40,223 nt of DNA from Acidobacteriota bacterium (GTDB lineage: Bacteria; Acidobacteriota; Polarisedimenticolia; Gp22-AA2), in the NCBI GenBank assembly GCA_018606725.1, contig JAGYID010000013.1, forward strand, positions 1 through 40,223, written 5' to 3'. This document shows, piece by piece, positions 1 to 40,223 of this stretch. The notes beneath the pieces were generated by a model that had not been told where the DNA came from, ran no database searches, and was given only the letters and a program-made list of their open reading frames with translations. How positions within the stretch are numbered: position 1 is the stretch's first letter; every line of letters starts with the position of its first letter. Both the position numbers and the translations under genes were made by a program.

Positions 1-95
1 GTATGTCGAATACGTTTCGGGTCCTCGCCGCTGCGGGAGCCCGTCATGACGGCCATCTGCGCGGTCTCGCGACGAACCCCGGTGAGAAATCCGGG

Positions 96-1262
96 CTAGC
101 CGACCCACCACCAGGCGGCGTACAGGGCCATGAAGAACCCCGACAGCGGCGCGGCAATCGCCAGGTAGCCGGCGAATCGGGGCTTCGGGCCCGCGGTCAG
201 CGCCGCGATCAGCAGGTGCAGCGGAAAGATGGTGGCGGCGAAGCGCGAGAACGACCAGAGCGTCGAGCCGAGCGGCAGGAGGATGGCGGCGGCAGCGTAC
301 AGGGCGTACGAGCGGCGCAGCCGCAGGAACATCCAGGGAATCGCCGCGAGGCACAGCAGCGCCATGACCAGGTCGATGGTCGAGTGGTGGGCGTCGTGCA
401 GCCGGGGTGATTCCAGGTAGAGCAGGAACGCCCGCCACGGCCCCGACAGCCCGCCGTGCCGCCAGCGCTCCTGGCGGACGAGAAAAGCCAGCGGGTCGCC
501 GTAGAGGTGCCGGCAGTAAAGCATATACGCCCCGACGGCGGCGCACGGCATGGCCAGGGCCGCCGCGGCGCGCGACAGCCAGGCGATGGTCCGATCGCGG
601 TTGACCACGATCAGCTCGTCGAGGAGCGGCAGCAGCACGAGGAACCCGGTCGGCTTCGACAGGGCGCACAGGGCGGCGAGCCCTCCCGCGACCAGCGGCC
701 GGCCGGCGCGCGCCGCCCGGAGCGACCCGAGCAGGCACGCGAGCATCAGCGACTCGGCATACACCGACGACAGGAAGAAACTGGTCGGGAAGCAGAGCAG
801 CGCCCAGACGGCGCGCTCGGCGGCCTCGTCCCCCTCGTCGAGCCGCGCCAGGTCGCGCAGCAGCCGGACCGCGGCGACGAGCGCCAGGTTCGCGACCAGC
901 ACCCCTCCGGCGAGGGTCGGGATGCCGATCAGGCCGAGCAGGCGGAGCAGCAGCGGGTACAGCGGGAAGAAGCCGGTGGCGTCGCCCGGCTTGTAGGCGG
1001 CGAAGCGCCCGGCAGCCTCCTGCTGTCGTTCGGCGACGTAGAGATCGGCGTCGCGATAGCCGCGCTCGGCGATCAGTCGGTACCACTCGCCGTCCCAGCG
1101 CGACCAGATCTGCAGGGGCAGCGGTCCGGCCGCCGGGTAGACCAGGTTGCCCTTCTGCAGAACGAGCCCCGACACGAGGAGCTGCGAGGCGAGCAGCGCG
1201 ACCAGAAGCAGACCGGCGCGCGTGATGCCCCACGCCACGAGCGGTCCCCGCATCCCTTTCAC
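96..1262 (-). CDS. PIG-V-like membrane mannosyltransferase (GT-C fold)
   Basis: This 388-residue polytopic inner-membrane protein probably transfers a sugar from a polyprenyl-phosphate donor on the outer face of the membrane. After a first hydrophobic segment (about residues 16-36) comes RWDGEWY at 55-61, followed by an IAERGY stretch and then FFPLYP. Charged loop motifs of this kind are typical of the PIG-V/GPI-mannosyltransferase-2 family and its bacterial relatives. About eight further hydrophobic segments follow, and the chain ends in WWWVG. I chose the GTG at 1262 because it gives a 4-base GTGA overlap with the stop of the upstream gene; an ATG three codons later (1253) is the alternative. 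It is probably co-transcribed with the preceding membrane protein. The acceptor and sugar cannot be told from sequence. The family call is fairly secure, the substrate is not. Confidence 0.8.
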   Translation of the reverse strand: MKGMRGPLVAWGITRAGLLLVALLASQLLVSGLVLQKGNLVYPAAGPLPLQIWSRWDGEWYRLIAERGYRDADLYVAERQQEAAGRFAAYKPGDATGFFPLYPLLLRLLGLIGIPTLAGGVLVANLALVAAVRLLRDLARLDEGDEAAERAVWALLCFPTSFFLSSVYAESLMLACLLGSLRAARAGRPLVAGGLAALCALSKPTGFLVLLPLLDELIVVNRDRTIAWLSRAAAALAMPCAAVGAYMLYCRHLYGDPLAFLVRQERWRHGGLSGPWRAFLLYLESPRLHDAHHSTIDLVMALLCLAAIPWMFLRLRRSYALYAAAAILLPLGSTLWSFSRFAATIFPLHLLIAALTAGPKPRFAGYLAIAAPLSGFFMALYAAWWWVG

Positions 1263-2425
1263 GGCGCGCCTCCGCCGCCGGCGTGCGAGGCGGCTTCGCC
1301 CGCGACCGCCAGCGGCGCGCCATCCGACCGGCGGCGCAACCACTGCGCCGCGTGGTCGAAGACCAGCGCCACGGCCGGTGACGCGAACGCCACGACCGGC
1401 ATCAGGAAGCGGTTGCCGTAATGACTCGCCGCCCAGAAGCGATAGGTGGCGAACAGCAGGATCAGGAACTCGCTCAAGCCGAGCAGGAGAAGTCCTTCCC
1501 GGGGCAGCCGGCGCAGCAGCAGGACGAACCCGGGCACGGCGAGGAGAAGCGCCGGCGCGGTCCACAGCAGGCCGCGCTGCAGATCGAACAGCTCGCCGGC
1601 GAGGCCGGTGATGACGTTCTGGTCGAAGAAGGCGCGGTGGCTGAACAGGCTGACGGTCCCTCCGGCCGTGGACACATTGACGTCGTAGGAGGTGGTCCAG
1701 GGCGATCCGAAGTGGAGCCAGTTGAGGGCCATCAGGCAGAGGAGGGGCGGCAGCGCCGCGGCGGCGGCGCGCGCCGCCCGGTTCCGCCCGCGACAGGCGC
1801 CGGCGTACAGCAGGACGAACGGCAGCAGGAACAGGTGCGTCAGCTTGGCGGCGACCGAGAGCCCCAGGAGGACGCCGCCGGTCGCATCGCGGCCGCGGAC
1901 GAACGCCAGGACTCCGAGGGACACCAGGAGGGTGGCAAACAGATCGGGGGAGAAGTTGTAGTCGTAGCGCCGCACGAAGGTGCCGAGGATCAGGGTCAAC
2001 GCCGCGGCGGCTGCGGCCGGGGGCGTGGCCAGCGGCCGCGCCAGCCGCATCAGGACCAGAGCGAGCCCCGACAGGGTCAGCAGATTGAACACCAGCAGGC
2101 CCGGCAGCCCGAAGGCGGCGAGGAAAGGGGCCGCCGCGATCGGCATCAGAATCGGGTGCATCGGGTACCAGGCGCCGTCCCTCCCGAGGGCGATCTGACC
2201 GCCGTGGAAGCGCAGGCCACCGCGCAACTGGTTGCGCAGGTCGAGATCGTGGTCGTACACCAGCGACACCGCGGTGGCGGCGTAGTAGTTGCAATCCGCG
2301 AACAAGTAGGTGTGCGGGCGGTACTGAGCGGCGGCCCGCACCGAGAACAGCGCGAGCGTTCCGATCAACAGTCCCGCGGCCACGATCCGTTCCCGCCGTG
2401 CTGTCATTTGCCTGTGTGTCAACAT
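1259..2425 (-). CDS. Polytopic membrane protein, GT-C glycosyltransferase-like
   Basis: This 388-residue protein has about nine to ten hydrophobic segments. An early loop with paired acidic and aromatic residues (YLFADCNYY, then a DHDLDLRNQ stretch) resembles the first extracytoplasmic loop of GT-C enzymes such as ArnT/PMT relatives. I do not recognise a named family with certainty. Start choice: ATG 2425 lies only about 5 nt downstream of the predicted transcription start. ATG 2407 (MTARRER...) is preceded by an AGG Shine-Dalgarno-like core and would have a leader of about 23 nt, so the shorter form is a serious alternative. It is transcribed divergently from pilB and ends in a 4-base overlap with the PIG-V-like gene, so the two form an operon. 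Its promoter shares the duplicated palindrome described for the pil promoter. Confidence 0.7.
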   Translation of the reverse strand: MLTHRQMTARRERIVAAGLLIGTLALFSVRAAAQYRPHTYLFADCNYYAATAVSLVYDHDLDLRNQLRGGLRFHGGQIALGRDGAWYPMHPILMPIAAAPFLAAFGLPGLLVFNLLTLSGLALVLMRLARPLATPPAAAAAALTLILGTFVRRYDYNFSPDLFATLLVSLGVLAFVRGRDATGGVLLGLSVAAKLTHLFLLPFVLLYAGACRGRNRAARAAAAALPPLLCLMALNWLHFGSPWTTSYDVNVSTAGGTVSLFSHRAFFDQNVITGLAGELFDLQRGLLWTAPALLLAVPGFVLLLRRLPREGLLLLGLSEFLILLFATYRFWAASHYGNRFLMPVVAFASPAVALVFDHAAQWLRRRSDGAPLAVAGEAASHAGGGGAP

Positions 2426-2436
2426 CTTAGGATGGC

Positions 2437-2465
2437 AACTTAATTTCGGCTGACAATATTGTCAA
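2437..2465 (-). promoter_or_regulatory. Sigma-70-like promoter of the minus-strand glycosyltransferase pair
   Basis: Read on the minus strand, TTGACA (2465-2460) is followed after exactly 17 bases by TAAGTT (2442-2437). The expected transcript start is near 2430. The -35 hexamer lies inside the palindrome at 2451-2464. The -10 is only a 3/6 match but keeps the important first TA and last T. Confidence 0.5.
2451..2464. promoter_or_regulatory. Operator-like palindrome, copy 1
   Basis: TGACAATATTGTCA is a perfect 14-base palindrome covering the -35 box of the minus-strand promoter. A near copy with one extra central base sits at 2504-2517 over the -35 box of the pilB promoter. Two such sites in a short AT-rich island within very GC-rich DNA suggest a dimeric regulator binding both divergent promoters. 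I cannot name the regulator. Confidence 0.55.
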
Positions 2466-2502
2466 AGCGTCAATTTTTTGTAGGCGAATCAAGAAAACTG
2501 CC

Positions 2503-2531
2503 TTGACAATAATTGTCCCGGTACCTAACTT
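2503..2531 (+). promoter_or_regulatory. Sigma-70-like promoter of the pilBTCSR operon
   Basis: TTGACA (2503-2508), a 17-base spacer, then TAACTT (2526-2531). A transcript start near 2538 would give a leader of about 70 nt before the pilB ATG at 2607. The -35 hexamer is part of a GACAAT-A-ATTGTC palindrome. The layout mirrors the divergent promoter on the other strand, with the same 17-base spacing. Confidence 0.55.
2504..2517. promoter_or_regulatory. Operator-like palindrome, copy 2
   Basis: TGACAATAATTGTC consists of GACAAT and ATTGTC arms around a single central A. It covers the -35 and the first spacer bases of the pilB promoter. It differs from copy 1 (2451-2464) by one inserted central base and by the last base. 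The two centres are about 53 bases apart, roughly five helical turns, which would suit cooperative binding on one DNA face (inference). Confidence 0.55.
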
Positions 2532-2606
2532 GAGACGCGGACTTGGCGCAAGGCACTTACGCCATCGATCCGGCGGGTCCGCGAGCCTGCCGCAGCGAGG
2601 TCGTGG

Positions 2607-4328
2607 ATGGCAGTCAAGCTGGGCGAGATGCTGATCAAGGCGGGGCTCCTGACCCCTCAGAAGCTGCAGGAAGCCCTCGAGTACCAGAAGGCGAACGGCG
2701 GCAAGCTCGGTCTCAACCTCGTCAAGCTCGGCCACGTCAAGGAAGAGGACATCACCCGCGTCCTCTCCCAGCAGTACGGCGTCCCGGCCGTCAGCCTGTC
2801 GAAGATCGAGATCGACGACGCGGTCGTGAAGCTGATCCCGAGCGAAGTCGCGCAGAAATACCTCATCATGCCGGTCAGCCGCACCGGCGCCACGCTGACC
2901 ATCGCCATGGTGGACCCGACCAACGTCTTCGCCATGGACGACATCAAGTTCATGACCGGCTACAACGTCGAGCCGGTCGTGGCCAGCGAGGTCGCCATCA
3001 AGGAGGCGATCGACCGCTACTACGGATCGATCCATGCCCTCGAGCTCAAGAAGGTCATGGACGATCTCGCGCAGGAGGAGAAGACCGACACGAACCTCGA
3101 GGTCATGGAGGAGGAGCAGGACGTCGACCTCGCCAAGCTCGAGGCCGCCACCGAAGAGGCTCCGGTCGTCCGGCTCGTCAATCTCATCCTGACCGACTCG
3201 ATCAAACGCGGCGCGTCCGACATCCACATCGAGCCATACGAGAAGGACTTCCGGGTCCGCTTCCGCATCGACGGCGTGCTGTACGAGATCATGCAGCCGC
3301 CGATGAAGCTGCGCGACGCGATCACGTCGCGGCTCAAGATCATGGCGAAGCTGGACATCTCCGAGAAGCGCCTGCCGCAGGACGGCCGCATCAAGATCAA
3401 GATGAAGCTGCAGGGCAAGAACAAGGAGATGGACTACCGCGTCTCGGTGCTCCCGACCCTGTTCGGCGAGAAGATCGTCCTCCGGCTCCTCGACAAGGAA
3501 AACCTCATGCTGGACATGACCCGGCTGGGGTTCGAGCAGGAATCGCTCACCAAGTTCGAGAAGGCGATCTTCAAGCCGTACGGCATGGTGCTGGTCACCG
3601 GGCCGACGGGCTCGGGGAAGACCAACACCCTCTACTCCTCGATCAGCCGGGTCAACACCCCCGAGACGAACATCATGACGGCGGAAGATCCCGTCGAGTT
3701 CAACCTGCACGGCATCAACCAGGTGCAGATGAAGGAGCAGATCGGGTTGAACTTCGCAGCCGCGCTGCGCTCCTTCCTGCGGCAGGACCCGAACATCATC
3801 CTGGTCGGCGAGATCCGCGATTTCGAGACGGCGGAAATCGCCGTCAAGGCGGCGCTCACCGGCCACCTGGTGCTGTCGACGCTGCACACCAACGACGCTC
3901 CCTCGACCATCAATCGATTGATGAACATGGGGATCGAGCCGTACCTGGTGGCCACCTCGGTGCACCTGATCTGCGCCCAGCGGCTGGTGCGGCGCCTGTG
4001 CAAGGACTGCAAGGAAGAGGTCAGCATGCCGGCGCAGGCGCTGATCGACATCGGCTACTCGCCCGAGGAGGCGCCGAAGATCAAGCTCTACAAGGGCAAG
4101 GGGTGCGGGACCTGCAACAACACGGGCTACAAGGGCCGCGTCGGGCTGTACGAGGTCATGGAGATCGGCGACGCCTTGCGCGAGATGGTCCTGACCGGCG
4201 CCTCCTCCATCGAGCTCAAGAACAAGGCCCAGGAGGATGGCATGATCTCGCTGCGCGGCTCGGGGCTGCGCAAGATCAAGGCCGGCTCGACGACCGTCGA
4301 GGAAGTCGTCCGCGAAACGGTGCTGTAG
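2607..4328 (+). CDS. pilB: Type IV pilus extension ATPase PilB
   Basis: A 573-residue cytoplasmic hexameric ATPase that powers pilus polymerisation. The N-terminus carries two 24-residue MshEN motifs (residues 4-27 and 33-56, each beginning KLG) separated by five residues. The ATPase core has Walker A GPTGSGKT (332-339), an Asp box AEDPVEF (359-365), Walker B ending LVGE (399-402) and a His box from GHLVLSTLHTND (419-430). Cysteine pairs C465/C468 and C500/C503 form the tetracysteine zinc site typical of PilB/GspE, which separates it from PilT. GAGG six bases before ATG 2607 supports the start. It is the first gene of pilB-pilT-pilC-pilS-pilR; the gap to pilT is 39 bases. Identification is secure. 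c-di-GMP responsiveness is inferred from the motif. Confidence 0.97.
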   Translation: MAVKLGEMLIKAGLLTPQKLQEALEYQKANGGKLGLNLVKLGHVKEEDITRVLSQQYGVPAVSLSKIEIDDAVVKLIPSEVAQKYLIMPVSRTGATLTIAMVDPTNVFAMDDIKFMTGYNVEPVVASEVAIKEAIDRYYGSIHALELKKVMDDLAQEEKTDTNLEVMEEEQDVDLAKLEAATEEAPVVRLVNLILTDSIKRGASDIHIEPYEKDFRVRFRIDGVLYEIMQPPMKLRDAITSRLKIMAKLDISEKRLPQDGRIKIKMKLQGKNKEMDYRVSVLPTLFGEKIVLRLLDKENLMLDMTRLGFEQESLTKFEKAIFKPYGMVLVTGPTGSGKTNTLYSSISRVNTPETNIMTAEDPVEFNLHGINQVQMKEQIGLNFAAALRSFLRQDPNIILVGEIRDFETAEIAVKAALTGHLVLSTLHTNDAPSTINRLMNMGIEPYLVATSVHLICAQRLVRRLCKDCKEEVSMPAQALIDIGYSPEEAPKIKLYKGKGCGTCNNTGYKGRVGLYEVMEIGDALREMVLTGASSIELKNKAQEDGMISLRGSGLRKIKAGSTTVEEVVRETVL

Positions 4329-4367
4329 TGGGACCACACCGGTCCTGGAAGGGGTGAGGAGGGCAGC

Positions 4368-5495
4368 ATGGCGGTCACGCTCCACCAATTGCTGAAGACC
4401 CTGGTCGAGCAGGGGGGCACCGACCTGCACGTCACCACGAACTCGCCGCCGCAGATCCGCGTCGACGGGAAGCTGGTGCCGCTGCAGCTGCCGCCGCTGA
4501 CCGCGCCGGAGACCAAGGCGCTGGCCTACAGCGTCCTCACCGACAACCAGAAGCACCGCTTCGAGGAGAACCTCGAGCTCGACTTCTCGTTCGGCGTGCG
4601 GGGGCTCGCCCGCTTCCGCGCCAACATCTTCAGCCAGCGCGGCGCGGTCGCCGCCGCCTTCCGGACCATCCCCTGGGAGGTCAAGAGCTTCGGCGACCTG
4701 GGACTCCCCGAGGTCGTGGCGGGCCTGTGCGAGAAGCCGCGCGGTCTGGTGCTGGTCACCGGCCCGACCGGTTCCGGAAAGTCGACCACGCTGGCGGCGA
4801 TGATCGACAAGATCAACAACGAGGACAAGGGACACATCGTCACCATCGAGGATCCGGTGGAGTACCTGCACGGCCACAAGAGCTGCATCGTCAACCAGCG
4901 CGAGCTGTTCGCCGACACCCACTCGTTCGCGCACGCCCTCAAATCGGTGCTGCGGCAGGACCCCGACACCGTCCTGATCGGCGAGATGCGCGACCTCGAG
5001 ACCATCGAGGCGGCGCTGCGAATCGCCGAGACCGGCCACCTGACCTTCGGCACGCTGCACACCAATTCGGCCGCCCAGACGATCAACCGCATCATCGATG
5101 TGTTCCCGGCGCACCAGCAGGCGCAGATCCGCGCGCAGCTGTCGTTCGTCCTCGAAGGCATTCTCTGCCAGTCGCTGCTGCCGAAAGCCTCGGGCAAGGG
5201 CCGCTGCCTGGCGATGGAGATCCTGGTCCCCAACTCGGCCATCCGGAATCTCATCCGCGAGGACAAAATCCATCAGATCTACTCGATGATGCAGACGGGC
5301 CAGTCGCAGTTCGGGATGCAGACGTTCAACCAGTCGCTCGCCTCGCTGTACTTCAAGAAACAGATCTCGCTGACCACCGCGTTGTCCCACAGCAGCAACC
5401 CGGACGAGCTGCAGGAGATGATCAACCGGGGTGCGGGTCTGATCAGCCAGCCGACGGGCGCCAGCACGGCGGCGGCGCGCACCATCAGGAAATAG
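4368..5495 (+). CDS. pilT: Type IV pilus retraction ATPase PilT
   Basis: A 375-residue hexameric ATPase that depolymerises pili and drives twitching motility. The N-terminal PAS-like region includes GGTDLHVTTNSPPQIRVDGKL, typical of PilT. Walker A is GPTGSGKS (132-139), Walker B runs VLIGE (202-206), and the His box reads GHLTFGTLHTNSA. The PilT-specific AIRNLIRE motif needed for retraction is intact at 291-298. It lacks the PilB-type zinc cysteines, as expected. GAGGAGGG just before ATG 4368 is a strong ribosome binding site. It lies between pilB and pilC, with 18 bases to pilC. A PilU paralogue is less likely given the intact AIRNLIRE and the position. Confidence 0.97.
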   Translation: MAVTLHQLLKTLVEQGGTDLHVTTNSPPQIRVDGKLVPLQLPPLTAPETKALAYSVLTDNQKHRFEENLELDFSFGVRGLARFRANIFSQRGAVAAAFRTIPWEVKSFGDLGLPEVVAGLCEKPRGLVLVTGPTGSGKSTTLAAMIDKINNEDKGHIVTIEDPVEYLHGHKSCIVNQRELFADTHSFAHALKSVLRQDPDTVLIGEMRDLETIEAALRIAETGHLTFGTLHTNSAAQTINRIIDVFPAHQQAQIRAQLSFVLEGILCQSLLPKASGKGRCLAMEILVPNSAIRNLIREDKIHQIYSMMQTGQSQFGMQTFNQSLASLYFKKQISLTTALSHSSNPDELQEMINRGAGLISQPTGASTAAARTIRK

Positions 5496-5513
5496 GAAGC
5501 CGAGGGGACCCCG

Positions 5514-6716
5514 ATGCCGACTTATACCTGGAAGGGCAAGAACAAGATGGGCAAGATGCAGGAGGGGTCCGTCGCGGCCGAGAACAAGGAGGCCGTGATC
5601 GCCCTGCTGCGCCGCCAGCAGATCATGGTGTCGGCGGTCACCGAGAAGGGCAAGGAGCTGGCCGTCCCCAAGATGGGCGGCAGCGTCTCCCAGAAGGAGA
5701 TCGCCATCTTCGTCCGGCAGTTCTCGGTCATGATCGACGCCGGGCTGCCCCTGGTGCAGTGCCTCGAAATCCTGGGCAGCCAGCAGAAGAACCGGCTGTT
5801 CCAGAAGATCCTGTTCCAGGTGCGCCAGGACGTCGAGTCCGGGTCGACCCTCGCGAACTCGCTGCGCAAGCATCCGAAGGCGTTCAACGATCTGTTCTGC
5901 AACATGATCGCCGCGGGCGAGTCGGGCGGTATTCTCGACACCATCCTGCAGCGCCTGGCCGCCTATATCGAGAAGGCGGTCAAGCTGAGGGCCGCGGTCC
6001 GCTCGGCGATGATCTACCCGGTCGCCGTCATCACCATCGCCATCGGGGTCGTGGTGGTGATCCTGTGGAAGGTCATCCCGACGTTCGCCATGCTGTTCCA
6101 GGGTCTGGGGGCGACGCTGCCGCTGCCGACCCGCATCACCATCGCGGCCAGCAACTTCCTGGGCCGCTACATGATCTTCATCGTCATCGGGCTGATCGCC
6201 GCCGGCTACATGCTGAGGAACTACCACAAGACCTACGCCGGCCGCCGCAAGCTCGATGCCATCGTTCTCAAGCTGCCGGTCTTCGGCGACCTGATGCGCA
6301 AGATCTCGGTGGCGCGCTTCTGCCGCACCCTCGGCACCCTGATCACCTCGGGCGTGCCGATCCTCGAGGGTCTCGAGATCACCGCCCGCACCTCGGGCAA
6401 CTCGATCGTCGAGGACGCCATCATGGCGACCCGCAAGAGCATCGAGGAGGGCAAGACGATCTCCGGCCCTCTCGAGGAAACCGGCGTCTTCCCGTCGATG
6501 GTCGTGCAGATGATCGCGGTCGGCGAGCAGACCGGCGCCCTCGACGCGATGCTCTCGAAGATCGCCGACTTCTACGAGGACGAGGTCGACGAGGCGGTCG
6601 AGAACCTCATGGCCCTGCTGGAGCCCGTCATGATCCTGTTCCTCGGCATCATGATCGGCGGCATCGTCATCTCCATGTACATGCCGATGTTCACGTTGAT
6701 CGGCAAGATCAACTAG
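5514..6716 (+). CDS. pilC: Type IV pilus inner-membrane platform protein PilC
   Basis: This 400-residue polytopic protein forms the inner-membrane platform that couples the PilB/PilT motors to the growing pilus. The start MPTYTWKGKNKMGK is typical of the family. Two T2SSF domains are visible, about residues 70-193 and 273-395; each includes a QFSVMIDAGLPL-like or RFCRTLGTLITSGVPIL-like helix. Three membrane segments are evident, with the last at the extreme C-terminus (ILFLGIMIGGIVISMYMPMF). GAGGGG precedes ATG 5514. Length and order are normal for a pilBTC cluster. Confidence 0.96.
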   Translation: MPTYTWKGKNKMGKMQEGSVAAENKEAVIALLRRQQIMVSAVTEKGKELAVPKMGGSVSQKEIAIFVRQFSVMIDAGLPLVQCLEILGSQQKNRLFQKILFQVRQDVESGSTLANSLRKHPKAFNDLFCNMIAAGESGGILDTILQRLAAYIEKAVKLRAAVRSAMIYPVAVITIAIGVVVVILWKVIPTFAMLFQGLGATLPLPTRITIAASNFLGRYMIFIVIGLIAAGYMLRNYHKTYAGRRKLDAIVLKLPVFGDLMRKISVARFCRTLGTLITSGVPILEGLEITARTSGNSIVEDAIMATRKSIEEGKTISGPLEETGVFPSMVVQMIAVGEQTGALDAMLSKIADFYEDEVDEAVENLMALLEPVMILFLGIMIGGIVISMYMPMFTLIGKIN

Positions 6717-6726
6717 GCGCGCATGG

Positions 6727-8409
6727 ATGGCTCCGCAGCAGCGCGAACTCCGGCGGCAGCTCCAGTGGCTGATGACCTTCCGGGTCGTGATCATCACGAC
6801 CCTGCTGGTCTGCAGCTTCGTCATCGAGCTGCTGTACCGCCCGCAGCTGTCGCTCAAGCCGTTCTACCTGCTGGCGGTGGTCACCTATCTGATGACCATC
6901 GCCTACGCGACGCTGTCCAAGAGCCTGACGGCGGCGCGACCCCAGGTCTATGCGCAGCTGGTGGGCGATCTGGGGATCGTCTCGGGCTTCGTCTATCTGA
7001 CCGGCGGCAGCGACAGCCCGTTCTCGTTCCTCTACCTGCTGTCGATCATCGTCGGCAGCATCCTGCTGGTCCGGCGCGGCGGCTTCCTGGTGGCGGCCTG
7101 CTCCTGGCTGATGTACGCCTGCATGGTCCTGCTGATCGAGCGGGGCGTCCTGCCGCGCTATCCGGAGGAAGCCTTCGAGCAGGGCGAGGCCGGCACGGTG
7201 CGGCTCATCTACACGCTGGTGGCCCACCTGGTGTCGTTCTTCGCGGTCGCCTACCTGGGGTCGTACCTCACCGAAACGCTGCGCCGCACCGGCCGCGAGC
7301 TGGAGATGCGGCGGGACGACCTGGCGCAGCTCCGCGACTTCAACGACAACATCATCGAGAGCATGAATTCGGGACTGTTGACCACCGACTGGGCGGGACA
7401 AATCACCTTCGCCAATCGCGGTGCCTCGGAGATCATCGGCCGGCCGGCGCCCGACCTGGCGCGGCGCAACATCGTCGAGGTGCTGGGCCAGGAGGCCGAC
7501 TTCCTGTCCCGCATCCGGTCCGCGCTGGAGCGGGAGAGCCGCTTCCGGTTCGAGCTGGACTACCAGCGGGAGCGCGGCGGCGACATGTTCCTCGGGTTCA
7601 CCACCTCCGTCCTGAAGGAGCGCGGCGGCTCGCCGCTCGGGCTCATCTTCATCTTCCAGGACCTGACGGAGATCCACGCCCTGGAAGAGGAGGTTGCGTT
7701 CAAGAAGCGGATGGCGGCGCTCGGCGAGATGGCCGCCGGGGTGGCCCACGAGCTGCGCAACCCGCTGGCGTCGATCAGCGGATCGGTGCAGGTCCTCAAG
7801 CGCGAACTGCAGCCGCAGGGTGAACCGGGGCAGCTCATGGATATCGTGATCAAGGAGTCCAAGCGGCTCGACCAGATCATCCGCGACTTTCTGACGTTCG
7901 CGAAGCCGGGCCGCTTCAACCCGGAGCCGGCCGACCTGGTGGCCCTGCTGAAGGAGACCTTGAGCCTCCTGGAGCACAGCGACGAGCGGCGCGACCACCA
8001 CCGGGTGGTCACCGAGTTCACCGCCGACAGCCTCGAGGCCCCCGTCGACGTCAATCGGATGAAACAGGTGTTCTGGAACCTGGTCAAGAACGCCCTCAAG
8101 GCGATGCCGCAGGGGGGCACGTTGACCATCCGCTGCCACCGGGGGATCGACGGCCAGCCGGTGGTCGCCTTCGCCGACACCGGCGTCGGCATGTCCGAGG
8201 AGGAGATCGCCAGCAATTTTCAGCCGTTCCACGGCTCGTTCGCGAACGGCACCGGGCTGGGTCTGGCGATCGTCTACCGGATCATCGAGGAGCACGGCGG
8301 CCGCATCCGGATCAAGAGCCGCCCGGGGGCCGGAACCGAGGTCGCGGTCCACCTGCCACGCCGGGCCGCGTCGGGGGCGACGGAGGAGAGGGCATGGATC
8401 GCGTCCTGA
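6727..8409 (+). CDS. pilS: Sensor histidine kinase PilS
   Basis: A 560-residue membrane sensor kinase, the presumed partner of PilR. The first 190 residues contain about six hydrophobic segments without a large periplasmic domain, the architecture of PilS, which in other bacteria senses pilin in the membrane. A PAS-like domain follows (about 205-310, NIIESMNSGLLTTD...). The dimerisation/phosphoacceptor helix has H341 in VAHELRNP, the N box has N455 in NLVKNALKAM, the G1 box has D484 in DTGVG, and the G2 box reads GTGLGLAIV. The start ATG 6727 is 10 bases after pilC and has a weak ribosome site. The last 16 bases overlap pilR, implying translational coupling. Confidence 0.93.
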   Translation: MAPQQRELRRQLQWLMTFRVVIITTLLVCSFVIELLYRPQLSLKPFYLLAVVTYLMTIAYATLSKSLTAARPQVYAQLVGDLGIVSGFVYLTGGSDSPFSFLYLLSIIVGSILLVRRGGFLVAACSWLMYACMVLLIERGVLPRYPEEAFEQGEAGTVRLIYTLVAHLVSFFAVAYLGSYLTETLRRTGRELEMRRDDLAQLRDFNDNIIESMNSGLLTTDWAGQITFANRGASEIIGRPAPDLARRNIVEVLGQEADFLSRIRSALERESRFRFELDYQRERGGDMFLGFTTSVLKERGGSPLGLIFIFQDLTEIHALEEEVAFKKRMAALGEMAAGVAHELRNPLASISGSVQVLKRELQPQGEPGQLMDIVIKESKRLDQIIRDFLTFAKPGRFNPEPADLVALLKETLSLLEHSDERRDHHRVVTEFTADSLEAPVDVNRMKQVFWNLVKNALKAMPQGGTLTIRCHRGIDGQPVVAFADTGVGMSEEEIASNFQPFHGSFANGTGLGLAIVYRIIEEHGGRIRIKSRPGAGTEVAVHLPRRAASGATEERAWIAS

Positions 8410-9797
8410 TCGTCGACGACGAGAAGGGGATGCGGGACTTTCTCTCCATCATGCTCAAGAAGGAGAGTTACGCCGTCGCGGCCGCCGAGTCGGTCGAGCG
8501 GGCGCTGCAGGCGCTCAGCGCCGGCGACGTCGATTTGATCATCAGCGACATCTCGATGCCCGGACAGTCGGGGCTCGACCTGCTGAAGGCGAGCAAGGCC
8601 GCCAGCCCCGACACGCCGGTCATCATGATCACCGCCTACGCCTCCACCGAGAGCGCCATCGAGGCGCTCAAGCTGGGCGCCTACGACTACATCATCAAGC
8701 CGTTCGACGTCGAGGAGCTGAAGGCGGTGGTCCGGAACGCGCTCGAGAAGCGGCGCCTGGAGCACGAGAACCGGGCCCTCAAGCGCGAGCTCAAGGAGAA
8801 GCTGAAATTCGACGAGCTGGTCGGGGACAGCCCGCGCATGAAGGAGGTCACCGACCTGATCACCAAGATCGCCCCGACCAACAGCACGGTGCTGATCTCC
8901 GGCGAGTCCGGAACCGGCAAGGAGCTGGTGGCCCGGGCGATCCACGCCGCCAGCGCGCGCGCCGAGCGGCCATTCGTGTCGATCAACTGCGGGGCGCTGC
9001 CGGACGAGCTGCTCGAGAGCGAGCTGTTCGGTCACGTGCGCGGCTCGTTCACCGGCGCCGTGACCGCCAAGAAGGGGTTGTTCGAAGTCGCCGACGGCGG
9101 CTCGATCTTCCTGGACGAGATCGGCGACACCAGCCCGGCGATGCAGGTGAAGCTGCTGCGCGTGCTCCAGGAGAGGCGCATCCGCCGGGTCGGCGGCACG
9201 GAGGAATCCGAAGTCAACGTGCGGGTGCTGGCGGCGACCAACCAGGATCTCGAGACGCTGGTGCGCGACAGGCGCTTTCGCGAGGATCTCTACTACCGCA
9301 TCAACGTCATCCAGATCCGCATGCCGGCGCTGCGGGAGAAGCCCGAGGACATCCGGCCCCTGGCCCTGCACTTCCTGGTGAAATACGCCCGCATCATGGG
9401 CAAGCGGATCACCCGCATCAGCGACGAGGCGCTGCGCTGCCTCACCGACCATGCGTGGCCCGGCAACGTGCGCGAGCTGGAGAATGTCATCGAGCGGGCG
9501 GTCGCCCTCGAGTCCTCCGACGCCATCAGCGTCGACAGCCTGGCGGCCGACGTGCGCAGCGGTTCGCGCGGCGTGGAGGCCTTCCCGGTGGCGCTCGTCG
9601 ACGGCGGCATCGACCTGGAGCGGCAGCTCGAGACGCTGCGCGAGCATTTCATGGAGGAGGCGCTGCGCCGGGCCAACGGCATCCAGACCAAGGCGGCGGA
9701 GCTGCTGGGCATGAGCTTCCGCTCGTTCCGGTACTTCGCGAAGAAATACCACCTCCTCGACGGGCGCCGGGACAGCAGCCGGGTCGCCGCGAACTGA
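8394..9797 (+). CDS. pilR: Sigma-54-dependent response regulator PilR
   Basis: A 467-residue NtrC-family activator. The receiver domain has phosphoacceptor D52 in SDISMPG. The AAA+ domain has Walker A GESGTGKE (170-177) and the sigma-54 contact loop GSFTGA (217-222), where Ser replaces the more common Ala of GAFTGA. A Walker-B-like GGSIFLDE follows. The C-terminal Fis-type helix-turn-helix is around residues 430-460 ([20 protein letters not shown]). A GGAGGAGAGG stretch before ATG 8394 is a strong ribosome site. The expected target is the pilin promoter at 14203-14218, which has a near-consensus sigma-54 element. PilR is assigned rather than another NtrC regulator because of the upstream pilS and the pil operon. 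Confidence 0.93.
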
Positions 9798-9813
9798 GAC
9801 GGGGAGGGCGCGC

Positions 9814-12222
9814 GTGCCGCCGACCGCCGGAACCGCCACGCCGCGCCGATCACGAAGTCGTATCCTGCCGGTCATCATCCTCGGTCTGCTGAGCGTCCTG
9901 GCCTTCCGCGGGCCGCTGTCGGGGCGCCTCTTTTATCTGCGCGACATCGTGCAGAATCACGCGCCGATCCGGCATCTGGTGGCCGAGCGGATGCGCGCGG
10001 GAGAGCTGCCGCTGTGGGACCCTTACCACGGGGGCGGGACGCCGCTCCTCGCCAACCCCGACAACCTGGTCCTGCATCCGCTGAGCCTGTTGTTCCTGGC
10101 GCTGCCGTTCAACGTCGCCTTCACGGCGTCGATCCTGCTGCAGTATGCGTTGATGATGGCGGGCGGATACCTGCTCGCCCGGCGCACCGGCGCCACCCCC
10201 GAGGGCGCCACGCTCGCGGCCATGGCACTCGGGCTGTCGGGGCCCGCCGCCTCGCTCGCCAGCATGCACAACGTCCTGTCGGCGGCCGCCTGGGTGCCGC
10301 TCGGCCTGTGGGCCCTGCTCTCGGGTCTCGAGCGGCGGGACGGGCGGCGGCTGGCGCTGGCCGCCGCCTGCCTCGCCGTCGTGCTGGTGGCGGCCGAGCC
10401 GGCGAGTCTCCTGGCGTTCGCCCTCCTGGCGCTGGTGCTCGCGGCGGTGCCGGCCGCCGGCGGGCGCAGCGTGCCGTGGCGTCTCGCGCCGGTCCTCGGG
10501 ATCGGTGCCCTGCTCGCCGCCGTCCAGCTTTTGCCGGCCCGCGCCCTGATCGCGGTCGCGACGCGCGGGGCGGGATTCACCGACGCGGAGGGGTTGAAGT
10601 GGTCGCTTCGTCCCGGGCGTCTCCTCGAGCTGCTGGTGCCCCGGCTGTTCGGCGATCCGACGCGGCTGTCGCCGGAAGCCTGGTGGGGCCGCTGGGCGTT
10701 CGAGGGCGGGTTTCCCTTTCTCCTGTCGATCTATCTCGGGCCGATCGTCTGCGGCTGCGCTCTGCTTGGGGCCTGGCGCGGCCGTCTCGACCCCCGCCAC
10801 CGGCGCGGACTGGCGATCGTCGCGGCGCTCGGGCTGCTGCTGGCGCTCGGCCGGCACGCGCTCATCGATCGGTGGCTGTTCGCCGCCCTGCCCGCCGCCC
10901 GCCAGATCCGCTATCCCGAGCGCTTCCTGCTGGTGGCGGTGTTCGCCATCGCCGTGCTGGCGGCGCATGGGCTGGCCGTCCTGGCGGACGAGGCGGCGCC
11001 GCGGCGGCGGGCGGTGATCGTCCTGTTCGCGTGCGCCGGCTGCCTGTTCGCCGTCGCGCCGGTGCTCGCTGCCTCCCCGGCCGCCGCCGATCACCTGCTC
11101 ACGGCCCTGGGGTCGGTGCCGTCCGCCTTCATGGCGAGCGAGGCCGGGTCGAGGGTGCGCGGGCAGCTGCTGCTGGCGGTGCTGAAGGCCTTCGGCGAAG
11201 CCTCGGCGCTGGCCGCCGGCGCGGCGATCCTGTGGCGCGCGCCGTCCCGGCGTCTTCGGGTCGCTGCCGGCTGGGCCCTGGTCGCGGTCGCGGGGCTGTC
11301 GATGCTGCTCGCGGCGGCGCCGGCGCTGTCGACCGCCGCCCCCGGCTGGATGGACGCGCCGTCACCGCTGCGGCCGTTCCTGGAGAGCGGCTCGGGCGCC
11401 GCCCGACTTCATCACGCGCCCCGCCCCGACGACCTGCGCGTCTGGGGCACGACCGACGAGCTGATCTGGGGCTACCGGTTCGATCGGTTCACCTACGCGC
11501 TCGCGACCGGGCATGCCGACCGGGTGCCGACGGTCCTGGACGCCGCGACCGATCGGATGGATCTGGCCGAACCCTCCGCCCTCGCCCGCGCCCTGCCGGC
11601 GCTGCCGCTGGCGGCGCGCCTCAAGGTGCTGTCGGTCGCGGGCGCCGGGTTCCTGCTGTCCTACGAGCCGCTCGACCATCCGGATCTCGAGCCGGGCCCG
11701 GTGCTCGAAGCGTGGAGCGCCCCGCCGCCGCGCCTGTACCGGTTGCGATCCCGGCTGCCGCGGGCCCGATTCGTGAGCCTGGCCCGAACGCCGGCCCATC
11801 CCGGCAACCTGGCGGAGAGCCTCGCCGATCCGGAGTACGATCCGCGCCGCATGGTGCTGCTCGATGAGGCCCCGGCGACCGTCGGCGCCGCCACCGCATC
11901 GGCCCCGGCCGCCGCGCCACCGTGGGACGCGCGCATCCTTGAGGACGCGCCCGAGCGGGTGCGGATTGCCGCGCGCGCTCCGGTGGACGGCTTTGTGGTC
12001 CTGGGCGACGCCTTCGCCCCCGGCTGGAGCGCCGCGGTCGACGGCGCCCCGGCGCGCCTGCTGCGCGCCGACGGGCTGTTCCGCGCCGTGCCGGTGACGG
12101 CGGGCGCGCACGAGGTGATCCTGCGCTACCGGCCGCCCGGATTGTTCGCGAGCGCCCTCCTGAGCGGCGCCGGCGCTCTGCTCGCCCTGCTGTGGTGCGT
12201 CGTCGACAGGCCGCGACGATGA
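9814..12222 (+). CDS. YfhO-like polytopic membrane protein
   Basis: An 802-residue membrane protein starting at GTG 9814, eight bases after GGGAGG. The N-terminal region has a hydrophobic segment, then DIVQNHAPIRHL and LPLWDPYHGGGTPLLAN. The latter matches the PLWNP...GxPLLAN loop of YfhO-family GT-C-like proteins, some of which help glycosylate teichoic acids or lipid carriers in Gram-positives. About twelve hydrophobic segments follow. The C-terminal 200 residues are a soluble domain ending DAFAPGWSAAVDG...LRYRPPG plus a last membrane helix, a pattern common in bacterial YfhO proteins. It is the first gene after pilR (gap 16 bases) and ends in an ATGA overlap with the next membrane gene. 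The activity is inferred to be glycan transfer; no substrate is indicated. Confidence 0.8.
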   Translation: MPPTAGTATPRRSRSRILPVIILGLLSVLAFRGPLSGRLFYLRDIVQNHAPIRHLVAERMRAGELPLWDPYHGGGTPLLANPDNLVLHPLSLLFLALPFNVAFTASILLQYALMMAGGYLLARRTGATPEGATLAAMALGLSGPAASLASMHNVLSAAAWVPLGLWALLSGLERRDGRRLALAAACLAVVLVAAEPASLLAFALLALVLAAVPAAGGRSVPWRLAPVLGIGALLAAVQLLPARALIAVATRGAGFTDAEGLKWSLRPGRLLELLVPRLFGDPTRLSPEAWWGRWAFEGGFPFLLSIYLGPIVCGCALLGAWRGRLDPRHRRGLAIVAALGLLLALGRHALIDRWLFAALPAARQIRYPERFLLVAVFAIAVLAAHGLAVLADEAAPRRRAVIVLFACAGCLFAVAPVLAASPAAADHLLTALGSVPSAFMASEAGSRVRGQLLLAVLKAFGEASALAAGAAILWRAPSRRLRVAAGWALVAVAGLSMLLAAAPALSTAAPGWMDAPSPLRPFLESGSGAARLHHAPRPDDLRVWGTTDELIWGYRFDRFTYALATGHADRVPTVLDAATDRMDLAEPSALARALPALPLAARLKVLSVAGAGFLLSYEPLDHPDLEPGPVLEAWSAPPPRLYRLRSRLPRARFVSLARTPAHPGNLAESLADPEYDPRRMVLLDEAPATVGAATASAPAAAPPWDARILEDAPERVRIAARAPVDGFVVLGDAFAPGWSAAVDGAPARLLRADGLFRAVPVTAGAHEVILRYRPPGLFASALLSGAGALLALLWCVVDRPRR

Positions 12223-14051
12223 GCGCCGCCACGCGGGGCGATCGAGGCCTGCTGCTCACCCTGATCGCCATCCTGGCGGCGGCGGCGTCGCTGACGCCGA
12301 TCCGGAATTACGACTACTGGTGGCACCTGAAGGCGGGGGAGTGGATCCTGGAACACCGCGCCGTGCCGCGCGTCGATCCGTTCTCCTTCACCCGCGCCGG
12401 CGCGCCGTGGGTCGACCACGAATGGCTGTCGCAGGCGCTGCTCTTCCTGGGACACCGGACCATCGGGCCGGAGGCGCTGGTCTTCCTGAAGGCGATCGGC
12501 GTGGCGCTGCTGTGCGTCGTCATGGCGGCCCATCTCCGCCGCGCCGGCTGCGGCGCCGCCGCCGGCGCCGCGCTGCTGATGACGACGCTCCTGGGGGCGG
12601 CGGTCCGGCTGGACGTCCGGCCGGAGCTGGCGACCCTGCTCCTGGCGCCGCTCCTGGTCGACGTCGCCCTCCGCGCCCGCGAGCGTGAGGACGGGCGCTG
12701 GCTGCTGCTGGTGCCGCCGATCGTCATCCTCTGGGCCAATCTCCATCCGGGCGCGGTCGTCGCGCCGGTCCTGCTCGCCGCCGGCTGGGCCGGGACGGCG
12801 ATCGCCGCCGTCGCCGGCCGGACCGCCGCGCGCCCCTTCAGCCGGCGGCTCGGGCTCGCCACCCTCGCCGCCGCCGTGGCAGTCGGCGTGAACCCGTACG
12901 GGTTCAAGCTTTATGCGGTGCCGTTCGAGATCTCCGGGCTGCTCCACCGCCTGCCCTCGGCGAACCTCGAATGGGACTGGCCGCGCCCGGCATCGTTCCC
13001 CGTGTTCTGGATGACGCTCATCGCCACCGTCGCGCTGTGCGCCTGGCGGCCGCGCCGGGTCGACCCGTTCGCCACGCCGATCCTCCTGCTGGCCGGGCTC
13101 CTCGCGGCGCGTCATCTGCGCAACGTCGGGCTGTTCTTCGTGCTGCTGCCCTACGGGGCCGGCGCGCCGCTGGCGGCGCTGGCCGGCGCCTGTCGCGCCC
13201 GGCTCGCCGCCTCGAGCGGCGGCGCGTGGTGGAGCGGGGGAGGAACGGCAGCCGCTCCGCGGGTGCGCGTCTCATTCGTGGCCGGTGCGGCGCTGCTCGC
13301 CGCGGGGGTGCCGCTCCTGGCCTGGCTGCCGCCCGGGATCACCTGGGGGATCGGCGTCGCCCCCGCGAACGAGCCGGCTGCGGCGGTCGATTTCCTCGAT
13401 CGCGAACGGGTCGGCCGGCGGCTGTTCAACGACGTCCGATTCGGGGGCTACCTGATCTGGAGGCGATATCCCGAGGTGCCGGTGTTCATCGACGGACGCA
13501 ACGAGGTCTACGGTCCCCTGATGGAGGAGATCTTCGCCGCCCTGAAGGAGGCGCCGCGCTGGCAGGCCCTGCTCGAGCGCTATGCCGTCGACGCCGCCTT
13601 GCTGCGCTACCCGCCGACCTTGCAGAAGGTCCTGATGCCGGCGCCGGGCGGCGGCCCGCCGATCCCGGCGGAACGCGCCTTCGCGGCCGTCTATTTCCCG
13701 AAGCAGGACTGGGCGCTGGTGTACTGGGACGATACGGCGATGATCGTCGTGCGGCGCAGCCCCGAATACGACAAGGTGATCGCCCGCTGCGAATACCGGT
13801 CGATCCACCCGGACGACTGGCGTTATCTCGCTGCGGGGGTGCGGGCGGGCGACATTCCGCCGGAGCCTATCATGATGGAGATCGACCGCAAACTGGCGGA
13901 GGATTCCACTTGCGAGCGCGCCAGAGGCCTGCGGCGCCTGTTCGAGTCGGCGTCCGGGCACGCAGGCCCGGGAGGGCCGTTCGCCGCTCCGGCGGGGGCA
14001 GGGGCTCCGCCCACGGGCCCGGCGGCGGCCGATGCCGCCGGCATCAGGTGA
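12219..14051 (+). CDS. Large polytopic membrane protein of unassigned function, GT-C-like N-terminus
   Basis: A 610-residue protein beginning at ATG 12219, which overlaps the preceding stop as ATGA; a longer reading from 12192 is unlikely. The N-terminus has one hydrophobic segment, then IRNYDYWWHLKAGEWIL and VDPFSFT...WVDHEWLSQ. This conserved Asp/His/Trp-rich loop recurs in a large family of uncharacterised bacterial membrane proteins resembling GT-C transferases. About nine membrane segments follow to residue 385. A soluble C-terminal domain (about 390-590) contains RLFNDVRFGGYLIWR and FIDGRNEVYG. The last 35 residues are Ala/Gly/Pro-rich. It sits between the pil operon and the pilin gene, so a role in pilus or envelope glycosylation is possible but unproven. 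Confidence 0.75.
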   Translation: MSAATRGDRGLLLTLIAILAAAASLTPIRNYDYWWHLKAGEWILEHRAVPRVDPFSFTRAGAPWVDHEWLSQALLFLGHRTIGPEALVFLKAIGVALLCVVMAAHLRRAGCGAAAGAALLMTTLLGAAVRLDVRPELATLLLAPLLVDVALRAREREDGRWLLLVPPIVILWANLHPGAVVAPVLLAAGWAGTAIAAVAGRTAARPFSRRLGLATLAAAVAVGVNPYGFKLYAVPFEISGLLHRLPSANLEWDWPRPASFPVFWMTLIATVALCAWRPRRVDPFATPILLLAGLLAARHLRNVGLFFVLLPYGAGAPLAALAGACRARLAASSGGAWWSGGGTAAAPRVRVSFVAGAALLAAGVPLLAWLPPGITWGIGVAPANEPAAAVDFLDRERVGRRLFNDVRFGGYLIWRRYPEVPVFIDGRNEVYGPLMEEIFAALKEAPRWQALLERYAVDAALLRYPPTLQKVLMPAPGGGPPIPAERAFAAVYFPKQDWALVYWDDTAMIVVRRSPEYDKVIARCEYRSIHPDDWRYLAAGVRAGDIPPEPIMMEIDRKLAEDSTCERARGLRRLFESASGHAGPGGPFAAPAGAGAPPTGPAAADAAGIR

Positions 14052-14052
14052 C

Positions 14053-14069
14053 GCGCAATGTCATTGCGC
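14053..14069. promoter_or_regulatory. Perfect palindrome upstream of the pilin promoter (candidate activator site)
   Basis: GCGCAATG-T-CATTGCGC has perfect 8-base arms around one base. It begins two bases after the stop of the preceding gene. Its centre (14061) lies about 168 bases upstream of the predicted pilin transcript start, within the usual range for NtrC-family enhancer sites. No T-run follows, so it does not look like a terminator. Binding by PilR is a guess from position. Confidence 0.45.
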
Positions 14070-14202
14070 CGATTTCCGGCTGACGCTGCGTGTTACTCCC
14101 CGGCCCGCACGCCGGTGCCGGGGATGATACGAATCCGCGATCGATGGAGCAAGGCCCGATGAATCAAGCGCTTATGAGGGTTGCTTCGGCGGCCGATGGG
14201 GG

Positions 14203-14218
14203 TGGCATCCCCCTTGCT
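14203..14218 (+). promoter_or_regulatory. Sigma-54 promoter of the pilin gene
   Basis: TGGCAT-CCCCC-TTGCT matches the sigma-54 consensus TGGCAC-N5-TTGCA/T at every position except the sixth. The invariant GG (14204-14205) and GC (14216-14217) are exactly 12 bases apart. Transcription should start near 14229, giving a leader of about 21 nt containing AAAGGAGG before the ATG at 14250. A sigma-54 activator (PilR) is encoded 4.4 kb upstream. Confidence 0.85.
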
Positions 14219-14249
14219 GTTACAGGGAAGCCGAAAGGAGGCAATTCAC

Positions 14250-14702
14250 ATGCGGAAAGAGAAAGGCTTCACGTTGATCGAGCTCCTGATCGTTGTCGCG
14301 ATCATCGGGATCATCGCGGCCATCGCGATTCCCAACCTGCTGAACGCGATCGACCGGGGCAAGCAGAAGAGGACGATGGCGGACATCCGTTCCATCGGCA
14401 CGGCGGTCGAATCGTACGCGGTGGACAACAACCACTACCCGTACAGCTACGCGAACGCCAACGCGACCACGATGGCCACCAACCTGGCGCCCATCTACAT
14501 CAAGACCATGCCGACCAAGGACGGGTGGAACAACGACTGGCACGCCGACTCCAACGCCTCCGGCTCGCTGTACACGGTCGAGAGCTACGCCAAGGACAAC
14601 ACCAACGACACGACCAGCGCCGGACAGACGACCGATTTCAACTGCGACATCACGTTCGCGAACGGTCAGTTCTACGCCTGGCCGCAGGGGACCCAGACCT
14701 AG
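14250..14702 (+). CDS. Type IV pilin / GspG-like prepilin
   Basis: A 150-residue prepilin. The leader MRKEKG is followed by FTLIELLIVVAIIGIIAAIA, the class III signal cleaved and N-methylated by prepilin peptidase, with the conserved Glu at mature position 5. The helix continues into TMADIRSIGTAVESYAVDNN, then HYP, a feature of GspG-like major pseudopilins and of the pilins of many Acidobacteria. The rest is small, rich in Asn, Thr, Ser and Tyr, with a single Cys near the C-terminus. ATG 14250 is fixed by AAAGGAGG and the prepilin signal; an upstream in-frame reading from 14181 would run through the promoter. It is likely the main pilus subunit, because its promoter is sigma-54 and the upstream operon is pilBTCSR. 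A T2SS-type pseudopilin is the alternative. It has its own terminator. Confidence 0.9.
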   Translation: MRKEKGFTLIELLIVVAIIGIIAAIAIPNLLNAIDRGKQKRTMADIRSIGTAVESYAVDNNHYPYSYANANATTMATNLAPIYIKTMPTKDGWNNDWHADSNASGSLYTVESYAKDNTNDTTSAGQTTDFNCDITFANGQFYAWPQGTQT

Positions 14703-14725
14703 TCCCCTTCCGGTACTCGAAACAC

Positions 14726-14758
14726 GAGGCGGTGCCTCCGGGCACCGCCTCTTTTTTT
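14726..14758 (+). terminator. Intrinsic terminator after the pilin gene
   Basis: A perfect 11-base-pair stem (GAGGCGGTGCC with GGCACCGCCTC, 14726-14736 and 14741-14751) with a TCCG loop is followed at once by seven T residues (14752-14758). It should end the short, abundant pilin transcript and isolate the ligase-like genes downstream. Confidence 0.93.
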
Positions 14759-14798
14759 GTCCGCGCCGCCTCGAGCCGGCGCGGCCGGGTCGGGCACC

Positions 14799-16574
14799 GT
14801 GCGACCTGAGCCGGGACGCGTCACGCTGGCCGCCGCGCTCATCCTGACGGCGCTAGCGGTCCTCGCCCCTCCCGACATCGTCCCCTGGTCGCAGTGTGCC
14901 TGCGCCCTGATCGCGGCCGCGGGGCTCATCGTCCTCGCCTTCGCGGCCGTCCCCGGTGCATGGCGGTCGGGGCCCGCGGCGGCCGCGGCGCCGCTCCTTT
15001 TCATCATGCCGTTCGCCCTGGCCTCCATCGCCGCGGCCGCCTGCCGCGCCCGCGCCGTCGATGAAGCGGCCGCCGCGGCGATGCTCCTGGTCGCCGCCGG
15101 GCTGGGGGCGGCGCTCGGCCGCGACCGGCGTGATCGCCGCGGCGCCGTGCTGGCGCTGCTGGCGGGGCTCGGCGCGGTCGTGGCGCTGCAGGCGATCGCC
15201 CAGGCGCAGGTCCTCTGGCCGCGGCAGGTGGAGGCGATGCGGGGCCTCGATCCGACCACCAACCCGCTCTTGGCACGTCTGCTCGATGGCCGTCCGTCGG
15301 GGCCGTTCTCGCTGCCGGCGGCGCTGGGCGGCTTCCTGGTGATCTCCCTGGCGGCGACCGCGGGGCTGCTGTGGGTGGTGCGCGGGGCCGCGCGGCGCTG
15401 GCCGCTCGCGGTGGCGCTGCTGCTTCAGTTATACGCCCTGTTCCTGACCCGCTCGTTCGGAGCGCTCCTGGCGCTGGTCGCCGGCGTGGCGGTGGTCCTG
15501 CCGGCCGCCGAACGCAGGGTGCGCCGCGCGGCGCTGACGGCGGCCGTGGTCGTGGCGCTGGTCGGCGCCGTCTGGTTCGCCCGCGGCCGCCGTGCCGAGT
15601 TCGCGGGGGCCGATCGCACCGATCCGCTGACCCTGCGCGCCGGCAATTGGGGTGCGGCGCTTCGGATGATCGGCGCGCATCCGATCCTCGGCGTCGGTCC
15701 CGGCGCGTTCGGGACCTTTTACCCGCGCCTCATGCGTCCGGGAATGAACGAGACGCGCTACGCCCACAACTCGTACCTTCAAGCGGTCGCCTGCTGGGGC
15801 GCCTGGATCGCCCTGCCGATCGGCGTCCTGCTGGTCGCTTTCGCCGGCGCGGCGCGGCGCGCCTGGCGCACCGGGGATGGTGCCGGCGCGTGCGGCCTGG
15901 CGGTCCTTGCCGGTGGCGGATCATTTCTGGCGCACAACGGCGTCGATTTCACCGCCTACCTGCCCGGGGTCGCCATCCCGGCGGCGCTCCTCATCGGCAT
16001 AGCGATCGGGGGCACGGCGATCGGAGCCGCGGCGGGCGGAGGTCCCGGCGCCGGCGCGACCGGCGGCGAACTGTTGCCGGGGACAGCCGGCAGGGCCGGA
16101 CGCGGCCCGGCGCGGGCCGCCGGCGTCGCGCTGGCCGTGCTGCTGGTCGCGCACGCGGCGGCGGCGGCGCGTTCACGGCAGGCATTGCTGCAGGCGCGCA
16201 CGGCGGCGGAAGAGCGCGACATCGACGCGGCGGCCTCGCTGGCGCGCCGCGCCATCGCGGCGCGGTCGTGCGACCCCGACCCGCACCAGTTCCTCGCCGA
16301 GCTGATCCTGGCGGAACGACCGGAGACGCTGCGCGACGAAGGAGAACGCGCGGCCGCGGCGGCGGTCCGCCTCGATCGCGAATCGGCGATCCTGCATCAC
16401 GACCGCGCCCTGTATCACCACCTCGCCGGCGACGGGGCGGCCGCCTACCGGGAGGAGTTCCTCGCCCACCGGCTCAATCCGCTCAAGCCGCTGTATCGCG
16501 AGGGGCTGCGGCGCGAGCCACCGGAGTCGGGGTCGCCGGCGTCGCTTGCGCCCGGGCGGGAGGGGGCGCCGTGA
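14799..16574 (+). CDS. O-antigen-ligase-family membrane protein with repeat-rich tail (1)
   Basis: A 591-residue protein with about ten membrane segments and a large extracytoplasmic loop. The loop contains MIGAHPILGVGPGAF and, 30 residues on, HNSYLQAVACWG, the hallmark of the Wzy_C/O-antigen ligase (WaaL, PglL, TfpO) family. These enzymes move a glycan from undecaprenyl diphosphate to lipid A, a growing chain or a protein. The C-terminal 120 residues are helical and alanine-rich with TPR-like spacing. I chose GTG 14799 because the longer reading starts at a TTG inside the pilin terminator. It ends in a 4-base overlap with a second, similar protein. The position directly after the pilin recalls pilin oligosaccharyltransferases such as TfpO; WaaL or Wzy roles are equally possible. 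Confidence 0.8.
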   Translation: MRPEPGRVTLAAALILTALAVLAPPDIVPWSQCACALIAAAGLIVLAFAAVPGAWRSGPAAAAAPLLFIMPFALASIAAAACRARAVDEAAAAAMLLVAAGLGAALGRDRRDRRGAVLALLAGLGAVVALQAIAQAQVLWPRQVEAMRGLDPTTNPLLARLLDGRPSGPFSLPAALGGFLVISLAATAGLLWVVRGAARRWPLAVALLLQLYALFLTRSFGALLALVAGVAVVLPAAERRVRRAALTAAVVVALVGAVWFARGRRAEFAGADRTDPLTLRAGNWGAALRMIGAHPILGVGPGAFGTFYPRLMRPGMNETRYAHNSYLQAVACWGAWIALPIGVLLVAFAGAARRAWRTGDGAGACGLAVLAGGGSFLAHNGVDFTAYLPGVAIPAALLIGIAIGGTAIGAAAGGGPGAGATGGELLPGTAGRAGRGPARAAGVALAVLLVAHAAAAARSRQALLQARTAAEERDIDAAASLARRAIAARSCDPDPHQFLAELILAERPETLRDEGERAAAAAVRLDRESAILHHDRALYHHLAGDGAAAYREEFLAHRLNPLKPLYREGLRREPPESGSPASLAPGREGAP

Positions 16575-18622
16575 GCGGCGGAATGCGCGTCGCGGCGGCG
16601 CTCCTCATCCTTCTGGCGCCGTTCGGGGAGGGAGGCCGATCGCCCGGAATTCTCCTGACGTTGCAGATCCTCGCGCTGCTGTTTGCCACCCCGGCCACGG
16701 CAGGGTGGCTGCGCTCCCGTCCGGGGCCGGACCACGCCGACGATGGACCGGTCCGCCTGGTCCGGTGGCTGACGGGGCTGTTTCTGCTGCTCGCCGCGGT
16801 TGCGGCGCTGTCGGCCGCCTACCCGTTCGCCGCCGGGCTGGCGCTGCTCGATCTCGGCTGCGCCGCCGCCCTGTTCCTGGCGGCGCTCGCCGCGCCGGTG
16901 ACCGGCTCCGATCTGGCGTGGCTGCGCGGCGCCACCGTGCTGTCGACCACGCTGCAGGCGCTCCTGACGATCGAGCGCTGGGCCGGATACGGCGCGAAGG
17001 AGGCCGGCCACGGCTTCCTCAATCCGAATCACCTGGCGGCGTTTCTCGCGCTCGGGACCCTGCTGTGCGCGGCGGCGGCGGCGGAATCATGGCGCGCCGT
17101 GGGCGGCCGCCGGCGCGCGGCGCTCGCCGGCGCCGGCGCCCTCTTGCACATCGCGGCCGCCGTGCCGCTGGCATCGCGCGGCGGCTTTCTGGGGCTTGGC
17201 GCCGGCCTGCTGGCGCTTGCGGCGGCGCGCTGGGGCCGGTGGGACGGCAGGACGCGGCGGCTGGCGGCGGCCGGGGGCATCCTGCTCGCGGTCCTGGCGG
17301 CGGTGGTCCTGACCCTGCGCTTCGAGCGGGGCTGGGACCCGCACGCCTTCCGGCGGCTGTCGATCTGGCGGGCCTCGCTCTCCATGCTGTCCGAGCGCCC
17401 GCTGCTCGGCTTCGGGCCGGGGATGTTTCGCCACGAGGCGCCGCGCTACAACTTCCCGCTCGAGGGGCCGATCCGCTTCGAGCGCCAGTTCGCCTCGGCG
17501 CATGATGCCCTGCTCACCACCGCCGTCGAGACCGGGCTGCCGGCGGCCCTCGCCATCGGCGCAGCCTTCGCCCTGACGGTCTGCATCCTGATGCCCGGCG
17601 CCGGGCCGCATCGCGGCGTGCGGCAGTCGTTCGGCGCGGTGCTCCTGGCGCTCGGGACGCAGGCTCTGGTCGACGACCTGCAGGAGAGGCCGGCGCTGAT
17701 CTTCATCGCCGCCCTGCTCGCCGGCGGCGGCTGCGCGGCCCTGCGCCGGCGGCTGGCCGCGGCGGAGGCGCCGGGCCGGTGGCGCGCCGCGGCGGCGTTC
17801 GCGGCAGCCGGCTGCCTGTTCTGGGGCGCCATGCTGATGCCGTACCTGGCGCATCGCGACGCGCTGGCGGCGCGGCAGGCGGGACCGGCCGGCCTGTCGC
17901 TGATGCGACGGGCGGCGCGCCGCGACCCGCTGCAACCCGAGTACCGTCACGACCTGGCGATGGCGGCGATCAATTCCGGCCCGCCCGACCCGGACCGCTA
18001 CGCCGAGGCGATGAATGACCTGCTTGAGGCGCGCCGGCTGAAGCCGATCGATGCGCGCTTCGCGCTCCTGCTTGGCCGGGTGGAGACGCGTGCCGGCGGG
18101 ACCCTGTTCGCCGATCGCGGCGCGGCGCAGCGGGCGATCGGGTTCTACCGCGAGGCGGTGCGGCTGGCGCCGCTCGATTGCCGGCTGCGTCTCGAGCTGG
18201 CTCGGGCCTTGATCGGGCTCGGCCGCCTGCCGGAGGCGCTCGAGTCGATCCGGGAGGCGGTGCGGCTGGAGCCCTCGTTCCTGCGCGCCGGTCTCGAGGA
18301 GACGGCGCTGCTGCTGGCGCTCGGGCGCGTCGCTGAAGCGCGTCAGGCGCTGGCGCGCGGCGCGGCGCGGCGCGCCGCGCTGGCCGGCTTCAGGCCGGAA
18401 ACCGCCTACGCCCGCGAGCTCGTCGCCGACGCCCCCGACCTGCGGGGCCGCCTCGAGACGGCGCTGTCAGGCGGCCGGCCGGGCGTCGCCCCGCCGCCGG
18501 CGCAGGGCGGCGGCGAACAGGGTGCGCTCGCGCCAGAGCCGCAGCAGGACGCCGGGCGAAGCCAGGGCGAGCAGGATGGCGGTGAGCAGATCGCGCCCGA
18601 GGATGAACGGCAGATCCCGTAG
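16571..18622 (+). CDS. O-antigen-ligase-family membrane protein with TPR domain (2)
   Basis: A 683-residue protein starting at GTG 16571 in a GTGA overlap with the first ligase; ATG 16583 is the alternative. About ten membrane segments are followed by a loop with MLSERPLLGFGPGMF and, further on, SAHDALLTTAVETG. This is the same layout as its neighbour, so the two look like diverged tandem copies. Residues about 450-635 form TPR-like repeats (RLAPLDCRLRLELARALIGLGRLPEALESIREA). The last 50 residues are Gln/Gly/Glu/Pro-rich low complexity and are read from DNA that is antisense to the 3' end of the convergent glycosyltransferase (18467-18622). That tail may be read-through gained after loss of an older stop. 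Confidence 0.78.
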   Translation: MSGGMRVAAALLILLAPFGEGGRSPGILLTLQILALLFATPATAGWLRSRPGPDHADDGPVRLVRWLTGLFLLLAAVAALSAAYPFAAGLALLDLGCAAALFLAALAAPVTGSDLAWLRGATVLSTTLQALLTIERWAGYGAKEAGHGFLNPNHLAAFLALGTLLCAAAAAESWRAVGGRRRAALAGAGALLHIAAAVPLASRGGFLGLGAGLLALAAARWGRWDGRTRRLAAAGGILLAVLAAVVLTLRFERGWDPHAFRRLSIWRASLSMLSERPLLGFGPGMFRHEAPRYNFPLEGPIRFERQFASAHDALLTTAVETGLPAALAIGAAFALTVCILMPGAGPHRGVRQSFGAVLLALGTQALVDDLQERPALIFIAALLAGGGCAALRRRLAAAEAPGRWRAAAAFAAAGCLFWGAMLMPYLAHRDALAARQAGPAGLSLMRRAARRDPLQPEYRHDLAMAAINSGPPDPDRYAEAMNDLLEARRLKPIDARFALLLGRVETRAGGTLFADRGAAQRAIGFYREAVRLAPLDCRLRLELARALIGLGRLPEALESIREAVRLEPSFLRAGLEETALLLALGRVAEARQALARGAARRAALAGFRPETAYARELVADAPDLRGRLETALSGGRPGVAPPPAQGGGEQGALAPEPQQDAGRSQGEQDGGEQIAPEDERQIP

Positions 18623-19423
18623 ATAATCTCCCGGCGTGTCGTTGCGCAGGATCGTCAGGTAACGGTTCTTGACGATGTGGAAGCGGATGTCGGCCGGGCG
18701 TCCGAGGAGCGCCGCGACCCGGCGCAGCAGCGTCCCGCCCGAGGCGCTGCCGCCGCGCGCGTGATAGCCGACTGCCCGGTGCCGGTACGCGGCCGTCCAG
18801 CCGGCCCGGCGGGCCCTCCACGCCAGGTCGAGATCCTCGTAGAAGGCGAAGAACGATTCGTCGAAGGCGCCGCCGCCGGCCAGCGCCGTGGCGTCGAGCA
18901 TGGCGCGGCGGTACAGGGCGGCGGCGCCGCAGGCCCCGAACACGTCGGCGTCGCGGTCGTACTGGCCCCGATCGCGCCGGCCGTAACCGCGATCCTTCGG
19001 CTGCCGCGAGCGAGCCAGGTCCTGGCCGCAGGAATCGAGGACGAGGCCGTCGAAGCGCAGCAGCTTGCCGGCGGCGATCCCCAGGCGCGCATCGTCGTCG
19101 AAGGCGGGCAGCAGCTCCTCGAGAAACGCTTCCGTGAGCCGGGTGTCCGGATTGAGCACCAGGACGAACGGGCTCCGGGTGCGGGCGATGCCGATGTTGT
19201 TGGCGCGGCAGAAGCCGAGATTGGCGCCGCACTCGACCATCTCGGCCTCCGGGAAGTCGCGGCGCACCAGCGCCGGGGTACCGTCGCCCGAGCCGTTGTC
19301 GACCACGATGATCTCGGCTGGACGGCGACGCAGCCCGCGCAGACTGCCGAGACAGCCGCCGATGTACCGCGCCGAGTTCCAGGTGACGACGACCACCGCC
19401 ACCGGAGCGCGCGCCTCGCTCAC
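18467..19423 (-). CDS. Family 2 glycosyltransferase (rhamnosyltransferase-like)
   Basis: A 318-residue GT-A enzyme. It begins VAVVVVTWNSARYIGGCLGSL, has the nucleotide-binding VVDNGSGDGT stretch, NLGFCRANNIGI, and the metal-binding LNPDTRL (DxD-like). A later FFAFYEDLDLAWRARRAGW holds the catalytic ED pair. This is the wbbL/rhamnosyltransferase subgroup that adds deoxysugars to polysaccharide. A C-terminal hydrophobic stretch may attach it to the membrane. It is the last gene of the eight-gene minus-strand operon; the ATG overlaps the preceding stop (ATGA). Its final 156 bases overlap the converging O-antigen-ligase-like gene on the other strand. Confidence 0.85.
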   Translation of the reverse strand: MSEARAPVAVVVVTWNSARYIGGCLGSLRGLRRRPAEIIVVDNGSGDGTPALVRRDFPEAEMVECGANLGFCRANNIGIARTRSPFVLVLNPDTRLTEAFLEELLPAFDDDARLGIAAGKLLRFDGLVLDSCGQDLARSRQPKDRGYGRRDRGQYDRDADVFGACGAAALYRRAMLDATALAGGGAFDESFFAFYEDLDLAWRARRAGWTAAYRHRAVGYHARGGSASGGTLLRRVAALLGRPADIRFHIVKNRYLTILRNDTPGDYLRDLPFILGRDLLTAILLALASPGVLLRLWRERTLFAAALRRRRGDARPAA

Positions 19424-20589
19424 CGAGCGACCTCGCAGAGCATGCGCTCGACGCGCTCGACGTGGCGGTCGATCGAGAAGGCGTCGCGGGCCCGCCTCGC
19501 GCCGGCCTCGCCGAGGGCGCGGCGGAGCGCCGGGTCGCGGCCGAGGCGCACGATCTGCGCCGCGAGTCCCGGCACGTCGGCGACCTCCGCGAGCGCGCCG
19601 GTCACGCCGTCACCGACCATCTCCGGCGTGCCGCCGGAGCGGAAGGCGGCGACCGGGCGGCGCGCCGCCATCGCCTCCAGGACGGTGCGGGGCAGCGGAT
19701 CGGGCGCCGTCGTCGTCAGGCAGACGATGTCGGCGGCTTCGACCAGTCGCCGGCCGTCCTCCTGGGGCGGAAGCCAGTGGAGGCGGGCGGCGAGCGGCGA
19801 CCCGTCGACGGCGCGCCTCAACCGTTCGACGTAGCCGCGCCGCCCGCGCCCGGCGATCGCGAAACGCAGATCCGCCTGCGAGCGCAGGGCGATCGCCGCC
19901 GCCTGCAGGAACAGGTCGACCCCCTTGTGCGGCAGAATCTGCCCGAACAGACCGACCATGCAGCCGTCCGCCGGCAGGCCGAGCGCGCGCCGGGCAGCCG
20001 CCGCGTCCGGTGGCTCGTCCGGCACCGCCACGCCGTTCGGGATCACCTCGCACCGGTCGCCGAGCCCCTCCTCGCGCAGCCAGGCGGCGGTGGCCTCGCT
20101 GACGGCGGCGATGCGGCGGGCATCGCGGCGGAGGCGCGCCGCGAACAGGCGGCGGCGGCCGCCCGGCGGCATGATCTCGCGGATGAACCAGGCGACCGGA
20201 CGGCCGGCGGCCCGGGCCGCGGCGGCGCCGCCGAGGTGCGGCAGGCAGTTGACCAGGACGGCGTCGGGCCGCAGCTCCAGGAGCCTGGCGCGCAGCCGGC
20301 GGGCGCCCGGGTCGGGCAGGGAAAACCGCAGCCACTTGAGGGCCGTCACGGCGGGGCCGACCGGTTCGTACGATGTCAGCCACAGCACCCGGCAGGGGAT
20401 CACGTGCACCGTCGCGCCGGCGGCCCGCAGTCGCGGCGTCAGGGACCAGGCGCCGGGGACCACGACGTGCACCTCGTGGCCGCGCCGCCGCAGACCCTCG
20501 GCCAGGATCGCCAGGCTGAACTCGGCGCCGGTCGGGGCCGAGCGCGACGCCAGGTGCGACAGCAGCGCCACCGACAGCCGGGTCGTCAT
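19420..20589 (-). CDS. Family 4 glycosyltransferase (GT-B)
   Basis: A 389-residue GT-B enzyme with an N-terminal domain (GAEFSLAILAEGLRRRGHEV) and a C-terminal GT1/GT4 domain. The latter shows VIPNGVAVP, GLFGQILPHKGVDLFLQA and a PLPRTVLEAMAARRPVAAF motif. In the EX7E motif the first Glu appears to be replaced by Asp or Pro, a mild deviation. The start at ATG 20589 gives an ATGA overlap with asnB; a reading from 20631 would extend 14 residues into asnB. It probably transfers a sugar to a lipid-linked oligosaccharide on the cytoplasmic side. Donor unknown. Confidence 0.87.
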   Translation of the reverse strand: MTTRLSVALLSHLASRSAPTGAEFSLAILAEGLRRRGHEVHVVVPGAWSLTPRLRAAGATVHVIPCRVLWLTSYEPVGPAVTALKWLRFSLPDPGARRLRARLLELRPDAVLVNCLPHLGGAAAARAAGRPVAWFIREIMPPGGRRRLFAARLRRDARRIAAVSEATAAWLREEGLGDRCEVIPNGVAVPDEPPDAAAARRALGLPADGCMVGLFGQILPHKGVDLFLQAAAIALRSQADLRFAIAGRGRRGYVERLRRAVDGSPLAARLHWLPPQEDGRRLVEAADIVCLTTTAPDPLPRTVLEAMAARRPVAAFRSGGTPEMVGDGVTGALAEVADVPGLAAQIVRLGRDPALRRALGEAGARRARDAFSIDRHVERVERMLCEVAR

Positions 20590-22463
20590 CGCGGCGCCGC
20601 CGGGGCGCGGTCGAGGACCCGCTGCTGCCACGCCTCGAGGCTGAGGAGGAGCCAGAGCGTCGCGCCGTGATCGCGCTCGCCCGACAGGTGCTCCTGCACG
20701 AGCGCCCCGACCGCCTGCGGGCGGAACAGACCCCGGCGCCGGACCGCCGACTCGGCGAGATGATCGAGCAGGGCGTCGCGCAGGGGGCCGCGCAGCCAGC
20801 GCCCGATCGGGACGTCGAAGCCCTGTTTGCGCCGCCGGCCGATCTCCGGCCCCAGCAGCGTGGCGGCGAAGCGTCGCAGCGCCCGCTTGTCGCGCCGCAG
20901 GCTCGTCTTGAGGCGGCCGGGCAGGGTGATGAGCAGATTGACGACGTCGTCATCGAGGTAGGGGACCCGCACCTCGAGCGAGTGCGCCATGCTCATCCGG
21001 TCGACCTTCGGCAGCAGGTCGCCGGCCAGGAACAGGCGGCGGTCGGCCTCGAGGCGGGCGCGGAATTTGTCGGTCGTGGCGCTGCGCGTGAAGGCCTCCG
21101 CCTCGATCGCGAGCAGCTCCAGGAGCGCCTCCTCGTCGGCGCACGGCGTGGCCGCCAGGGATGCGATCGCGTCGGCGGAGAGGATGCGCGACCAGTCCAG
21201 GTAGCGCCGCAGCCCGGCGGGCATCTTCAAGCGGAGCGCCAGGGCGGGGGAGACCCGCTTCCCGGAAGCGCGCAGCAGAACCGGCAGCAGGTTGCGGCCC
21301 ATCGCTCCGAACCGATCGAGGGCGCTGTCGTAGGCCTGGCGCGGGTAGCCGCCGAACACTTCATCGGCGCCTTCGCCCGACAGCGCCACCGTGACCCGCT
21401 CGCGCGCCAGCCGCGAGATGTACCAGGTGGGAATGGCGGTCGCGTCGCCGAACGGCGCGTCGAGGCGGGACAGGATCGCCTCCAGATCGGACGCGACCCG
21501 CCACGGGTCCATGACGATCTCGCTGTGCTCCGTCCCCAGGGTCGTGGAGACTCGTCGTGCGGCGGGCAGCTCGTTGGCGACATCGTCCGCGTCGAAACCG
21601 ACCGAGAAGGTCCGCAGCGGCCCCTCGCCCGCTTCGCGTACGAGCGCGGTCAGCGTGCTGGAATCGACGCCGCCGCTCAGGAACACCCCGACCGGCACGT
21701 CGGCCACGAGCTGACGGCGCACGGCGGCGCGCAGCGCCGCGGCGATGCGCACCTCGATCTCGGCCGGGGACCCCGGCGCGGGGTCCTGCTCAGGCGGATC
21801 CCAATAGCGCGTCAGCCGCTCCCCGCCGGGGCCGATCTCCAGCATCATCGCCGGCGGCACCGACGCGACGCCGGCGAGGATCGACCCGGTCGGGGAGATG
21901 TACTTGTACGCCAGGTAATGACGCAGCTCGACGGGGTCGAGCATCCTGCGCTCCGGATACCCGCCGGCGAGCAGCGCCCCGGCCTCCGACGCGAAGGCGA
22001 GACCGTCGGCCTGACGGCAGACGAACAATGGCTTGATGCCGAAGCGATCGCGCGCCAGGTAGAGCGTGCGGGCGGGGCGATCCCAGATGGCCAGCGCGAA
22101 CATGCCGCGCAGCCGCTTCAGGCAGGCGATGCCCTCCTCGGCGTAAAGACGCAGCACCACCTCGACGTCGCCCGTGCTGCGGAACGTCTGGCGGCGCTCG
22201 AGGTCGCGGCGCAACTCGCGGAAGTTGTAGATCTCGCCGTTGAGGACGATGACGGCGCGGTCATCTTCGAGCCGGATCGGCTGGGCGCCGGTCTTGAGGT
22301 CGATGACCGCCAGACGGCGGAACCCGAAGCCGACGCTGTCATCCGAGTAAAATCCGCGGTCGTCGGGGCCGCGGTGGACGAGCGCCGCGGTCATGCGCCG
22401 CACCCGCTCATCGCGGACGCCCGTGTCTCCGTTGCGTGCGAGGATGCCGGCGATGCCGCACAT
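20586..22463 (-). CDS. asnB: Asparagine synthetase, glutamine-hydrolysing (AsnB type)
   Basis: A 625-residue two-domain enzyme. Cys2 of MCGIAGIL is the glutaminase nucleophile once Met is removed; HRGPDD and LNGEIYNF line that site. The synthetase domain has the ATP pyrophosphatase loop LSGGVDSS (262-269), and further SGEGADEVFGGY and KVDRMSMAHSLEVRVPYLD. It converts aspartate plus glutamine to asparagine. Copies inside polysaccharide operons often act on surface-glycan or exosortase-linked substrates instead. No exosortase was found here. It is 14 bases downstream of a GT2 gene and overlaps the following GT4, so it is co-expressed with glycan synthesis. A role in amidating a uronic acid is possible (inference). 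Confidence 0.92.
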   Translation of the reverse strand: MCGIAGILARNGDTGVRDERVRRMTAALVHRGPDDRGFYSDDSVGFGFRRLAVIDLKTGAQPIRLEDDRAVIVLNGEIYNFRELRRDLERRQTFRSTGDVEVVLRLYAEEGIACLKRLRGMFALAIWDRPARTLYLARDRFGIKPLFVCRQADGLAFASEAGALLAGGYPERRMLDPVELRHYLAYKYISPTGSILAGVASVPPAMMLEIGPGGERLTRYWDPPEQDPAPGSPAEIEVRIAAALRAAVRRQLVADVPVGVFLSGGVDSSTLTALVREAGEGPLRTFSVGFDADDVANELPAARRVSTTLGTEHSEIVMDPWRVASDLEAILSRLDAPFGDATAIPTWYISRLARERVTVALSGEGADEVFGGYPRQAYDSALDRFGAMGRNLLPVLLRASGKRVSPALALRLKMPAGLRRYLDWSRILSADAIASLAATPCADEEALLELLAIEAEAFTRSATTDKFRARLEADRRLFLAGDLLPKVDRMSMAHSLEVRVPYLDDDVVNLLITLPGRLKTSLRRDKRALRRFAATLLGPEIGRRRKQGFDVPIGRWLRGPLRDALLDHLAESAVRRRGLFRPQAVGALVQEHLSGERDHGATLWLLLSLEAWQQRVLDRAPAAPR

Positions 22464-22477
22464 GCCGAGAGTCTAAT

Positions 22478-23599
22478 CTAGGAGCCTGGGTGGGCGCGCG
22501 CAATCCCCCCGCCCGCCGGTCCCGTCCCGCCGCCGCGCCCCAAGGGGTGCACGAAGGCGCGCGCGACGTTGGCGAGGAACGCCGGCCGCGCGCAGCAGGC
22601 GAAGACGAACCGGGCGGCGGCGCGGGCGGGTCGGCCGCGGCGGACCTCCACCTTCCCGAGCAGCCACAGCCGTTCGGCGCGGGCGCGGCGGCGCGCGGCG
22701 CCGGACAGACGAAGCCCGGCGAGGGCGCGGGCGGCGCTCTCGGCCGCCGCCGCGAAACCGCAACGCAGCATCAGATCGCCGCGGAACACGAAGCCCGCCA
22801 CCACCGCCGCGTCGATCTCCTCCCCGGAGAGTCCGCCGTCGATCAGGAAGCGGCGATCGATGCGGGCCACTCCCTCGGCCGGGTCGGGTTGTCCGGCGCC
22901 GCGCGCCCGCGCCGCGCGCTGCGCCCCCAGCGTCGAGATCACCTGCTGCTCGACGTGCGCGAACGACACCTGCCCCGGATGCAACCGGAGATGGAGGACG
23001 GTCTCGGCCAGGTTGGCCAGGTCGGCACGCTCGGCGAGGCGCAGCCAGAGATCGTAGTCCTCGGCGTGCAGGAAGGCGGGCCGGTAGCCGCCGGCGGCCA
23101 GGACGGCGGCGCGCCGCATCAGCACCGTCGGGTGGACGAGGCAGGAGCCGCGCGGCAACGCCGCGCGGATCGCCTCGGGGGCGCACGGGTGGCGCAGCTC
23201 CAGCGGCAGCGGGCCCCGGTCGTCCATGTAACGGGCCGCGCCGCCGACGGCCGCCACGGCGGGATGGGACTCGAGAAAACGCACCTGGCGCTCGAGCCGG
23301 TCGGGCAGCGCCACATCGTCGGCGTCCATGCGGGCGATGAGCGCGCCCCGCGCCTCGGCGAGGCCGCGGTTGAGGGCCGCGATCAGGCCGCGATTGGACT
23401 GCTGCAGCAGCCGCAGGCGGGGATCGCCGCCGGCATGCTCCCGCACCGCGGCGGCGCTGCGGTCGGTCGAGCCGTCGTCGATCACCAGCAGCTCGCAGTC
23501 GGTGTAGGTCTGCGTCAGGACGCTCGCGATCGCCGCGCCGACGGTGCGCTCGGCGTCATGGACCGGCAGGAGGACGCTGACGGAGACGGCCGGGCTCAT
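22478..23599 (-). CDS. Family 2 glycosyltransferase
   Basis: A 373-residue GT-A enzyme starting VSVSVLLPVHDAERTVGAAI, with LLVIDDGSTD for nucleotide binding and IARMDADDVALPDRLERQ as the DxD metal site. HAEDYDLWLRLAERADLANL forms the acceptor/catalytic ED region. The C-terminal 110 residues are Arg/Ala-rich and have no recognisable domain. Operon position: between the CgeB-like transferase (51-base gap) and asnB (14-base gap). It likely adds one sugar of the repeat unit. Confidence 0.87.
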   Translation of the reverse strand: MSPAVSVSVLLPVHDAERTVGAAIASVLTQTYTDCELLVIDDGSTDRSAAAVREHAGGDPRLRLLQQSNRGLIAALNRGLAEARGALIARMDADDVALPDRLERQVRFLESHPAVAAVGGAARYMDDRGPLPLELRHPCAPEAIRAALPRGSCLVHPTVLMRRAAVLAAGGYRPAFLHAEDYDLWLRLAERADLANLAETVLHLRLHPGQVSFAHVEQQVISTLGAQRAARARGAGQPDPAEGVARIDRRFLIDGGLSGEEIDAAVVAGFVFRGDLMLRCGFAAAAESAARALAGLRLSGAARRRARAERLWLLGKVEVRRGRPARAAARFVFACCARPAFLANVARAFVHPLGRGGGTGPAGGGIARAHPGS

Positions 23600-23650
23600 C
23601 GCCGGCCGGCCCCTGCCGGCGCGACGCGGGGCTGCGGCCGGAGGCGCATC

Positions 23651-24886
23651 TCAGGCGACCTCGACGGTGGTGCCGGGACGCGGCGCCCCGGCGAGAAGCG
23701 TCGCCGCCGGCGGCGCCGGCAGGCCGACGGCCGTGAAGATGTCGGTGAAGCGGTGCACATAGGTGTGCTCGCGCAGCGTGCGATCCAGGCCGGCGCGGGC
23801 GATGGCGGCGCGCTCCGCCTCGGCATCGAGCCAGCGCCGGGCCGATTCCACGAGTCCGCGCAGGCCGCGGAACACGGCGATCTCCCTGCCATCCCGGTAG
23901 AACCTCTCCAGCTCCTCCGCCGGCTCGGTGAGCATGAAGCCGCCGCATCCCGGGACCTCGAAGTTCCGCCCCTTGACCTGGCTCGGCAGGGCGAAGACCG
24001 CGTCGAGATCGGCCGGCCCCCCGTCGCCTCCGGCCGGAGGGGCCGGGAACGTCGCCGGACCGGAGCGCGGCGGCGGGGCGGCGCCCGGCGGCGTCGATCC
24101 GGCCCGCGACAGCGCCGTCCTGAGGGAACGCTTCAGCCGGTGCCCGTAGGGGAGCGCGTCCAGGGCGCGGGCGGCGAGGCGGCGGGCCCGCGCCGCGGGG
24201 GGCGCCGGCGGCGCCGGTGCCGGCGCGCTCGATGTGTTCGACAGGTTCAGGTTGATCCGGCTCTGGTTGAACACCTCGATCATGCGCTCCTGCGACAGCC
24301 GGCCGGACTCCCATCCCTGCCCCCAGGCCTCGACGCGCAGTCCGGCGTCGCGCAGCGCGGCGATGATCCGGCGGCGGGCGCCGTGCGGCTGGCCGACGAA
24401 GGTGATGTCGTGCCGCAGCGGCAGGCTGAGCGGGCGGTACTGGAAGTGGTTGCAGGCGTACTGGCTCCGGATGACGCGCGGCACGCCGAGGGCGGCATAA
24501 CGCGGCAGCGCCGAGGCGCTGGTGGTCACGGACCAGTCGAAGTGGGGGGCGTAGTGTCGGGTCAGATCGTCGAAGCGCCACACATCGTCGCAAAACCAGC
24601 TGACCGTCGGCGTCCCCGCCGCCGAGACGCGGCGGACCGCCGCCGGGTCGATCTCGTCGCGGAACAGCACCGCGAACATCAGGTCGGGACGCTCGGCGCG
24701 CGCCACCTCGGACAGGCGGCGGTTCATGACACGCCGGCCGTGCGTCTCCAGGAGACCCATGAAATCGAAGTACAGGACATCGTGACCCATCGCCCTCAGG
24801 GAGTCGTAGAAATTGCAGTGCTCGAAGCTGAGGCCCTGCTCCCGCCGGCCGTAGTCGTATTTCATCGCGACGTAGAGAATGCGCAT
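23651..24886 (-). CDS. CgeB-like (GT-B) glycosyltransferase with a low-complexity insertion
   Basis: A 411-residue protein. The N-terminal half (MRILYVAMKYDYG, DLMFAVLF, VSWFCDDVWRF) and the C-terminal part (QVKGRNFEVPGCGGFMLTEP, then DGREIAVFRG) match the CgeB / Glyco_trans_1_2 group seen in spore-coat and polysaccharide loci. Between INLNLSNTSS and QVKGRNFEVPG (about residues 219-295) lies an Ala/Pro/Arg-rich insert. In relatives these two motifs are usually much closer. The reading frame stays open through the insert and the downstream motifs are intact, so the gene is probably functional. It lies 14 bases after the SDR gene in the deoxysugar operon. Confidence 0.8.
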   Translation of the reverse strand: MRILYVAMKYDYGRREQGLSFEHCNFYDSLRAMGHDVLYFDFMGLLETHGRRVMNRRLSEVARAERPDLMFAVLFRDEIDPAAVRRVSAAGTPTVSWFCDDVWRFDDLTRHYAPHFDWSVTTSASALPRYAALGVPRVIRSQYACNHFQYRPLSLPLRHDITFVGQPHGARRRIIAALRDAGLRVEAWGQGWESGRLSQERMIEVFNQSRINLNLSNTSSAPAPAPPAPPAARARRLAARALDALPYGHRLKRSLRTALSRAGSTPPGAAPPPRSGPATFPAPPAGGDGGPADLDAVFALPSQVKGRNFEVPGCGGFMLTEPAEELERFYRDGREIAVFRGLRGLVESARRWLDAEAERAAIARAGLDRTLREHTYVHRFTDIFTAVGLPAPPAATLLAGAPRPGTTVEVA

Positions 24887-24900
24887 GATCGGGGATCCCG

Positions 24901-25914
24901 CTAAATGCGCGGCAGGACGATTCGCCGGAAGTAATCGACCGTCGCCCTCAGCCCCTCGGGGAGCGGCACGCGGGCCCGGAAATCGAACAGCTCCCGGAGC
25001 CGGCGCACGTCGCAGTGGCGGCGCGGCTGGCCCTCCGGCCTGGCGGTGTCGAAGCGCAGGCTCTTGCCGGTGCCGGCGATCTCGACGATCAGGCGGGCGG
25101 TTTCCGCGATGCTGGTCTCCTCGTCGGCGCCGATGTTGGTCGGCTCGGGGTCCTTCGCACGCTCGCAGATCCGCAGCAGGCCGTCGACGAAGTCGCCGAC
25201 GTAGAGGAAGGAGCGGCTCTGGCGCCCCGATCCCCAGACCTCCACGGCGTCGCTCTTCGAATCGAACGCCTTGCGGATCAGCGCCGGGATGACGTGCGAC
25301 GAGGCGGGGTCGAAGTTGTCGCGCGGGCCGTAGGCGTTGTACGGACGGGCCACGACGATCGACATGTTGAACTCGCGGGCGTACTCGGCGGCGAGATATT
25401 CCTCCATCCGCTTGCTCCAGCCGTACCCCTCGTTGGTCGGCTCGGGGCGGCCGCGCAGTCCCTCCGCCTCCGGTGTCGGGATGGCGCAGTCGCGCGGATA
25501 GACGCAGGCGGAGCTGACCGCCAGCACCCGGGGGACGCCGGCCCGGCGTGCCGCCTCGAACGTGGACAGGGTGACGGCCATGTTGTCGCGGAAGATGCTG
25601 GCGTGGTGCGCCTGGTTATAGGCGATGCCGCCGACGTGCGCCGCCAGGCAGAGGACGACGTCGGCGCGGCGGCAGGACTGATCGGCGATGGCGGCATCGC
25701 CCAGGTCGCCGCGCAGGAGGACCACGTCGGACGCCAGCGCCGCCAGGTGGCGAGGCCGCCCCGACTGCCGGGTCGGCACCACCAGGGCGCCGCACAGGGG
25801 CAGCAGCCGCTCGACCACGTGACTGCCGATGAAGCCGGTGCCGCCGGTCACCACGACACGCTTGCCGCGCCAGTAGGCGGGGTCGGCCAGCGGTGGCCTC
25901 AGAAACGTGTTCAT
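24901..25914 (-). CDS. GDP-L-fucose-synthase/ColC-like SDR epimerase-reductase
   Basis: A 337-residue extended short-chain dehydrogenase. The Rossmann loop is GGTGFIG (24-30) and the catalytic set is S134/S135 with Y164xxxK168. VGGIAYNQ, EPTNEGYGWSK and YGPRDNFDPASSHVIPAL are strongly like GDP-fucose synthase (Fcl), which epimerises and reduces GDP-4-keto-6-deoxymannose. The RREFLHV of Fcl is replaced by RSFLYV. ColC, the last enzyme of GDP-colitose synthesis, is a homologue with the same chemistry on the 3-deoxy substrate. Because a ColD-like dehydratase and gmd precede it in the operon, ColC is a good candidate; plain Fcl cannot be excluded. The ATG at 25914 overlaps the gmd stop by one base (TGATG); longer readings run into gmd. 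Confidence 0.82.
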   Translation of the reverse strand: MNTFLRPPLADPAYWRGKRVVVTGGTGFIGSHVVERLLPLCGALVVPTRQSGRPRHLAALASDVVLLRGDLGDAAIADQSCRRADVVLCLAAHVGGIAYNQAHHASIFRDNMAVTLSTFEAARRAGVPRVLAVSSACVYPRDCAIPTPEAEGLRGRPEPTNEGYGWSKRMEEYLAAEYAREFNMSIVVARPYNAYGPRDNFDPASSHVIPALIRKAFDSKSDAVEVWGSGRQSRSFLYVGDFVDGLLRICERAKDPEPTNIGADEETSIAETARLIVEIAGTGKSLRFDTARPEGQPRRHCDVRRLRELFDFRARVPLPEGLRATVDYFRRIVLPRI

Positions 25915-26936
25915 CAACCGAGCCGTTCCGCGAGCTCCGGGTAACGCTGGGGGTCGACGCCGAAATCGCCGAGGTCCGAGGCGAGCATCATGGCGGCGAG
26001 GCGCTCGAACCGCACCTGCGCCTTCCAGCCGAGCAGGCGCTCCGCCTTGGACGGGTCGCCTTCCAGCGCATCGACCTCGGTCGGCCGGAAATACCGCCGG
26101 TCGATGCTGACGATCCGTTCCGGGTCGAGCCCGACCAGGTCGCAGCACAGGCGCAGCCAGTCGCGCACCGAGTGCGACGCGCCGGTGGCGATGACGAAGT
26201 CATCCGGCCGGTCGGCCTGGAGGATGCGCCACATCGCGTCGACGTAGTCGCCGGCGAATCCCCAGTCGCGCCGGGCTTCAAGATTCCCCAGGTAGAGGGC
26301 GCGCTCGCGCCCGGCCAGGATCATCGCCAGACCTCTGGTGATTTTGCGGGTCACGAAGGTCTCGCCGCGCCGCGGCGATTCGTGGTTGAACAGGATGCCG
26401 TTGGCGGCGAACAGCCCGTAGGCCTCACGGTAGTTCACCGTCTGCCAGTAAGCCGCCACCTTGGCGATGGCGTACGGGCTGCGCGGGCGGAACGGCGAAG
26501 TTTCGGAGAGCCGCCCCCGGGTGTCGCCGTACATCTCGGAAGACGACGCCTGGTAGAAGCGCACCGGCCGGCGCCCGGAGAAGTTGCGCAGCACCTCGAG
26601 CAGCCGCAGCGCCCCGACGTACGCCACCTCGGCGGTATAGACCGGCATGTCGAACGACACCCGCACGTGGCTCTGGGCGGCGAGGTTGTAGACCTCGTCG
26701 GGTTCGATGCGATGCACCAGCGTCGCGGTCGAGTCGGAGTCGAGGATGTCTCCGTAATGCAGCACCAGGCGCGGCGAGTCGCTGTGGGGATCCTGGAAAA
26801 TGTTCGACAGGCGGTGGGTGTTGAACGTGCTGGCGCGGCGGATCAGGCCGTGCACGACGTACCCCTTGCCGATCAGGAGCTCCGCCAGGTACGAGCCGTC
26901 CTGTCCCGTCACGCCGGTGATCAAGGCGGTCTTCAT
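25914..26936 (-). CDS. gmd: GDP-mannose 4,6-dehydratase
   Basis: A 340-residue extended SDR that converts GDP-D-mannose to GDP-4-keto-6-deoxy-D-mannose. Visible hallmarks are [14 protein letters not shown] at the N-terminus, [12 protein letters not shown], the catalytic [10 protein letters not shown] and [12 protein letters not shown] (YxxxK), and the Gmd-specific [17 protein letters not shown] and [37 protein letters not shown] near the end is also diagnostic. The ATG at 26936 overlaps the preceding stop (ATGA). Its product is the common precursor for GDP-fucose, GDP-rhamnose, GDP-perosamine and GDP-colitose; the flanking ColD-like and Fcl/ColC-like genes favour the last. Confidence 0.97.
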
Positions 26937-28219
26937 GCCGCGACCTCCCGGGCGAATGCGTCGAGCGTCTCCGCGAAGTAGACCACCTGGGCGTCGGTGA
27001 GGCCGGGGTGCAGGCCGACGTAGATCGCCTGCTCGTGCAGGCGGTCGGCGCCGGAGAGCGGGCCGGCGACGCGGTGCGCGATCCGCCCCAGGGCCGGCTG
27101 CCGCGCCAGGTTGCCGGCGACCAGCGGCCGGGTCTCGATGCCGCGCCCTTCGAGAAATGCCGTCAACCGCGCCTTCGGAGCCGCCGCCGGCGCGCGCAGC
27201 AGCAGCGGGAAGGCGAACGGGCTGGCGCCGGCCGCGAAGCGCACCGGCTCGAACAGCCGCGGATGCCGCTCCACCGCCGCCTCCCAGGCGGCGGCGATCC
27301 GACGGCGACGCTGCAGGAACTCCAGCCGGCGCGGGAACTGCACCAGCCCGAGGGCCGCCTGCACCTCGGTGCCGCGCAGGTTGAAGCCGGCATCGACGAA
27401 CAGGAAGCGGGGATCGAGGTCGGGATGGCGGCGCGCGAGGGCGGCGCGCGTCTCGTCCGGCAACTGCCGGCTCCAGCCGTGCGACCGCAGCACCCGCAGC
27501 GTGTCGGCGTCGGCGGCATCGGCGCACAGGATCATGCCGCCCTCGATGGTGCTGATGTGATGCGAGAAATAGAACGAGAAGGTCCCGACCCGCCCAAAGG
27601 TCCCGACCTTTCGATCGCCGACCGCCGCATCGAGCGCCTCGCAGCAGTCCTCGACCACCGTCAGGCCGCGCGCCGCGGCGATCCGGCCGATCTCCGCGGC
27701 CGGCGCCGGAATGCCGAGCGTGTGCACCACGACGATGGCGCGGGTCTTCTTCGACAGCGCGCGCTCGACGGCGTCGACGGTGAGATCGAGCGTCGCCGGG
27801 GAGACATCGGCCAGCACCGGCACCGCGCCGACCTGCGCCACCGGCCAGACCGCGGTCGACCAGGTGAGCGCCGGGACGATCACCTCGTCCCCGGGGCCGA
27901 GCGCCGCCGCCGCGCCGCCGGGCCCGGGGCGGGTCAGCAGCGTCAGCGTCAATAAGTTTGCCGACGATCCGGAGTTGCAGAACACCGCGGCCGGCGCGCC
28001 GTGGGCCGATGCGAAGGCCGCCTCGAACGCCGCGACGCGCGGTCCCTGGGTCAGCGGCCCGCGCACCAGCGCCTCGAACGCGGCCGCCATCTCGAGGTCG
28101 CCGAAGGTGCTGACGGTGAGCGGCAGCCGGTACGGCGAGGGGGGATCCGGGTGGAGGCGCCGCAGCTCGCGCGCCGCCTGCAGAAACTCCTGGGGGATGT
28201 CGGGCCGTCCGGGGTTCAT
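26933..28219 (-). CDS. ColD-like PLP/PMP-dependent GDP-4-keto-6-deoxymannose 3-dehydratase (DegT/DnrJ/EryC1/StrS fold)
   Basis: A 428-residue fold-type-I enzyme. [11 protein letters not shown] binds the cofactor. At the usual Schiff-base lysine site the sequence is [15 protein letters not shown], so H220 replaces the lysine. In this family, His there marks 3-dehydratases (ColD, RfbH/DdhC) that use PMP to remove the C3 hydroxyl rather than transaminate. The later [33 protein letters not shown] and [12 protein letters not shown] agree with the ColD/RfbH group. The four Fe-S cysteines of RfbH are absent, as in ColD. I chose ATG 28219 (GGAG upstream); in-frame starts further up are possible. It is the first gene of the operon, upstream of gmd, whose product is the ColD substrate. 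Ordinary aminotransferase activity looks unlikely. Confidence 0.85.
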
Positions 28220-28253
28220 GATCCCGCTCCGTGCCGAGGCTCGAGCGCGGCAG

Positions 28254-28259
28254 ATCATA
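28254..28259 (-). promoter_or_regulatory. Likely -10 element of the deoxysugar operon
   Basis: On the minus strand TATGAT (5/6 to consensus) lies 34 bases before the ATG at 28219, with GGAG in between as ribosome site. I see no good -35 hexamer at 16-18 bases. The adjoining upstream DNA is the left part of the composite repeat (from 28328). Confidence 0.35.
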
Positions 28260-28327
28260 GTGCATCCGCCCGGGTCCCGCACGGCCCCCCGCGTTCACAC
28301 CGCCGTGCGGAGAAACCCTGCGCGCGG

Positions 28328-28774
28328 GGGCGGCCCGGGGTGCGCCTCGCGGGGCACGCGGTCGCGCCGCCCGGATGCGGCACAGTACGCCGCACAGGCG
28401 GCGCGCCGCTCTCTCTCCCGCGCCCGGCCGCCGAACAGCGGCGGCCTACGGGCGCGGTCCGCGATCGCCCCGCCACCCCCACTCCGGGCCGCCCGTCACC
28501 CCCGGGGATTTCTCCCCACCACCGCCATCGCGGGTGTTCGGGCTGGTCCGAGGTATGAAAGGGAGTTCTTTCCCACCTGGCAACCTCGGTGGCGCGATCG
28601 ACGTGGAGTGACTCCGCGGTGACGGAGCGGCGGCGTGCGCATCGCGGGGCCGTCGCGCAGCGCGGCGGAGCGAGCGCTTTGTAGCCGAGCCCGCCGTGCG
28701 GAGCGCGAGCGAGCACCGCCCGTCGGCGCTCTTCAGCCGATCCGGGCGGCGCGCAGCGTGCCCCGCGAGGCGCA
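28328..28774. repeat. Composite GC-rich structured repeat, copy 1
   Basis: An intergenic element made of modules shared with 39892-40223. Block A (28417-28504) matches 39933-40020 at 85 of 88 positions. Block B (28618-28761) matches 40080-40223 at 138 of 144 without gaps. The 113-base spacer between them (28505-28617) is unrelated to the 59-base spacer of copy 2. Block A holds a 16-pair hairpin (28418-28433 with 28439-28446 and 28450-28457). The element is flanked by a long inverted repeat: 28341-28376 and 28740-28774 are reverse complements except for a short mismatch/indel zone. It sits between two divergently oriented genes. No transposase or credible ORF is present; the predicted reading frames follow from GC bias. 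Confidence 0.75.
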
Positions 28775-28828
28775 GGCCGCCGCCCCTCCACGATCGATCT
28801 CTGGGCGCGCTCGTTGGCGGCGCGCCGG

Positions 28829-28857
28829 TTGACGGTTGGTGGAGGGTGCAGTAGATT
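28829..28857 (+). promoter_or_regulatory. Promoter of the GT39-type gene, probably leaderless
   Basis: TTGACG (28829-28834), a 17-base spacer, then TAGATT (28852-28857). The -10 ends nine bases before the ATG at 28867, so transcription should begin at or within a few bases of the start codon. No Shine-Dalgarno sequence sits at a normal distance from that ATG, which fits a leaderless mRNA. Confidence 0.5.
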
Positions 28858-28866
28858 CGCCGGCCG

Positions 28867-30798
28867 ATGCCCTTCGAGCCGACCGCGCCGCCGCCGGAAG
28901 GGGTTCCACGGACGCCGGCGACCGCCCCGCGCGACGTCTGGGAGGCGCGCGCCGTCCCGGCGGCGCTCCTGCTGCTCGGCGCGCTGCTCCTCCAGGGATT
29001 GATGTTCATCGGCGAGTCGTCGCAGACGAGCGACGAGGCGGTGCACCTGACCGCCGGCTACTCCTATCTGAAAACCGGCGACTTCCGGCTCAACCCGGAG
29101 CACCCGCCCCTGATCAAGGAGATCGCGGCCCTGCCGCTCCTCCTGACCGACCTGTCGTTTCCCTGGGGCCCGCTGTGGGAGCAGGCCGAAGAATGGAACG
29201 CCGGCCGCATCTTCGTGCACGAGAACCGGCTGTCGAACGACACCATCCTGCTGCTCGGCCGGCTGCCGATCTTGATGCTGTCCCTGGCGCTCGGTTGGGC
29301 GATGTTCCGCTGGGGGCGCCGCCTGTTCGGCGCGCGCGGCGCGCTGCTGGGCCTGGCGCTGTACGTCCTTGATCCCAACGTCGTGGCCCATTCCTGCCTG
29401 GTGACCACCGATCTCGGCATCACGCTGTTCATCTTCCTGTCGGTGTATGCGCTCTGGGCGTGGGCCGAGCGGCCGCACCCGGCCCGGCTGTGGCTGACCG
29501 GCCTCGCGGTCGGCGCCGCCTTCGCCGCCAAGTTCACCGCCCTCTGGCTGCTGCCGATCCTCGGCACACTGCTGCTCGCCGTGGCCCTGTTCGGCACGCC
29601 GCTGCCGCGCCGGCCGGCATGGCGGCGTGCCCCGCTGGTCACCGAGGCCGACGGCTGGCGCTACGCCGCGTCTCTGGGCTCCGCTGCGGGCGTCATCGCG
29701 GTCGCCGCAGCGGGCGTGGTCCTGGCGACCTACGCATTCCGCGGCGTCCCGGCGTACGTGGACGGCCTGCAGATGGGCCTGTCGCACTCTTCGACTGGCC
29801 ACCTGGCCTATCTCATGGGGCGCCTGTCGGAGAGCGGCTGGTGGTACTACTTCCTGTTCGCCTATCTGATCAAGACGCCGATCGGCACTCTGGCCATCGT
29901 GCTTCTCGCGCTCGCCGCCTTCGCCCTCGGTCGCCGGCGGCCGATCCTGGACGAGATGTTCCTCTGGCTGCCGGTGCTCGTGGTGGTCGCCATCACCTGC
30001 GTCTGGAAGATCAACATCGGGCTGCGGCATCTTCTGCCGATCTACCCGTTCCTGTATGTCGCCTGCGGCCGGCTGCTGGCCCCCGCGGCGAAGCCCGGCC
30101 CGGCGCCGGCGGTTCCCGCAGCGTCGCCGTCCGCGCGCCCGGCGCGACGCCTGGCGGCGACGGCAATGCCGTGGGTCGTCGGCAGCCTGCTGGCCTGGAG
30201 CGCCGGGGAGATGGCGTTCATCGCCCCCTACCACCTGGCGTATTTCAACGAGCTGGTCGGCGGCCCGCGCAACGGCCACCTCTACCTGCTCGATTCGAAC
30301 CTCGATTGGGGTCAGGGGGCCAGGGCCGTGCGGCGCTTCGTGGCGGAGCAGAACGTGCCGGTCATCCATCTGGCGTACTCCGGCAACTCCGACCCCTGGT
30401 ACTACGGCGTCGTCTACCAGTACGCCCCCGGCTCGGGGAACCTGCCCAACGCCAAGCAGCGCGAGGCACGCGTCCCGGCGGGGTTGCCGCGCGAGCTGTT
30501 CGCGATCGCGCCGACGGTGCTGCACTCCGTTCACTTCACCGATCACACCCTGTACGACTGGCTGTTGTCGCGCCGGCCGATCGCCATGCCGGGATACTCG
30601 TACCTGGTGTACGACCTCACCGGGGATGTCGAGGCGCACGCCCGCCTGGCGGTCCTGTGCTACCTCTTCGGGCTTCCCGATCTGGCCGGCTACGAGGCGG
30701 ACCGGACGCTCCGCCTCGATCCCCGCAACGCCGACGCCCACAAGGTGCTCGACGCGATCAGGCAGGATGCCGCGACGGCCGCGGCCCCCGGGACCTGA
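28867..30798 (+). CDS. GT39-family (ArnT/PMT-like) membrane glycosyltransferase
   Basis: A 643-residue polytopic protein. After the first membrane segment the loop TSDEAVHLTAGYSYL (D56/E57) and RLNPEHPPLIKEIAALPLL follows. This is the conserved acidic plus EHPP signature of phospholipid-carrier-dependent GT39 transferases. About eleven membrane segments follow, then an extracytoplasmic C-terminal domain (about 440-620) with LLDSNLDWGQG and YFNELVGGP, also family features. It likely transfers a sugar from a polyprenyl phosphate to lipid or protein outside the membrane. The start ATG 28867 is supported by the promoter at nine bases. It stands alone between the composite repeat and a convergent TPR gene. 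Confidence 0.85.
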   Translation: MPFEPTAPPPEGVPRTPATAPRDVWEARAVPAALLLLGALLLQGLMFIGESSQTSDEAVHLTAGYSYLKTGDFRLNPEHPPLIKEIAALPLLLTDLSFPWGPLWEQAEEWNAGRIFVHENRLSNDTILLLGRLPILMLSLALGWAMFRWGRRLFGARGALLGLALYVLDPNVVAHSCLVTTDLGITLFIFLSVYALWAWAERPHPARLWLTGLAVGAAFAAKFTALWLLPILGTLLLAVALFGTPLPRRPAWRRAPLVTEADGWRYAASLGSAAGVIAVAAAGVVLATYAFRGVPAYVDGLQMGLSHSSTGHLAYLMGRLSESGWWYYFLFAYLIKTPIGTLAIVLLALAAFALGRRRPILDEMFLWLPVLVVVAITCVWKINIGLRHLLPIYPFLYVACGRLLAPAAKPGPAPAVPAASPSARPARRLAATAMPWVVGSLLAWSAGEMAFIAPYHLAYFNELVGGPRNGHLYLLDSNLDWGQGARAVRRFVAEQNVPVIHLAYSGNSDPWYYGVVYQYAPGSGNLPNAKQREARVPAGLPRELFAIAPTVLHSVHFTDHTLYDWLLSRRPIAMPGYSYLVYDLTGDVEAHARLAVLCYLFGLPDLAGYEADRTLRLDPRNADAHKVLDAIRQDAATAAAPGT

Positions 30799-30858
30799 GC
30801 CCGGCGGGGGATCGCGGGCCCGTCCGGATGCCGGGCAGGCGCCTCAGGAGGGTCCGCG

Positions 30859-32937
30859 TCAGGGACGACGCAGCTCGCCGAGAACCCGTCGGGCCTCGGC
30901 GTCCATGACCTCGCCGCGCGGATCGAGAGACGCGGCCTGCTCGAGCGCCGCGAGCGCCGCCGCCCGATCGCCCAGCCGGAACATCACCAAGCCGAGGTTG
31001 CGGAGCGGGATCGGCACGCCGGGCGCCAGCGCGATGGCGGCGCGATATTCGGACACCGCCTCCTGCGGCCGGCCGGCCGCTTCGAGGACTTTGCCGAGCT
31101 GATTACGGGTGACCGGATTGTCGGGGGCCAGGGCACTGGCGCGACGATACGCCTCGACCGCGGAGCCCGGCTCTTCCATCCGCTCGCGCGCCAGGCCGAG
31201 GTTCGTCCAATAACCGGGATTGACCGGCACCAGGCGGACCGCCTCGGCATAGGCCCGCTCCGCCGCCCGCGCATCGCCGCGCAGCAGTTCCGCCGCCCCG
31301 AGCGTGGTGTACGCCTGGTCGGACGATGGGTCGATCTCGATGGCGCGGCGCAGGAGCTCGCGCGCCTCGTCCGGCTGGGCGGCGCCGTTCAGCGCGTGCG
31401 CCAGGTTCACCAGATACTTGACGTTGGCCGGCTGCTGGCGGAGCGCCGCCCGGTAGTGCGCCGCCGCCGCGGGCCAGTCGCGCCGCCGCGCCAGGACGCC
31501 GGCGAGGTTGTAGTGGGCATCGGCGAATTCCGGCCAGATGGCGAGGGCCTTCTCGTAGGCGGCCGCAGCCGCAGCGTCCTCCCCCCGCTCCTCGCACGCC
31601 GATCCGAAATTGAACTGAACTTTGACGCTGCGCGGCGTGACGGACAGGGCGCTCTTGAACAAGGTGTAATCGTCCTGCCAGTCGCGCAGCCGCACCTGGC
31701 TGCGGGCCCCCAGGAGAAGCACCAGGATCAGCAGCGCAGCCGGGGCGAGCCGGGCGCGTCGTCCCGCCTCCGGCCCCGCAGGCGCGGCGCAGCCCGCCGC
31801 CAGCAGCAGGCAGAAGCCGGCCGACGGCAGGTAGAGCAGCCTCTCGGCCATGATCGTGCCGATCGGGAAGAGGAGGTTCGCCACCGGCAGCAGCGCCGCG
31901 CCGATCCACGCCAGCGCAAACGCCGCCTCCGGACGGCGACGCCACGCCATCGCCAGGCCGGCGGCGTAGACGCCGACCGCGAGGGCGCCCATGAGAAAGC
32001 CGGGGTCGAGCCATCCAGGCGGAGACGGAATGGCGTCGTAGGAGTAGTCGACCGACAGCCGCAGCGGCGCGACCAGCAGCCCCGCATAGCGCCCGAGCAC
32101 CTCGACGGCGGCCCGCCTCCCGGCCGCGAACGGCAGGTGGGCGATCGGATTGTCGACGAAATGCACCAGCCCTTCCGAGCCGATCCGCCCGATCACCATG
32201 TGGCGCGCCAGGAGCAGGATCGCCAGCGTCGCGCCGCTCGCCAGGTGGACTCTCCATGCCGGGCGGCGCCGTACGATCAGCAGATCGGCGAGCAGCGCCA
32301 GGGCGGGGGCCACGACGGCATTCTCCTTGGCGAGAAAGCCGAGCGCGAAGCAGGCGATCGACAGCGCGAACAGCGGGGCGCCACCGGCCTGGCGATCGCG
32401 GCCGCGCAGGAACAGCAGAACGCACAGCAGCGCGCCAGCGGTGGCCAGGAGCTCGGCGCGGCCGACGACGAAGCCGAGCACTTCGGTGTGGACGGCGTGG
32501 ACCGCGAACAGCAGCGCCGCGGCGGCGGCCGGGTCGACCAGGGCCGCGACCATCCCCCCGGGCGCGGGCGCGGTGCGACGGGCGAACAGGCGGCGCGCGA
32601 GGGCGAGGACCAGCAGCGCGACCGCCGCGTGCAGCAACAGATTCACCAGCCGATAGCCGAGTGCGCCCGGTCCCCCGATGGCGCGGTTGAGGGCGAACGA
32701 CAGCATCGTCACCGGTCGCCAGAGGTCGGGCAGCGGCCGATCGCCGACCGCCCAGTAGGCGCGGCCGAGCAGCTGGGGCAGACCGGCGAGGCTGTTCAGC
32801 AGCGGGTTGTTCTCGACGATCGGATGATCGTCCTGCAGGAACCCGGGGACGAGCGCCGGCAGGTTGGCGGCGAGGGCGAAGAAGACGACGAGCGCCGGCG
32901 CCACCCAGGAGCGGCCGGCGGAGACCGCCGGCTTCAC
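30859..32937 (-). CDS. TMTC-like GT-C membrane protein with C-terminal TPR repeats
   Basis: A 692-residue protein. After the first membrane helix it shows QDDHPIVENNPLL (D36/D37), then LWRPVTMLSFALNRAIGG and YRLVNLLLHAA. This is the layout of bacterial relatives of the TMTC O-mannosyltransferases, with the acidic pair as the likely GT-C catalytic site. About ten membrane segments reach to residue 400. From about 445 to the end there are at least seven TPR units (for example ADAHYNLAGVLARRRDWPAA). The GTG 32937 start gives a GTGA overlap with the sulfatase-like gene; longer readings cover that gene antiphase. It is the last gene of its operon. Confidence 0.82.
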   Translation of the reverse strand: MKPAVSAGRSWVAPALVVFFALAANLPALVPGFLQDDHPIVENNPLLNSLAGLPQLLGRAYWAVGDRPLPDLWRPVTMLSFALNRAIGGPGALGYRLVNLLLHAAVALLVLALARRLFARRTAPAPGGMVAALVDPAAAAALLFAVHAVHTEVLGFVVGRAELLATAGALLCVLLFLRGRDRQAGGAPLFALSIACFALGFLAKENAVVAPALALLADLLIVRRRPAWRVHLASGATLAILLLARHMVIGRIGSEGLVHFVDNPIAHLPFAAGRRAAVEVLGRYAGLLVAPLRLSVDYSYDAIPSPPGWLDPGFLMGALAVGVYAAGLAMAWRRRPEAAFALAWIGAALLPVANLLFPIGTIMAERLLYLPSAGFCLLLAAGCAAPAGPEAGRRARLAPAALLILVLLLGARSQVRLRDWQDDYTLFKSALSVTPRSVKVQFNFGSACEERGEDAAAAAAYEKALAIWPEFADAHYNLAGVLARRRDWPAAAAHYRAALRQQPANVKYLVNLAHALNGAAQPDEARELLRRAIEIDPSSDQAYTTLGAAELLRGDARAAERAYAEAVRLVPVNPGYWTNLGLARERMEEPGSAVEAYRRASALAPDNPVTRNQLGKVLEAAGRPQEAVSEYRAAIALAPGVPIPLRNLGLVMFRLGDRAAALAALEQAASLDPRGEVMDAEARRVLGELRRP

Positions 32938-34421
32938 GGCCGAGTCCCGCCGCCCACGTAGCCGAGCGAGCGGAGACTTTCCTCCAGCTCCGGCGGCAAC
33001 GGCGGGTTGTCCCGGTCGTCGCGCCCCGGATCGGAGGCGAGCAGCGCCAACAGGCGGGCGCGCAGCGGCCCGGCGACCTCGGGCCGCGCGGCGTAGAGGT
33101 TCGTGGTCTCGCCCGGATCGGCCTTGAGATCGTAGAGCTCCCAGATCGGCTCTGGGTCTTTCGGGATCAGGATCAGCTTGAACGCGTCGGTGCGCAGCAT
33201 GCGCCACTTGCCGGCCACGCCGTCGATGAACTGCCGGGGGTTCTCCGGGTAGAAGTTGCGCCCCGACTCGCTGTAGGCGTCCGGCGCCGGCCCCTCGACC
33301 TCGCCGCGGGCGCGCGCCACCAGGCTCGCGCCCTGCAGGCCACCAGGCACCGGCAGGCCGGCCAGCTCCAGCACCGTCGGCACGATGTCGACGGTGCGCG
33401 CCTGGGCCTCGACCATCCGGCCGGCCGGCAGCGCGCCAGGGAGAACGACCACGAGCGGCACGCGCACCGTCGGTTCGTACAGGTAGGCGCCGTGCTCGAA
33501 GAAATAGTCGTGCTCTCCGAGGCTCTCGCCGTGGTCGGCGGTCAGCACCACCATCGTCCGATCGAGCTGCCCCTGGCCGGCCAGCGCCTCCAGAAGATCG
33601 GCGATGGCCCGATCGCTGTAGGCCACCTCGCCGTCGTAATGCGCCGAGGCGTGCTCGACCTGCCGCACCGGCAGCCGCGTCCGGCCGAAGATGATGTCGC
33701 CGCGCTCGGCCCCGGGGGCGCGTTCGTCGTTGAAGGTGTGCGGGCCGCGGTAAGCCGGGTCGAACATCTCCGTGTACGGGGCGGGGGCGTCGTAGGGCCA
33801 GTGCGGGGCGATGTAGCGCAGCCAGAGGAAGAACGGCCGGCGCGCCCCGGCGCGACTGCGCAGCCACTGGATCGCCTTCTTCGACGCCTCCCGATCGTTG
33901 CGCGCCGGCAGGTACACCTTGTTGCCCTGCGGGTCGAGGTAGATGTCGGGGTCATACATGTCGAAATCGCGATGCAGGCCGACATTGAGCCCCTGGGTGA
34001 CGGCGAAGGAATCGTAGCCGCCGTCCTTCAGGATGCGCGTCAGGGTCAGCCGGTTGGCCAGAATGTCGCTCGACTGCCCTTCGTAGCGCAGGCCGTGCAC
34101 CATCGGGTAAAGACCGGTCAGGATCGACGGGAACGACTGCACCGTCCGGCCGGCCGCGGTGAGGGCATTCCGGAACACCACGCCGCGCCGGGCCAGGGCG
34201 TCGATGTGGGGGCTCGTCGGCCGCGCATAGCCGTAGCAGCCGAGACGATCGGGGCGCAGCGTGTCGACGGTGATCAGCAGGACGTTGGGCCGCGCCACGG
34301 GTGCGCCGGGGCCGCCCGCGCAGCCATGCAGAAGCGCCGACCCGACGCACAGCGCGAGCGCGGCCCCGAGGACCGGCCGTGCGGCCGCGTGGCGGGCGGC
34401 CGGGCCGTTCCGATCAGGCAT
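32934..34421 (-). CDS. Sulfatase-like (alkaline phosphatase superfamily) lipoprotein
   Basis: A 495-residue protein. A hydrophobic segment ends in LLHGC34, a possible but non-ideal lipobox, so it is probably membrane-anchored outside the cytoplasm. Metal-site residues appear at D53 (TVDTLRPDR) and D296/H297 (TADHGESLGEHDYFFEHG). At the position where sulfatases carry the formylglycine CxPSR motif, the sequence is GRTVQSFPSILTG, so Thr93 or Ser96 would be the nucleophile. That favours a phospho- or glycerophospho-transferase/hydrolase, or an unmodified sulfatase relative, over a formylglycine enzyme. The ATG at 34421 overlaps the DUF362 gene by eight bases; upstream readings are rejected. It lies between DUF362 and the TMTC-like gene. 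Confidence 0.83.
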   Translation of the reverse strand: MPDRNGPAARHAAARPVLGAALALCVGSALLHGCAGGPGAPVARPNVLLITVDTLRPDRLGCYGYARPTSPHIDALARRGVVFRNALTAAGRTVQSFPSILTGLYPMVHGLRYEGQSSDILANRLTLTRILKDGGYDSFAVTQGLNVGLHRDFDMYDPDIYLDPQGNKVYLPARNDREASKKAIQWLRSRAGARRPFFLWLRYIAPHWPYDAPAPYTEMFDPAYRGPHTFNDERAPGAERGDIIFGRTRLPVRQVEHASAHYDGEVAYSDRAIADLLEALAGQGQLDRTMVVLTADHGESLGEHDYFFEHGAYLYEPTVRVPLVVVLPGALPAGRMVEAQARTVDIVPTVLELAGLPVPGGLQGASLVARARGEVEGPAPDAYSESGRNFYPENPRQFIDGVAGKWRMLRTDAFKLILIPKDPEPIWELYDLKADPGETTNLYAARPEVAGPLRARLLALLASDPGRDDRDNPPLPPELEESLRSLGYVGGGTRP

Positions 34422-35550
34422 GTCGGGGCTGCGCCGTCCTGCCCCGCACCGCCGCGATCGTCGGCGGGCCGCCGTAACGCTCTTCGAACAGGCGGCCCCA
34501 CTCGGTGGCGCGGAAGGCCGCGATCCGGCGCCGGCCGATGGTCGGATACCAGAGCCAGTCGTGGTAGAAATTCGACGCCGCCGGCGCCCAGACGACCAGC
34601 GGCGAGTGCAGGGCGATCTTCTCAAGGAAGCGCAACGGCCCCTTGCGCAGCATCTGGTCGCCCCAGATCACCAGCGAGCGCGACACCTGGAAATGCAGGT
34701 CCAGGCCGCAGATGTCGTCCCCGACGAGGTCGATGTCGCGCGGGTCGGCGACCCCCAGACCGCGGTCGTGGCACATGCGCAGGTAAGGAATGGTCAGCGG
34801 GTCGAACCCCATCAGGCGGGCGGCCACCGCATCGATCGCCACCGAGTCGGCGCCCGCCAGGATGACGTTGCCGATCACCGGGATCATGGTGCGCGGTCCG
34901 GCGCCGTTGCCGCAGACGGTGCCGTCCATGACCGTGAACATGGCAGGGTGCAGCTCCTTCTGCATCAGCACCAGGTCGACGAGCACCTCGTGCATGTACT
35001 TGTGCGCGTAATGCCGGACCTCCTTGAGCAGCCCGCCGAAGGCGTTCTTGATCGAACCGGTGGTGACGGCGTGGCCATGCGTCTTGACCGTCGGCAGGTG
35101 GAGGATGTTCTTGCCGGGATAGAGGGCGGGGATCTCGATCCCCTCCGGGAAGATGTCGTTGAGCTTCAGCAGGGGCGCCCTGAACTTGAAGACCGTCCAC
35201 TCCACCTCCGGCAGGGCCGTGAAGCCGAGACCGTGGCGTTCGAGGACCGGCAGCCAGCGGTTGTTGGCCGCGCCCTGCCACGGGTCGGTGACCACCGTCT
35301 TGTTCTCGACCGGGATCAACCGCTCCGGCCGGTAGCCGTCCTCGCGCATCGCCCGGACGACGCCCTCGACCTGCCAGGGCTGGCTGGAGCAGGACGGGAA
35401 ATACTTGGTCCACGACAGGTTGAGCTTCAGGAGGGTCGGGATCGACTGGTCGAGCACGCGCCGGTAGTCGGCCAGCCGCATCAGGCGACCGTAGTCGTCG
35501 AGCACGCGTTCCGGCGAGGTCTTCAGGGCGGCGATGCGCGGGCGTTTCAC
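34414..35550 (-). CDS. DUF362-domain protein
   Basis: A 378-residue soluble protein of the DUF362 family. Typical signs are LLKLNLSWTKYFPSCSSQPWQVEGVVRAM, LHLPTVKTHGHAVTTGSIKNAFGGL and DGTVCGNGAGPRTMIP, with GADSVAIDAVAARLMGFDP near residue 240. No ferredoxin-type cysteine clusters are present, so it is the short form. The function of the family is unknown. GTG 35550 is preceded at seven bases by AAAGGA. It lies 28 bases after the UbiA-family gene and overlaps the sulfatase-like gene by eight bases, suggesting a part in the same envelope lipid or glycan pathway. Confidence 0.85.
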   Translation of the reverse strand: MKRPRIAALKTSPERVLDDYGRLMRLADYRRVLDQSIPTLLKLNLSWTKYFPSCSSQPWQVEGVVRAMREDGYRPERLIPVENKTVVTDPWQGAANNRWLPVLERHGLGFTALPEVEWTVFKFRAPLLKLNDIFPEGIEIPALYPGKNILHLPTVKTHGHAVTTGSIKNAFGGLLKEVRHYAHKYMHEVLVDLVLMQKELHPAMFTVMDGTVCGNGAGPRTMIPVIGNVILAGADSVAIDAVAARLMGFDPLTIPYLRMCHDRGLGVADPRDIDLVGDDICGLDLHFQVSRSLVIWGDQMLRKGPLRFLEKIALHSPLVVWAPAASNFYHDWLWYPTIGRRRIAAFRATEWGRLFEERYGGPPTIAAVRGRTAQPRHA

Positions 35551-35578
35551 GCGGATTCCTTTCGGGCGTCGGCGGTCG

Positions 35579-36502
35579 TCAAGGGGCGGGAACGGCGAGA
35601 TAGAGCAGCGCCACGACCGTCAGGCCCCACAACCCGACGCAGATCAAGAGCGGCCGATCGGTCAGCAGGGCCCGGGTGGGATTGCCGCCGATCCCTTTCT
35701 GGTGCACCAGGTACAGGTAGCGAAAGATGCCATACAGCACGAACGGCACGGTCAGGTAGAGATGCTTCGTCCCAAGCTTCATCTCGACTTCGGGCGATAC
35801 CGTGTACAGCAGATAGGCCACCAGCGTCGACGGCGTGACCACGTTGATCATCTGGTCGATGAAGTCGATCGAGTACTCCTTCAGGATCTCCCGGTGACCG
35901 TGTGGATCGTCGAGACCGACCAGCTCCTGCCGGCGCTTGCAGAAGGCCAGGAACAGCGACAGGAGGATGGTGCAGATGATCAGCCAGTGGGAAATCGGCA
36001 CGTCGATCACCAGAGCGCCGCCCAGGGCGCGCAGCACGAATCCGCTGGCGATCACCATGACGTCGAGGATGACGACCTCCTTGAGCCACAGCGAGTAAAC
36101 CGCGTTGGTCGCCACGTAGATCAACAGCACGGCGCCGAGCGGCGGCGACAGGGCAAAGCCGGCCATCAGCGCCCCGGTGATGATCAGCGCCGCGGCGCTC
36201 AGGGCCGGCACCACCCCCAGGGCCTTCGCGGCGATCGGGCGGCGCGACTTCGTCGGGTGCCGGCGATCGCGGTCGGCGTCGAACAGGTCATTGACGATGT
36301 AGATCGCGCCGCTGACGGCGCAGAACAGCAGCGCCGCGAACGTCGCGCGCGACAGCAGCGCCGGGTCGGTGAGCTTCTTGGCGAAGACGAGCGCCGCAAA
36401 CACCACCAGGTTCTTGATCCACTGGCGGGGGCGCATCGAGATGATGATCCCGGTCAGGGTGACGGCGCGCGCCCTCAGGGTCAGCTCCGCGGCTCGCTCC
36501 AA
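35579..36502 (-). CDS. UbiA-family polyprenyl-phosphate phosphoribosyltransferase-like protein
   Basis: A 307-residue polytopic prenyltransferase. SMRPRQWIKN (22-31) and the Asp-rich motif NDLFDADRD (71-79) with HPTKSRRPIA match decaprenyl-phosphate 5-phosphoribose synthase of the UbiA superfamily. That enzyme joins PRPP to a polyprenyl phosphate and starts the decaprenyl-ribose/arabinose donors of actinobacteria. YSLWLKEVVILDVMVIASGFVLRALGG is the second diagnostic region. Start: TTG 36502 has GGAGG seven bases upstream and gives a normal N-terminus. GTG 36571 gives 23 extra residues but would lie upstream of the likely transcript start. It heads the operon UbiA, DUF362, sulfatase-like, TMTC-like. 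No DprE1/DprE2 partner is visible. Confidence 0.85.
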   Translation of the reverse strand: MERAAELTLRARAVTLTGIIISMRPRQWIKNLVVFAALVFAKKLTDPALLSRATFAALLFCAVSGAIYIVNDLFDADRDRRHPTKSRRPIAAKALGVVPALSAAALIITGALMAGFALSPPLGAVLLIYVATNAVYSLWLKEVVILDVMVIASGFVLRALGGALVIDVPISHWLIICTILLSLFLAFCKRRQELVGLDDPHGHREILKEYSIDFIDQMINVVTPSTLVAYLLYTVSPEVEMKLGTKHLYLTVPFVLYGIFRYLYLVHQKGIGGNPTRALLTDRPLLICVGLWGLTVVALLYLAVPAP

Positions 36503-36561
36503 CTCGGCACCTCCGTGACGGCCTGGACGCGGCACCCGCCGCGGCGTTTCGGAAGGGGCGT

Positions 36562-36590
36562 ATGGTAGCACCCGCCCCGCGGACGGTCAA
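36562..36590 (-). promoter_or_regulatory. Promoter of the UbiA-DUF362-sulfatase-TMTC operon
   Basis: On the minus strand TTGACC (36590-36585), a 17-base spacer, then TACCAT (36567-36562). Transcription would start near 36555, downstream of the GTG at 36571. This is the reason for preferring the TTG at 36502 with its GGAGG site. Confidence 0.5.
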
Positions 36591-36631
36591 AGACCGCCCG
36601 CGCCGGGACCGGCGCCGGTCTCCGGCTCCTG

Positions 36632-36637
36632 TAATAT
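36632..36637 (+). promoter_or_regulatory. -10 element of the GT2 gene, probably leaderless
   Basis: TAATAT ends eight bases before the ATG at 36646, so the transcript should begin at or very near the start codon. No convincing -35 hexamer or Shine-Dalgarno sequence is seen. The spacing matches the promoter before 28867. Confidence 0.4.
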
Positions 36638-36645
36638 GGGCCGTC

Positions 36646-37326
36646 ATGCGCGTCGCTGCCATACTCCCCGCCCGCAACGAAGAAGCGGCGCTGCCGCTGG
36701 TGCTCCGGGCGATCCCGCGCGCGCTGCTGGAGGAGATCGTCGTCGTCGACAACGGCAGCACCGATCGGACCGGCGCGGCGGCGCGCGCCGGCGGCGCCAC
36801 GCTGATCTTCGAGCCACGGCCCGGCTATGGCGCCGCCTGTCTTGCCGCCCTGTCGTACCTCGACCGCAAGCGGCCCGATGTCGTCGTGTTCCTCGACGCC
36901 GATTACAGCGACCACGCCGAGGAGATGGAGTCTCTGCTCGCACCGATCCGGAGCGACCGGGCGGACCTGGTGATCGGCGCGCGCGTCCCCGGCCGTCGCG
37001 AGGCGGGGGCGCTCCCGCCGCAGGCCCGCTTCGGCAACTGGCTGGCAACCCTGCTGATGCGCCGGCTGTATGGCGCGCGGTTCACCGATCTGGGGCCGTT
37101 CCGGGCCGTCCGCTTCGAGGCGCTGCAGCGCCTCGCGATGCGCGACCGCGGTTGCGGCTGGACCGTCGAGATGCAGGTCAAGGCGACCCTGGCGGGGCTG
37201 CGCGCGGTCGAGGTGCCGGTCTCCTACCGCCGCCGCGTCGGCCGCTCGAAGATCACCGGCACCTTCCGCGGCACGATCAGGGCGGGCTGCAAGATCCTCT
37301 GGGTCATCGCCCGGCACGCGCTCTGA
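36646..37326 (+). CDS. Family 2 glycosyltransferase, dolichol-phosphate-mannose-synthase-like
   Basis: A 226-residue short GT-A enzyme: MRVAAILPARNEEAALPLVL, IVVVDNGSTDRT, PGYGAACLAAL, VVFLDADYSDH (DxD), then IGARVPGRREAGALPPQARFGNW. The 3' part has GPFRAVRFEAL and SYRRRVGRSKITGT, as in polyprenyl-phosphate mannosyl/glucosyltransferases. No C-terminal membrane helices are present, so it is the soluble form. It probably makes the polyprenyl-phosphate sugar used by the GT-C enzymes around it. The start ATG 36646 (MRVAAILP) is supported by alignment and by the -10 at eight bases; an upstream reading from 36562 is rejected. Its last 23 bases overlap the convergent xdhC gene. Confidence 0.88.
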   Translation: MRVAAILPARNEEAALPLVLRAIPRALLEEIVVVDNGSTDRTGAAARAGGATLIFEPRPGYGAACLAALSYLDRKRPDVVVFLDADYSDHAEEMESLLAPIRSDRADLVIGARVPGRREAGALPPQARFGNWLATLLMRRLYGARFTDLGPFRAVRFEALQRLAMRDRGCGWTVEMQVKATLAGLRAVEVPVSYRRRVGRSKITGTFRGTIRAGCKILWVIARHAL

Positions 37327-38125
37327 CGAGGGCGGGCCGGGCCGGGGCCGCGACGGCGGCGCGCACGGCGATCATCTCAGCCACGATGCTGACGGCGATC
37401 TCTTCCGGGGTCTCGGCGCCGATCGGCAGGCCGATCGGGGCGCGCACCGCCTCGAGGTCGGATGGCCTGGCGCCCAGCTCGGCGGCGCGCTTCAGGACGG
37501 TGGCGATCTTGCGGCGGCTGCCGATCAATCCGAGGTAGGCGGCGCCGCGTCCGGCAACGTGGCGGACCACCTGAAGGTCGGTGCGATGGCACCGCGACAC
37601 GATCGCCACGGCCGCACCGGCGGGGACCTCCGGAAGCCCGGCGCCGTAGTCGGTCTCGACCCGGAGGCACCGCACCCCTTCCGGGAAACGCTCCGGGGCG
37701 AGGAACGCCGCGCGATCGTCGATGACGGTCACTTCGAAGCCGCAGCGCGCCGCCAGCCAGGCGACCTCGCGACCGACGTGCCCGGCGCCGAAGATCAGCA
37801 GCGGCTGCGGCGGTCGCACCACTTCGATGAGCACCCGGGCGACGCCGCCGCACACCATGCCGGTGGCGTCGTCACCCTGCTCGGCGAAGCGATAGCCCTT
37901 CTCGAAGCCGCGCCCGGTCCGCAGCGCCTCCCGGGCGTCCTCGATCACCAGCGCTTCGAAGGCGCCGCCGCCGATGCTGAACGACGAGTCTCCCCCCTCG
38001 TCGACGATCATCTTGGCGCCGGCGCTCCGGGGCGTCGAGCCTTGACGCCCGACGAGCGTGGCGATGGCGATCGGCCTGCCGGCCCGGAGACGGCGCAGCA
38101 CCTCCTCGTAGAATGCCAGGCTCAC
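37304..38125 (-). CDS. XdhC/CoxI-family protein
   Basis: A 273-residue protein of the XdhC family, which inserts or sulfurates the molybdenum cofactor in xanthine dehydrogenase-type enzymes. The N-terminal XdhC_CoxI domain includes IATLVGRQGSTPRSAGAKM and the conserved MVCGG (90-94). The C-terminal Rossmann domain has IFGAGHVGRE (111-120) and later YLGLIGSRRK. The GTG 38125 start gives a GTGA overlap with the HEAT-repeat gene; a reading from 38182 would run into that gene. No molybdoenzyme subunits are in the window, so its client is elsewhere or the protein has another role. It is the last gene of the greA operon and converges on a GT2 gene with a 23-base overlap. Confidence 0.87.
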   Translation of the reverse strand: MSLAFYEEVLRRLRAGRPIAIATLVGRQGSTPRSAGAKMIVDEGGDSSFSIGGGAFEALVIEDAREALRTGRGFEKGYRFAEQGDDATGMVCGGVARVLIEVVRPPQPLLIFGAGHVGREVAWLAARCGFEVTVIDDRAAFLAPERFPEGVRCLRVETDYGAGLPEVPAGAAVAIVSRCHRTDLQVVRHVAGRGAAYLGLIGSRRKIATVLKRAAELGARPSDLEAVRAPIGLPIGAETPEEIAVSIVAEMIAVRAAVAAPARPALVRARAGR

Positions 38126-39087
38126 CGGCCGCTCCCCTGCGCCGGGAAGCGGTCGCGGTTGCGCTCGAGCCAGCGGGTCCACGCCTCCTGGCGAGGCCCG
38201 AGCGCCTGGCCGGTCAATCGACCGAGCACTTCGAGGATGGTCGTCCGCGCCTCGGGGTCCGCCTTCGCCAGCAGGCCGATCAGGAATTCGATGCCCGCGG
38301 CGGACTGGTCCGCACCCGCCTGTCGGATCGCCCCGAGCCGGATCTCCCGCTCGGGATCCGAGGTGGCGAGCGACCGCACGATCTGAAGCGACTCGGTGTC
38401 GTGGCGCAATCCGAGGGCCGACAGCACGTCGCTGCGCACCTGCGGCGCCGGGTGCGCGGCGGCAGTCCGGAGCAGGGGCACGACGCCGTCGTCATTGATC
38501 CGGCCGAGCGCCTGCACGGCGGCACGCACGACCTGGACGTCGTCGTGCGCGATCATCCGACCCAGGAACGCCAGCCCCCCGGGATCGCGCAGCGCCCCGA
38601 GAGCCAGACAGGTGCCGGCGAGGACATCGACCGACTGGCGCTCGTCGACGCCGCGCGTCAGCTCCTCGACCGCCGCCGGGTCGCCGCCGTGCAGGCCGAT
38701 GAGATTGGCGATCAGCACGCGGCTGTCGGTCCGCTCGGCGCTCGGCTTCATCCGGATCGGATTGAACGGCAGCAGGACGCGCTCGTCAACGCCGAGCAGG
38801 CGGCGCAGGGCGGTGTGCGCCGCGGGCGTATCGATGCGCGCCAGGTACAGGATCGAATGGACGCGGACCATCGGAGTGGCGCTGCGGGCGCCGCGCTCGA
38901 ACACGCCCGCGTCGCCCTTGCGGACCAGAGCGTCCAGCTCGGCGGCGGCATCCTGCTGTGCTTCGGCATCCTCGCTGGCCATGTCGCGGAACAGCGACTC
39001 GGCGTCGCGGGCCGGCGCGCAACCGGCGACGGTCGCAGTCAGGGCCAGGGCGCCGGCGACCGCGCCCGCGAGGAGACCACGCATCAC
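38122..39087 (-). CDS. HEAT-repeat lipoprotein
   Basis: A 321-residue protein. The signal peptide ends in a good lipobox, VAGC (C23), so it is a predicted lipoprotein. From about residue 35 it is built of helical HEAT-like repeats (for example DVQVVRAAVQALGRINDDG, PQVRSDVLSALGLRHD and DPEREIRLGAIRQAGAD) of about 30-36 residues. Such scaffolds bind proteins; no enzymatic motif is visible. Start: GTG 39087 overlaps the greA stop as GTGA, with ATG 39084 as alternative. It lies between greA and xdhC in a tightly overlapping operon. Confidence 0.85.
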   Translation of the reverse strand: MMRGLLAGAVAGALALTATVAGCAPARDAESLFRDMASEDAEAQQDAAAELDALVRKGDAGVFERGARSATPMVRVHSILYLARIDTPAAHTALRRLLGVDERVLLPFNPIRMKPSAERTDSRVLIANLIGLHGGDPAAVEELTRGVDERQSVDVLAGTCLALGALRDPGGLAFLGRMIAHDDVQVVRAAVQALGRINDDGVVPLLRTAAAHPAPQVRSDVLSALGLRHDTESLQIVRSLATSDPEREIRLGAIRQAGADQSAAGIEFLIGLLAKADPEARTTILEVLGRLTGQALGPRQEAWTRWLERNRDRFPAQGSGR

Positions 39088-39560
39088 TTGGGGGCCCTGT
39101 CGTGCAGAGTTTCCAGCTTGACGATCTCGTAGTTGCGGGTGCCGGCCGGGATCTTGATGATGACCTCGTCTCCCGGCCGGTGCCCCAGGAGCGCCTTGCC
39201 GATGGGCGAGGTCACCGAGACGAACCCCTTGGCGAAATCGGCCATGTCCGGCAGGACCAGCTCGTAGACCACCGTCCGGTCGCCCTCGCCGTCGTACAGC
39301 GACACCCGCGATCCGAGCGCCACCTTGTCCTTCGGCAGCGCCGCGATGTCGACCATCGCCAGCTCCTTGAGCTGCCGCCTCACGTGACCGATGCGGGCCT
39401 TGACGAACTGCTGCCGCTCCAGCGCCGAGTGGTATTCGGAGTTTTCCCGGAGGTCGCCCATCTGCAGCGCCCTCTGGATCTCCTTCGGGAGCTCCTGCCG
39501 GTACTCTCGTTCCAACGTCTTCAGTTCTTTCTCAAGCTTGTCGCGGGCCTCATCCAGCAT
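39084..39560 (-). CDS. greA: Transcription elongation factor GreA
   Basis: A 158-residue protein, exactly the usual GreA length. The N-terminal coiled coil includes GDLRENSEYHSALERQQ, with the acidic tip residues that stimulate RNA cleavage by stalled polymerase. The C-terminal FKBP-like domain ends with SPIGKALLGHRPGDEVIIKIP and YEIVKLE. ATG 39560 is chosen by family length; a reading from 39611 would start inside the promoter. The GGAC core is about 13 bases upstream, a little far. It is the first gene of greA, HEAT lipoprotein, xdhC. Confidence 0.96.
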   Translation of the reverse strand: MLDEARDKLEKELKTLEREYRQELPKEIQRALQMGDLRENSEYHSALERQQFVKARIGHVRRQLKELAMVDIAALPKDKVALGSRVSLYDGEGDRTVVYELVLPDMADFAKGFVSVTSPIGKALLGHRPGDEVIIKIPAGTRNYEIVKLETLHDRAPK

Positions 39561-39601
39561 GCGGTGTCGTCCGTCCTTTCGGTGGAGTGGAGGGCGCGCA
39601 G

Positions 39602-39631
39602 AATGTACCACCCGTTTTCCCGGCTTGTCAA
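39602..39631 (-). promoter_or_regulatory. Sigma-70-like promoter of greA
   Basis: On the minus strand TTGACA (39631-39626), an 18-base spacer, then TACATT (39607-39602), a perfect -35 and a 4/6 -10. The expected start near 39595 gives a leader of about 35 nt. Confidence 0.7.
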
Positions 39632-39682
39632 AAACCCGCCGACCGGTGCGGCGTCCCGGCGGCGCGCGAGGGAAAGGCGGGT

Positions 39683-39702
39683 GGGGGGCCTTTCGGCCCC
39701 CC
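39683..39702. other. Perfect 8-bp GC hairpin
   Basis: GGGGGGCC-TTTC-GGCCCCCC. Read on the minus strand the loop is GAAA, a GNRA tetraloop. No T-run follows on either strand, so a terminator role is doubtful. It lies upstream of the greA promoter. Confidence 0.4.
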
Positions 39703-39754
39703 GAGCTTTGGATGGATTGTCGGGAAGGATTCGGGATTCAGGCTCTTTGCTTAC

Positions 39755-39802
39755 ATATGTGCTTTTTCTGATATTACTTACTAGTCCAAGAAAAGCACAT
39801 AT
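39755..39802. repeat. AT-rich inverted repeat upstream of greA
   Basis: ATATGTGCTTTT (39755-39766) and AAAAGCACATAT (39791-39802) are perfect 12-base inverted arms separated by 24 bases. The surrounding stretch (about 39745-39835) is strikingly AT-rich for this GC-rich window. A plus-strand promoter-like pair, TTGCTT (39747-39752) and GATATT (39770-39775) with 17 bases between, lies across it. It could be an operator, part of a small mobile element, or a promoter for a gene beyond the window. The rest of 39632-39891 shows no gene. Confidence 0.5.
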
Positions 39803-39891
39803 CCAAGCGACTGCAACGTAATGTAATGTCCCCCGCTCCAAAGTCAAGCCGGCCGCGAGGATGACGCGCCGAAAGTTCCCCTGTTGCCCGT

Positions 39892-40223
39892 GGGCGGCCC
39901 GGAGTGGGTTTGGCGGGGACGCGGTCGTTGCGCCCGCGCCCGGCCGCCGAAGAGCGGCGGCTTGCGGGCGCGGTCCGCGATCGCCCCGCCACCCCCACTC
40001 CGGGCCGCCCGTCACCCCCGAGAACTGCCAGTACGTCCTCCTCTCGAGCACAGCGGCGACGGGTGCCAAAGGACTCGATGGTCACGGGGCGGCGGCGTGC
40101 GCCTCGCGGGGCCGTCGCGAAGCGCGGCGGAGCGAGCGCTTTGTAGCCGAGCCCGCCGTGCGGAGCGCGAGCGAGCACCGCCCGTCGGCGTTCTCCAGCC
40201 GATCCGGGCGGCGCGCAGCGTGC
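39892..40223. repeat. Composite GC-rich structured repeat, copy 2 (cut by the window edge)
   Basis: Second copy, in the same orientation as 28328-28774. Block A is 39933-40020 and block B 40080-40223, where the window ends before the flank can be seen. The left module (39892-39918) is the reverse complement of 39984-40010 at 25 of 27 positions, so the first half can fold into a long outer stem around the inner hairpin (39934-39949 with 39955-39962 and 39966-39973). Relative to copy 1, the inner stem has C to T at 39962, which turns a G-C pair into G-U in RNA and keeps the fold. The spacer (40021-40079) is unrelated to that of copy 1. Confidence 0.72.

What the first reader, a model, noticed from the sequence alone, without database searches (positions are those of the whole stretch)
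28328..28774. Dispersed composite repeat: two conserved structured blocks flanking an unrelated spacer
Block A (88 bases, 85 identical) and block B (144 bases, 138 identical) recur in the same order and orientation at 39933-40223. The DNA between the blocks is 113 bases in one copy and 59 in the other, with no visible similarity. Conserved borders around variable cargo are not expected from a simple decaying repeat. It lacks ORFs, lies in intergenic DNA upstream of genes, and may be a non-autonomous mobile element, a structured RNA family or a recombination cassette. I do not recognise it.
Basis: seen in the sequence. Interest (0 to 1): 0.7.

Follow-up and report, generated by a model that had tools for sequence, protein, structure and literature searches.

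The report
Paired Y-shaped dispersed palindromic DNA element
The two similar stretches are copies of a roughly 450-base non-coding DNA element, present about 50 times in this groundwater acidobacterium, made of two inverted Y-shaped hairpins whose pairing is preserved although their letters change, and no known enzyme that could move it was found in its genome.

Summary
Blocks A and B are fragments of two inverted Y-shaped (three-way-junction) hairpin units of about 160 nt, alpha and beta. Full copies are always alpha(+)–spacer–beta(–) or the mirror order. Own genome: about 50 places, 59 model hits, 30 contig ends inside a unit. Relatives: 34 hits in G002, 6–7 in G007, 1 in G003; the phylum scan (347 genomes) found none outside the family. 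Covariation is very strong (78 two-sided compensated cells versus 20.6 shuffled, 0/500). Flanks are complementary copy by copy further out (0/20,000 permutations), so parts of the spacer belong to hairpin stems. The second copy's short spacer belongs to a common family; the first copy's long spacer resembles no other. An occupied/empty orthologous site and lineage-specific expansion support past mobility, followed by piecewise decay. IS200/IS605 (Y1) transposases were not detected in the eight family genomes; Rfam, attC and terminator tests are negative. Best reading: a non-autonomous, REPIN/BIME-like mobile repeat of unusual size and shape, mobiliser unknown, kept palindromic by hairpin-templated repair or selection on the folded form. 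New variant of a known kind.

The parts
28329..28493 (+). Unit alpha of copy 1: Y-shaped hairpin (P1 stem, arms P2 and P3). P1 is a hybrid here: its 5' arm is of the GTGCGCCTCGCGGGG type, its 3' arm of the CCCCGCCACCCCCACTCC type
   Evidence: DNA fold -74.6 kcal/mol, z -6.2
28417..28504 (+).
28494..28626 (.). Spacer of copy 1 (133 nt, long class): alpha tag CGTCACC at left, beta tag (GGTGACG = CGTCACC inverted) at right; interior unlike the other spacers compared
28627..28783 (-). Unit beta of copy 1 (inverted Y-shaped hairpin with long P3 arm)
   Evidence: DNA fold -73.2 kcal/mol, z -4.9
28269..28328 (.). Outer left flank; in this copy clearly complementary to the inner flank of alpha (score 26, rank 1 of 28)
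28784..28843 (.). Outer right flank; its complementarity to the inner flank of beta is weak in this copy (score 22, rank 8 of 28). It overlaps the promoter-like sequence of the next gene
28829..28857 (+). Promoter-like TTGACG-17-TAGATT of the downstream gene, left intact beside the element
39893..40009 (+). Unit alpha of copy 2, deletion derivative: most of P2 lost between short GCGCCCG repeats
   Evidence: read directly by comparing with the intact alpha units; fold
40010..40082 (.). Spacer of copy 2 (73 nt, short conserved class)
40083..40223 (-). Unit beta of copy 2, truncated by the contig end

Best explanation
It is a non-autonomous dispersed repeat of one family of Acidobacteriota: a heterodimer of two large Y-shaped hairpin units (alpha and beta) in inverted orientation with tagged ends facing inward, about 450-500 bp in all. 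Shown: copy number, dimer architecture, conserved three-way-junction fold, compensatory change, genome-specific expansion, and one orthologous site that is occupied in two genomes and empty in five. Inferred: copies spread by insertion into intergenic DNA, probably as a folded single strand or cruciform recognised by a host or transiently present enzyme (a REPIN-like mode). After insertion the hairpin arms are kept complementary by intrastrand template switching (palindrome correction) and/or selection on the folded DNA, and copies decay by deletion of an arm or a whole unit.
For: 59 model hits in own genome, 34 in G002, 6 in G007, 1 in G003 (broader model); none in the other genomes of the phylum scan. 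All complete pairs are +/- and join one alpha and one beta: 14 of 14 in G000 and 4 of 4 in G002, all spacers printed (the script typed several partners only as '?', and these were assigned by eye). Covariation 78 two-sided cells vs 20.6 shuffled and 4-16 slid; wider set 137 vs 35.5. P1 stems: 843 Watson-Crick of 886 aligned positions. Own-flank complementarity beyond the unit 20.4 vs 15.0, 0/20,000. Nearest neighbour always in the same genome except for the lone G003 copy. Occupied/empty site between GDPD and sat: G003 keeps beta plus a 49-nt alpha remnant (score 70 vs shuffled max 39), G007 keeps alpha, and five orthologues have only 8-108 nt between GDPD and the -35 box. Deletion derivatives: 39893-40009, C81, C87. 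Template switching that homogenises inverted-repeat arms is a documented process (abstracts of PMC8604942, PMC7202029).
Against: No transposase is associated: Y1_Tnp is not detected over cut-off in the eight family genomes, and Y2_Tnp not in G000 or G002. No full-length autonomous copy and no defined target-site duplication were found. One site (upstream of coxIII) is shared by two genera, so some copies are old. The empty sites could in principle reflect repeated precise loss. The genome is a fragmented draft (235 contigs).
Confidence: 0.68

Rival explanations
1. A dispersed structured RNA or 5'-leader/insulator element: the units are transcribed and act as RNA hairpins (mRNA stabiliser, antiterminator, protein-binding RNA).
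For: Strong covariation. Next genes more often point away from the element: 76 of 112 flanks in the three genomes vs 0.58-0.59 in G000 intergenic regions of at least 80 nt. Many copies lie just upstream of promoter-like sequences. Mismatches in P1 are biased to A-C over G-T on the unit strand (14 vs 4 distinct), which would be G-U on the opposite strand.
Against: One-sided (wobble) changes are almost absent: 4 cells vs 78 two-sided. Two inverted units per element mean no single sense strand. No Rfam match at E<=1 and no intrinsic terminator. In the cases read, promoters lie outside the element, so it need not be transcribed. The orientation bias is small.
Confidence: 0.13
2. A REP/BIME/REPIN family in the strict sense, mobilised by a RAYT (Y1 HUH transposase) that has since been lost or is missing from the drafts.
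For: Inverted dimers with an unpaired inward tag (CGT-A motif at 28 of 29 inner edges in G000), intergenic, genome-specific populations; CGTC-tagged REPs with mostly HH dimers and no dedicated transposase are described (PMC3733652).
Against: Units are about 160 nt Y-shaped hairpins, not 20-40 nt simple hairpins. No Y1_Tnp over cut-off in eight family genomes, four of them at least 90% complete with low contamination. The tag differs in G002.
Confidence: 0.1
3. Chromosome-architecture or protein-binding sites (nucleoid-protein or topoisomerase targets), selected at many places rather than mobile.
For: Conserved fold and about 50 places; one site shared between genera upstream of coxIII.
Against: Absent or nearly absent from other genomes of the genus of G007 (G004-G006: 0 hits; G003: 1 hit). 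Copies cluster by genome. Almost no shared flanking genes between G000 and G002/G007 elements.
Confidence: 0.06

Closest known systems
REPINs / BIMEs (REP dimers), incl. CGTC-tagged REPs (PMC3733652, PMC3116915)
   Same: Intergenic, inverted pair of palindromes with an inward unpaired tag and a short spacer, some spacers conserved and others variable; genome-specific populations; CGTC REPs also lack a dedicated transposase
   Different: Units about 160 nt with a three-way junction rather than 20-40 nt hairpins; alpha/beta heterodimer in every complete pair; further copy-specific stem; no Y1 transposase detected; convergent intergenic sites are not favoured
TIRtrons / TIRYT terminal repeats of Acidobacteria (PMC3733652)
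   Same: Long, partly self-complementary repeats in the same phylum, in single and paired form
   Different: TIRYT is a Y1 enzyme, not detected here; the phylum scan found no homologue of this unit outside the family; TIR sequences themselves could not be compared
Bacterial MITEs (ERIC, NEMIS, Bcr1, Nezha type)
   Same: Non-coding, intergenic, strong secondary structure
   Different: Larger than the 70-300 bp given for MITEs in PMC3733652; ends are Y-shaped hairpins rather than simple 15-30 bp TIRs; no target-site duplication or parent IS identified
Integron attC sites (from own knowledge)
   Same: Imperfect palindromes active as folded single strands; an integron integrase gene is in the genome
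   Different: No GTTRRRY/RYYYAAC boxes, units in inverted pairs; the integrase also occurs in relatives without the element

Membership tests
REP/BIME/REPIN | Short (20-40 nt) simple palindrome as the repeat unit | tested here: not met
   Intact units about 156-169 nt in G000 with a three-way junction
REP/BIME/REPIN | Inverted pairs with an unpaired terminal tag | tested here: met
   All pairs +/-; CGT-A tag at 28 of 29 inner edges in G000; tag not conserved in G002
REP/BIME/REPIN | Associated RAYT (Y1_Tnp) gene | tested here: not met
   PF01797: none over cut-off in eight genomes; control genomes rang
REP/BIME/REPIN | Preference for 3' / convergent intergenic sites | tested here: not met
   2 convergent of 27 classified elements in three genomes; null 0.14-0.24; slight excess at 5' sides
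MITE | Terminal inverted repeats | tested here: inconclusive
   The element ends in inverted units but borders are blurred by the outer stems
MITE | Target-site duplication | tested here: inconclusive
   Empty sites found at GDPD/sat but too diverged to define the junction
MITE | Parent insertion sequence with the same ends | tested here: inconclusive
   No pair of units around a gene among the loci read; draft genome
Known RNA family (Rfam 15) | Match to a covariance model | tested here: not met
   No hit at gathering or at E<=1
Integron attC | R-box pair GTTRRRY / RYYYAAC | tested here: not met
   0 of 44 units
TIRtron TIR | Flanks a TIRYT (Y1) gene | tested here: not met
   No Y1 gene detected in the genomes
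Mobile element (general) | Occupied versus empty orthologous site | tested here: met
   G003/G007 occupied; G000, G001, G004, G005, G006 empty
Mobile element (general) | Demonstrated transposition | not testable with these tools
   Needs strains or an assay

The most novel reading that the evidence does not exclude
A new class of mobile repeat: an alpha/beta pair of Y-shaped DNA hairpins that spreads as folded single-stranded (or cruciform) DNA using an enzyme outside the IS200/IS605 family, with its long stems constantly rewritten but kept complementary by hairpin-templated repair.
Probability: 0.3. Interest if true: 0.75.

Novelty: new variant of a known kind. Interest (0 to 1): 0.5.

Why it matters
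If the reading is right, palindromic dispersed repeats need not be small REPs tied to RAYT transposases: a much larger, branched, two-part form exists and expanded in some members of one acidobacterial family without a detectable Y1 enzyme. Its many copies, with arms that change together, give a natural record for separating hairpin-templated mutation from selection on structure. It also accounts for about 6% of the contig ends of this draft genome (30 of 470).

Tried and rejected
Cargo cassette (short spacers are alignable and spacer ends pair with flanks). Rfam RNA. RAYT-driven REP. IS91-like Y2 enzyme as general driver (not found in G000 or G002). Integron attC; integrase presence does not track the element. 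Intrinsic terminators. Viral carriage: three pattern hits in viral contigs gave no match to the unit profile, and the surrounding sequence is not a unit. I first read the G003/G007 copies as one orthologous unit with a replaced stem; the flanks show they are beta and alpha remnants of one dimer, so that claim was dropped. The A-C versus G-T asymmetry is too weak to assign a strand. Very weak hits in G001 and G008 were not counted.

Full report
OBSERVATION. The window is contig 189 of a 3.74-Mb draft genome in 235 contigs. Its nearest named relatives with the element are groundwater Acidobacteria MAGs (JACQNT01 and JACOUZ01). Searching the genome with A and B gives 55 and 67 matches, which merge into about 50 elements; 30 of 470 contig ends lie inside a unit, so the true number is uncertain.

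ANATOMY. Block A is the 3' part of a palindromic unit (alpha). Nearly all intact units fold alike: an outer stem P1 of about 25-28 bp, then a junction carrying arms P2 and P3 (34 of 36 units gave exactly two arms). Block B is a second, inverted unit (beta). Every complete pair is + then -. All 14 complete pairs in the own genome and all 4 in G002 join one alpha and one beta, in either order (where the script printed '?' the type was read by eye from the printed tag). The inner edge carries a CGT-A tag in 28 of 29 own-genome units; the tag differs in G002.

STRUCTURE IS CONSERVED, SEQUENCE IS NOT. On 28 units from three genomes, 17 of 34 pairs show two-sided change (78 cells against 20.6 in shuffles, 0/500; slid controls 4-16). 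A wider set of 42 gives 137 against 35.5 (that alignment was fitted to the model, so it leans towards the structure). Alignment A1 was made by plain MAFFT. One-sided wobble changes number 4 cells in A1. Related copies share changes, so these counts are not independent events, but the slid control keeps relatedness.

FURTHER STEMS. Each outer flank is complementary to its own inner flank at 20-60 nt from P1 more than to those of other units of its class (20.4 vs 15.0 for 20-55 nt, 0/20,000), while the first 20 nt are not. This holds for the set; individual copies vary. The spacer's ends are therefore parts of hairpin stems. Nine of the 14 spacers compared are 71-77 nt and five are 119-144 nt; copy 2 of the window is of the short class, copy 1 of the long class with an interior unlike the rest.

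DECAY. Copy 2 of the window has lost most of P2 between GCGCCCG repeats (read by comparing). C87 keeps only beta's P1 stem, and C81 has alpha and spacer without beta. In G002:C104 a unit is split by another inverted-repeat insert.

DISTRIBUTION. 59 hits in G000, 34 in G002, 6 in G007, 1 in G003, none in G001 and G004-G006 nor in the rest of the class. The phylum scan of 347 genomes found only G000, G003 and G007 (strict filters, and G002 does not appear in its table). A broader model gave the same picture in 20 genomes. Units are nearest to units of the same genome.

MOBILITY. Between GDPD and sat, G003 has beta plus a 49-nt alpha remnant and G007 has alpha. G000, G001, G004, G005 and G006 have 8-108 nt between the GDPD end and the conserved -35 box. 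With GDPD identities to G003 of 84% (G007) against 64-73% for the others, one gain in the G003/G007 ancestor is the simplest reading. The coxIII upstream site carries units in G000 and G007, so some insertions are old or recurrent.

POSITION. Elements lie in intergenic DNA; 68% of next genes in the three genomes point away against 58% in comparable G000 intergenic regions (simple GC-based gene calls). This is a mild bias and does not by itself indicate function.

MECHANISM. Spread as a folded single strand or cruciform is inferred from the shape and from the REPIN precedent (PMC3116915; own knowledge of the model). No enzyme is identified: Y1_Tnp is not detected over cut-off in eight genomes, and Y2_Tnp is found only in G003 and G007. 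Palindrome correction by template switching is known in bacteria and yeast (abstracts of PMC7202029 and PMC8604942) and fits the near-absence of one-sided changes, but selection on folding would give a similar picture.

LIMITS. Draft genomes; no close strains; no expression data; element borders and target-site duplications undefined; unit typing partly by eye; literature search restricted to open papers.

Noticed in passing
L281 about 2245-2577 (G000:C37) and orthologues L275-L280: Upstream of ATP sulfurylase (sat; Pfam) seven family genomes share a promoter, a short ORF with a Cys run (G000...GCCCPICP*), and (seen by eye) a GGGAGATAGGACAA-type segment and a CCCTTTCCGG...CCGGAAAGGGTTTTT terminator: looks like a cysteine-responsive attenuator; no Rfam hit.
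   Followed up: partly
L131 about 2465-2885 (G002:C104): An unrelated inverted-repeat insert of roughly 400 bp (ends GGAGCCTGCCCGGGAAAT / ATTTCCCGGACAGGCTCC) splits a unit.
   Followed up: no
L240 (G000:C40:1536-2477): Integron integrase, 473 bits to TIGR02249, over cut-off in five of eight family genomes.
   Followed up: no
window 28329-28376 and 28735-28792: In copy 1 the 5' arm of alpha P1 also pairs with beta's arm, so the whole element can fold as one long hairpin.
   Followed up: partly
L252 about 1330-1480 (G001:C133): A Y-shaped palindrome with partial sequence similarity to the G003 unit, below model thresholds; possibly a diverged relative.
   Followed up: partly
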